Assembly: GCA_949152475.1 (NCBI GenBank) | Contig: OX424561.1 | Coordinates: forward strand, 1,550,001 to 1,614,000 | Length of the DNA stretch: 64,000 nucleotides | Direction of reading: 5' to 3' | Origin: Terebella lapidaria | Taxonomy: Eukaryota; Annelida; Polychaeta; Terebellida; Terebellidae | Shown: positions 1 through 64,000 of the stretch, in pieces | Layout: each line of letters opens with the position of its first letter | How positions within the stretch are numbered: position 1 is the stretch's first letter | The notes under the pieces: model-generated | Databases searched by the model: none | Seen by the model: the letters and a program-made list of their open reading frames with translations, nothing else | What the model was told of the DNA's origin: nothing | Program-made: the position numbers and the translations under genes

Positions 1-870
1 CCAAATTGTCCTTGAGCATGTTTGATCAGGCGTCAAATCAAAATTTCCAAAGAAAATCTCACTTTTTTGTTCAAAATATTTCCTTTCTTAAGTGCAAAAA
101 TCACTGTTTTATTTCTTCTCTACAAGTCTTTCCTTTTCACATAAGAGCTCAATAATTGGGGATTATCACCTCTGTATGTGGGGTGTTATAATTGTAAAAT
201 GTGAAGAAAATTGCCATTATTTAGGTTATGGACCTGTATTGATTTCCTTATATGGTCAAAATGAGGCATCAAAGTACTATATTATTTAAAAACTCCCAGT
301 TTCTCCTCCAAATGCACATGTATCACTTTAAAATGTCTCTGTTTTGGTTTGTATAGTGGTATTATGGGTATTCCTCTATGTACATGTGAATTTTCATGTT
401 GATTGAAGCTGTTACTGTGCGCATGAATACATATAAACAAACCGGCCCTTTCTGGGAGTTTGCTTTCTGAGGAATTCGCCAGGTGTCAGCAGCTAACAGT
501 CAAATGCTTGTAGCGTTTGATCTATTCCAACAACATGTGCTGATTTTTTAATATTTTGTAAGTTATATATATTGCTTCAACATACTGAAATTTTATGAAA
601 ATTGAAACATTTTGAAAGTGATTTCTCTCATAAAACTTTATAATGGAGTTAAATGGCAATCCTATATGTGTTCGTATACCTGCAATGCGCTCCATACAAC
701 AGTTCTCAGCCACATACAATCTTGATGCACCACACTTTTTTCGGCGCATTTTGTTCCGAGTCGGCGGGATAATAAAAATAAAAACATGAACTGCTGAATT
801 TATTTATTAGCGGCCAATTTTGACTAGAGTCGGCGGGTTTGTAAAACAATTGATCAAAAAATAATGGCCT
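1..870. other. AT-rich stretch, no gene seen
   Basis: Open frames here are short (75 aa or less) and resemble nothing known to me. I see no RNA gene and no clear repeat until the tandem units that begin near 871. Confidence 0.5.
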
Positions 871-1215
871 TAGACATGTTTGTCTAGGGGGACGAGTGCG
901 AAAAATAACGTCCATTTCGCTCTAAGAAGAACCATTTCTGAAATATCGACGAAAACGAAAAATGCCGACTCAGCGAAAAAATTTAGATCAAGGTCATCCC
1001 TAATACCCCTCAGACATGTTTGTCTAGGGCGACGAGTGCAAAACATATCGTCCATTTCGCTCTACGGAGAACCATTTCTGAGATATCCACGAAAAAAAAA
1101 AAAATTAAGATCAAGGGGTATCATCCCCAATACTCCTTAGACATGTTTGTCTAGGGCGACGAATTCGAAAATAACGTCCGTTTCGCTCTACGACGCACCG
1201 TTTCCGAAATATGCA
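871..1215. repeat. Tandem repeat, about 130-140 bp x ~2.6 copies
   Basis: Three successive units start near 871, 1011 and 1138. Each opens with AGACATGTTTGTCTAGGG, followed by a shared 'cgacgag...cgtc(c)(g/a)tttcgctcta' block and an 'accatttctgaaatat' block. The third unit is partial and then diverges. The opening word contains AGACATGTTT, which fits the p53-family half-site pattern RRRCATGYYY; this is a pattern match only. The copies differ by substitutions and by an A-tract expansion in unit 2. Confidence 0.8.
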
Positions 1216-1309
1216 AGAAACCTCAAGGATGACTTGGTGAAAATTCTTCCGACCTCTACATCAAAGGTCGTTCAACGGATTGATTCCAATAGTCCTTAGG
1301 CCATTTTCC

Positions 1310-1745
1310 AGGAGACCTCTAAAATAGGTTTTCGTCGCCAAATCGGGCATATTAGGTTTCTTGGTGTCATTTTGTAGGTTTTCATGTCAGGAAAAATATT
1401 AGACCGGGTAACCTTCTCAAAAAGTGTCCAAACAATGGAAAAAATGACTTTTTCCAAGATGGCCGCCGCGTCCGATCAAAAAGTTAGTTTTTGTTTTTCT
1501 CTGCTTCTAGACAAGCTAGAAGTATAATCTTGGTGTCCTTTCTTAGGTTTTGAAGGTTGAGGAATCCGATAAAATGCATTTCATGAACATTTATGCGTTA
1601 TTTCAATTGAAAAACTACACTTTGACTGGTATTTGAACGTCAGAAATAGCGATTTGCAGAGGAAGTCTGTTTTAAATGTAACTGCGCTATTCATTACCAG
1701 GTATTACCATTTTGAACAAAACGATTCCATGAATAAATCATCAAC
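1310..1745 (+). repeat. Left arm of a long inverted repeat pair
   Basis: This stretch is the reverse complement of 4055-4500. The part around 1325-1470 is nearly identical by eye, with the shared words 'gtcgccaaatcgggcatatta' and 'agaccgggtaaccttctc' and a YY1-like 'aagatggccgcc'. The rest is about 80-85% similar. It could be the arm of a foldback element or two opposite insertions of one dispersed repeat. No transposase is visible between the arms. Confidence 0.8.
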
Positions 1746-2284
1746 ATATCAGTTCATGCACATCCAAATTTTTATATGAAGAAAAGTGGAACAATGGCCA
1801 TATAGGTCATATGCTATCTACTTGCTGAACATTCGTTTCTAAGGTTGTCTTGTTTTTTTTCTACTTCATATTTAATACTGTATATGTGAAACAAATAAAC
1901 TTGGCAATTGTTGTACAACATATATAACACATGTGGTTGAGTTCGATCATGATCATAGTCAACTTTCTCTCTAGATGTATCTGCAACAATTTCATCCGAA
2001 TGTGTGATTTGTCAAGAAACCTTGAAATCAAGCCGAGAGTTGATCTTTGAGTCGGCCCAGCCGACTCCGTGTTCAGGTATACAGATGGAATGAAACCGAA
2101 AGATAATTTCAAGAAGTAAAGTCAACCAAAATTGAGCGTAGAATTGATTGGAAGACCAGTCTGGGGTAAAATAAAGCTGATAACGTCTGAGACAGCTCAG
2201 AACCCAAGCTATCAACTGAACAACCAGACGAAGAGGAATAGGTCGATGAGAAAAGAGGACTAAAACCCAAATGATTGGCGATTG

Positions 2285-2905
2285 GCTACCACCCGAGACG
2301 GCCTGCAGCCAGGGAACCGACGTCACCCGTAACAACCCAAAGCCAGAGTGCCGAAGTCATTTGAGACAAACTGCAGCCGGAGTACCAAAGTCTCACGAAA
2401 CACCACTACAGTGGGAGAACAAGAGTCTGCGGAGTGAGCATTCCAGCTGGAGAATCAGAGTCAGACGAGTGAGCATTCCAGCTGGAGAACCAGAGTCAGC
2501 CAAGCGACCCCAACAGCCAGAGAACCAGAGTCAGCCAAGTGACCATTCCAGATGGAGAACCAGAGTCAGCCGAGTGACCCCTGCACCCGGAGAACCAGAG
2601 TCAGCCAAGCAACCCCTGCATCTGGAAAACTATAGTCAGCGGAGCAACCATTCCAGTCGGAGAACCAGAGTCAGCCGTCCAGATATTCTAGCCGGAGAAC
2701 CAGTAAGCTGAAGGCCCCTTGCAGCCAGAGAACAAGAGTCAGCTGAGTAACTTCAGCCGGAGAACCAGAGTCAGCCGACCGGCCATTCCAGCCGGAGAAC
2801 CAGAGTAAGCTGAACGACCCCTGCAGCCAGAGAATAAGAGTCACCCGAGTGACCATTCCAGACGGAGAACCAGAGTCAACCGAGTGACACCTGCAGTCTG
2901 AGACG
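2285..2905. repeat. Degenerate minisatellite, about 32-36 bp units
   Basis: The array is built on variants of 'ggagaaccagagtcagc' followed by 'cgagtgaccattccagc'. Around 15 or more units can be picked out by eye, and they are regular between 2440 and 2890. The open frame across 2271-2711 is a by-product of the array (repeated GEPESAK / RTRVS words) and not a gene. Confidence 0.85.
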
Positions 2906-3881
2906 AGGCAAAGAGTTAAATTCATAGGCATCCGGTCAGCTAAGCAAGGCTGGGGAGCGAACCTCAACCCAACGAACATATGTTACTACTATATCAACCC
3001 TAGAACCGTTACAAAATATATGTATTTGATGTTCATAAACTAGACGCTTTCCGGTCGCCTACGACCATATGGGTGTATCCCGTGATGCCCTGTCATCTCT
3101 GTTGCCCAAAATATATTATTTTAATTCAGACAAAATATCAAAATAGCAGTGCTGCCCCAATGTCTTTCATCAATGTCAGCAATAAAAGTTCTAAGCCTTA
3201 GCTAATTTTATGCCATGCAGAAATACTTTCAACTACTGAAATATTCACCAAATTATTTCTTACCAAATAATTTAGCATATCCAATTCCCAACAATACAAG
3301 TGATTTCTTTATCTACATTCACTGATAATGAATATGATTCAACTGTTGTAATAAGTTGGTGATATTAACTAATTAATATTATTACTGCAGATATAAAATA
3401 TATACCTGACAAAAGACTTGCTACGTTTAGTCATATAATAAAATGTTCTCATCTTCACTATTTTTTCATTGTGGGCAATAATAGACTTAACTGATGAAAG
3501 TCAAGTTAATGTATTTGATAATACAACACTGAAGTATATATTTTGAACAAATCCATCAGCTCTATACTTGTACACACACACAGTGTGATATGTTTCCTAA
3601 CTGCAACCAAAAGGAATGATCGCTGACCTCGAGCTGGATATCAACTTTGTTTTAATAAGTCTTTTCATTAACTATAATTATAATTATATTAATATTTCTG
3701 TGTCTGGTCACTGCTCAATATGCCTCTTCAATATCCTAGTGATACCTGTAAAAGTACCACCCCTGGAGCCTTCACAAGCCATGTGTGTCAAAACAGCTCA
3801 TTTTGTCACGAAACGTGTCGCCAATCGGCCATCTTGGTCGCCATGGCAACCAAAATCGATAGGTTTTGGGATGTCACTATA

Positions 3882-3920
3882 AGCAGCAACCCATAAGAGG
3901 ATCTCTTATGGGTTTCTGCT
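3882..3920. repeat. Strong hairpin / cruciform-capable inverted repeat
   Basis: A perfect 12-bp stem, AACCCATAAGAG at 3888-3899, pairs with CTCTTATGGGTT at 3903-3914 around a 3-nt loop. It extends a further 6 bp (agcagc/tctgct) with one mismatch. It lies between the minisatellite and the right arm of the inverted repeat, flanked by related words 'ccttcacaag' and 'cgttcacaag'. Confidence 0.8.
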
Positions 3921-4054
3921 ATAAGGCATATCCATATGGAACATTGTCAGAAACAGTTCAGATTTGCACCTTGTGGAGCGTTCACAAGGAAGTCTGTACG
4001 GCACTTGTAGCGGCACGACAATCGGCACGAGTATCTTAACTTTGTTCAGGGGAT

Positions 4055-4500
4055 ACAATAAACTCTCAATGATGTATTCATGGGATTGTTTTGTCCAAAA
4101 TGGTAATACGTGGTAATGAATAGCGCAACTACATTTGAAAACATATTTCCTTCGCAAATAGCTATTTCTGACGTTCAAATACCAGTTGAAGTGCATTTTT
4201 ACAATTGAAATAATGCATAATTGTTATTGGAAGGTGTTTGATTGGATTCCCCAACCCTCAAAACCTAAGAAAGGACACTAAGATAACACTTCTAGCACGT
4301 CTAGGAGCAGAGAAAAAACAAAAACAAACTTTTTGATCGGATTCGGCGGCCATCATGGAAAAAGTTATTTTTTCCATTGTTTGGACACTTTTAGAGAAGG
4401 TTACCCGGTCTAATATTTTTCCTGACATGAAAACCTACAAAATGACACCAAGAAACCTAATATGCCCGATTTGGCGACGAAATTTTTTTTTTCCAGAATG
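4055..4500 (-). repeat. Right arm of the long inverted repeat pair
   Basis: Reverse-complement partner of 1310-1745, with about 2.3 kb of spacer between the arms. Similarity fades beyond 4500, where a short motif 'aaatcaatagg(g/t)ttcttcc' occurs twice (near 4515 and 4638). Confidence 0.8.
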
Positions 4501-4920
4501 GCCCACAGACTACAAAATCAATAGGGTTCTTCCCTGGTGGTATATGAACCTCCGTGCAAAGTTCTGCAGCCATCGGAAACCATAATTGCCTGTATAAGTT
4601 ATGGATTTCATCCTCACGGACCTCGGATCCGGCAGAAAATCAATAGGTTTCTTCCACGTAATATGTCTGACCAAAGCTGAAGATTTGGCGAAAATACATC
4701 GATGCAAACTAAAGTTATCGGACGGATACCCGAACCAGGCGTTATAATACCGAAATACCTTAATAATACAATGGACAATTCGATGCATTCTTGATGCTTC
4801 TCGCCTCTGAATATTCAATATACGTGATTTTCGGGACCTGATGCTTCCAGTGTTTACAGTTTGTCTGACTAACACAGGCACAGTCCATGACAACATGTAC
4901 TCGATAGTTAGAGACTTCAC

Positions 4921-7380
4921 TCGCGCAGTTTGTGGTGGACGATAAGGTTAAATGAATTTCGGTTTGCCAACATTTCTTCGATGAATATATTTAAGTTTAT
5001 TGATTTTAAGACAAAAATATCATCTTACAGAACTGATACAGTTCGGTGCAGTTATCTTTTGTCACGGATTCTGTTCCAGTCATCCGTGTGTGAACACGAG
5101 ACTTCAGTCAAATTTCAGACTTACAATCAAAGATAGGAGAAAAACGGCACAAAAGTTAAGAACACATGAACACATTGGTGATTTGAGTATGATGTGTTAT
5201 TTTGTTAAGTTTATAGCCTAGTGCTTTTGATACATTGTGCGTATCAAAAATATACGGACACTTCCCACCGTTGTACTTTTGTAAAGCGCAAAGTGTTTCG
5301 CTCAAAGCGTTAGCAAATTTCTGATTAATTACTGGTAATAAACGGCTAATGAAATACATGTAGCTAGAGCAGCCTTTGATGCTATGATATACAATGTTTG
5401 CACTGATGGCTCGGGGTGGGCTGGGGTGGGCTGGGGTAAGGTGGGTGCTGAAGTCTGCACGTCTGCGAGCGCCGAGAGATTGACAGTCTTCCATTCATCA
5501 ACCGGCCTTATCGGACAAAACCCACAGATTTTGTCACATCGTAAAATCATAACTCATAAACTGATAACGAGGATTTATATCTGATATATTTACAATCTCT
5601 TATTTGATAAGAACTGTTGTTTGTATGACTGTGGTCCCCCATTTATATACTCACTCACCACATCAATGTCGACATAACGGTATTCCGAGAGTAGTACATT
5701 TTATAATCTATTGTAAAGTTATTTGTAATTTGTATCAACGGAAATATTGCTCACTATTACTGAAATGTAGAGACAATTGTTGTCAACATCACTAATTCAA
5801 GTTTGGGAAAATGTAATCTCCTGGGTAAAATAAGAACACTGTGAGTTATACTGTATTTCAAACGAACAAAATGGTTGCTTCTTAATTCTTGCAATGTGTG
5901 AAAGGTTTATCGAATGCATTTGTATGTTGCATTGTGTCGATGCTTTCTCGGTCATGATTTGATTGGCCTATCGTGAGTTCAGCCTTCCTCCTGGACGAAC
6001 CCAGCACCCACCGATCGCATCGTGTTAGCAGCTTTAAGACAGCCGATGTAACGAGATAGCGTCGTCCTGTGGACACCAGCTCGGCCAGTCAAGGACTTGT
6101 CTAGAGACCCGGCCGTCAGTCCGCTATTGGATAGTGATGATCAGTCTGTGAACAATATCGAAGACACCCACAAACCCTTCCCATAATCACAACACCAAAC
6201 ATACGACAGACTAAATCATCCAAACTGACTTCCGGTTAGCTATTTGTGGAGGGCGATAAAACGATGCTAGAAACTTTCAAAAAATGCTATGATATGCTTG
6301 CCTTCGTTGACTTTATGCAGCTCGATGAAAGACTCTGGTCGACTTTCGACCATAATTTTGTGAACAATCAATACGTCCTCATCAAGGAGTGTTCACGGTG
6401 AAGGGGAGGTGTAGGCCTACACGTACTTTTGAATTCTAATTTGTTCGCATATTTCCACGACACGAAACAGCAAAACAATCAGGAAAGCACGCGGGTCGTA
6501 ATATGCAGATGAATGCAGGACCACGCATGTATGTGAAGTCACGATGGTGACACAGAATGACAATAATCTAAAAACAATAAACCGATAGCCATAAACACCG
6601 ACCGCAAATGATAACGCGCAAGAGCGCGGCTAGAGCGCGCTGTTAGAATCCCATCTTGTGGCACGAAATCCGACTCTAAACTGTACAACTAATATCTCGG
6701 GTCGAAGGCTGATCATAACTCACCAATGGCCTTTGACCTCTGGTAGATAGGTGGTCGGAGTTTATATATGTCCCTGTCACAAAACATGATTCTAAAACAC
6801 CGCCCTTAACTTATATTTATGGCCTCACGCTTATCACCGAACGCAGTCTGGTTTAATCTAGCTTTATATGGTGAATAAGAAATGAGCTTTCTAGGTTTTG
6901 TGCCCTCCGAGGCTAGTAAATCGAACTCGTGAAACTGCCATGAAAATGTAAATCTTGACCCGAGCACAATGAAGTAAGAGATTTGATTGGAGTTTGAAGA
7001 GAGCATATTTCAAATGTCGTCAGCTTAAGTACGATCGAGTAAATACACGGGACATACCATTACTAAAAAAGTTATATCTATCTCTCTCTGAACAATTCAG
7101 GTTTTATAACACAGGAGCGACACTGGCACTGATATGATAAAAAAAAAATAAAAATGAATAAAAAAAATCTTCTTAGTTAGATGCAACTCATTCAAGAATA
7201 AGAGCAATTCATGAGAAAGGACACTTGCGATAGATCAATTATATCCATAATGTGAGAGTGTCCATTTAAAATAGATAATGTAAGTCCGGTACACAATCTC
7301 AACAGCGATTCTCCACACGATCATTGGTCTCAATACCAGATTCTTGATGCCAGTTGTAACACAGTAGAACAAAGTATGTT
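4921..7380. other. Gene-free stretch with one G4-capable run
   Basis: No convincing gene. The most notable element is a G-run array at 5413-5446. A TAGGCCTA palindrome extended to GTGTAGGCCTACAC lies at about 6409-6422. The remainder is unremarkable AT-rich sequence with short open frames. Confidence 0.45.
5413..5446 (+). other. G-quadruplex-capable motif
   Basis: The sequence reads GGGG-T-GGG-CT-GGGG-T-GGG-CT-GGGG-taa-GGTGGG: at least five runs of three or more G with loops of 1-3 nt, well inside the usual G4 pattern. No adjacent gene is recognised, so no role can be assigned. Confidence 0.7.
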
Positions 7381-7389
7381 AACAAAGTA

Positions 7390-7770
7390 TAATTTGATGT
7401 TCTGAAACTCGTTCACACTGATGCTATTGTCTATGCTAGATGATATCGTGTTATCACTTTGGATACTCAACTATGATTCAAATGGCCATCAGACCTATAT
7501 CGCGGAAGTTGGCAGCCCAAATGAACCATCTCATGAATCTGAGCGTACTCCGGTATTTGGTCGTGTTTACATCCACCACCAATGGAAGTTTGTTTTTGAT
7601 TTTGGACCATTGGGGTGTATTCTATACACACGTGCTGCTCTCAAAAGATTACACAGCTACAGAAGCGAGCAAATGCATAACATCGCGTGATGGACCAAGA
7701 AATTCAACGATGGGGTTAGAATTGGAATTGGAGTTTATGTCCAAACTTCAAGTTAGAAATATCAGCTTGT
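7390..7770. mobile_element. Degenerate copy of the foldback MITE family
   Basis: The centre (about 7525-7650) reads 'gaatctgagcgtactccggtatttggtcgtgtttacatcc...cattggggtgtattctatac'. This matches the interior of the better-preserved copies at 26777-27348 (reverse strand) and 50416-50540. The terminal arms are poorly preserved. The overlapping open frames of 89 and 111 aa fall inside this repeat and are not genes. Confidence 0.6.
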
Positions 7771-7779
7771 GTTAGCTTG

Positions 7780-10700
7780 TGTAGCAACAAAAACAAAATA
7801 GAAAGTGTGAGTTTGTGGAATTCGATGTTCTCAATAATGAATGATCATCATACTCGAAGAGGACTTCTGATAGTGTGTAAGTTATCATGAACAGTTTATG
7901 ACACAGGATATAGTCCTAACTGATTCCCTTGAGTTGGATGCCATGAGATGTTGCGCTTAGAGTTCTTCGTGGTCCTCGGCTCTGAACGGAATGACGTCAG
8001 AAACATAACAATGGCAGTGAATGAATGGTCGATACATGATCGGTAACAAGTAATCGATAATCAATCAGTTGGAAGGTTAGTTTATGCGGTGAGTACAAAG
8101 AAGAGTTTGAGAAATGGCTTGAAGTAGAGTGTATGGATGTGAGTCGATGATTGGTGTTCCTCTCACGACCCTACACCTCCCTAGCCCCCCAGATACCCCC
8201 CTCAGAGCCCCCAGGAACCCTCACCAATAAGCTCCTGTCCCGCAAGAGATGGCCTATCCCTCTCCAGAAGTACTGGTATTAATCAAAGCCTGACCATCCA
8301 CCGTGAATTGTCTGGAGTATCATGTCAGAGATCGATACAGAACACGAAATAGATGACTACCAAATATAATTATCATCGGAACAATCACGTCTTTTATAAT
8401 AACGATATCATTTATACCAACAACAAAACAGATACGTACTCGAATGTTTTTGTTGTGACAACGCGTGAAGTTTTCCTTATTCCTCCATTGTTCTACACAT
8501 CCAGGGACAATTGTATATCGATCTGTGGTGGAAGAGATGCAGTTTATCATGGTTCGCATGGAAATCAACTTCTCTTGTCGATATCACGATATCAACATTC
8601 TGAATTTTACACGAACAATTCAGCAAGAAACAAGGTACTGCATTCATTCTGAACAGTGCATAGCTGTGCTGGGGTGAATCTGAAGTCTTTTTCAAACAAT
8701 CTATTGAACATAAGCGTTTAAAGAGGCCAATTGTCCAGAGAAGGATGACAATTTAGCGAGATATGATAACTGTTGAGATTGGTCAAGATTAGTACTCGAC
8801 CGGAGTGTTTTGCGAGTGTTCGCAGATTGCTATATCCCGCAGCTTGAGGATCGAGGAGATCATCAAGATTCATCCAGTGAATAACTTGTCAAGTCCATCC
8901 ACTGTAGAAGTCCTTCACACGTAATGACGGTTACATATGTAGATCACTTCAGAGAACAGCGCCAACAGATGTATCATAATTTTATAGCAATTTGGCTTCA
9001 ATAGATTTTGACGAGAGTGGCTCACTTCTCGCCTGGTGTGAGACACTCATACTTTTCATAAACAATCATGAAGTTCTCTGAGATTAAAGCACACAGACAC
9101 AGCGTCCACTCGGCTGTCGGACTCGGGAGCAGGCCTACAAGTAACTCCGGGAGCTCTAGACCTGAAGGACGACACTCTTAGTTCGAGTCCCTCGTCCTGG
9201 GGCGACTCTTGTGCCGACACTCGAGGTTTGGTACACTGAGGATAAACATAGGTTAGAAGAATGTGGAATTGTCTTAACCTGGCTGTAACCGACACGCGAC
9301 CGACACACTTGCACATCAGAAAACCGAGACTCGTGCGCTCTGGATGGTGTACTTACAGGCTAAAAGCTAAGAGTATATGTCAGAAAGAGAGTTAATATCT
9401 ACAAGAAAAGTCGTATAAATAATTTGTCGCCAGCTCAACCTGAGGCAGATGGTCAAGGAAGTAGTATCCAGCGATCGAGTGTCATTCCTGCTTCATTAAT
9501 CACTAGAGTCGGTTCTCTATGGTATATTGGCGCAGGCTGGGATGTTGAGGACAGTTTTGAGAGCTCCAAGAACGACGTAGAACCGAGGCTTGCTACACGT
9601 CACAGGTGGTTCGACCGTTGGTGCCAGAAATCCACTCCAGGACTGAAAGGAATTGTCGAGTGGACCTCTTCCGTCCTGGTGAAGGGTTCGAGAGGCTGTG
9701 GGGTCCGTGGCAGCCGCCCACTCCCTCGCTAGATCCCCGGGCTGTGGCCCAGCCACCGTCACTAAGCAACCACGCCCCTAGTCCCCTACTATCATGCAAA
9801 TCCAGGCGAAGGCTCGAACAGATGGCGACAAACAATCGTCAGATAGCAAGTCGTGGGTTCCGCACCAAGGAAATATCAATTAAATTAGCGAGCAAGTAAT
9901 TTGAGCTGCCCATTCTATTGTGACCGTTATCACCATAAAAAACGGCACAGGAGATGAGCAAACGAGAGCAATATGGGAATTTTGCAACATCGCCCTAAGC
10001 CTCGGTCATCTTTAATTGTCATCAGTAGATATTGCACTTCGTGTAGGAAGAAAGACAAAAGGTAGTATTGAATGTCTTGAGCAGGCAAAGGCGCTGAGCA
10101 TTAAACTTGTTATTTTTATGCATGAAAAATAAATTCTAACCAGCATGGGGTTTCGTTTAAGCAGTGTGTGATCACAAAATGAGACTAGCAATTCATCATT
10201 TATCTGTAGGTTGCGTCATATTTTCTTTAAACCTGACTGAAGCTCGAGACATTGAAAGCAAATACTCGGGGAAGTGGATCACACACTGGCCAATGTCGAT
10301 CAATTTAGACAACTGATTACTAATTTCGACGAGGTTTCTAAGCAATTAGCTAGTGATAGAAAACGTTTTCTGTGGATGAACAATGACCGTGTTGCATGCT
10401 GGCAAGTGTGCATGTGCCCCTGCCGTCATTGCGGGAAGCTGAAATCGTGCGATCATTTTCGGATTTGATATTTCAGAGCGCACTTGCAAATATTGTCTGT
10501 CCATTAGCTGGCTGCACTACCGGATACTTGAAAATGGAGAGTTGTCCCGGGCGCCGAGCCCAGCGACAGGGAAAGTGGGGGCTTGATGGCGATTTCCTCC
10601 GTCAAATCAGTCAACCGAGCGACAAGAGTGATCGCTGCGGAATTCTCAAATGGAAGGCGATCGGCGAGCGATTACCAGGCTTGGAGGGGTTCCCCGCGAA

Positions 10701-13240
10701 CTGTCACGGAGGCCGCGTGACCGGTCTGCTGACACACGGGACCACCCGGACCACCCTAGAGTGTCAACAAACACACACACACACAATAAAGACAAGTCCA
10801 GGGTCCGTCACACAAACAAATACGATATAACCACCGGAAACAAAAATAAATGTTGCAATCAATACTGCAATTAAAGCTCTGATAGTTAGAGACATTTGGA
10901 TTTGTTTTTTTTTTCTTTTTTGTGCAAGAAATGAATTGTATGTGGAAATTGGTTCACTCTACTTAGTTGGTTAAATCGATTCTTTGCAACTCGTTAAATG
11001 TTCATGCGACTATGCCAAAATGTTATAGACAGACGACTATAATGAGTCTCACAAGTGCTCTGAATAGACCATGTATTTATTTTAAATGAAACTGTCCAGA
11101 TTTGGTCAAATCCAAATCGATAAGTCCAATATAACAATAATAATTATATTCTCATTGTGACACGATTAGGATTTTAAAGTGCGGGAAACAAACATTTTTG
11201 ACCGACACAAATCAGTTGCCCGATAAAGGAGTTAAATGAACAGTAGAGGATGTTCCGTCAAAGCGTGCCATCTGGAAATGTGTTTCCCAGTTCGAGTATT
11301 TATCACATCTTATTGGTTTCCACAAGTTCCATCAATTTCTTCAAGTTACCTTGACTTTATTTTAAGTCACCAATGTTTCCATTTTCAACTGGTCACCATT
11401 CGCTGATAACCAGTCGGCTATGCATTTTCATCTTATGCGCGGATCGGCAGAAATATGTGTTATTGGAGTCAAATATGTTTGATGGACATACATTATAGGC
11501 TTTGTCAATACATGTTGCATACGGTAAATCATGATAACACCTGATCAATGTTCTAATCAAGTGGTTCTCATGAGCGATGTTAACTCCCAGTATCATAGTG
11601 TCCACAAAATGGTTTGTAGACCTTCAAAGAGCGTTTGACTGTTTGTATATTCCGCCCCGAGGGTGCCGAATTCAACACGGCGCCTGAAGTCAAACAAGCC
11701 TGGTACCGCCGGGGTTTTGTTGTCTGAATAATACAGATACAACCTTCGCAATATGGAGGAATTTATTAAATCTAGACTGTCGTTTTCGAGTGTGAGGCCA
11801 ACTGTTAATCCCGAACTACAGAGGGACAATATGTACGCCCAGTACTTTACGTTTCCGCTGAGACCAAATGTCGTCAACAAATCCACGGAATATTTTTTTT
11901 TGATGGGGTCTCATCCATTAAGTCTAACATTTCCCTTCAAAATTCACCTTCTGAACACCGAATACAATACCGGTATCAAATATCTAAGCGATATATCCTG
12001 GATGACAGCCTCTTGGAAGGAATTAGTGTTTGTTTAATGGTTCAAATTTTTTAGATGCTCGATTATGACTCTCACGACTATAGCTAAAAATATTAGCTAA
12101 AAATAATATCTAATTGCAACATTTTATTGGAGAGCAAACCTTGACAACACCAGAAGACGCAAGTATGTTATAACTTTTCATCACCATAATGGTAAACACA
12201 AAATATATACCTATGTTTCATTGAGCGTGGTGTTGAGCAGTGAGACATTTGAAGCATATACACAATAGGCCTGTACATGCAGATCTTTCTAGAAATATCT
12301 TATTTATTTCAATGACAGTAGGTATACTGCATGAGTGAAATGAAACGTAATTTATTGTAAAAATTCATTGCTACGGTCTCAAAAGGTATCATTGTTTAAT
12401 ATGATAGAATCGATGATGATCTATCATACCTTACAGGGCGCCTACTTTCAAATCTACATTTAACAAACAAAGGCTTTAAGCGAGTAGGCCTATATATAAT
12501 GTGCCCTGGCTCACGCATGAACTGTAAAGTTCATTTTACTAATGATCCAGAGATATCTCAACAGCGGTTTGAGAAAGCGCGCTAAATCGCAGACGACCGC
12601 GATCATGAGAACACACAGTCGTCTGCGCGATTGTTTACCACTGTCCCGCTTTTGTTGGCTCATCACATAGGATTAAATATGTTCAGAATACAATCACGAA
12701 ACATGCAAAAAAAGTCGCGTGTGTGTTCTGTCGATAACATACGGGGAATTGATAATTCAGCGTCTGTTCTCTGTCGTGAGGCGTACCAAAAGTTGGTACG
12801 AAATCTGTCGTAAGTGGGTACGACTTGACGGATTTGGTAAACACCGTCCTGTACTCGGATGTACCGGGTCACTGGCTGAGAACACGGCGGAGGTAGGGCG
12901 TGATAAGTCGGATATAACATGACTTATAGACGTGGATCTAGGAGCGAGCCTTGTCCGGTAAAGACCTGCACACGTCAGGCTCATTGTTTACGGCTCGAGG
13001 ACACAAGTGGAGGCGTCCTGTAAATAACGGAGGAAAAAAAAACTCATCAAACAAGAGACAAACCATCAGTTGTGCACTTTTTCTATCTTGACAGCAGATT
13101 TGCATGGTTTACCGTGCAGCCCTTTTATGGCATGTATGTATGTGTGGTTTCGGTAACCGTTCCTCTGTCAGGCACACTGTGTGGTGATAAAGCTTTTATT
13201 AGCTGATAATACCAACACACGGCCCTTATCAGCACCTGTC
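7780..13240. other. Long gene-free upstream region of Nkx2.2 copy A
   Basis: No recognised exon. It contains a C-rich tract (8160-8230), a slightly CpG-rich patch (about 9090-9340), another at 10430-10770 with a 144-aa open frame that resembles nothing known to me, and a short (AC)n near 10770. It could hold regulatory DNA for the gene downstream; that is inference from position only. Confidence 0.4.
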
Positions 13241-13246
13241 CGTGTC

Positions 13247-13254
13247 TTATATAC
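13247..13254 (+). promoter_or_regulatory. TATA-like box upstream of Nkx2.2 copy A exon 1
   Basis: TTATATAC lies about 350 bp before the inferred first ATG (13605), inside a stretch that becomes GC-richer. It is a plausible core promoter element, placed by sequence pattern only. Confidence 0.2.
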
Positions 13255-13604
13255 GACAGCCCGGCCCGCCTGACAAGCCAGGTAGGCTATGTAATGGCTC
13301 AAGTTGTATACTAAACAGTGAACCAGTCCGTATTTACACACCGGCTCACGGGCTGCGAATCCAGAACTGCGCATTGAAGTCACCACAAGTAAATCGCGCT
13401 ACTGATTGAGTGGAGCCGAGAGATTGTCCCAGCTTGTGAAGTCTCCTATAGTGGCTCTCTAGGATCCCGCGGAGAGTCAGTGACAATGAGTGTATGACAC
13501 TTGACTCGACTGATCACTTCTCAGACGGGCTAGCTCACGGATTACCGGGCGATATCTGTCGTGACATAACCCTCCGGGCAATAACTGGCTGTTACCGCCC
13601 GCTG

Positions 13605-13673
13605 ATGACGACGATGTTGCCCGTGTCCCAGGTGCTGGAGTCGCTGCACGCCGATGATCCAGAGCGGGCCGAT
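13605..13673 (+). CDS. Nkx2.2: Inferred first coding exon of Nkx2.2 copy A
   Basis: The TN-motif exon at 18425 has no in-frame ATG before its upstream stop (18395-18397) that could start the protein, so an upstream coding exon is needed. Here an ATG opens a 23-codon segment ([19 protein letters not shown]...) that ends exactly at GAT|GTAAGTA, a near-consensus donor in phase 0. The acceptor before the next exon also enters in phase 0. A longer start at 13494 in the same frame is possible. I do not know this N-terminus from other species, so the call rests on splice signals and phase only. Confidence 0.4.
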
Positions 13674-16600
13674 GTAAGTATTTAACACCCGCGGGCAATA
13701 CGATATGATACTTAACACTTGATGATGTTATAGCAGGGTAAGATCTGCATTGTTAATGTCGAGATCTGTGTATTTGTGGATCGAGTTAATTCACTTTAGT
13801 TTGAGAGTTGTGTACACATACCAGAGATCTCGGGGTGAATTGAAGTATATGTCGAGGTGCTCTAGTCTTTCAAACCGTCCGACCCTATATACACTCATAG
13901 CACTCGACTCCGGCCTCGTGTCACAGACGGCCCGCCGGGATCATGTCACACCGGGCTGTGAGCACCCTGAGGTACACACTTGACCGGGACCAGCCTGGCC
14001 AGTGACAGTGATTCCCGACTATGGACGGTGTTGAGTCTGTAAGTGACTGGGCGATAGATCACTTGATTTGACACGAGGGATGTGTTGGATGGGGACTTCA
14101 CCCGACAGCTTTCTGAATCCTTGGGCTCTCACGGACAAGAGGGCCTAGACAACAGCACATAGTACACGCAAACGACTCTCAGGGCCACTTGTCTGATACA
14201 ACAACACGGTGTATTGCTCAGATTATAGGGATTTATCAAATTTGTTTTAAAAAGGGTAGGCCTAAGTAACTAACAGCTAGATTGGTTCTCCCCCAGATAG
14301 GATGCTTACATTGGCCCAACAATGGACCAACATCTATATACATGGAAATTGGCCCAACGTTGGCACACAATATCGAGCCTACATCGTGGTGCTCATTGGG
14401 CCACCATTGGCCCAAACTTATTTGTCAGCATCGGCCCAACATTATAAAAAACATTGCGCCAATGTTGGCCCAATGACGGAACAATAAAATTTTAAAATTT
14501 AGAATTGATTAATTCCTCGTACGAGAACAGTAAATCACTCAGGACCACTTTTCTGATACTACAAAACAGTGTAGGCTAATGCTTAGATTATAAAGATTTA
14601 CCGAATTTGCTTCAAAAAGGGTAGGCCTAACCTAATAACTAACCTATTTAATGAAATATAAAAATACAATGATGAGATTTGAATGCGCAATAAATCAGGC
14701 ATTGACAACTATTAAATTTAAATAAAAAATACGTGAGGAAATCAATGATTTGCAGATACGAATATACAACATGTGGCGAAATGCGAATATATGTGCATGG
14801 CATTGACATATTATTTGTTGACATCGAATTGACAAATTACGTCACTAAATTCAAATCTTGGCGAGTGACACTTTAATTAAAAAATACAATTGCCAATAAA
14901 ATTGAGAAATCTATACAGTGATGAGCAAAATATATTTGCTTTATTTATGTCGAATGGCCATATAAAGTTAGGATGTGTAATAGAAGCGCTATACCCAGAA
15001 CAAAATGGCCCAGTCTGTGGCTGACACTCGCTTATTGGCCCTCTCCGGGGGGTGCGGCGGGCGAGGTGTGTGTGTGATAGAACAGCCCCATACCTGTAAT
15101 GTAATTAGGGATTGTGTCGTGGTATTGATGGCTGTGTGTTTATTGTATCAGTTCTCATAAAGACCTCGTCACACCAACCCCAGGACAACAATGTCCCGGC
15201 GATCTCTTTGTTACTAACGTGACAGGTGATGACGCAATCCAAATCTGGAGTTTGATTGAAGTGTGACGAGTGGAGTAAAACCTCTCAAAACTTGTAACAA
15301 CTCCATGTGTGTGAGTCTCATCGCTAATGAAAAATAAATATTGGTAAATGAGCATATGCGAGAGTCGGAAACGTGTAGGTGTTGTTTTAATATCAAACAC
15401 ATCGAAGATGCTGTTCTTTGAACTATTTTATGATCTTTACATCCGTGAGTATCAGGCCAAAAGAAAATCACGACTTTAGAAATCGTGCATTTATTACAAT
15501 CTAAGCCCAGTCTACTAGCCAACGTAAGAGTTTATCCATAATATAAATAACTACACAAGCTTGAAAGCGCTGACTTTTCCATTGAGCAAAACTATACGAG
15601 AATATTCCCTCTTTTTCTTTTGGAAATGGAGGAAAATTCATTTAAAGGTCGTATTACAGGAAATATTTGTCAAGTCGCCGTAGTGTTGCGGTACCCCAGC
15701 CAGCCATCCGGTCGGAGGCCCGCACACACACAGACTGGGTCTAGTGAGACCCGTGTTTGCTCTGGTGTCATCAATCATGATCGCTCGGACGTGAAGAGGT
15801 CTTGAGATCGACCGAGAGCCTTCGACGTGAGGCGTCTTCACGCACCCGCATGGTGTGACAGCGCGTACACTTAGCGTGTACACCTATAGCGAGTACACAC
15901 AGCGTACACGAGGCCAATAACTCGTCACTGACCAGGAATATATCGAACTATTTCACCCGTGATTCGGGAAATGAGGCGGGGTTACGTGGAAATATACAAT
16001 GGCAATGCAAATAAAAATCGCCGAAAAGGTTTCAAGACACACCGATAAAAATGTTCAGCTCTGTTTACAGTTGTCACATTACAATTTGTTTCCACTTATT
16101 TATTACACAACCATGTTTAATTATGTCCGTTATTACACTGAGTGGGCGACATGATATCAGCTGTCTTTGATGATACGTTATCGCTTGTACTATCGTCTCC
16201 ATTTCATGTTTTGTGATAAGTTATCCCTGTCATATTTCACGACAAGTTGTTGCCAGCTAAATTGCAAAGTGCACCATTTTCGTCAGGCTGGGTAAATTAA
16301 TAGCGGTATGTATCCTAATAATAAGATAAATTAGGAAAATGTCCCCATTTGGGAACTTCACACACAAGTGTGATTGTCACCCGATGTCCATCTGTGGGTA
16401 AATGTCCGTGTTTTCAAAGGCGTCCATATCGCTTACAGCAAACAACAAACGACCTTTGAAATATACCGAAAATGTGTTATTTGGGTTGTCCGCGACACAT
16501 CATATTCAAAACATACTAATTTAGATGAAAATATGACTTGATTTTATTTGACCCTGTAAGATGAAATGAGTGGGTCATGCATGGGTAGATATATGTTGCT

Positions 16601-19600
16601 ATTTTGACTAATAATTTATTCAAATACAGTTTGGTGATTTCAATGCACAATATTTGTAAATCTTACAAATATTAGCGATATATTTGTCGCTCACCAACGC
16701 ATTTCGGAGATCAGAAGTGGTCAAATGTTAGACATTGTGTCGTTTTTGAAATGACCAAATTTAACGCAAAATATTTCAATTGTCAAATGAATCATTATTA
16801 TTATGATATTGATTGTCTAAAATGAGAGTTTTGTTCGGGACAGCTTTCACGATAATAATTCTCTATCGCGGTGTCCTATCAAAAAAATCTCAGAAATGAA
16901 AAAGTCGTGATTACAACACACTCAGACGCCGATCCTGTTACACTCATGTATATATTGTATATATATCACGGATTTTTTTCCTAATCAGACTTGCGGAAAT
17001 CTCGGATTTATCGGAGCCAGTGTGACCCCGAGGGTGCTGTGTTTACGGTTGCTAGGCGACAAAGAACTATTTGTTTACAGACAGCAAGTTTTAGGTTCCC
17101 TGATTGTGAGACTTCAATAATAATTGCATTATATAACCAGTCGTTAATTAAACAGATCACATAACTCTTGAGATCCCGTATCATCAGTGACACTGAGTCG
17201 CGAAGCTAGCTATGAATCAAATAGTTTTGTTCTGGTTGGAGAGGTAATAAAGATCGACGATGTAATTTATAACCAACGAAATATTTCTGGATATATTATA
17301 ATAAGCGTTATTAATTGAAATTGATTTTTTTCCTCTTACTTCTAACATACACTATTTTATGATTTTGAAATCATCATGTGCGGCTTGTGTTAGAACAATC
17401 TGCAGCTCAATACATGGTATCAATTAGCTCAAATGGTTTCCTGTTTTAGGGCTAACTTTTAAAAAAGTGTTCGGCGGTCTCGTGTGTCAAACAGCGGAGA
17501 AGTGCGTCAGTTTGTTAAGTTCTCTGGACAGATCATCTTACTGCAAAGGCAATTTTCCGTGTATGATGGACTTATAAGAACCACTGATCACATTATTGAA
17601 ATCATGAAGGCCTTTCAAGTTTGTCTAATCTGGGACGTCAATATTTGGGCGGGCTGGTGTCTGCTACACTGAACTGGGAAATATATCGCTTCTAAGTGCT
17701 CCCCATGGCACGATTGATGCTAAATTGGCAAAGAAAGGGATTTCAGAACGAAATCAAAAGGCTTGCCTTATGTTGGTTTGGTCTCGAAATTTGTTCAGAT
17801 AGTTAAATATTGTTGTAGGGCGACAGAAAGACTAGTGCTGTCAAATGAGCAACCCTCTTCAAACATTGACCAATGACAGGAGAGCAGCGGGTGAGGCGTC
17901 CGCTGATTGGCCAGGGCTCATGTAGTCCTCTTGACATGGGCATTAACGGTCGTTATCAATGTGTCACAGCCTCACAGCGGGCGTTATCAATTCTTCAGCA
18001 CCGCCTCGCCAGGTCACTGCCCAAAAATGGCCCCGACAACAATAGCGAGTGAAGAAATATCCATAGAGCGAGCGACCGAAGGCGGCTTGAGTCTGTCTAG
18101 TGCGAGGCGGTGTGGACAAACGGCTCCTGACCACACGGGGTCCAAAATAAACTAATAAAACCTAGCGTGGACTGGGACCCGTGAACAGTTGTGGTCTGAC
18201 TATGACAGTGAACACTAACCCCTCTGGAACCTGACAACCATTTGTGGCTACTTATACCAGTCGAGTGTGGATACGCATGTGTGACTTGTATCTACGGATG
18301 CAGGATAAATGTGACAAGATTAATACCTAGTCGTGTACGAGACAGCTCTGTAGCTCAGTGTACTCGTTCACACGACACAAGGATACACGTGTGCTAACCC
18401 CGCTGTACCTTACGTCTTCCACAGCTACACTGTCAGCTACTTAATGGCTCCAAGTCTCCAGGATTCCACGTCAAGGATCTACTGACGACCGGCTCCGTGA
18501 AACCCGAGCCTCCGGACGCACCACAGCCTGAGGTCCCAACCCCCACGGGACCATCCAGCGCCCAAACCCCGGCCGTCACTCACCCAGGCATGCCAGAGAT
18601 CACTGACCTGTCCCAGAACGTTGCCATGGCGACCACGTACGAGCATGATAATCCATACACCCGTTGGTTCGCCAATCACCACCATGACACCGCTATGTCA
18701 TACTACGCAGGTACGAACTTGAATGTTAAAGCAATACTGATGAGCATGAGTCAATTACTTTGCACGACTTTTTAACTACAATTCCCAGTTTAATAAAATA
18801 TATATACTAACCTTAATTTTATGGCAATTCTGAGTATGGATAGGCTATATTGCACGCGATATATATACGCGATTACTGCGAAATAGTTACAATACTGAAA
18901 AGTTTACAAGAAATGATATGTTATTTAGCAAAATTAATTTTTATAACTTGACCAGAAATGTAAACATAATCATCTTAATTGTGACCACATGAAACAAATA
19001 ATATTATTTACACATGTCAACTCATGGAAAAACAACATATAAGTAAATATAAGGGGGGGGGGGGGGGAGGCATGATTATTCGCAGAAGTGAATGTTTTTG
19101 CATACATTTTTTAGTACAAAATTATTGTTCCCCATATGTCTTGTGAGGTTTTATGTCTTGCCCATAAAGCACTCGCGGTACCTCGTCTTACATTTTAGGA
19201 GAGACAATTTTATCAAATTAATAACGATTTTCACGAAATTGATTACTTGAAAACTATACAGAAGGGAGATATTTCTGCTCATAAACACAAGCTGTGGAGG
19301 ACCAGACGTGATAGACGTCTTGTGGTTCGCCCAGTCTTCAACCTCTCAATGGTCATGTACAGAACGACCTTAATTGCTATGTAAATCAAAATTCCATTCT
19401 AGAAAGAAGCAAACATGTTTGTATATCATCATGCAGCGACTCGTATTTAGGTGATTGGAGGTGATATTCTACTAATTACTTAGTATATTATACCTTCAAG
19501 GACATTAATTTGAAAAGAAATTATTACGGAAATCCGGATCAGATCATGGAAATATCCGCACATATTTTTTTACGCGGATTAGACATAATTATTGTCTCAA

Positions 19601-21022
19601 GATTGACGCTGTTATAGTGCTATTTGAAGCAAACTTGATTAAAATATGTTGAAAATTATGCCTCACCCGGTTTACACTCCGAGTCACAACTCACTGGAAA
19701 TGTCCTGCAAACACGAACAGACCATCACACGGGGAATATCACTGTAGGACAGTTCTCCATAGATACGGGTACTGTCCATCTCTTGCCTATAGGACTAGGC
19801 AGTTTAATCTTTAGATCATTCATTCATTCATTCATTCGTTCATTCATTCATTCATTCATTCACAAATCAACTTCCGAAAATACGTGGTTTTCCACTTTCT
19901 GTTTCAAACAAAATATTGACTTGGTTGTTGTTACGAGTACGATTTGATTATTTTGAAAATTTCTTGTCACCAGGTCTAGGCCACTTTGCGAGTACGCATG
20001 CGCCGGCGAGCACCAATCACATGTCGTTGCCGTGTGACGTTGACCAGTATTCGCAGCCGGCCTCGCATCACGTGATACCCGGAACCGGGAGCGGACAGAC
20101 TCCGCACGTATCGCTCCACGCGAATCACGTGGGTCACCATAGTAACGACGGACCACCTCCGCTGTCGGCCCTGACCACTGCCTCCCCAACCGTCCCTTGC
20201 TCCACTCTCAAGGTCGAGGACATCAAGGACGCGCGCCCCGAGGACTCGGCGCGCCACTCCGTCAAGTCCGAGGTGTCGGATACTGATCACCATGACGACG
20301 AGGAGGAGGACGAGGACGAGGCTGACGATCAGTCCGACAGAGACGCAAAAAACGGGTCGCCAGGGGAACAGAACTCAGACAACCCGCCTAAGAAGAAGAA
20401 GCGACGAGTTCTCTTCTCCAAGGCACAGACTTACGAACTAGAGCGCCGCTTCCGACAACAGCGCTACCTGTCGGCGCCCGAGCGAGAACACTTGGCCAGC
20501 ATTCTGCGACTGACGCCGACACAGATCAAAATCTGGTTCCAGAACCACCGTTACAAGCTGAAGAAGGCTCGCCAGGAGAAGGGCATGGAGCTTGCTCCGC
20601 TACCGTCCCCACGCCGAGTGGCTGTTCCCGTGTTAGTGCGAGACGGCAAACCCTGTCAGCCCACGATGAACAGCTCCCTCGGCATGAAGCAGGACTACGG
20701 TAGTCTCCAGACCCCGGACATCCTCACAGGCATGAACTCCGCTTACGGCACCGTGCCGCCCTCAGGACTCAATTCCTTCAACAGCATGAGTTCCATGCCG
20801 TCCGTTCAGACAATGAGTGTGCCCGGTGGTGTCACTCCCTCTGCCATCACCGGTATGACATCCATGCAGTCACTAGCCTCGCCCATGAACTCCGTCAACA
20901 TGTCAGGGACGACTTATAGCACGCCGGGGTCAGTGGGATCAGTCAATATGAACAATATGGGTTCGCTATCGTCAGGAGGCTTAGGCTCATACAACTACCC
21001 ACTCACACAGCGCTGGTGGTGA
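13605..21022 (+). CDS. Nkx2.2: NK2.2/vnd-type homeobox transcription factor, copy A (spliced gene)
   Basis: Sequence-specific nuclear transcription factor. In vertebrates and flies this family patterns ventral or medial neural progenitors; in vertebrates it also acts in pancreatic endocrine cells. Model: exons 13605-13673, 18425-18710 and 19974-21022, in frame, 467 aa. Visible parts in order: TN motif [15 protein letters not shown], intron at YYA|G, an acidic stretch with VKSE, a KKKKRR basic start, and a homeodomain with WFQNHRYK (Tyr54 marks the NK2 class). After it come the NK2-specific domain [15 protein letters not shown], a Ser/Met/Asn/Gly-rich tail and the C-terminus PLTQRWW, resembling the ...HPLVQAQQWTW end of human NKX2-2. 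The assignment to Nkx2.2 rather than Nkx2.1 rests on [19 protein letters not shown]. Exons 2 and 3 are secure; exon 1 is inferred. A second copy lies tail to tail at 46.0-47.9 kb. Confidence 0.85.
14155..14645. repeat. ~110-bp direct repeat pair flanking a TTGGCCCAA-rich cluster
   Basis: 14170-14278 and 14530-14645 are diverged direct repeats. Both contain 'gaccact/gccactt...ctgatac(a/t)ac', 'agatta(t)a..gattta' and end in 'aaaagggTAGGCCTAa'. Between them (14300-14480) lie at least five GGCCCAA/TTGGGCC words, often paired as inverted halves such as 'ttggcccaacgttggc'. All of this is in the first intron of Nkx2.2 copy A. Confidence 0.65.
15851..15905. repeat. Four-unit array of AGCGNGTACAC-like words
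   Basis: Within the first intron of Nkx2.2 copy A, variants of 'agcg-gtacac' recur four times at about 13-16 bp spacing (agcgcgtacac, agcgtgtacac, agcgagtacac, agcgtacac). It may be a small tandem repeat or a cluster of one binding site. Confidence 0.6.
18425..18710 (+). CDS. Nkx2.2: Nkx2.2 copy A exon with TN motif
   Basis: It encodes ...[17 protein letters not shown]..., then a Pro-rich stretch, then [10 protein letters not shown] and [11 protein letters not shown] matches the family TN (Engrailed-homology-1-like) motif that binds Groucho/TLE co-repressors. DNPYTRWF matches human NKX2-2 DNPYTRWL. The donor is GCAG|GTACGA at 18711, phase 1. The acceptor is taken at 'cttccacag' (18424); a second in-phase AG at 18436 would shorten the exon by four codons. 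The GTG at 18497 is not a credible start because conserved residues lie before it. Confidence 0.85.
18711..19973 (+). other. Nkx2.2: Intron 2 of Nkx2.2 copy A
   Basis: Phase-1 intron in the position typical for Nkx2.2 genes, just before the acidic region and homeobox exon. It runs from GTACGA to 'cttgtcaccag'. It contains a run of about 15 G (near 19053-19067) and a (CATT)n microsatellite at 19819-19860. Confidence 0.8.
19819..19860. repeat. (CATT)n microsatellite
   Basis: About ten copies of CATT with one CGTT interruption, about 115 bp upstream of the homeobox-exon acceptor. Confidence 0.9.
19974..21022 (+). CDS. Nkx2.2: Nkx2.2 copy A homeobox exon (last coding exon)
   Basis: Begins after ACCAG in phase 1 (A|GGT CTA GGC) and runs to TGA at 21020-21022. 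The homeobox is about 20393-20581. A 108-bp stretch, 20459-20566, is identical to copy B (46366-46473). The NK2-specific domain is at about 20609-20657. The segment before the homeobox is acidic ([12 protein letters not shown]) and carries LKVED and VKSEV, which match the SUMO-site pattern (hydrophobic-K-x-E). After the NK2 domain the protein is low in charge and rich in S, M, N and G. Open frames on the opposite strand here are shadows. Confidence 0.95.
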
Positions 21023-21850
21023 CACCTATCGGACTACGTCACTTCCGCTCTCGTCAACACCACGTGACTCGCCTCGCCTCCACATCTTGTTTCTTCTAAT
21101 TTATGAATGATATATTCGTTTATCACGTCTCACTACTCAATGTCACCCCAAGGACAAGCCGTCCACAAACAACAAACTTCCGGTGTGAGTGTTTTATTTC
21201 CCACACACGATCACTGTGACTTTGTGCCTAAAGACAATCAAACCTTCTTCTCGGGTGCTATGTCGAGTTTTTGTTGTTCTTCCGTGAGACAAATTCATAC
21301 AATTATTTCGAGGATATATTTAACCGCAGGTTCTATCGTACAGCATCAACAAAATACAATGAGCGATATTTTGTTGATTCTACAACTGTTGAGCGGCGTG
21401 AGTTCACCCATAATTCCTTGCCTCTCTGATGTATGTAAACTACTATTCCACATGAATCTATTTTATCAGTATTCCATTTTCTCGATCAAAGGTAGCAGAT
21501 TTGGCTAAGCCATTGTAAACATGCGATGAATCGACTATATCAACGTTATTTTCTTCACCATCAACTAGAAGTTGTATATGATTATCATGGTATAGTACCT
21601 TGTTGATCACATGTCTGTAGTTGTATACCTTGCTCGCTTGTGACACACATTATTTAATTGTGGTCGAAACCATTCCAGTACTAGTATCAGATAAGTCATT
21701 ATATATTGTTCAGGTTTATGAAGTATTGAAATTGTACAATAAGATTTTGTATTTTTATACGTCTGACATGTATATATTAATAAATAAGAAATACCAAATG
21801 CAATTGTTTATTGTACAAACAAATTATTGTTTGGATATGTAAGGATACCC
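21023..21850 (+). other. Nkx2.2: Probable 3' UTR of Nkx2.2 copy A
   Basis: AT-rich sequence after the stop codon. An AATAAA hexamer at about 21779-21784 is a candidate poly(A) signal. The 133-aa open frame at 21107-21508 shows no domain and is better explained as chance within the UTR. Confidence 0.35.
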
Positions 21851-22764
21851 GAGTGATATCAGTTTTAGTGATCTCAATAATAGTAACAACACGAGTGTTT
21901 GCAAACACTTTATATAACGGTAGATAGTTTGTTGTTTCGACAATAACATGAATCATGCATGCGCACTGGTCGCTGGTTGTCGCAGTAAACATTTCCCCCT
22001 CTTCTGTTTAATAGATAACCACTGATCATGGAGCTCGTGACGTTGAAAGCCCCTGCCATGAAAGCTACAGTTTCCGTCGTCCTCTCCCGGCAACTGTTTG
22101 ATCAGGACCCAAAACATTTAGTCGGTGGATAGTAGCTGATCGATATTCCGTCATTATCGCCCACTAGCCCCGTGAACGACTATTTATCTAGTAGCTGCAG
22201 ATGGACGGTAAATCGTTGGCAATTATTGCATCTCTCGTGCGGTATTTGACGATAGACGAGTGATCGGACCCGAGGAAGGCCCCAGCTTACACTTGTGTTT
22301 ACTCAAACTGTCTGTACACAAGGTCTCTCGACCAGCTCTGCTTGCTTAGCTTTTACACATGATGGATAAATCACACACGATCGATATCGTGAGGCCGTAT
22401 CAATTCGTCCTCGTGTATGAACAATGGGAACAGATCGCGTCCTTGTCTTTCAAATTTCATATCGTTCACCACAAGCACATGTTCGGGTGACTCGGAAAGC
22501 AGATTTATTACTATAAATGATCGAGGGCTAGATGTATGAAAACAGAAAATATTATGGCGAAAATAATAGCCTAGATGTTAATTTCACATTCACATCAAAG
22601 AAAGTTGACGAGACAAACAGTTATCGAATGATTACCGTCACCGTGAAATGTTAGTGATTTTATTGAGGTCCTTCGACTCGGGTGGCAGGCAATAAACCGG
22701 TTCAAATTATAATAGATAACCCGGTGCTCACTTAAAGCGGCGCGCGCAGCAGGTTCCGGTAGAC

Positions 22765-22962
22765 CCTCCACTTCCGATAGCGATTAACAAGATGGCGGCG
22801 ATGAATGGCGACAGAGGCGCCCTCTGGAGAACGTTCGAAGCACGAGCACAGATTGTAGCACAATTTGAGGGAAGGAGAAATATTTTCTCATTAGAGGTGA
22901 ACTGGACGGGCAATTATATTGACCAAGAGCAATCGAGTATGAAAGAGTGGGCTTATTAAGTC
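22765..22962 (+). CDS. Possible small ORF or first exon with YY1-like start
   Basis: AACAAGATGGCGGCG at 22786-22800 combines a perfect YY1 core (AAGATGGCGG), of the sort that often overlaps start codons of TATA-less genes, with ETS-like GGAA/TTCC words just upstream (ggttccgg, acttccg). The ATG at 22792 opens 55 codons (MAAMNGDRGALWRTFEARAQ..., ending ...MKEWAY) to TAA at 22957-22959. There is also a donor-like GAG|GTGAAC after codon 35, so it could be a first exon. I recognise no family and find no clear second exon. Confidence 0.3.
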
Positions 22963-23690
22963 AAAACGACGAAAGCATAGGCACCCAAGGCCCACAAGCC
23001 CTCACAAAATCGCGGAAAAGCCCTGCTGAAGAGTCCTCAATATATCATGATAAGTGTTTCCGGCAAAGAGAAACGTCAGTCCAATTCAGCTAAATAAGAC
23101 TTATGAAAGATTCGCAGTGCAAGCATCAAGTCACAGCCTTATTGCCGGGCCGGCCACTGTTTTAGTGATCTGCTCATGGTGTGAGCGATAATAGGAACGC
23201 TGTCGCATGGACTGGATGTATGGGTCCGCACACAGCAGGCTGGTGCTTTTTGTTCAGACGCTTGAATTGATGCTCAAAGCAGCTCAGAATTGACAAAAAG
23301 GCAACAGCAAATAGCGTTCGATTGGACCATGCATATTTTTGTATAATCAGTTGGACGATCATGTCGGTTTCCATGAAACAAATAACTGAAAAAAGATTAA
23401 TTTTTGGTTTATGTTCACACGCTTGGTGGAGAATCCGATGTTGACTTGTGGTTGACTGCAATTGTGAAGTGTGGTTGGAATTAAGCTGATCTTAGTGCAG
23501 AAGTAAATTATCGGTTGGATGTGTCAAGGTGAGGCACTTCCCGTATTCACCGACCACAAGTCACATACACATCCCGCGGGTCCGTCCCAGCATACTGAGG
23601 GCGGATAATGCCCCTTCCAAAGTTACAGAGGCCATGGTAACGGCCCCGACTCAGGGACCGAGCGGCCACCGGTAACACGCAATGCATTCT

Positions 23691-24138
23691 GGCATGACAA
23701 CACCAATGATATTGCGTCATATCCGTTACAGTCAGAGAATTCCCTATTTTGAAAACGGGGGATGCCCTTGATCCCCTGCAGAATGGTGGGGGATATTTTG
23801 CTATGGCTGGTTGTTGACCCAGGCTGGTTGGCATTGCACACGAAGAGTTTCAAGACCACGGCACGCACAGAACGGCTCTGATGGCGAACGATATATATGG
23901 GTTGTCAGGCATGAAAATCAGTCGTTTTAAGGGGGTACCCTCAGAATTCGAGCTGTAGCAAAAAATCCAATTTATCAACATATATTTTCCTTACTATAGT
24001 GAGATCAGGAAATGAATTGGCTATCTTTGTATATAAGCTGCTAAGGTTTATCTTGTTCTGGGACGGAGCTATGGAGACTTGAATTTGGGCTTTTTATCAT
24101 TGTTTTGTATGGCCGAAGGAATTAGTGAAATCTGTCCT
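23691..24138. repeat. 448-bp direct repeat, copy 1
   Basis: By eye identical in length and sequence to 24983-25430. Begins ggcatgacaac and ends gaaatctgtcct. Its short open frames are duplicated in copy 2 and are not genes. Confidence 0.9.
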
Positions 24139-24982
24139 GAAGGAAATACATGTATTCTATAATTTCTACTCTAGATTGAAGTTAACGTTAATGTTGCGTT
24201 CCCTTATAATGGTTTTGGTGCAAAAAGATTAAAATTGGCCTTTCCTCTGTGTTTTTGATGTATTTTTTACATAAACCGTGAATTTGGTGAAAATGCGTGA
24301 TTTTGCAAAACAAAGAGGGCCCTCCCAAGAAATTGCTTCCCATGGCATGCATATATATATGGCTTATTTGTGCCTAAGAGATGCTGTTTTCAATCGGCAA
24401 AACAAGAAAATCTCTCAGAATATATGTGTTATTGATATAAACACCGTTTTTGAGAAAAAAATGCATATTTGAATTTTCGGCCGAACTAACAGAATTCCAG
24501 TTTAGCAGCTCAACTCCCGATGTTATGTTACTAAATCCCATAAAAGTTAATTATATATCATATTTTTGAAGATTTGATACCAGATTGACGATGATTTGCT
24601 TATTTTTGCTTGTGTAGCTGACCCTTTCATGTCATTTCGGTCCAATATTTGGGATGTAATTAATATTTGTAATTCCATGTGGCGCACATAATTCGTGGTT
24701 CTTTACAACAAAACTGCATCCTGGCTCTTAAGTACCTCAACCACTGTAGTATATGATAACATTAGCACCTGACACCAAAATTTGTAGCATCCACGATGAA
24801 ATAACGTATTGATGGGCCAATACCTTTTTTACGTTTTTACAATGGAACGAAGTCAGTTATTGGCTCATAAATCCAAAGTGATATAACTTGCACCCTTGAA
24901 ACTTTGTACACATGTTATCTAGATCATAATCTATCACAATTTATTATCAGATGGTAGTGACACCAGGATCGCCTACTATTCA

Positions 24983-25430
24983 GGCATGACAACACCAATG
25001 ATATTGCGTCATATCCGTTACAGTCAGAGAATTCCCTATTTTGAAAACGGGGGATGCCCTTGATCCCCTGCAGAATGGTGGGGGATATTTTGCTATGGCT
25101 GGTTGTTGACCCAGGCTGGTTGGCATTGCACACGAAGAGTTTCAAGACCACGGCACGCACAGAACGGCTCTGATGGCGAACGATATATATGGGTTGTCAG
25201 GCATGAAAATCAGTCGTTTTAAGGGGGTACCCTCAGAATTCGAGCTGTAGCAAAAAATCCAATTTATCAACATATATTTTCCTTACTATAGTGAGATCAG
25301 GAAATGAATTGGCTATCTTTGTATATAAGCTGCTAAGGTTTATCTTGTTCTGGGACGGAGCTATGGAGACTTGAATTTGGGCTTTTTATCATTGTTTTGT
25401 ATGGCCGAAGGAATTAGTGAAATCTGTCCT
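24983..25430. repeat. 448-bp direct repeat, copy 2
   Basis: Second copy of 23691-24138, same orientation, no indels seen. Confidence 0.9.
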
Positions 25431-26776
25431 TCTGGGACGCCTCCATTCCAACCGGAAGTGTTACCGGTAAAATAGGCACTCGACACGCTCGGACCGACCC
25501 GTTATAACGAGTTCCGTCTGGGACGACATGTCGTCTGGACCCTGGAGACTTCCGTGTGTAAGCCCCCGGGAAACAGGTGCTCGTGGGTCCTCCTCCCCCG
25601 ACCACCCTCGCCTGGAACCAGACCACATTGTCAGGCGTGTTTGATGTGTTAAGTGGCTCTTTGTTCTGGACAAACGAAGTCCAACCAGCTAGTTTCTCGT
25701 CCCTATCTCTATCACCTCTATCAATTCCATGTCCTAGTGCCAGGCGAACCTAACCTAGCGTCGCCATGGAAACTGTCCGAGGCACCAGTAAGTCCACGAG
25801 GTTATCCTCGATACGCTCGTTATAGAGAATAATTGTGGGATCTTTTAACAGCTAAAAACTTGTTGCACATCGACATCCAAATAGGAGGTATGACGGAAGA
25901 ATACTTGACGGGAGCTACCAGAAGTGATACCAACCATAGGCATACGAAACATGTACAGGAACATACTGAAATCCACATTGATTGATGATGTGCAGTTCGA
26001 TATTATCCCAGGCTTAGACGATTTCTTACTCACTAAAGGCACAAAGAGCTGTGCGAGAACAACATTAAATAGTTCAATGAATCTGCTTGAGCAAACTATA
26101 AATTACTTTGAGTACGTGTTTGAGCTGTCGAGAACTAAGCCTGATCCATGAACAAGCATGAAACAATGGCCGGATGACTGACAATCTGCCGTGTATGCTT
26201 AGAACAGGACGACATCCGAGATTTGTCAGGACGCCTCGATATCCGGGAAATAATCTAATTAGATAGTCAATTTAAACCGGTCCTTCCGAGAGAAGCCAAT
26301 AGACAATGACATCTAAATTAAAATATCAAACAGAACGACTGAGATAAGCCGGCATATTCAGAGGAATCCGCTGTAGATTTGGTCTGTAATTAGCATGTTC
26401 AAACACGCCGAGTGTAGTCGGTGTTTTTGGAGGGGCGCGGGCTACAAGCGATCTACACACCGACTAACATCTGTATTGTTTGCTCTCGGCCCATTTATCA
26501 AACCGACTTGAAGTTTGACAGAATCTTTTTAATGCAAATCTTGTTAATTTTGTGTGACCAGGGTTAGCTGTCTGATAACCGGTGACACTAGGTTGGAAGT
26601 AACAGAGACACTCACTAAGACGTATACTAGTAGTGGTAATCGTTTGTCCATCATGGAGGCTTTCAATAACCATGCTTAGTACGCAATATCAGAGTCACGG
26701 TGGACAAACACATCACTGTCTCATGCACAATGCTCTTCACATGTTTAATTAGGCATGGTGTTGATAATTGTCCTAC
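25431..26776. other. Gene-free stretch
   Basis: Moderately CpG-rich at 25431-25630, then AT-rich. Short open frames only; nothing recognised. Confidence 0.4.
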
Positions 26777-27348
26777 TATACTCGGATTTTTCTAACTCGT
26801 TTAAACTGTTTTTCGCTAATATTTTTGTGATGCTAAACGCTATCGTTCTATAACTTGGCACACTTCATCTGGGAGCCAAACTGCAACTTTCTACCAAATT
26901 TTAGACAGCTACCGCAAAATTCGAAAAAGTTGGCAATCTACCCCAATGTTAAATTTAGCCCTATTATTTGTTTTCTGGGCCCGCACACAATTTTGTGCAT
27001 TTGCTCGGTTTTGTAGCAGAGCAATGTTTCAAAATCAACATGTTTGTGTAGAAAACACCACAGTGTATCTTCTGGTTCAAAGTTACAAGAATATTTTGAA
27101 TCCTGATGGATGTAAACAGGACCAATTCCTCGAATATGCTCAGATTCTCGAGATCCCGTTTTGGGCTGAAATTTAACATTGAGGTAGATTGCCATCTTTT
27201 TCAATTTTGGCGATAGCTGTCGGAAATTTGGTAGAAAATTGCCGTTTGCCTCCGAGGTGAAGTATGCCAAGTTATAGAACGATAGCATTCAGGATCACAA
27301 AAATATTAGCAAAAAACGGTGTAAACGAGTTAGAAAAATCCGAGTATA
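26777..27348. mobile_element. Foldback MITE, best-preserved copy
   Basis: 572 bp with long terminal inverted repeats of about 180 bp. The outer ends read TATACTCGGATTTTT and its complement. The arms share 'ctcgttta', 'gctatcgttctataacttgg', 'ggcaatctacc' and 'caatgttaaattt'. Ends of TA...TA suggest a TA target, as for Tc1/mariner-type or related DNA transposons; the family is not proven. It has no transposase and is non-autonomous. Other copies lie at about 7.4, 49.66-50.75, 51.4-51.8 and 55.6-56.1 kb. Confidence 0.8.
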
Positions 27349-27689
27349 GTTTACGGTGCAACTACATTCTGCCTTTAGAATTCAGCACCTACAACGGAAG
27401 AAGAAGAAGTTTTACTGATATATGCATATGCTCAACTCGAAAACAACAGTTTTATGTTACATGTCGAACATAATATAGCTTTTACACCAGACCGAATATC
27501 ATTCAAGGTACCTCATGAAACATATATATATTGCTGTGATATTCCACCTTCATCACTTCATCACGCCAAACCTCACAGATGTTAGCGATCAGTTCCTGAG
27601 TCGTTTGCCAGTCGAGTGAGCAGACATCCACGAACGTCCCCGGGAGAACCTAGCTCAGGACACACGGAGTTGGCGACATATTTCAGAGC

Positions 27690-28176
27690 CTGGCCACTGA
27701 TCAAGCCGGCGAGGTGTGTGTCGTTAGTGTCTATGGAAGGGCCACTGATCGAGCCGGCGAGGTGTGTGTCGTAAGTGTCTATGGAAGGGCCACTGATCAA
27801 GCCGGCGAGGTGTGTGTCGTAAGTGTCTATGGAAGGGCCACTGATCGAGCCGGCGAGGTGTGTGTCGTAAGTGTCTATGGAAGGGCCACTGATCAAGCCG
27901 GCGAGGTGTGTGTCGTAATTGTCTATGGAAGGGCCACTGATCGAGCCGGCGAGGTGTGTGTCGTAAGTGTCTATGGAAGGGCCACTGATCGAGTCGGCGA
28001 GGTGTGTGTCGTAATTGTCTATGGAAGGGCCACTGATCGAGCCGGCGAGGTGTGTGTCGTAAGTGTCTATGGAAGGGCCACTGATCAAGCCGGCGAGGTG
28101 TGTGTCGTAACTTAAGTGTCTATGGAAAGGCCACTGATCGAGCCGGCGAGGTGTGTGTCGTAAGTGTCTATGGAAG
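27690..28176. repeat. 48-bp minisatellite, 10 copies
   Basis: The unit is 'ggccactgatc(a/g)agccggcgag' followed by 'gtgtgtgtcgtaagtgtctatggaag'. The period is exactly 48 bp except near copy 9-10, where a 4-5-bp insertion lies. Units alternate mainly between CAAGCC and CGAGCC versions, which suggests a 96-bp higher-order repeat. Because 48 is a multiple of 3, long open frames exist on both strands (133 aa and 199 aa with 16-aa repeats). These are by-products. Confidence 0.95.
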
Positions 28177-28189
28177 GGCAAGTGACACT

Positions 28190-31100
28190 TGAACCTTTAG
28201 AGGATGTTTTCTTTACTAACGCTCTGTTTGCGCGTTTGTTAACGGTGCATCAACTGATTAGTGGGGCTCGAGCATAATTTTTTATTGGCAAATAGACTGT
28301 GGTGTGTATTCAATTATTGCTCTTCATTTCATATCAAGGAGTTGGTAAGGATGAAGATATTGCAAGGCTTGATACAACTAGTCTTTATGTTTCAACGTCT
28401 TCAGATAAATTACAAAATTATAATACTTGTAAGTCATCCCGTATAAGGATGTTTGTTCTCCTTGGTCAGTGGATTAAAGTAATTAGTGACGATAATCCCA
28501 ATTAACGTCCAGCACGAGTGTTGTTTATACTTGATACTAGCCCTCTAACTCAGCGTTAGCCCTGTCCTCTGTAACTCTGCTTTACCACGTCTAGTTATCA
28601 GTACTGCTTGTAAGCAAACATGATAACCCGTGATTTGTCATCCGACTTCCCACAACATGTAGGCCTACACGTCAAGAAATATATGGTCCGACTGTACGTA
28701 TCTATGTACGATAACGGCTCGCTAACGATATCAGATTATGATTATCGTATTCACACTTGCATACGGTCATAAACAAATCCAAAGTGAACTATTTACAACT
28801 GATTTGGCCTTCTTCATATCCTGTTGGACACTGATTTGTAAGACACATTTACTACACGATGTATCAGGACTAGTATTTGTGCCCATGTTCAGAATTCTCT
28901 GTCTCCACCCACGTGTAGTCACCACACATTGCTTCAGATATATTATTTATTGCTTGGCTCGACGCAAAAAGAGGTACTTCCCATGAGAAATTCAGGTATT
29001 TGAGCTTTTATGTGACCGACTCGATTTTTAATTATGACCGACACCATTTGGGCGATATTTCGGTCACGGAGCCGACTATTTCTGTGCGACACACGCCTTT
29101 GAAAACCATGCCACGCCGCCAAACTCTCGTCTGCCTTCCTAGCAACCGTCGGATACCGAGAGAGGGCGCGCTGGTATCCACACGATGGAAGAGTTTAGCT
29201 CACGATTACAAGGTCGTAATGGTCACAAAGTCACGAAGGTTTCGTTTTTAGCTCCGACAGTTTTATTGTTTATGACCTGCGTGATATACATGCCCATGAT
29301 ATTTAAGCGACTTGGAAGCCACTTGCGCATGCGCAGAGAGACCATTCAAGTATTCTTGAGCAGTTGTTGTAGCCAGATAAAACTTGCACATAAAAGTTAT
29401 GCAGGCTAATGAGATATAGGCGATGTCAAGTGGTGAAGATCTTGTAGAAAGCTCACGTGTACCGAGAGCTGTCGTGCTGTAAGGCCACCTGCTTCTACGG
29501 CTTGTGACAAAACACGCGGCCGCCGAATCCTCATGTCAACACGGCGTTACCACGGTTAGGACCATGTTGGCGCACCTGTGTAAAACTGTTTTTTAACTTG
29601 ATCATGTCACCCAAACTACGTACAGTCCACTGCATTCCGCACAAACGATCAATTCATGGAGTATGAGTTGGACAGCGCAACCCCGTCTCGTCTTCAAATC
29701 TGAGATACCATACTTTCTATAGGTGGATATCAGCGGGACGGAAAATCTGACATTTCAAGCTTGTGATTACCGTGTAATAACCGTGTGTTATCGTCCTCAA
29801 ACCCAAGGGACCGCGTCAGTCTCTAAACGCCGAGTGATTGATGGCCCCAGAGACGTCTGACGCAACACCGTCCACTGCCCGCGTCTTACATCAAATATAT
29901 ATATTTCTTCTTGTTTAGCTTTCAAAAAGTTTCTCTCCGATCGAACTTCATAAGTGGTTGTTTTTCGTAATGCTACTGCAAATTAGCATAATAATTTTCT
30001 ACTCTACCTCCCGATACAACAGTGAGTATTCGTGGGTTGTTGGGACATGCTCAAACGTGACGTCATTGTTTGCATGTGTTTCTCATGTCTGGTCCGAGAA
30101 TTGGCGAGATTTGTGTTGTGGTCACGTGACTCAGATTCGTGAGTGGGCTGAGGTCACGTGACAGAAGCCAGCAATGAAGACGGTCACATTACGGTCCTTC
30201 TCGGCATGATGTATGGAGCCTTACACTAACTAAAGACCGCTGGTCCAGGAAATGCCCAGCCATTTACAAATTGCTGCCTATGATCCGGTGCCGTTTGGTC
30301 GACGACTTCTGCCCGACTTCTCCGACGTAAATTAGTCGTTGAGAGTCGCTTCTTCAATTTGGAGAGAGACACTCCAGAGCAAGGTTCGGAAGTGACCAAC
30401 TTTATAGGAAGAGTACGGGCGCGCGGGGATTTCTTCCCGTCTGGCGGAGGGACACTAAAGTAAAACGGCTCCTTGCCACACGGAATGATCCATAGGTGAC
30501 CGCCACACGGTTAGCGCGCATTAAGCGTCATCTCTTAACGGCACTGACTTAACTTGTTGCTTGTTTATGGCCGAAATGGGGAAGTGGAGAAATTGGTTTG
30601 AGTCACACAAGTAAAGTGAGAGCCATTGGCGGGGTTAGAAGTACACCAAGTCAGCAGGAATCATTACACGCAGTCACGATCGTAAAGCATGACATGCCGT
30701 AAAAACCCGGCCACTCGCGGACATAAAGATGTTGTTACGTCTTTCTTGGTTGATGACCGACACTCCTTATACAGAGTAACAAACGGTAACAGACAGATTT
30801 GAGGCTAATCCACCAGGCTAGATATGCTATTAGTGTTTACGGACCAGTTTGCGAGCTGAAACAAGAGTTTGTTGCCCTCTGGTGACAGTTCAACTGTTGG
30901 TGTATGAAAAGCGTTCTCGAGGAGGACTTGTGATGGTTTTCCACAGCGTTTTCTCCTTCGTGAAAGTCAGAAGTATCACTGTGAAGCACTTCTCAAACGC
31001 ATACGCTGTAAAAACAATCTTTCATTCATACACTATTCCAGTGTCAATCGATAATACTAGTCAATAATTACTATCAACCCATTCCCATCCACTCTCGTTA

Positions 31101-31495
31101 TCGTTAGCGAATTACAGCTTGTAGTTGTTACCAGACGATCTAGCTTATATTACAAGAGAGTCTCATTCACACAGTCGTTTGGTGACAAGACAGACTCACA
31201 CATTTCGTCATCAGCTTAATGGTCTCATAAATCAGTCAGTCCGCAGTAAATCTTGGCCATCTTCAGTAGTGGTCTAGGGCACTTGACCTTGTAAATTTTA
31301 CCCACTTTGGAAGTTACTCACGTGCATATTTCCATATTGAACAATGGCCCATGTTCTAAAGAGGCTCGTAATCTACACATATCGTATCCCTGAAACCAAT
31401 ATTAATGACATGATTGAGTCAGTGAACATGTGCAGTCATTCTGATCCGAGTCTTCTGTTTGCACATCTCTGTGGCAACAGATCACTTCTCCATAC
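28190..31495. other. Gene-free stretch with scattered promoter-like motifs
   Basis: No recognised gene. Motifs seen: a perfect NRF1-type palindrome (TGCGCATGCGCA-like) near 29327-29338, and two GTCACGTGAC boxes at 30121-30130 and 30153-30162. Short open frames only. Confidence 0.4.
30121..30162. promoter_or_regulatory. Paired GTCACGTGAC palindromes
   Basis: Two perfect 10-bp palindromes start 32 bp apart. The word is the E-box/CLEAR type bound by USF and MITF/TFE family bHLH-Zip factors. A similar pair occurs at 58782-58809. No adjacent gene is recognised. Confidence 0.35.
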
Positions 31496-31500
31496 GTGAT

Positions 31501-31525
31501 TAGAATAGAATAGAATAGAATAGAA
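31501..31525 (-). repeat. (ATTCT)n 3' tail of the LINE
   Basis: About five pentamers directly after 'gaaataaa' on the - strand. Confidence 0.85.
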
Positions 31526-31894
31526 TTTATTTCGCACTGGTACATAATCAATAATTCACATTAGTACATAAGGAAATATACAACCAATGGCGAGATGAAG
31601 GGCTTGAGCCATCTTGGCTGTATACCTGGTAAATAATGGAGAATGAATTGAAAAAACAATGAATAATGATGCAGCACTCAGGTGCCCAACAACTCATGGT
31701 GAGAGAAAAACAAAAAACAAAAATACCACACAACCTAAAAGCCCAGGGTAGGTATGGATAATTGAGTTTGAAACATATGTACACGCATAACATAGATACA
31801 TTAAACAAATTAACGATAATTAACTTTGGTAGCATAGAAGTAAATGTGTCGATTTGTGCAAGCTAAGTGATCGTGGGGAGAAAAGTGGGAAGAG

Positions 31895-32205
31895 AGATGA
31901 TGATGCGGATGCGGATGCGGACGATGATGAGGGGGATGCGGACGATGAGAGGGATGATGATGCGGATGAGGATGAGGGGGAGGGGGATGATGATGATGAA
32001 GAAGGGATTGTGTTGTGGGTGAAGGAATTTTAATGATGCGGTTTGCGGTTAATGCAGATGATGATGGGGATGATGATGATGATGAGGGTGATGATGAGGG
32101 GGGGGATGATGATGATGATGATGATGCGGAGGTGGATGATGAGGGGGATGATGATGCGGATGCGGATGCGGATGCGGATGATGATGATGATGATGAAGGT
32201 CATTG
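31895..32205. repeat. GAT/GCG-rich complex microsatellite
   Basis: Imperfect runs of GATGATG, GCGGAT and GGGGGAT with short non-repeat gaps, within the LINE 3' region. The 60-98-aa open frames here (poly-Asp, poly-Met, poly-Ile) are by-products. Confidence 0.9.
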
Positions 32206-32414
32206 TTATGTCAGCCGCCCGATGAGCCACCACTGCTGCCGCTTGGGCCCAGTCTCAACCGAGACATCAGAGCCTAGTGATCACTGTACCCGCGCAAAAC
32301 ACTCCGCTTGAAGCGCGCAGAAAACGTTTTTTTGCTGTATAACGTCTGGTCGGGTCTCATGTACAAGTCGCTGTGAATATCGTTCCATAACTCAGGGCCT
32401 TTTTTGACAATGCT

Positions 32415-35363
32415 CTAGCACACGGCTGTGCGACGCGCTTTGGGCTGAACTAGTTTTAATGATTTGCTGTGACGAGTTTCATAGGCATGCGTTTCTTGAG
32501 ATAATGAAAAAAGATTACTCAGCGTCAGAGGTAACTGGCCATTAAGAAATGCGTATACATACTTTAGGACCTGCATGTGATATATGTCTGTTAGTTTTAA
32601 AATAAAGAGGCGTTTGAAAATCGGTTCGGTGTGTGAGTTGAATGGTACCCCCGCCACGGAGCGGATTATCTTTTTCTGTTGCACGACAAGTTTGTTCAGG
32701 TAGGTAGAGTGGGCTGCTCCCCACAGTGTTATTCCATAGAGTAAATGTGAGTACGCTAGAGTATAATATAAGGATGTCAAAAGTTGTGATGTCAATACCT
32801 GTTTGGCTTTATTAATTGCGAACATTGCTTTAGAAAGTTTTTTAGATAGATTATTTATATGTTCAGTCCATTTCAATTTGTCGTCGATGTAAATTCCCAA
32901 AAACTTTGTATGTTTGCATTGTGTTATTGCCTTGTCCGATAGGTTCAGCTGGGGGAGGTTAAGTTGTTGTTGACGTGAAGAATTACCGAATAACATGTAG
33001 TTTGTTTTTAGAACATTAAGAGACAGTTTGTTGGCTTTGAACCAATCAGTTAAAGAATCTAGTTCGATATTCATTTGATAATATAGTGAGGACAGGTTTG
33101 TGGACGATGCATAAAGGGTTGTGTCATCAACAAATAATATTGAATTTGAGTACTTAAGGACATTTGGTAGATCATTGGTATATAATATGAAGAGAAGTGG
33201 CCCTAAAACTGATCCTTGGGGAACGCCACAAGAGATATTCTGCAACCCTGAACATACTCCCATATATTGTACATATTGAGTTCTGTTGCCTAAATAACTG
33301 TGAAACCAATCTAGTGCCTTGCCCCTAACCCCATAAAAGTCAAGTTTACGCAATAATATATTATGGTCAATGGTGTCAAACGCTTTAGATAAATCTAAAA
33401 AAACTGACAGGGTGTGGTGGTTATCATCATCAGATTGAACCAGATCTGATATAAATTTCGTGACAGCATCCACGGTACTACGATTCGGACGAAAGCCAAA
33501 TTGATTGTCATAAAGTAGATCATTGTTTTCAAGAAAGTGCAGGAGACGTTTATGAATTACTTTTTCCATGATTTTCGATATTGAAGGTAGTAACGATATT
33601 GGTCGGTAATTACAAAACTGATCTCTGCATTTGGACTTATGAATAGCAACAACTTTGGCTTCCTTTAAGGAATTTGGAACGATACCGCTTTCTATTGACT
33701 TGTTGATTAATATGCTTAATGGATACGAGACTGAAGACGTAAGTAATTTCAAGAGGTTTGTGCTGATTCTATCAGGCCCAGTACTGGTTTTCGCCTTACA
33801 TTTCTGAAGTATTTTCGCTATTTCATTATGGTCTGTGGGGGAAAGGAAGATCGAGGACGGATGTGCGGATTTCTGAGAGTGTAAATAATGCGAAAAATTG
33901 TTAATCGGTTTGTCAATAGCCTGTGCAAATTTGGGACCGATGTCAGTGAAGTATTTGCAAAAGCCGTTCGCGATATCAGATGGATTGGTTAATTCTGAAC
34001 CATTATGCATAAATTTCTGTGGTATTTCTTGCTTGTTGGAACACTTCCCAATAACGCCATTTATTACTTTCCATGTTTTTTTCATGTCCCCCTTATGTTG
34101 CTCAATTAAATTACCGTAATAGATCATTCTTGTTCTTCTTTTTAAGTTGTTATGTTTGTTTCTTACAGTTAAATATTGTTTATGAGCGGGATCTGTCTTT
34201 GATTTTCCGAGACATGATTTATATAGTTGTTCACATTTTCGTCCAGATTTAATAATGTCCTTCGTCATCCAGGGGAGTCGCGGTGTTAATTTATTGGACC
34301 GTTTCATTTTTTGGATTGGGGCATACTGGTCAATAGTATTATTGATTGTTCTGATCAACAAGTCACACGTTTCATCTACGTTGGCTTTATTAAACAGATT
34401 ATCCCACTTCACATTCAATAAATCAGCGTTAATTTTTTCCAGTATCGCTTCAGTGAATTTTCTATGCTCGTAAATAACCGGCTTATTTTTGCAGCGCGTT
34501 GCTGGAAGTTTTACGAATGCAAAAACTGGAAAGTGGTCCGACATGTCGTGGATTAATATTGCAGAGTTTATATTGAGATTGTCGTTATACTTAGCATATA
34601 TATTATCAATAAGGGTTGCTGTACTGTGAGTTACACGGGTAGGCTTCGTAATTATGGGGATCAGCGAGTGGGCCAGAGCATTGTCAAACAACTCGCCAGT
34701 TGATTTGTGTGAATGTGCTTTAATCAGGTCGAAGTTTTGGTCTGTACCAATTATAATATTCTGCTTATTTTGCAACTTTTTGAATATATCATTGTATCGT
34801 TGCAATGAAAGATGCTGTTCAGAGTTTGGCACTCTGTAAATTTCCCCAACAACAAATTTTATGTTATTTATATCCACATCAATAAATACGGATTCAAATT
34901 CCCCTTCAATAAATGTACTAATATCATCTCTGCTTTTATAAGCAAACGTGTCCTTCAGGTATATAGCGACTCCGCCGCGTGTCATATCTTTTCTGTGTTT
35001 GGATATCATATTGTAACCCCCTAAATTAACCAAATGCGTGTTTCCTTCGTGTAAAAACGTTTCGCATAACAGCAAGCAGTCCAATGTAATATTGTGTTGT
35101 TCAAAATTGTGCAAGAGTTCTTGCAAGGATATATGCTTTGCTGCTAATGACTGGATATTCAGATGCATCACTTTGAAATCACTCTTCATAATATCATTGT
35201 TTCCTTTCACATATGCAATAATACTATCAAGGTCGTAGTATTGGCTAGGACCAAGATCGTTATAAAGATCAATATCACGATCATCGTTAGATGAAGACTC
35301 GACCAGTAGACTCGTAAGATCTATTGCATTCTCATTTAGAGTGTCGATATTATCGTAATCCAT
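32415..35363 (-). CDS. LINE ORF2-type polyprotein: endonuclease + reverse transcriptase
   Basis: 982 aa. An N-terminal APE endonuclease (about 65-290) carries HLNIQS (Asn69), CETFL (Glu101), [16 protein letters not shown] (Asp208), TLIDNIY and SDHFPV (275-280). The reverse transcriptase (about 525-790) carries [44 protein letters not shown] and FVDDTTLY, where the family usually has FADD. Single-strand DNA is nicked at the target and reverse transcription is primed there; this is family knowledge. The frame stops at TAG (32415-32417), but the same frame continues for about 46 more codons (SIVKKGPELWNDIHSDL...) to TAG at 32274-32276. That segment looks like the normal end of such proteins, so one nonsense change probably trimmed the tail. 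Upstream there is no second long ORF. Confidence 0.9.
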
Positions 35364-35604
35364 TGTATATAATAGAAGATCTTACAGCTGTTCCCTGCGG
35401 GCTTCCCGCGACGAGCTGTGCGGGAGGAGAGCAATCACAGGCACCGACTCCCGGAACCAGAGGGAAGCCAACCGACAACACGACACATCGTGCAACTGAC
35501 ACACCAACAACAGACCTGAGGATGAACAAAATGACATGGTAGTTACACGTACGATGTGATGGTGGATATAATGAAAATAATGGGTGACAATGACGAACTG
35601 GAAA

Positions 35605-35695
35605 AAGAATGGTTGTGAAGATCATGTGGTGAACGAGAAACAGTTGAAACTGGAAAATGGTTGTGAAGATCATGTGGTGAACGAGAAACAGTCTC
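35605..35695. repeat. Two-copy ~48-bp tandem repeat in the LINE leader
   Basis: 'tggttgtgaagatcatgtgg' followed by 'tgaacgagaaacag' occurs twice, starting near 35610 and 35656. Confidence 0.85.
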
Positions 35696-35699
35696 CTGT

Positions 35700-36295
35700 T
35701 TTACCACCCATAGCCTAGTCTTGATACACTTCAATAAATATACCACGAGGACATTATTGATATATAAACGCATTCATCAACATACTAAATACATTACGAG
35801 TGGGGGTTGGGGTTGGGTTACAATGCTGCACTGCCACCCACAGGCTAATTTGGAAGCAGTTAAATAATATAAGATATACGAGGCCCGTAGTGATAAGCAC
35901 ACAGATACCAGACAGACAACATTTTAGGGTTATGTCACCACATTCATATACATGTTATACATACGAGTGGGAAGTACAATCCTGCACTGCCACTCACGGG
36001 CTAAGTTGGTACAGTTGAGAACTATATCTCTCGGATATCGGCTAATAATAGGGTATGAAGATACCGCATTACAACAGTATGATTATAGATGTCAACACCA
36101 CACATTCATATGTATATAGTGGGGGTGTACAATCCTGCACCAGCACCCATACAACACCCATAGATTAATTTAGTGAACGTTGAAAATATTTGACTAGGAC
36201 ATTCACAAATAATAAGTATACAAGTACCAGGCAACACACTTCAGGATCACTGGTATCAAAAACTTTTTTCATCTATACTAGTGGGATGTCAATAC
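35700..36295. repeat. ~155-170-bp tandem units upstream of the LINE ORF
   Basis: Units start near 35791, 35963, 36117 and 36280 (partial), with a related partial unit before them. Each opens '(g)agtggg', then 'tacaat(c/g)ctgca', 'c(c/t)ca', 'ggctaa(t/g)tt', and later 'gataccag/gtaccagg' and 'cattcatat'. They stand directly at the 5' side of the LINE, like 5' promoter monomers of some LINEs, but could be an unrelated satellite. Confidence 0.7.
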
Positions 36296-36840
36296 ACAAT
36301 TGGTTATCATAATATCAATAATTTGACAACTGTTCCATGTCTGGACTGAGGTATATTTGTTATCTTTAACAAATATTCAACAAGACCCTCAAAGGCTTAT
36401 TGTCTTATTCCATCGACATTTATTCTCAGAAAATTGTGCTATACAATACCACACATGTGTGTGTTCATATTACAAGCCCATAGTGCGATGTGTCCTGGAG
36501 CTGACGTGTCGTCTGTTTGCTGACTTTCCCGCCAATGTCACTCCGAGCAGACGACTTCCTGTGTGTGGACACGAGGACATGTTGACGAATGCAGAGTGGA
36601 TTCCAGTATCGTGAGCACGTGAGCTTCAAACACCCCCTCCCTTCCCCCAGAAATAGCTGGCTGTGTATGTCCATCCCGACGTTAACCCAAACGAACCAGC
36701 CTAACTGTTTGTGCAAAACATTAAATCCCACAATTTTCTGTTTATCCGTACCGGTTGACATTATAATTACTAAATAACTTGGTGTGTAGATAACCAGACG
36801 TTGAACCTCGTCCTCGCGGCGTCACCTGTCCTGGGCAGTT

Positions 36841-36892
36841 GGATGGGTGGAGTGGGGTGGGGGAGTAAGGGAGGTTGGGGGTAGGATTGAAG
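36841..36892 (+). other. G-rich, G4-capable tract
   Basis: Seven or more runs of GGG to GGGGG with short loops (ggatgggtggagtggggtgg and on). Nothing nearby suggests a function. Confidence 0.5.
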
Positions 36893-36915
36893 AAAATTTT
36901 AAAATTGAAAAGTCA

Positions 36916-37482
36916 CTACCCCCACAATTGACAGATCCTAATGGATGAGCTTTTTATTGTTATCAGGGACAAAGATGGCAAGTAATGTTTGTGTCTTATT
37001 TCCATATTGCAAATATATGCGTCAACATGACTCCAAAGATAAACTCCAAAGATCATGATTGTTTCAAATTTTGTTGATATTTCTCTTTGTTGAGGTATTT
37101 CACAGTCCTTAGTGTTGACTGGGAAACTACAATAGAGATTAGTAAACTGCTTTATAATTCTACTAATAGGATTGATCAGTAAAATAATATAGCTAAATTG
37201 CCGAACACATAATATTTTATAGATACACAGATTTGATTCGAAGAGCAATTCCACGAGTTGAGATGAACTACAATCTTGTACTTTCAGTCCTTCTGGAATC
37301 ATCTGTAAATTATATATTACTTCGCCGCTATCCAGCTTCATGTTCCCTCCTTGCCTCCGAGTCGGGTTGTCCGTCCCGATGACTGACAACTGACATATGA
37401 TGACTTTATAATTGTCACAAAAGCCAAGTATCTGTGATATAACGGCTGTGGTGAGTTGATGGCCAGGTGTGTTCCCCGTCAC
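36916..37482 (-). other. Unassigned 188-codon open frame
   Basis: The longest open frame in the window outside the homeobox genes, the LINE, the 48-bp array and the CpG-rich segment at 56.6 kb. Its local base composition is AT-rich, so such a length is unlikely by chance. The translation (MTGNTPGHQLTTAVISQILG..., with a hydrophobic FSYIILLINPISRIIK segment near the middle) matches no family I know. No splice sites or neighbours support it. It could be a remnant of a mobile element, a lineage-specific gene or chance. Confidence 0.2.
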
Positions 37483-37489
37483 CCCGGGT

Positions 37490-39240
37490 CCGTGACTTGC
37501 CTATTGTGATGAAAGGTCTATTTGCTGCATACCTGTGGCCCTGGTGACGACTGCCAGGCGACCGGCTTTGTACAGGCTCCGTACCGCAGCAGTCAGCGGA
37601 GATAATTGCCCGAGCTCCTCAGGGACTTCAATGTCCTAATGCAGATCGGGCGAGTGATGATCGCTGACAGAATGTCATGGCTTGCCGACTTTACACGGGG
37701 ATATATCATCACTTACTTGGCTTGCTGACGACCGAGGGACACCATGAAAGCGGCGACGAATAAAAGCATCGCTGGAAACCCAGGAATTTTTCTTTTTAAT
37801 CACAAGGAAATCGCTTTCTGAATACGACAGGCTAAAGCCCGGTGACAAAATAGAATGCGCCGGTCGTGAATGTTCTTGCAAAGTTGTTAAATAGTCATCT
37901 GGGAATAAGTCAAAGATAAAATATGTCGGCAGCTGCAGGTGTTTCGGACAACGAAAGCATATTCAGACGGACTGTGTCTCTCAGTCGGTGTCACACCATC
38001 GACGTGTCTGGCATAAATACGTGAAGGTCAAACGAATAAAATATATATAACATGCATAGGGCCTACACCTCCTGTCTGATATTATAGGCTACTGACTTGA
38101 CATTGAACAATCTACACTGACGTATCCCAGCCTGAAGGCAACATGGAGTGTACAAAGATAACCATTGTGCTGAATATATATGGTTATAAATAATATTTCA
38201 AGTATACGGATATAATTCATACACCAGTTTGGATGCAAACCTGAGGCCTCCTCCACAATCAATCTAAATCTACTAAGTCTAGTTTATAATTTAGCCTGAT
38301 AAACACCATGCTACATGGTAAACTTGGTTGGCTTGGTTGGCTCTGTGAAACCCAGTGACACCTTTACAACATTGTACATTAACTTACCTATATCACTAAT
38401 TATAGTGATAGTGCTTACCGCGAGGTGTGAACTTGTCACTGTATATAATGTGTCTGCTTGTGTGGCTTATAATTGATTAGTGATTTACCTGTCTCTTCTC
38501 AATGATATGACTGAAAATTTGGGGGACTCACAAGTAAAATTAATTATCATACTCGGCATTTCTGTTGAAGCCAGAAACGTACGTGGAGTCAAACTTTAGA
38601 TTTTTTGTGAGTAGATGCAAGCGATTTCAAGGAAGGCTTGGTGGTCGTCTCGCCGGTCTGGGTGTTCGCTTGTTTGATTTTGATCTTTGTGATAAAAAAG
38701 CAGGATTGTCGGATGGACTTGTGCATTGACCCGGCGGTAAACAAACAGTCAAAGTCGTAGATCTTTTTGATATCTAAGAACAAGTTTTCGTTGAGTTGTT
38801 TGCCCACATTTGGACCTTTTCAACCAGACTAATTGTTAGAGACCTTCTCGGCAAACGTAGATCGAAAAAAAACCCGTAAAATTATCGTCCGTGGACAGAA
38901 GCGTCTTCGGCTTGAATCGACTCTCGAAAATTTCAAAGAACTCTCGAATGAGCGGTAGAAACTGCTAAAGCGATCTTCAACTGAAGGGGTTTTGATTCAG
39001 TTCTATCTAAAAGTTTCCGGACAGTGTTTGAAGAGATCTCATGCAAGTCCTGAAGTGTCTGTACATCATTGGCCAATTATATCACTTATGGTCGATGTTT
39101 AAGCTCTTCAACTCTTGACTGATCACATATCGAATCTCACTTTCTACAAGTAAACAGAAAACATATTTCTTTGAGAACTTGTTTGAAGACTTCATCTCAC
39201 TGACGGTTTTTGCTTGGAGGTAATTAATATGTTCAACTAA
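37490..39240. other. Gene-free stretch
   Basis: AT-rich with short open frames; nothing recognised. Confidence 0.4.
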
Positions 39241-39242
39241 TA

Positions 39243-40802
39243 GGGACATCCGGAGTTCCACGTTTAAACCCACGTTTATTCAATCGTGCCTTCGTACGAC
39301 TAAATTCACGTTTATGAAAGGGAGCCTCATTATTTCATATCTCAGTGCATACCGGGTTATCGCTGTATACACTGGCAAGGCCATACAACACAAATTGATT
39401 CGTGTTAAAGTAGTCATTTAATCTTTTTTATTCTTCAACGAAATGAAAAAAAAATATCCAAAATATCTAAAATTAACCCAAGGGCTAAAAAAAGGTTGCA
39501 GGTGAAATGTATTGTTGAGTCACAACTGTTTTTCCCTCCAAAACTGACTTCTCATTTGGATGTTTCAATATTTTAAGCTTGACCTTGAAGTATACCAGGA
39601 GTATATCAGTTTACCCCATACACAACTCCCATCATGGAAGAATAAGTGGATGAAAGTTGTCAATTCCTCAAAATGTTTTTTTTTTACTTGGGGGTGGGGG
39701 TCTGGTGAACATTTTCTAAAATTTACTGAAATATTTTCTCCAATTTGATCGAATTGGTTAAAATCAGATTTGTCGCCAAGCACAGATCGGTGATTCGAAG
39801 GAAACGAAGTGTATAGGTCTACACTTCATGAGAGTACATAAGGAGACTCCCATGCATGATTTATAGAAAAGGTTATCAGATAAAATGGCCTCCAAATTCT
39901 AGAACTTGGCACTTTTCAACGAAAATGGGCGCCATTTTGAGAACAAAGAAAAAGAAAGAGCAAATTCTAAAAAAAAAAATCTTGAATTATTTTCCCCTCC
40001 TAACTTTTTCCCCAAAATTTTCAGAAAGATTCACCCATAAATTCACCCATTAACGATAACAATGTGGAGGACGGCTAGATGCACGACGGACGAAATGCCT
40101 ATGAAGGCGGCTTTTGGTCTGCGTCACCGTCCTTCTTGTATACTTCATCCTCAACGGACAGAAATTACCCAGGAGACACAGAGCAACAACAAACAACTTT
40201 TTTTGTTTATTGATATTGCCGTTATACTTGTCATATATAGTGTATACTACTGTAATTAAGTACAAACAATATAGTAAACCTTGAAACCTGACAAGATAGT
40301 GAGTTGAATACATTATGGTATCATAACACATAGTTATCTATGCTTTCCTCATACAAAACTTGGATGTTATACATAAATGGATAAAGAATTGTAATGTTAG
40401 ATTTATCAGATGTTGAGACCCACATGCAATTTACAACACGGTGTGATAATTATTTCACGATGAGCGTTGAGAAAACATTAAATATACTATTAGCTATAAT
40501 ATGGTGACATTTGAAAAGTCGCTACAGCTGGAATTATATAAATATTAATATTCCCCAAAGTACACGTGTAATAAAGAATTGAACAGAACTGTAGAAAGAC
40601 ACTTCTTTGGAATATAGATTGATCATGTTCACCATAAAGGATATTCTGATGTATTATTATGCACACCACAAGTAATGAATGCAGATGAAGAAACCTCACT
40701 AGTATGTGAATGTGAGAATGAACGACCCCCTAAACGTGGATTTAGTCGTACGTAGGCACGAATAAATATACGTGGGTTTAAACGTGGAACTCCGGATGTC
40801 CC
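39243..40802. mobile_element. 1.56-kb non-autonomous DNA transposon with ~75-bp TIRs
   Basis: Left end 39243-39315 and right end 40731-40802 are inverted copies starting GGGACATCCGGAGTTCCACG and flanked by TA on both sides, as for a TA-target DNA transposon. The TIRs also share 'tttaaacccacgt' and 'cgtacgactaaat'. The interior has no transposase (open frames of 93 aa or less). It contains a stretch (about 39455-39660) that recurs at 59630-59880. Confidence 0.75.
39455..39660 (+). repeat. Dispersed repeat shared with 59630-59880
   Basis: Common words include 'aagg.ctaa.aaaggtt', 'gaaatgtat', 'ttgag(t/c)cacac/aact', 'gacttctcattt' and 'ctcccat'. The copies are diverged. The 59.6-kb copy carries extra sequence that includes a TAGGCCTA. 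Confidence 0.6.
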
Positions 40803-40809
40803 TAATAGC

Positions 40810-43800
40810 CGAGAGTTCCCATGGTGAGGGGACGATATTGACGATAGGCATTGACTTTATCCTAAAATACGACGACGACGTTTAGAAAAAGAAATAATAT
40901 TGAATTATTCTGATGGGGGAAGCATTCAATAAAATCAAGCCATAGAGGAATTTTCTCGTTTTATTTCATGATGATTATTGTTTTGATCCATTTCATCCGC
41001 TGATAATGATAAAGATCAGAGGAATATATTTACATAAGACCTTTTCGTCCGTACCATTCCAGTCCTTCAGCGATGCGGTTTGTTGAACCACGCAGGAATG
41101 TGGGCCCCGCCCAGGCTGTTCAATGGGCAGTGTGCTATTCTCCCTCTGCATAAATTTGTTGTGTGCTCCCTTCCGTCCATGGCGATGGCTCCTGTGGGTG
41201 TTGGAATGTCGCCTGACAATATCGCACCGCGCGTCTGTTCTAGGATTGGGCCCGCCCAAATCTAATCTGCCTTGTAAAATAATAATGATCAAATAATGTC
41301 TCGATTATTCTATTATCTTGTAAATCAGTTTTAACGGGCAATATTCAATGGTATTTATATATTCGGCTGCGTATTTAGCGATTCAAGCCCAACCCACGGG
41401 GTACCAGACGTGAATGGACAAAAAAATCATTTATTTCCTGATCTTGTGGCTTCTGCTTTGAAGTTTTGATTTTTGCATATTTAAGCCGCCTTTCACTGAA
41501 AAGTCATCATCGACAACGACCCGTATCTTCTAGGAACAACTCCTCGCGTCGATAGACAATTTTAAAGCTCTATCAATATGCGAGGGTTGGAGTCCCCACC
41601 GATTCATTATGGGAAAAATCAAGGGCTTTTATCTGAGCGTTTGACAGGTTTATCCGTTCAATAAAGACTCGGATCACCGTCCAAACTGACGTATTAGATG
41701 TCCAACAGGGAGAAGGAAGAGGATGGAGTTGAATCGAGAACATCTGTTGTTTGACCGGTTCTCTTCTGATCTGATCACAGCTAAAAGCAAGTCGTGAAAT
41801 GGACTGGGAGAGAGATCGACAGGCCGTTCTAGCTCGAGACAACTTATCCAATATCTACAACGCACTTTACAGATGTACATAAATGTACACGAATTCATGG
41901 CTGATGCGTAAGTTTGTCGGGAATGGTTCCACTGAACAAATGTTTATCTCGAATTGTTTTTAAATGGTTTGCAGAGCTATAAGTATATGAAATGTTGGGA
42001 AACAAACTTGCAAGTACTCCATGTTGTCACAATTGTTACATTCTCAGATTGATCGGAGTGTCACAAAAGTTATGTGTGCGCGTCAATAAAGCTACAAAAC
42101 TATAAAAGTACATTGGAAATACAATCGATGCAGGCCACTTTTGGACTGAAATGTTGTTTTCAAATGCAAATGTACATGACCAGGAGAGGGTGGAACGCCA
42201 CAATAAAGATTTCTGAAGCCTGGATTCAGCTCCAATGAATAAGGACATTGGTGTGCCACGTCAATGGACATTATTCTGCTTTTGATAAATACTTATTAGA
42301 GGTAAGCACCATTACGCATAATTTTAAAAAGGTATTTAATGGCTTGATTCTGACAGACCGGGGTTCATTGTATTAGCTAACAGGTCGTTCTGAAAAGGAC
42401 GAAGACTTGTTGATGCTTTGTGTTTCTGTTTTATTGTTACAGAAAAATGACTGAGTGGTTGATTTCAGGTCGGAGAGGAAGAGTAGAAGGCGGTGTGGCC
42501 TCGGTGTGAGCATGTGCTGTGACTGGATGAGCCTTGTCAGTGCCGTGAGCATTAATTGCCACCAGAAATACACGCCGCGTCAGGTCCCGGATGTTCACGG
42601 TCAAGTCTCGTTCTGATCCGGCTGCCACGTGACAGGTAGAACGTGACGATGTCTCTCGAGTGACTGACGCTCTGAAACACCGATCGGTTTACAAATCTCG
42701 TCATGTTCGTTATTAATGGCTTCTCTGTTGCCCGATCGTCGTTTAATGCAGGGTTCCAATAACAATTTGAAACCAGATCAGGCGTCTGTCTTGGCAGAGA
42801 GTAGTGTTTTATGTGAGTTCCAGTCCATCTCACAGTGCCATAAAGCGCTCGGTCTCCCGCAAGCTGGGACTCGGTATGGAACAGTGACACGGCGGATATA
42901 CTGCCGTAAGTGTCGGTACCTGTGACTTGGTCATTGTCAAGCTGTGCAGGAGTTAAACAGGAGAATCTCTTCTGATAAGTGGTTATTTCTCGACATATTA
43001 TATCTATTATTTACGCACTGGACACCCGCCCCTGTGTTGGGGGGACACTCACACGTTTATCGGTAATGGACAGAGTGTTTTGCCAATGTCTCCAGGCACT
43101 TCTCGGTTTGTGAACAAGTGCCTGTTACTACAGTCAACAATAGCCTGTCATTGCCTTACAGGCCCCGGCACACATTGAGGGCAGATCGCACACAGAATAC
43201 ATCACCAGCCATGTAAACACACCGACCTTAATATCTTACACTCACAAACGGTCAAATTTGAAATACAAATACATCGCCTGAATGGTGAATGGAGACGTTT
43301 TGTTAGTCGGTGTTTAGCCTTTACCGATGTTTGCTGGGAACTACTTGACTGAGGTAAAGTTACATGGGACCAGGCGGTGTTTCGGCCCCGGAGTTCTCAC
43401 ATCCTCCATACAACCCGGTGTTTGGACGTGTTGCTCAAGTTTCCAGTGTTCAATGTCTCGGAGACACTGTCTACTTCCCACAACCAATTAGCAGGCGCCG
43501 AGGGATTGTCGTAAAACGTGTCGGAGAGCTCAGGAGGCTGGAGTGGGTACCGCTTGACTGTGTTTGTCTGCTCTGTGTACCTGTGTTGGTTCAGTGGTGT
43601 GATCCGGCCACTACATAGACATTATTATATTACCACAATATGTCTCACCCATACAATAGGACTAGAAAACCGTCCATCACAAGATCTGATGTCTATGGAT
43701 GGGCAATAAACTTGCAATGCAATGACAATAACATAATAGTGTCTCAAAATAAATATGGAATTGAATAAATGTATACTATAAAGCGAAGTAAGTAATATAT

Positions 43801-45570
43801 AATCTAAATTAGAGACTTCCATAGTCGGAAGCTTTAATGCTCATTGAGTATTTCAGTACTTTCCAGACAAAAAAAATACAGAACAATAACTATTATGTTA
43901 ATATAAAATTTCAGGTACACTATATTACACATGCTCAACAATAAATATATTAGTTCGTCCACTGCAAATAATAAGCTCGAACAAAAGGGAAAGTTCTTGC
44001 TTGGTGTCCATTGGTTTTCTTCTTACGATTGCAAGATGTAAAATCATTTGTACATGTAGAGTCTCACAGTCTCTCATAGGTCAATATTGACCGGCCAATA
44101 TTTTACAATTATTCATAAGTTTGTCAGATTGGGTGAGACTTTAATAAAATTTATCTATCTGTAGAGGAAGATTGTTTAAAGTGTCCAAACACATCAACAC
44201 CATGATTTGATGAACATACCTGAATATAAAGTCCAATAACTATACTATTTGTCTGCAGATGTATGTTACCAGCACACATATGTAGTGTATGATGACAATT
44301 ACGAATTGATGGAACGGCGTAACACTAGTCTGGGGACAAAACCAATATTCATGACTTAGTTATGAATAAACAGTCAAATGTAATTTCATTCCATTACCTG
44401 CAGGCTAGATAAACATGAAGGTTACATATTATGTAGTCTTGCATTGATTCATATTTGTTATAAATAGTAACTCCTTAATGTATCGAAAGTTACTATTGCA
44501 CCTGTTAGCTGGTTAGCTGTAATATGTTCACAGTAAGGATAGTTCATATTGCTTTAGACTGTTCTCCAAGCGATGTTCAACATGTTCCTAACATATAATC
44601 ATATACAATCTCACAAGCACATATTGCACAGTCAATTCGGTGTTAAGATACAGGTCTGGCCACTAGCGCCATCTGTGTCACAACAAGAAAATCAATAAAT
44701 CGCTGCTAACTCAAAATTGTCATAATGCACGATTGGTGCCGCCATCTGCCGACAGACTTTGGTGTCACTAAACTCAGCATTTTCTCTGACATTTCCCAGA
44801 TTGACAACAATATCCACGTATACTCCTGATGACAGAAATGACGGCTGACGAAGAAAACGGTCGACTATTTTGTTTTTCCTATAAACCTGGGTCATATAAT
44901 TATTTGAGTGATAGTAGTTTGTGATCAGACTGCTGTCAACATGATATATTTACATGTCGCACACTTTGAGGCACTTATACGCTACAGGAAGTAGGGCTGC
45001 ACTTTATCAATTATAATTAATGATTTGGAATAATTCATTTTCATAAGAAAGGTACATTGCAGATGACGTTTGGTATAGTAGTTATGTCGGGTATATAATG
45101 CAAGTTTATTTATTAGGATAATGTTGCAATAACATATGAGAACACCAATGAGAGGGCAGCGAAATTTTTATTTTATGTTTACCATCGTCTGTATTCATTT
45201 ACAGAAATTGTAGTTCACAATGTATGTGTGTAACACTAGAAAAAACCAAATTACTGGAATCGTTCGTCAAGGTCCAGATCATGTCTGAGAGATTGCTGAA
45301 GACTGAACTAAGACGACCCAATTGGAGGCTCGTGATTGTGTGAATAAACACATGTTTTCTTTGTGAGTTCAGTTTAAACTGTATGTAAGCATTGCGACAC
45401 CTAATAATTCCGAATGCTTATTTGAAATTATATTTGCCAATTTATAAGCACATATCTCATAAGGATGTGCAGTGCGGGAATACCGAACTGGTCAGATCAA
45501 ACTAATGACATGATTTTAGCAGTATATTGAAGTTTCAGTGACGTGTGTAAAAGAAAAACCACTATTGGTA
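40810..45570. other. Gene-free stretch downstream of Nkx2.2 copy B
   Basis: No recognised exon or RNA gene. Around 43090-43620 the composition is more GC-rich, and 44100-44150 ends in 'ttaataaaatttatctatctg', which could be an old retroelement end. Short open frames only. Confidence 0.4.
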
Positions 45571-45579
45571 TTCATAATT

Positions 45580-46005
45580 TATTTATCTGTGTACACATAT
45601 GACTAAAGTAAACAATGACACTGATATCACACGAGCGTGTTCAATAATTACATACACTGTCGAAACCAGACATTGTCAATGTTTCCGTGATCCACAAAGG
45701 GAAAACGAGAACCTAAGCACTCCTTTGGTTATGTAGCTCCCAGTGCAGGAATGTCTCTGGGATAGAGAGTAGCTGCCCTAGAGACACCTGGCTCACACAA
45801 CTCGTGGTCCCGAGAAGGGAACCTCGGGGATCGAGGTCCGAAGTCCCCCGGCAGATCCTGCGCAAACACCTCCAGATCAGCTCTCGATGAGAGGAATTTA
45901 AGATAACAGTTCATCCGCCAGCAAACATTCTCAGGTCCATGTCACTGGTCGGCAGTGTACAGTTGAGAGGGACCTCTGACAGTTTTACTTGTCCCGACAC
46001 AACTC
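45580..46005 (-). other. Nkx2.2: Probable 3' UTR of Nkx2.2 copy B
   Basis: Sequence after the TAA stop on the - strand. An AATAAA (TTTATT on +, about 45580-45585) is a candidate poly(A) signal, giving a UTR of about 0.4 kb. Confidence 0.3.
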
Positions 46006-46763
46006 TTACCACCAGCGAGTTTGGGCCTGCATGAGCGGGTGGTTATAGCCCGCCAGACTGCTATTACTCATACCCATATTGTTCATTCCGTACGAGGAGT
46101 TCATGGAACCGAGCGTGTTCGCTGCCATGTTGCTCATACACGACATCCCAGACGTCATTCCGGACATCTGTGTCGTCATGGCGTTGAAGCCGGACCCCAT
46201 GCTGCCGTAGCCTCCACCCATTGAGCCAAGTCCGCTCATATCGTGTCCCTTGGCGAGAGCCGAGTTCATGGGCTGACAGGGCTTGCCGTCACGGACCAGG
46301 ACAGGCACGGCCACACGGCGGGGCGCCGGAAGGGGCGTCAGGTCCAGTCCCTTCTCCTGCCGAGACTTCTTCAGCTTGTAACGGTGGTTCTGGAACCAGA
46401 TTTTGATCTGTGTCGGCGTCAGTCGCAGAATGCTGGCCAAGTGTTCTCGCTCGGGCGCCGACAGGTAGCGCTGCTGTCGGAAGCGGCGCTCAAGTTCGTA
46501 AGTCTGAGCCTTGGAGAAGAGAACTCGTCGCTTCTTCTTCTTTGGCGGGTTGTCTCCGTCCTGTGTTGTGTCGTCATCGTCGTCTTCCTCGTCCTTGTCA
46601 TCGTCCTTCTCGGATTTGATATCGTCACAGTCTGACTTGGCACAGTCTCGCTCTGAATTCTTGTCGCAGTGTGAGAGCTTGTCCGCTGTCTGCGCATGCG
46701 CGCTGTGCTGTTGGCTGCTCATGTGTTGTTGTGTTGACGTCGCTGAAGGTATACTTCCGAAAC
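46006..46763 (-). CDS. Nkx2.2: Nkx2.2 copy B homeobox exon
   Basis: Starts after TTGTCAG at 46764-46766 in phase 1 (G|GT TTC GGA) and ends at TAA (46006-46008). The homeobox spans about 46351-46542. The 108-bp block 46366-46473 is identical to copy A. The NK2-specific domain lies at about 46273-46320 with many synonymous differences from copy A. The M at 46785 is in the intron and is not a start. Confidence 0.95.
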
Positions 46764-47770
46764 CTGACAACCGAGAAGCATGCATTAATTAATATTGAAA
46801 GAAAAAAAGAACCTCATTCGTGTGTATGCATATCAAAAACCAGAGTCCGCAAATAAGGCGATTTGTATGAGCCTTGATATATTTTTTTTCTCTCTAGAGC
46901 TCTTCATAATAGTGAAAACAGGCTCCATAAAACAATTATTTATACTAGAATAGGCCTACGCAGAATCGAGTGTACCTAAAAAATGCTCATGCTGGCTGAT
47001 CACACACACATGTAGGCTATGCTTATAACGTGGTGCGAATCAGTGTCAATGTCAATTAAAATATGCCAAATCGTTAATAACTGACAGTGTTTTGTTTTTG
47101 TCTCGAAACAGACCAAATCATTTCACTTTGTGGAATCTATCGAACAAGAGGTTTAATTATATGTCCCATTCGCTATATTAAGCATATGCTCTTCTCAAAA
47201 TCGTATAGGTTTGGAAACTATCGCACCACAGTCACCTTTTAGTACATTTCCATAATACGCTTGTTAATATGAAACACGAAGAGTTTTGTTATTTATGATT
47301 ATATTACATGCCCTAGATCTACTATCAGACAATGTAGATCTACACTGACCTGAGTACTGTATATTTTCGTTGGACTGAAGCCACCGGGAGTACGGGTTGT
47401 CATGGTCATAAAAAGCCGCCGTCACGGAGGGCGACTCGGCCTGGTTCTGCTGGTTGCCATGGCAACCGTCCCTGTTGTCGTGGCTGCCTGCGTTGCCATG
47501 ACTCCCGGTGACGATCTCGCCCAGTTCCGGTGTGGATGACTGCGCATGCGTGGCGCCATGGAGCACGTGCTGGTGTGCCGCGTGGAGAGCGCTGCCGGCG
47601 CCCGGATGATGCGCGTGTCCCCCGCCTCCGCCGAGGGCCCCGGGGTGATGTCCCGGGAGACCGAGCGCGTGGCCGCACACTCCCGACTCCTGCAGGTCCA
47701 GCAGGTCCTTGACGCTGAAGCTGGAGTTGGGCGCCTTAGCCTCGCCCATGGTCAACTGGCCCAGGTCCAT
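46006..47770 (-). CDS. Nkx2.2: NK2.2/vnd-type homeobox transcription factor, copy B (spliced gene)
   Basis: Second Nkx2.2-type DNA-binding regulator. The two exons 47770-47350 and 46763-46006 join in frame into 392 aa. Parts in order: MDLGQLTMG..., TN motif FSVKDLLDL (compare human FSVKDILDL), a His/Gly-rich stretch, [18 protein letters not shown] (compare human DNPYTRWLASTEGLQYS), intron in phase 1. Then come an acidic stretch with IKSE, KKKKRR, a homeodomain with [23 protein letters not shown], an S/M/G-rich tail and the C-terminus [12 protein letters not shown]. It is closer to the vertebrate protein than copy A at the TN motif and the C-terminus. The frame is also open upstream to an ATG at 47899, which would add 43 residues. 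An acceptor-like CCCACAG right before ATG 47770 argues that an upstream exon may join here instead. Confidence 0.9.
46764..47349 (-). other. Nkx2.2: Intron of Nkx2.2 copy B
   Basis: 586 bp, donor CAG|GTCAGT, acceptor TTGTCAG, phase 1. It has the same position and phase as intron 2 of copy A and as the pre-homeobox intron of vertebrate NKX2-2. It contains one TAGGCCTA (46951-46958). Confidence 0.85.
47350..47770 (-). CDS. Nkx2.2: Nkx2.2 copy B TN-motif exon
   Basis: 140 codons plus one base. It encodes [26 protein letters not shown], then a Gly/His-rich region ([16 protein letters not shown]), a stretch with [19 protein letters not shown], and DNPYSRW. A 16-bp perfect palindrome, GGTTGCCATGGCAACC (47452-47467), that matches the RFX X-box lies within the coding sequence. 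The GC-rich reading frames on the + strand are shadows. The exact 5' boundary is uncertain (47770 with acceptor, or 47899 as an alternative start). Confidence 0.85.
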
Positions 47771-47899
47771 CTGTGGGCGGGAGACATGAGACTTAGAGCG
47801 GACCTTAGTGAAGGATGAGGACACCTTGTCTGTACAGAGACGCCTCTGGTGCTTGGGGTCTGAGTTTATCAGTTTGTTCGTCTTGTCCTTCAACAACAT

Positions 47900-49310
47900 C
47901 GTGATAACTTTGTTGCTTAGATATGTAAAATCAATTCCCTTTCCCTATTCGATGTCCAGCAATTTAACGGTTCGGATTATTAGGTCCAGTCAAGAGATCA
48001 TCGTAACATATATCGATCCATATCGGCGGCAGTGATTGACTCGATAATCCGGAGTACGGTGGAGATCAAGGTCAAGTGGCACTCGGGGCTCGCTCTCTCG
48101 TGGCCCGGGGTGCAGTCGGTGGGGTGGAGCTGTCACTCCGGACTCCCGCTCCCGGACCCGTGTGTTAACTCTCGGAGAGTTAGCACCCTGACGCGGACAC
48201 TCAATACCGCGCCTCTCCTCTCGTGTATATCGCGCCTCTCGCTTTCAAGTCGCTACAGTCGCCGAGCGCGGTCTCCAGGTGTATGAGCCCGTCAAGTGTC
48301 GGCTTTAGGTGGGAAACTGTGGCTATCCCGGACCGGGTCTGGAGGGTCGGCACTCGTGCTCTCGATAGCTCCACTCGTGTGTCAGACGGTCTCGCTCTCT
48401 CACTCCGCGCCCTACACCGCGCGCGCGCCTTTTAACAAACCCCGTCCCTCTCCGACACCGGGCGACAAGTGCGTGTCATTGGTCGCTCTCCTCCTCGCGA
48501 CAATTAGCTCGAGCCTGTTGCTGCAGTCGCATTCATTTAACAGATATTTTTGATCGTTTTATTTACCCTTCCAGGGCCGTTTCCCCCCGGACTCCCTCGC
48601 CCATTCAGGACCACCCCGCTTTTCATTACACCTGCGGCCAATGTTTCCGGCGACGGAGGACAAGGAAGCGCAAACAATCGTCAGCAAATTGGTGCGGACA
48701 GTGCGGCAACGGCTTCCATTAGAGGCCAAAAGACAAGTCGATACCGGGGAGATGCAACAAGGCGTCAGTAAACACGCGGAGGACTCATCATAGAGCACGC
48801 GATGGGTTCCGGGGACGGGGGGTCAGGCGGCGGGCGGCGAGGGGCGGGTCTGTCACCCTGTCCATCACACCGCCACTGTCCCGCTTTGTCTGACAGAGCC
48901 GTGCCCTTGACGCTTGCTTGCTGCTCTCGTCACGCGCCGCCGACGTTCTCTCTCGTGGTCACGTAATGACGGACTATTACCGTCAACCACGTAATGACGT
49001 GTCCGCGCGCGCGCCGCCCTGGCAACCGGCGGTCACGGACCGAACCTAGCGATTACCGGTCGACACTTGACGGGTGATGATTGCCTGATATAAATGTCAC
49101 GTCTCCGGAGTCCACGGACCACGGTGATAGAATCGCTAGTGACGGTTCTTATCTCGCCCTCAATCTGCGCCTTGTGTCCCGCGGCGGTCTTCAACCCTCT
49201 CCCCCACCCCCTGGGCATCATTTCGACCGTGACCGCCGAATGGGGGCGGATCCTGGGGGGCGGATCCCACAGATTACATCGCCAGTCTGACCTGTAACGG
49301 GTCCGCAATA
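47900..49310. other. CpG-rich region upstream of Nkx2.2 copy B
   Basis: Marked rise in GC and CpG compared with the surroundings. The open frames on both strands are typical of GC-rich DNA and show no domains. Best read as promoter and proximal regulatory DNA for copy B. Confidence 0.5.
48428..48482 (-). promoter_or_regulatory. CCAAT plus TATA-like box, candidate promoter of Nkx2.2 copy B
   Basis: On the - strand CCAAT (48478-48482) is followed about 40 bp later by TGTTAAAAGG (48428-48437), in a CpG-rich setting (gcgcgcgcgc next to it). This spacing is typical of a core promoter. It would place a start near 48.4 kb and a leader of about 0.5 kb running to the ATG at 47899. Confidence 0.35.
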
Positions 49311-49655
49311 AATCACAGCAGCATTCCAAATTTGTCAAATGTATAAAGGGACTTTCCATTGAAAAGTGAATTGAATGGACTGTGACATGCCTGTCCTGTT
49401 TTGTATAAATTACGACAATGTGATCATTCTTTCTACCTTGCGTGACTCGCTCAGCTTGTGGCCAGTGATCCTGACCTTGTTGGTCGATCTGACCTTGAAA
49501 TGTCCACCAACCTTTGACTCTAGCTAATGATTGCTCGATTTGTCTCCCTATACTGGACAGGATGAATACGTAGGAGTGTGGTAGCTTGTCAGACTTTGAA
49601 GGCCCACCTGGATGTGACCAGGACAGTATTAATTCTAGGAACGTGGGCTATTCCA

Positions 49656-50750
49656 TTCTATAATCTGATTTTTCGAACGGCAATTTTCTACCGAATTTCA
49701 GACTTCTATCGCAAAAATTGAAGAACCTGGCAATCTACCCCCAATGTTAAATTTCAGCCCAGATTTGAGAATCTGATTGCTCAACGGTTTGGGTCCGTGG
49801 ATCTTTTTACAACCCACATTACTGTTATTCATTAAATTTCCAGTTCATTCATTCTGAAATTGAATCATAAATTCATAGTTTCATTGTTGTTCCATGGCTT
49901 TTGAACTTTTCTTTGGTCAGTAATTTTCCAACCAAAGACAAAACATTCTTTTCCAATTACATATCTACATTATAATGTTAATAAAATTGACACCTAGGGT
50001 CGTCGGGGTTCCCAGTAGTTCCATCCACCAAAATGTCACACTCAAGTGTTCATTTTTTTTTCTCTCTTTACTTTCTTACTCATTACATGTACATCTGATT
50101 AGTATGTTATTTCCTTTGTTTTATTATTTCTCATTACCTGTATTTTCGTTTAGCATTTTCTTTCCTTGGTTTATGTTTTCTTGCCATGTATCTATCTATC
50201 TTTTTCTTCTTTTTTTTGAGGCCATACATAATACAGCCCTCAGGCTTTGTATGGTCTCTTCAGCAACTTACATGTATCAATGTCTGTTTATCTCATATTT
50301 TGTCAGTACATGTATATTCCACTATCATTTTTCACTTATTGCTTATTATTTCATATCATTTCATTTCAAGTTGCTGAATAAACAAATATCCTATCCTATC
50401 CTATCCTATCCTATCTGAGCATATTCGAGGATTTGGTCCTGTTTACATCCATCGAATTCGAAGTATTATTGTAATTTTGGATCAGAAGCATTGGGGTGTA
50501 TTCTACACAGACAATGTTTGGTTTCGAAATATTGCATCGCTATAAAACATAGCAAATGCACAAAATTGTGTGCGGAAATTAAATGACAGGGTTAAATTTA
50601 ACATATTGCCAACTTTTTCAATTTTCGCAATATAAGATTAAAATTCGGTGGAAAATTCCGTTTGATTCCCAGGTGAAGTATGCCAAGTTATAGAACCATT
50701 TAGCATCGCAAAAATATCAGCAAAAAAACAGTGCAAACGAGTTAGAAAGG
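49656..50750. mobile_element. Foldback MITE copy split by a LINE fragment
   Basis: The left part (49656-49776) and right part (50413-50750) match the two sides of the MITE at 26777-27348. In the uninterrupted copy 'gagaatctgagcatattcg' is continuous. Here ATCTGA appears at both edges of the insert (49771-49776 and 50413-50418), as a target-site duplication. Confidence 0.8.
49777..50412 (+). mobile_element. LINE 3' fragment with (CCTAT)n tail
   Basis: About 636 bp ending 'gaataaacaaatatcctatcc', with five CCTAT units, then the duplicated target ATCTGA. 5'-truncated; only 3' UTR-like pyrimidine-rich sequence is left. The 147-aa open frame across it is not a gene. Confidence 0.75.
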
Positions 50751-50759
50751 GCTTACACA

Positions 50760-51390
50760 AACTAATTGACATTTTTTTACATGTGTGTTTTTTGTTGTTG
50801 AAAACCTCTCAATATAAGTCCATGTTGATTAAAAAATCAGTTGATTACTGCAATGGGTACCAAAAATCATTTGGATCAAAGTTTCCTGTCCTTACTCTCC
50901 AAGGATCCCCACACCTCGAGTGAATTCGGGATTACACAGGTATTAGACTCCAATCAAACAACATGGATGGCGATGGCTTTCTCACGTGAAGAGAACGAAC
51001 TGAAACGTGTTATTCAGTGATACATAACGTTATGTAATTCTAGTTTTTTTTTTATCATATTTTGTTGCTATTTGTGGGTAACTCTAAAACAAAATAAATT
51101 ACTGCCGATCATTTCATCAAATTGTTTCCTCTATTGCTCGGGAGTGATCAGCCAACAATATACGACCTTTACGGATTCACCATGGTTACCACAGTGTGAT
51201 GTGATGTGATGCTAACAAATTTGTCGTATCAATAGATTGTATAGCAGGCGAATATGGTCAAAACATAACTTACTTTTCAACTGCTTACATAAATTTTTGT
51301 CCGCAGTTCAGAGAGAGAGCAGCAGATATCAAGCAGATATCAAGCAGATATCAATCAACAGATATCAAGCAGATAGCAATCACGAATAAG
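50760..51390. other. Gene-free stretch with a short tandem repeat
   Basis: Nothing coding is seen. 'agcagatatca' repeats about five times with one variant at 51320-51378 (11-bp period). Confidence 0.5.
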
Positions 51391-51820
51391 CATTTAACTC
51401 GACACCTTTGACCTGTGAGTCAAGCAACGATTTTCTACCAAACTTCACAATTCTATGTAAAATATTTTAACATAGTGAAAATTTAGCACAATGTCAATAG
51501 TAAATTTCAGCCAAATTGGGATCTCGGAATCTTAGCAAATTGGGGGATTCGGTCATGTTTATACCCACAAGGAGTAAAGGTAATGCTGCAAGATAAACTC
51601 GGCTGTATTCGACCACAAACTGATCTCACGACTGAAAAATCAGACATAATAAATGTACAATTGTGTAAGGGCAATTGTGTACAATTGTGTAAATTTAGAT
51701 TTCACACTCAGTAGAAAATTGCCCTTTGACTTCCGGGTGAAGTGCATAAAGTTACACTAGGAATCATCCTATCAAAAAACGTACAGGTCTATCTTATGTG
51801 AAGAATCCGAGTATAGCAAT
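51390..51820. mobile_element. Diverged foldback MITE copy
   Basis: It carries the family words 'ttttctaccaaacttc', 'caatgtcaatagtaaatttcagcc', 'gggatctcggaatct', 'ggtcatgttta', then the opposite arm 'agtagaaaattgcc...ccgggtgaagtgca' and the terminal 'aatccgagtata' near 51806-51817. Confidence 0.7.
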
Positions 51821-52858
51821 GTACAATTCAAGTGATCTGTTCCAAACGACGTGTAACATCACCGCGGTCCAGCTGTCCATCCAGAAATTATGGACGTAGC
51901 ACACGGATATGCAAGAATAGTACAAATATAGATGGAGAATGTACATTTTGGTCGTTTCTTTATTTAATAAAATGTAGATATGAATGAATCTCATTTATGT
52001 CAAAGGAGATGCTTTCGACTGTGGACTAACGACATGATATTACAAGAAATAATACGAAAAAGATAATTGTACTCCATGGATTTTGACGACTGAAGAAGCG
52101 TTCATGTACACACTCTGGACATAAGGAGTGTTACCCCCTCGTCATTTTCTCAAAGTAGACGGACAGCAGACGGACAACGAGTCACAGTTACTAAACAATG
52201 AAGAACGTGTCCAATTATATTCAACTTTTCTCAGCAACGATATCAGATATTGTTTTATCCAACAGAGAAACACTGAATAATTTTTAGATCCAATTCAGAC
52301 AAGTTTAAAAAGCACTGCAAGTTTTCTATAATTCATATCCAAAAAGTGTAGTCGCCAACAAACGTTGGACATCTGGATTCTATATTCTAGCAGCTCTAGA
52401 AACAGAGTACCAGCAATGCTTCTATTTCATAAGATTTAACTTATGTAAGTTCAAAGCCTCTATGCTACATTCATATCGGCATACAATATATGTGCGGTTA
52501 TTGTCCTCATGAATATAGGATATTAATCATATGAAGTATAATGGCAAATAGATATACACTAATTTTTCATGTACCATATTCCAATTATTCCAGTCATCAG
52601 AAACCTTGGACAATCATCAAAAACCACGGACAGTCGTCAAAAGCTTGAACAAAAAAATCGTCTGGAAGTAATTTCTGGATGAACAGCTGCACGCCGGTGA
52701 AATTGCGTTTTTTGTCGGGTGCTAGTACCAGAGGCCTACTAACACACAAACACCCTGCCGAATTTTCAAGAAAGAACATTGTGATATAATTCTGTCCCTA
52801 CGCTCGACTACGGAGCCGCTGAAAGGACATGGAAGAAATATTTTTTGACATATGGTTA

Positions 52859-52960
52859 TTGCGTTTCCTCGCAATATTATTGCGTTCCCTCGCAATAATA
52901 TTGCGTTCCCTCGCAATATTATCGCGTTCCCTCGCAATCCGGATCGCGTTCCCTCGCGAT
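52859..52960. repeat. 21-bp array I: GCGTTCCCTCGC hairpin units
   Basis: Units start at 52859, 52880, 52901, 52922 and 52944. Each has the inverted halves TTGCG/CGCAA around TTCCCT, giving a small hairpin. Linkers are AT-rich (ATAATA, TATTA). The last two units change the stem to TCGCG/CGCGA, apparently with compensating change. Confidence 0.9.
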
Positions 52961-52977
52961 CGCGCACGAAATACTAA

Positions 52978-53081
52978 TTTGTGGCCACGAAATACTATTT
53001 GTGGCCACGAAATGCTAATTTGTGGCCACGAAATACTAATTTGTGGCCACGTAATACTAATTTGTGGCCACGAAATACTAA
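52978..53081. repeat. 21-bp array II: GTGGCCAC palindrome units
   Basis: TTTGTGGCCACGAAATACTAA units start at 52978, 52998, 53019, 53040 and 53061. Each is centred on the perfect palindrome GTGGCCAC. Confidence 0.9.
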
Positions 53082-53130
53082 TTGTTAAATCGAAGAACGG
53101 ATTGTTAAATCGTGCGCACGGATTATTAAA
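53082..53130. repeat. 21-bp array III: TTGTTAAATCG / GTGCGCAC units
   Basis: TTGTTAAATCG starts at 53082 and 53102, and TTATTAAAT at 53123. The second unit contains the palindrome CGTGCGCACG. The array keeps the 20-21-bp phase of arrays I and II without a gap. Confidence 0.8.
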
Positions 53131-53424
53131 TATATTCGATATGTCACCTCAGGGGCTCCGTAATTTATTATATTTATTGGTGATGTAATGATTTTGGAAA
53201 TATCAAGAATTGTTCTGATGATTGAAACAATACTATTTCCTATTAGCTATTTCCGACCAGAGAGTTCGGTCGCTGTTAATTCATACGTGCATATCCCTGG
53301 CCTAAATCAGCCCACACTGGTACACTGATTATTTCAAGTTTTTTTCATGAAATGAATACTTATTACATTGAAACGAAAAAGGTATGACATAATTAGCAAT
53401 ATTGGGATCAGCAGAGTTATATAC

Positions 53425-53485
53425 CGCCTGTGTGGCCAAGTGGATAAGACTGGTACCTAATCACATGAGATCGAACAATATGTTT
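53425..53485 (+). repeat. Possible tRNA-derived SINE head
   Basis: 'tgtggccaagtggataagac' resembles a tRNA D-arm/A box, and 'gagatcgaaca' about 35 bp later resembles a B box. The anticodon arm and acceptor pairing do not form a full cloverleaf, so a SINE or tRNA relic is more likely than a tRNA gene. Confidence 0.3.
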
Positions 53486-54164
53486 GTTGAATATACAAAG
53501 CCGAATTCGGAATCGATGAGATTTGTCTTCAGGCATTTCTCCAATTTGTAGCCAATCTAAGAAATGCAGAACGTGTGATACAAAAATATTATGGCACACA
53601 AACAATGCAATATCCGCCAGGGAGAAATAGTAAGAACACACCGTAAAACGTGAGACTGACTATATGTTCGTACTTCGTACAGTTTGCTATAGGCCTACAG
53701 TAAATACAAAGCACATAAATTTTCAGCAAATATAGAATCTTCCTTAGGCCCTATATATGACGACGTAAGTCTAAGCTAAAAATTATTAATGCTAAAAGAT
53801 ATGTTACCATTCCAAAATGACATTGAGTATGTAACAAAGTACACAAATATCAATTACACGCTTATCCAGAACAGAACCCACCAAAGCCTAGAGTCTGGAC
53901 AACCCGTCCTCCGTCTGGAGCTTTGTTCAGCCATAATCCACGTGGTTCGACTGTCCGAAATTATTCATATATAAATATAATTGAGGTTATCCTTCTACAG
54001 TGATCCTTGCCTACACCTCGCTATGTAGAAATATCACAGTGTCCTGCGATCAATATCCAACATCCTTACGACCAACATTGTTGATAATTTCCTAATACTA
54101 TCAGATTTAGTCACTTGCACGTGTGTCGAACATCTGAAATAAAATATACCGGCCGTGTTTGCAT

Positions 54165-54800
54165 GTGCCTATATAAAGGCCATTGAGGGCCGATTGGCGG
54201 ATTATTTATGTCCGCTTCTCCCGACGTTGCCCCGAGAGCGCGCACGAAGATCTCGCTGAGATCACGTTGCCGCGAGACTCGGATGACGAATCCAAGCATC
54301 GTTTTGAGATATCGTGCGGTCGCCTCGACTCGGTCGCTCGGTTTATTTACGACAAGCTGTATAAGTATTAGTTTTATTTCTGGGAGACGAATATTTTAGA
54401 GAACGTATTGCAGCAAATATTACCAGCAATAAATCAAACCCGTTAAAACGAGCGGAGGAATTACAGCCCGGTATCCCCGAGAGAAACACGTACGCGTTAA
54501 CACTTGATATACCGTCGATCACCGCGTCTTAACGGGTTCTTTATGATTAGCCACGGGAGGCGGCCTGTTGACCTTTGACCCGCGACCTTTTCCTGCCGAA
54601 GTGTGGCGGAGAGATCCGAGTGTTGCCGAGCGGCGGGTGACGAGTTGCGGGTTTTGCAGGGACTCGGACCAAGCCCAGGTGTTGGTGTTTGGTGAGAGTG
54701 CTGAAGTATCGAACCACGCGGAGTCAAGTGTAACCATCAAACTCACCCCGGGACCCGCGATCTGCCCGTATCTCAGAGGCTTAATCGTGCATATGTGACG
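54165..54800 (+). promoter_or_regulatory. CpG-rich promoter-like segment with TATA box and DR1 site
   Basis: TATATAAAGGCC at about 54171-54182 is followed by GATTGGCGG and CpG-rich sequence. TGACCTTTGACC (about 54570-54581) is a perfect direct repeat with 1-bp spacing of the nuclear-receptor half site (HNF4/RXR type). Short open frames of 60-76 aa overlap on both strands; none is recognised. Confidence 0.3.
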
Positions 54801-55604
54801 AATTTACACCAATTAGCACACGGCCATTTTCACGGACACTTGTCAAGGTGTACGGTTGTACATATTTGGCTGGGTACCTGGGAGACAGCAGGGTGACATG
54901 CACTGATTGAGCCGCGCAACGCAACAACGCGTCTGAGTACCTGCTTTTATATCATCGCACAACTGCTAAAGTACCCATTTATAGGCCTATAAAACCAACT
55001 TTTTGTTTTCAGATTTTTCGTAAACTTCCATTCAAAATTTTTTTTGAATAGTGAAAATGGAAATAACAATGGAGTAGGGCCTATACGGAATAGGCTTAAC
55101 CAGTTTGTTTTTCAATGTTGGAATATCGTCGTAGAAATAGTAGGCCTAAACAGTAGGTCTATCAGAAATAGAATGGAAAACTTCGCTTTCTATCTTAATG
55201 ATGTGACTGATTCTGGTTTTGTCGTATAGCTAAATTGAATTTCATATAAAACATTTTGTCATGAATTGTGCAATCGGAATTTCGAAAACCAAACGGAATT
55301 TCGAAAACCAAATAAGTAATGTAGTATGATATTGGTGGAACACAGGGGCCTATTACCGATAGGGCCTACCCGCAGTAGGCCTATACTAGTAGGCTACATG
55401 TTGTGCGAGTTGAACTTTCTGGATCGGTCATGCAGTAATATGGCATTCGGTAATCGTTTGGACTATCTAGGAACTAAAGTACATTCCGTTTGAAAATTTC
55501 ATTGACCGAGAACCAGTATCCCGTGTATTTATACGTCATTACTTCCATACAGAGTGCCTATGGCGTGCTCTACTTTCTGACACACATATTAGCGGGACTA
55601 AAGT

Positions 55605-56135
55605 CAAGTTCATCCAACAGTGAAACACGCTTTTTGGCCGTAGTTTCATCTTGAATAATCGGATCATCTTGAAATTTTGTGTGTCTCAATTGGGTATCAT
55701 GCCGTAATTTTGGGATCTCAAAAATTGAAAAAGTTGGCAATCTATAGTAACCCAATGTTAAAATTCCGTCCCAACATGGATTTCAGAGTCTGCACAAAAA
55801 AACAGCAACTTTTATATGATGTACGTGTTATAGGCCTATATTGCTTTCGAATAAACATAGGCCTATTTATCTAATATGCCTTCTGATTCCAAATCAACAC
55901 AATAGGTTCATTCTGTTTGGGCATAAACACGATAAAAGTCCTGAATTTGTTGAAATTTACTTGATCCCATTTCGGACTGAAATTTAACATTGGGTTAGAT
56001 TACCAACTCTTTTAATTTGTGAGATAGAATTCTGAAATTTAGTGAAAATGATACCCAATTGAGACACACATAATTTCAAGTTGATTCGATTATCCGAAAC
56101 AAAATTATGGCCAAAAAGCGCGTATCACAGATGGA
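55605..56135. mobile_element. Foldback MITE-like copy with two TAGGCCTA in the loop
   Basis: The inverted arms share 'gctttttggcc', 'gtgtgtctcaattgggtatcat' and 'accaatgttaaa'-like core words with the MITE family. The loop (about 55800-55930) holds TAGGCCTA at 55831 and 55858. Confidence 0.7.
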
Positions 56136-56639
56136 TGAACCTAAATATACTTGTTTGGGGAACACAGTAGCCGTGAACTTGTCTGAATGTAGCTTGAATA
56201 TCCAACGCTTTTTTACACTATTTTGCACCTCTAGAGGCATATGCCGGCATATTTTTATCAACATAAAATCAGCATATTTTTAGAGCCCGCGCGAAACATG
56301 TATTGGCCTATCAACTTCATGGATACATAGGTATTCTGACTGACTGCCCCACAAGGGCCGTATCTCGGGATACACTCAGACTATCGGTGACTAAAGGGGA
56401 GGTTGTGTTTATACACGCTCCTGTGTCGCCAGTAAATTTGGCATTTTTCAGTATAAAATAATTTGACGTAGACTATACGAATATGCCAATTAAACCTTTT
56501 AAAATTGATCACTAGGTCTCAAAACTATAGACCAGGTTTAAATACTTTGTGATGACGATTATAGATCTATTCGATCACCAGAAAATTGTCACACAATAGG
56601 TGTTCTGATTACATACTACAGTCGGTGTAGAACTGGTAT

Positions 56640-57720
56640 GACACGGTGCTTTAGTTCGATGGTCCGGCTCTTTTGAAAGCGAGAAGAGCTCTTTGAGCGA
56701 GTACAGAGCGCACGGTCGCCGACCGAGAGTGGACAATGCGGAGGATCGGAACGGATCGGGAGTGATTGACCCTCGACGGTCACAATAGACGAGAGTCCGT
56801 TCGTGTGCCGTCACCGCTGGTACACTGAGTACCAGGGGCTTGGAACGAGAGGTGCAGACTCTCCACAACCCACAGGACTGAGGGCCAGAGAGCGAAGTCA
56901 TCAAACTCTCGGGACGGAGCGGACTCGAGTCCCGAGCCACTGATCGCGTCAACAGATGCTCATCTTTTGAGTGCGGCACAAAGTGATCCCGGATTAAGAA
57001 AACAAACAAGTTTTGACAGCAGTGTATAAGTATGGTTGGAGTCCCGGTGCTTACCTGGACAGGTGTGTGCCGAGTGTGGCGTACTTGACCGTGTGTGGGT
57101 CCCGGGTGTCCGAGGAGTGGTCGCAAGTCGGTCCGAGAGCGCTGGTCTTGACGTGGGCTCAGTTCCACAGCGACTCGCCCACGGATCCTGAAGCACCGAC
57201 TATTGAAGCTCGAGTGTCGCCGGGGAGTCGGGCACCAGCCTTTTACAAGAGCGCCTGGCTCTCTCGGGAGTCCCGGCTGAGGATTGGTGTCTGAGGCCCT
57301 CAAGTCGTCCCAGGGAGATCTCTTACAGCCCTTCCCCCACCAACGACCACCCTCCGGGAGCTAAATGTACATCCACTCACACCAACCACCCACCGGCCTA
57401 GTAGCGGCCGGATCCACGTCACGAGCACCCCTCCCGTCCCCTCCCCGGGCCCCGTGACCGTATTTGCCGACACAACCGTCCAATATGTCGCTGTTTGTCG
57501 TGGCGCTGGTGCGCGTTACGTCGTTTACTGCCGGCGCTGCGCCGTTTGTGTACTCTATCCCGGTTACCCGCCGTATACTTGAGTGGCCGAACCGTGTGCG
57601 CTCTCGAAATCACCATCTGTCAAGAGTTTGGCCATTACACGGGCCGAGAGAGCCCAGCACACCCTCCTTAACCCCCATCCCCCCTCCCCCGGGATATACT
57701 CCCCACACCCCCAGGCGCCT
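56640..57720. other. CpG-rich segment, possible 5' exon or promoter
   Basis: GC-rich sequence with an open frame of 242 codons on the - strand (56575-57303) that shows no domain, plus overlapping frames on +. On the - strand there is a strong donor CAG|GTAAGCACC at about 57054. It could mark the end of a non-coding first exon, perhaps of Nkx2.2 copy B or of an unseen gene. No family recognised. Confidence 0.3.
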
Positions 57721-57724
57721 TGTC

Positions 57725-59625
57725 ACCACGGAAGTGGGATAAAAGCTTGAAAAGTTCTCGAGAGGAATCCTATATATCTGTTCCCAGCTCATTCCAGAGA
57801 CCGGTTTGTTCTTTACACAAAAACACGGAGTGACTCGAGTGGGGGGAATACGGTGGAACACAATTCAAATAATATAAGAAAATCTGTCGAGAAAACGCAG
57901 ATATCGATATTACGAGAGGTTTCTAGGCCTACAAGACATGACCTTCAATTATCGGATAAAAAGTCTCTTGCTGGAGTCAATAAGCTTTTGATAGATAGAT
58001 ATATACATGAAATACTGTAGTTTTATTGTTATATTAGACATGCAGGACATTTTTAATTCGTTATGTAAATTTCAAATTGGTTGCATATCATATCAAAATT
58101 ACACATACGATCAATGCTGGTCGTCTACACTAGTCTATCTAATGAGACATAGGATAGAATTAAGTAAAATAGAAAACAGGACGAATACGAGTAGAGTCAC
58201 AAACATGATACGAAATCCTGCAAACTTATCAGATTGTCAGGCGGCAGATAACAGCGCGTTGTACATTTTGTTGAGTTTTCCCGCCTGTTTTGTGTGTGAA
58301 TCTGTCTCTGTGCGGTCGGACAGACGGACGGACGGACGGCGGGGAAGAGTTACGACCGATGTATCCCCCACTCACCCAGCACGGGGGTATCCGGACCCGG
58401 CCGTCCCCACCCGTCACCCCACCACCGTCAAGTGTCCATGCCCCCATGTCCCCCGGCCCTTAGGCCTCCACAAACACAATTAACTTCTATGCCCGTCCAG
58501 AGAAGGCCAATTTGTCATCAGACGCCCTTAATTATGTGACGAAAACCGCTCGCTTTCCCCTCCGAGCGCCCGGACACTTTGATATAAATGTCCACAAGCC
58601 GGCTTTATTATGGCGATAGGGAATGACTTGTCTCCTAACACGGCACCCAATGGTACTCGGGCTAAAATGGCCTCACGTTCTGCCAAAGAGTTCTCTCATT
58701 TTTCGTGTGTTGTCGGCTTTTTGTGGAGGACTTTGTACAAAACACTTCGGCGACCACTCAATAATGGCGATAAGGGTGCGGGTCACGTGACAGAGGACAA
58801 TCACGTGACGACAATAAGGGAGAATTCGTGCCGTCTTTGCCGCCTTTAACGAAAGAAACATAATTTATCACTCTATTCCGATATTTTGCTTTTTTTGCAG
58901 TCGAACAGATTTCGCCAAATAGTTCAAGGGGATTTTACAGTGCAGCAATAAATTAAAAGCTAAATGCTAGGGATCATCTCACAAGTCAATTGAGTCTGCG
59001 CTTATTGTGTTTGAATGGCACGTCAGTTACCTATTAATTGTTTTTTTTATCTTATGTAAATAGTGTAATGCACTCCTAACCATGCACTCCTATTCCTGTG
59101 ACTGACGATGGTATAACAATCAAGACAAAACCCCAAGGGCCGTAACTATAGTATCGATACAGATACACTCTCTGTACACCGGTAACCGTAACTACTGATG
59201 CTTTAGTTCTTGAGAGGGTTTTGTGAAACCCTCTTGGCTTCCAGAGAGATTCCCATGGAAACTCGAAAGTGGGTTGTACTACAGTAACCTGGGGAGTTAA
59301 CCTTCCATGAAAACATGTCCTTATATAATCTTAATAAAAGTCAATTTCTAACATAGCCACATATTTTTCCAATCGGAACGTCGAAGCATCTTCAGATTTT
59401 CTAGGTTATAGCATGGCTCATAATTTGTTCAAACATTAGGATAGGTCTTATCTTTGATGAGTGTGCACGTCAAACCTTTAATATATTCTACAACAAAACA
59501 AAGGATGATTTCTGAATATGAAAACTGATTTTAACCTGTTGGAACTCGAGCCCTGTGAAAACAATTCTGAAAGTCAGTCTGAAAGTATTAGAATGACACT
59601 TCCTCGTTTTATTTGAACAAGTTGA
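57725..59625. other. Gene-free stretch with paired E-boxes
   Basis: No recognised gene. GTCACGTGAC at 58782-58791 and ATCACGTGAC at 58800-58809 lie 18 bp apart. A TATA-like GATATAAATG (near 58580) precedes an unremarkable 79-codon open frame at 58610-58849. The 158-aa open frame at 58007-58483 shows no domain. Confidence 0.4.
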
Positions 59626-59629
59626 AATG

Positions 59630-59880
59630 ACACCACCAAAAAAATAATCCCAAGGACTAAGAAAGGTTACCGGAGAAATGTATAGTGTTGAGCCACACTC
59701 TTTTTTTCCACCAAAATTGGCGTTTTGACCTTTCAAGGTCACTGAAGGTCAAATTCAAAGTTACCATTGAAATCACTGTAGGCCTATGTGACTTCTCATT
59801 TGAATATGACACTATTTAGACTCTATCTTGAAGTGCTCTAGGAGATGACTTCTTACAGCTCCCATTATGTGGTGAAAAAA
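59630..59880 (+). repeat. Dispersed repeat, second copy
   Basis: Diverged relative of 39455-39660. It abuts the 5' end of the truncated LINE and contains TAGGCCTA at 59779-59786. Confidence 0.55.
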
Positions 59881-59899
59881 TGATGAAAAAGACGAGAAA

Positions 59900-62352
59900 G
59901 ATTTCACTGGGTCACTAATGGACTGTTAATATCGAGACGAAAAAAAACAAAACTGTTCTCTAAAAAAGTTAAGGATCCTTCTAGAATTAATATCGCTAAA
60001 TACAAAAAATATGTAAATACGTACAACAAACTTAAACACATTTTGAAGATAAATTATTACACAGAGGCACTAGAGGTAAACAAACAAAACATGAAACAGA
60101 CCTGGAAGATTTTGCAGTCGGTAATTGGTAAACATTCCAAACAATCACAGTTCCCAAGCATTCAATAACTACTTATCTACTATCGGTAAAAACACTAGTG
60201 AGAATGTTCCCACAGTGGACAAACATTTCACACAATATCTCAAAGATCCCAATCCGAACAGCATATTCCTAGAACCTATTCAAGCATCCCTTATCATTGA
60301 GCTGGTAGGGAAACTTAAATCAAAGTCAAGTTCGGGGCATGACGAAATCTCCACAATTATTTTGAAAGAGACAATAAGCTTAATAGTTGAACCAATATTG
60401 CACATAATTAACATTTCCCTTGCAAATGGTGTAGTACCAGATGAACTGAAAATTGCAAAGGTTATTCCAATCTATAAAGCTTCTAACTCTGGATAACTTA
60501 ACAATTACAGACCAGTTAGTTTACTTCCGGCAATCTCTAAAATACTTGAAAAAGTCATGTTCAATAAGATAATATCATTTATGAATAGTCAAAATTTATT
60601 CTACAATCATCAATATGGGTTTCGCCCTAACCACTCAACAATCCACCCAATAATACATTTATTAAATGACATAGCCAGCAACATTAACTTATCCTCTAAA
60701 TATTTGACGATGTCAATCTTCTGCGATCTCTCTAAAGCATTTGATGTTATCAATCATGATATTTTATTTAAAAAACTAGATCACTATGGCATTCGAGGGA
60801 TCGCAAAAGTATGGCTCATCAACTATTTATCAAATCGTAAGCAGTATGTCCAATTTGACAATGAAAAATCTGATATGCAAGACATCACTTGTGGTGTCCC
60901 TCAGGGATCAATACTAGGACCACTCTTATATTTAATTTAGGCCTACGTAAACGACATAGCCAACTCGACTAATGCCAGCATATTATCATTCGCCGATGAC
61001 ACATCCCTATTTATCTCTGATATTAGCATAACTAACCTCTTTGAACGCGCAAATGCAGAAATAAATGAACTGTACATATGGTTTTGTGCCAACAAACTGT
61101 CTCTGAATGCAACAAAAACCAAATTTGTTATTTTTAGAAGTCAACACACGAAATATAATTCTGATAACCTGTCACTGCAAATAAATGGCACATCGTTGTA
61201 ACAAATAGGTGAAAATTATCAAGAACACAGTACTAAATTCTTAGGATTACACATCGATGAACATTTGTCCTGGAAGTATCATTTATCTCACATTAATAGC
61301 AAAATTTCCAGAGGGCTTTTCCAAATCAAACAAGTCAAGAAGATCCTGCCTCCTGACAGTCTGAAAACACTGTATTATGCTCTAATACACCCATATATAC
61401 TGTATGGAATTCTGGCTTGGGGCAATGCAAACCCCTCTACAATGAAAAGATCTATAATTCTGCAAAAACGGGCAATAAGGACCATACATAATGCATCATA
61501 CAATAGTCACACCGATCGATTGTTTATCAAATCTAATAATTTAAATATCCTCGATCAACACAGATATGAAATAATACTTTTCATGCATGATTATGTCAGG
61601 AACAAACTACCAGATTCTTTCAACGAATTATTTAAATACAACCACCAGGTGAGTGACAAGTATCATACAAGGCAGTCAAATTTATTGCACATCAAGCGCT
61701 GCGATTCTCGGTTCGCAGGGAGACTTCCGTTGTTCAATTTCCCAACTGTATGGAATCAAACTGCTTTGAATCTCCAAAACATTATTTCCAAACAACAAGC
61801 CAAAAGGAAAATAAAATCTCTACTGTTCGCTTCATATAACAGATCCGCAACTTGTACAAACATATTCTGCACTGACTGCCACGAAGTAACCTAAAAATAA
61901 CTAACAGTATGAATTGAATCTGTTTTTTTCTTCTTCAAATATTCCACCATTTATTTGAAAGTCGACTTGGTCCAGTGTTCATTCCCCATACACTTAGCCT
62001 TCCATCTCCCGTGGCGTCTCGTGGTGTGGCTTGGGGTTTTTTGTGGCATCTGTCGTTATGCAGCATCTCAAATTCCTTTATTATTTATAACTTATCCTAT
62101 ATTATGTATCAAAATATTACATCTATTTTGGGGTTGAATGGAAGACAGCTACAGCTAATTCAATCCCACGACCTCAATATATTGTTCTATCTCATGCATT
62201 AATGAAATATTTTGTCATTCAAATCATTCAACATGTACAAATCATTTTATTTACTAATAGATATACCAATAGTTTTGATGTTGAGATGAATGAATGTGAT
62301 TAATGTTTTTTTGTATATTGAAGTTGTAAATAAACTACAACTACTACTACTA
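59900..62352 (+). mobile_element. 5'-truncated, decayed LINE (Jockey/CR1/L2 superfamily)
   Basis: Begins inside the linker before the reverse transcriptase (HWVTNGLLISRRKK..., about 59902); the endonuclease is missing. Reverse-transcriptase motifs can be read through 60125-61894: NYRPVSLLP, YGFRPNHST, IFCDLSKAFDVINHD, GVPQGSILGPLL, FADDTSLF. There is one frame change or deletion near 60150 and three in-frame stops, at 60494, 60938 and 61199. The stop at 60938 belongs to a 6-bp TAGGCC insert. The 3' UTR ends 'gtaaataaactacaactact' with an (ACT)n tail at about 62332-62352. It is a different lineage from the LINE at 31.5-36.3 kb and much older. Confidence 0.85.
60938..60945. repeat. TAGGCCTA inside the LINE reverse-transcriptase frame
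   Basis: The frame reads ...GPLLYLI-TAG-GCC-YVNDI... Removing TAGGCC gives LIYVNDI, matching ILYTNDL of the other LINE and the usual family motif. Confidence 0.8.
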
Positions 62353-64000
62353 ATTGGGCTGGAAATGGCTCAAAATAGATAGTGACTTGCTTCGCCGAAC
62401 CGTCGAAATATTAAAATGGCCTACACGCGCGAACCGGCGATTCAAGGCCAATGATACTTAGGCCTAGTATACACAAGACACAATTTTATAGTACACAAGT
62501 ACGTTAGTGTCCACGAGAAATTGCAACCGTCAGTGAAGTACCTACATATACACTGAAAGCTGACCCATCGGAGTAAATCCAGGCCTGTTTAGGTGATATC
62601 ATGCACAGACACTCACACGCATTCAGGAGGAATGGAAGATGATGAGCAAAAATGTTAAAAACTGTGTGAAATCTATATCAGATAGAAATAAACGGATTGA
62701 GATATTTTCTCTTTCTCACCCTATGTGTTGAATCGATGTTGTAGCAAGATCTTGCTGAATTACCTGTATGTCTCAAGCCTGCACACAGAAAAAAGGCAGC
62801 CTAACAAAATGGAAGCGGTCAAAGCACTTTCCTGAATCGTTTGATATATACAGCCGCTGAGGCTCCTGTATATAAAGGGGATCTTTTGAAACAAGAACCA
62901 CAAACGTGATCAGAGAATTATTGAGAAAATGGCCGTCAAGATCCAAATACTAAAAAAAATATCCCCTCCCCCCTTGAAATATTTTTAGGTATTTTTATTG
63001 TGTGCAAAATTTCACAAAAATTCGTAATCTTTAAAGATAAAAGGTTGACAGACAACGCTGACGCCGACGACGGACGCAACGTCAAGGCAATAGGTTAACT
63101 TAACTACATGGCTACCTTTACATTTCGGAGCACTTTGAAGCTCAATATTAGGGTCATTTTGTGACAAAGTGCACTGTGATGATATGCTTACACGTGCGGC
63201 GACATGACACTATCAGAGTCTAGTTGCTCTGCCACCCAGCACATGTACTAGTGTGATGACATTCTATTGCATATAATACACACTATATGTGTAGTCACAT
63301 ACCCAATCTAATTGGAAATGTACAATAATTTATAACTAATAATTCATGAAGAAAATATGAAGAGTTATTAAAGAGCTTGAAAATTTATAAAGAGAACATT
63401 TCAGTAGGGTACAAACAAACACCGGATTTCGGATGCGAGCTGTGGGAGAGGAGGAATGCAAACATCGAAATATTCTGTAATACCCATAAATGAATATTCC
63501 AATGTTTGTAAACATATGTATTACACATGAATGGATTTTTGTATGTTTGTCTCCCATTTTTATTTTGCCAAGCCAATGATATCTGGATGAACTATTTGGG
63601 GAACTATGAGGCTCTAAGATCTTGAAATTGTGAGAAAAAAACATTTCACAAAGGTGCAAATACTTGATTTGGCGGATGCGAGAGTGTGCCATGAAAAATG
63701 GAGGCAAATATAGAAACTCCAGATTTTTTTTCTCTGAAATTGAAGGGAGGGGTGGGAGGGGGCCGCCCCTTTCGCTCCTCTATATCCGCCCATGACTATT
63801 GTGAAATTTTTTATTATGGCGAGAATAGCACTATTAAATACTCTAAAAGATACTGTTCATAACAGTATGCAAAACATAGTTTGCAAAACGTCATTGTCAC
63901 TAAAATAATATGAAAGTAAACAGTGAAGTTTCCAATACATAGTACTTAACAATAATAAATTATGTAGTGTGTCATTATATCTCAGCCTGTTGTAAAATTG
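62353..64000. other. Gene-free end of the window
   Basis: No recognised gene. It includes 'gacaacgctgacgccgacga' (near 63050), which looks like the end of a dispersed repeat, and a G4-capable run at 63745-63762. The 123-aa open frame on the - strand at 63336-63707 shows no domain. Confidence 0.4.

Follow-up and report, generated by a model that had tools for sequence, protein, structure and literature searches.

The window analyzed in this study, a 64,000-nucleotide stretch of DNA from the annelid Terebella lapidaria, lies within a 44-Mb contig of a 761-Mb genome. It carries two Nkx2.2/vnd genes, copy A on the plus strand and copy B on the minus strand, which are arranged tail to tail with 26 kb between them. 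The homeobox exon of copy A (19974-21022, +) is an open frame encoding a homeodomain whose closest solved structure is that of vnd/NK-2; its 5' end was placed at an AG acceptor, and it closes with a TGA stop codon at 21020-21022. The homeobox exon of copy B (46006-46763, -) is likewise an open frame encoding a homeodomain, with its 5' end placed at an AG acceptor and a TAA stop codon. Pfam recognized the homeodomain in both Nkx2.2 copies, and the best solved-structure matches of copy A were vnd/NK-2 (9e-36) followed by Nkx2.1 (TTF-1; 4e-29). Judging from Pfam for both copies and from the structure ranking for copy A, both genes encode NK2-type homeodomains, closest to vnd/NK-2. A further exon of copy B lies upstream (47350-47770, -), with limits set by an ATG and a GT donor, and encodes FSVKDLLDL, which we take to be the TN (repressor) motif; this exon had no Pfam match, and a pattern search of the window and of the 10 kb before it found no TN motif for copy A. 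Downstream of the homeobox, copies A and B share the same 18 residues (20609-20662, +, and 46270-46323, -, by codon alignment of the copies), the NK2-specific domain. In addition, each gene has retained a C-terminal region with RWW at its end, an indication that the entire 3' part was duplicated long ago.

The DNA between the two genes also holds a 988-codon retrotransposon frame with endonuclease and reverse transcriptase domains (32415-35381, -) and a 48-bp tandem repeat of 10 copies with 94% matches (27692-28179). Two open frames at 60497-61894 (+) may be pieces of another reverse transcriptase.

When the two homeobox exons were aligned codon by codon, a block of silent identity was found at 20378-20566 (+) in copy A and at 46366-46554 (-) in copy B, where BLASTN also placed it. 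This putative conversion tract of 189 bp covers five codons before the homeobox and 58 of the 60 homeobox codons; all 63 residues are the same in both copies, as are 58 of 62 degenerate codons. There are exactly four silent differences, at 20389, 20425, 20440, and 20458. As the earlier note had reported, 20459-20566 matches 46366-46473, read as its reverse complement, at all 108 bases, or 36 codons, and the roughly 25 preceding codons to which it had ascribed about four silent differences proved to be 27 codons (20378-20458) that hold these four, all of them silent. The conversion proposed in that note is retained below, but its 108-bp extent is not: the perfectly matching stretch is the cleanest portion of a single 189-bp tract with four later silent changes. 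All four changes fall in the 5' part of the tract (probability about 0.03, calculated by hand from site counts), which is weak evidence for two conversion events.

Outside the tract, the two copies have diverged strongly. The comparison of dS along the two copies that had been suggested earlier gave 0.10 in the tract, 1.6 in 20567-20662, and 1.9 further downstream, while divergence upstream of the tract was too high for an estimate; silent sites are thus near saturation on either side. In the tract 58 of 62 degenerate codons are the same, as against 12 of 27 over the 32 codons that follow and 14 of 29 beyond those. The NK2-specific domain served as an internal control: its 18 codons specify the same residues in both copies, yet 10 of them differ silently (about ten had been counted before), which argues that protein selection does not preserve silent sites. 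Over the homeobox exon as a whole, 44 of the 135 shared degenerate codons differ between the copies, and the tract stood apart in Fisher tests both from the other shared exon 2 codons (8e-10) and from the NK2-specific domain (1.7e-5). When silent differences were permuted, a block as clean was obtained in 0 of 200000 trials; permutation within degeneracy classes gave 1/50000 and 0/50000 for two statistics. A BLASTN search of positions 1-33000 against 33001-64000 of the window recovered, on the opposite strand, a 290-bp piece of the exon and four other matches. All four involve a single, probably repetitive stretch (26.8-27.2 kb) with matches at several places. When the 3.2-kb loci surrounding the two genes were compared, BLASTN returned the homeobox piece and nothing else. 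Third-position G+C was 0.73 in the tract of copy A and 0.74 in that of copy B, with flanking values of 0.72 and 0.65 for A and 0.59 and 0.71 for B, and was uninformative as to the direction of conversion.

Other homeobox pairs of the genome were then compared on the basis of 61 homeoboxes. Pairs were retained when they lay on the same contig, at most 100 kb apart, with at least 80% identical homeodomain residues, which applied to 28 of 58 close pairs; family names of the other pairs were read from their homeodomains. Left out were 13 homeobox matches at C11:23.09-23.30 Mb, a 27-copy array at C7:15.37-15.46 Mb, the 446 of 596 first-look candidates that were left unscored, and some isolated matches of that list. 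The pairing also omitted duplicates of one place, isolated or unrelated homeoboxes, homeodomains sharing one C11 gene (L036), and a C8 match (L073). In the C7 array (C7:15372609-15455155), a homeodomain match of 46 residues within an open frame of 58 aa is listed 27 times, and 17 of its 26 neighbour steps measure about 2.57 kb. A run of Hox-type homeoboxes was seen on C14.

Seventeen of the 28 pairs look like members of young families (12 in an array on C6, 3 in a C14 set, 1 Gsx, and 1 Cux), and their flanks match where they were compared: in C6 over up to 2.3 kb at 91%, otherwise over about 0.7 kb at 80-81%, at 98% for Gsx and 99.7% for Cux, and also in the one C14 pair examined. The homeoboxes of the Gsx-like pair (C2:12814970/12820724) and of the Cux-like pair (C2:20682355/20699069), whose aligned flanks gave the 98% and 99.7% just cited, are identical; these pairs are recent duplications or assembly duplicates. 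Another seven pairs, namely five Hox pairs, the NK1 pair, and one on C7, are silently diverged, with 38-62% agreement. The NK1 genes, 29.6 kb apart, agree at 29 of 54 codons and show no sign of conversion; silent differences affect 25 of 54 codons inside the homeobox and 26 of 39 outside (P 0.06), so there is no clear contrast. In the C7 pair, 32.7 kb apart, 14 of 37 codons agree. Given that the NK1 and C7 pairs are unconverted at a like distance, closeness and homology are not enough.

The remaining four of the 28 pairs (Nkx2.2, Nkx2.1, Emx, and, more weakly, Pitx), and hence four of the eleven close pairs outside the young-looking families, combine silent identity around the homeobox exon with diverged surroundings. 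The Nkx2.1 genes lie 30 kb apart on the same strand and agree at 50 of 54 homeobox codons; silent differences were counted at 4 of 54 codons inside the homeobox and at 31 of 57 outside (P 5e-8), and BLASTN returned a match of 194 bp only. In the Emx pair (25 kb apart, same strand), 39 of 45 homeobox codons agree. Its upstream coding sequence differs at once, and the downstream match extends into an intronic minisatellite of both copies (1.1 kb per copy compared), so the Emx pair is not strictly homeobox-limited. This minisatellite (L077:611-1138) has a 26-bp unit similar to the end of the homeobox exon together with the 5' splice site there; it looks as though this end of the exon had been amplified into the intron. 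The Pitx genes (29 kb apart, same strand) agree at 32 of 41 homeobox codons, and are 95.6% identical over 135 bp of the homeobox exon, with matches of at most 45 bp elsewhere in 2.1 kb. Since the Nkx2.1, Emx, and Pitx pairs lie on the same strand, a tail-to-tail arrangement is not required: the inverted arrangement pointed out earlier for Nkx2.2 is present, but it is not needed for conversion.

An intron near residue 46 divides the homeobox of both the Emx and the Pitx genes into two exons. A constraint on the homeobox as such predicts equal agreement in both, including the 3' exon that encodes the recognition helix, whereas conversion would tend to pass over a short exon standing on its own. 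For Emx, agreement was found at 42 of 48 codons of the 5' exon but at 5 of 14 homeobox codons of the 3' exon (Fisher P 3e-4). In Pitx, the counts are 35 of 44 for the 5' exon and 10 of 14 for the 3' homeobox exon (P 0.71); among 37 conserved 3'-exon codons, 19 of 30 agree (P 0.18), and a trimmed 5' part compared with those 3' codons gave P 0.02 with limits set after seeing the data. Emx fits the conversion prediction, and Pitx does not discriminate.

Could the block have arisen by chance together with a codon preference shared by the two genes? Of the 1326 pairs among 52 homeoboxes, 263 have 30 or more residues in common, and these agree at a median of 48% of degenerate codons, with up to 79% (22/28) in an unrelated pair; a fair amount of agreement is therefore ordinary. 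The Nkx2.2 homeoboxes, in contrast, agree at 54 of 58 codons (93%), where pooled usage of 48 other homeoboxes predicts 24.2 (P 7e-19), and usage from 44 homeoboxes tilted to the third-position G+C of each gene predicts 25.4 (P 9e-18). The composition-matched null is imperfect: among ten pairs tested, Hox pairs L010/L011 and L010/L013 gave P 0.03 and 2e-3, and the Hox pair L013/L016, picked because it was high, gave P 3e-5. Even so, codon bias was rejected on both usage models, and the probability that we would assign to it is practically nil. A second function of homeobox DNA or RNA, such as an enhancer, an RNA structure, or an overlapping gene, might instead freeze silent sites at the nucleic-acid level. 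Four gene pairs have their silent identity centred on the homeobox exon, as such a constraint would have it, and in four comparisons of Nkx2.2 with Nkx2.1 silent identity was slightly above expectation (P 0.015-0.07). Against this stand the silent divergence of the NK1 pair, the C7 pair, and the five Hox pairs, and that of the Emx 3' homeobox exon, whose protein sequence is conserved. Moreover, folding of the block RNA was ordinary (z -0.79, with equal or better folding in 47 of 200 shuffles) and no Rfam match was found in the window at gathering thresholds, so that an RNA structure or known RNA family was rejected; the constraint as a whole appears unlikely.

The dS of about 0.1, seen in the homeobox block alone, would also be expected if the genes had duplicated recently and diverged fast outside the homeobox, or if the homeobox exon alone had been copied into an older relative. 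Recent duplication was rejected because the NK2-specific domain is silently diverged while identical in protein and because the flanks fail to align; the RWW-ending region present in both genes also tells against either version, and we consider them very improbable. Fractionally less credible still is an artefact of assembly or polishing that copied one homeobox onto the other, as the two genes sit in unrelated surroundings on a single 44-Mb contig, the copies differ at four sites of the block, and similar patterns are seen in other gene pairs. Searches of viral and prokaryote contigs for orthologs gave 15 and 152 pattern matches, respectively, none of which was confirmed as a relative.

Interlocus gene conversion confined to one contiguous homologous stretch would best account for the block, and we place the probability of this reading at roughly 90%. 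It is drawn from the pattern between paralogs within a single genome: the sharp bounds of the silent identity, the highly diverged flanks, and the like patterns in other pairs all point to conversion. The local tract between paralogs that had been proposed from the letters alone thus emerged as the best explanation after tests of codon bias, recent duplication, RNA structure, and homeobox-wide constraint. Following an old duplication, the tail-to-tail Nkx2.2 genes would have drifted at silent sites nearly everywhere until these approached saturation, and purifying selection on the homeodomain protein would have left only the homeobox as an uninterrupted stretch with enough similarity for strand exchange. 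If one homeobox then suffered a double-strand break or a stalled fork, its repair may have used the other copy as template, a step we infer from the pattern; the repair would have copied about 190 bp and reset silent divergence to near zero, and four silent changes would have accumulated afterwards. The dS of 0.10 suggests that the latest event considerably postdates the duplication, yet was not very recent.

The wider survey raises the possibility that conserved homeobox exons of this annelid genome are recurrent islands of conversion, such that several old neighbouring pairs (Nkx2.2, Nkx2.1, Emx, and probably Pitx) have been repeatedly homogenised whatever their orientation, with homeodomains kept matched while the remaining sequence and its regulation diverge freely, and with homeobox-only trees misdating the duplications as recent; we regard this broader proposal as tentative, at slightly worse than even odds. 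Duplicated homeobox genes commonly receive their dates and names from homeodomain trees, and if several pairs of one genome have been homogenised in this very segment, such trees would call old duplications recent and lineage-specific. In the serpulid Spirobranchus, Nk1a/b, Nk2.1a/b/d, Nk2.2b, and Emx A/B are reported, a gene set that would fit old duplications common to annelids without being proof of them. The contrast between single-exon and intron-split homeoboxes also offers a natural experiment on the contiguous homology needed for conversion.

Two contigs of organellar appearance were noted in the same genome. The mitochondrial contig reads nad1-nad3-nad2-cox1-cox2-cox3-nad6-cob-atp6-nad5-nad4, with genes named from their translations, which is the usual annelid order. 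Contig C417 (L063, L064), at 24% G+C, carries another cox1, which has long insertions and uses TGA for tryptophan, next to an apparent nad1; these features suggest mitochondrial DNA from a ciliate that lives inside the worm or on its surface.

Conversion between homeobox paralogs is a kind of process already known, of which the Nkx2.2 pair is apparently a clear new case. Literature titles and abstract openings yielded nothing on conversion between Nkx2.2 or Nkx2.1 copies, which says little, as most subscription papers were beyond reach. For amphioxus Pax3/7a and Pax3/7b, conversion is only suggested, making the parallel a tentative one (PMC6010424). The mammalian TPRX1/TPRX2 genes resemble the present case in their repeated homeobox-gene conversion with a breakpoint just 3' of the homeobox, but they are highly divergent PRD-class genes and were tested with many species (PMC8208926). 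Concerted evolution of hexapod engrailed and invected (Peel et al. 2006, via PMC3199776 and PMC6444547) likewise involves gene conversion between tail-to-tail homeobox paralogs, though in another gene family and in other animals. The closest known case is Dlxa/Dlxb of Capitella teleta, for which homeobox gene conversion was described in an inverted tail-to-tail pair (McDougall et al. 2011, PMC3199776); the same study reports no sign of conversion in the Dlx pair of Pomatoceros lamarckii. As in the Nkx2.2 pair, the Capitella genes are annelid, inverted, and identical at the nucleotide level in the homeobox region with the rest diverged, and their tract of 150 bp may be likened to that of Nkx2.2 (PMC3199776). 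Unlike it, they belong to another gene family and their tract included intron sequence. What is new here, and goes beyond the Capitella Dlx genes, is that the pattern occurs in four close pairs of one genome, three of them in direct orientation.
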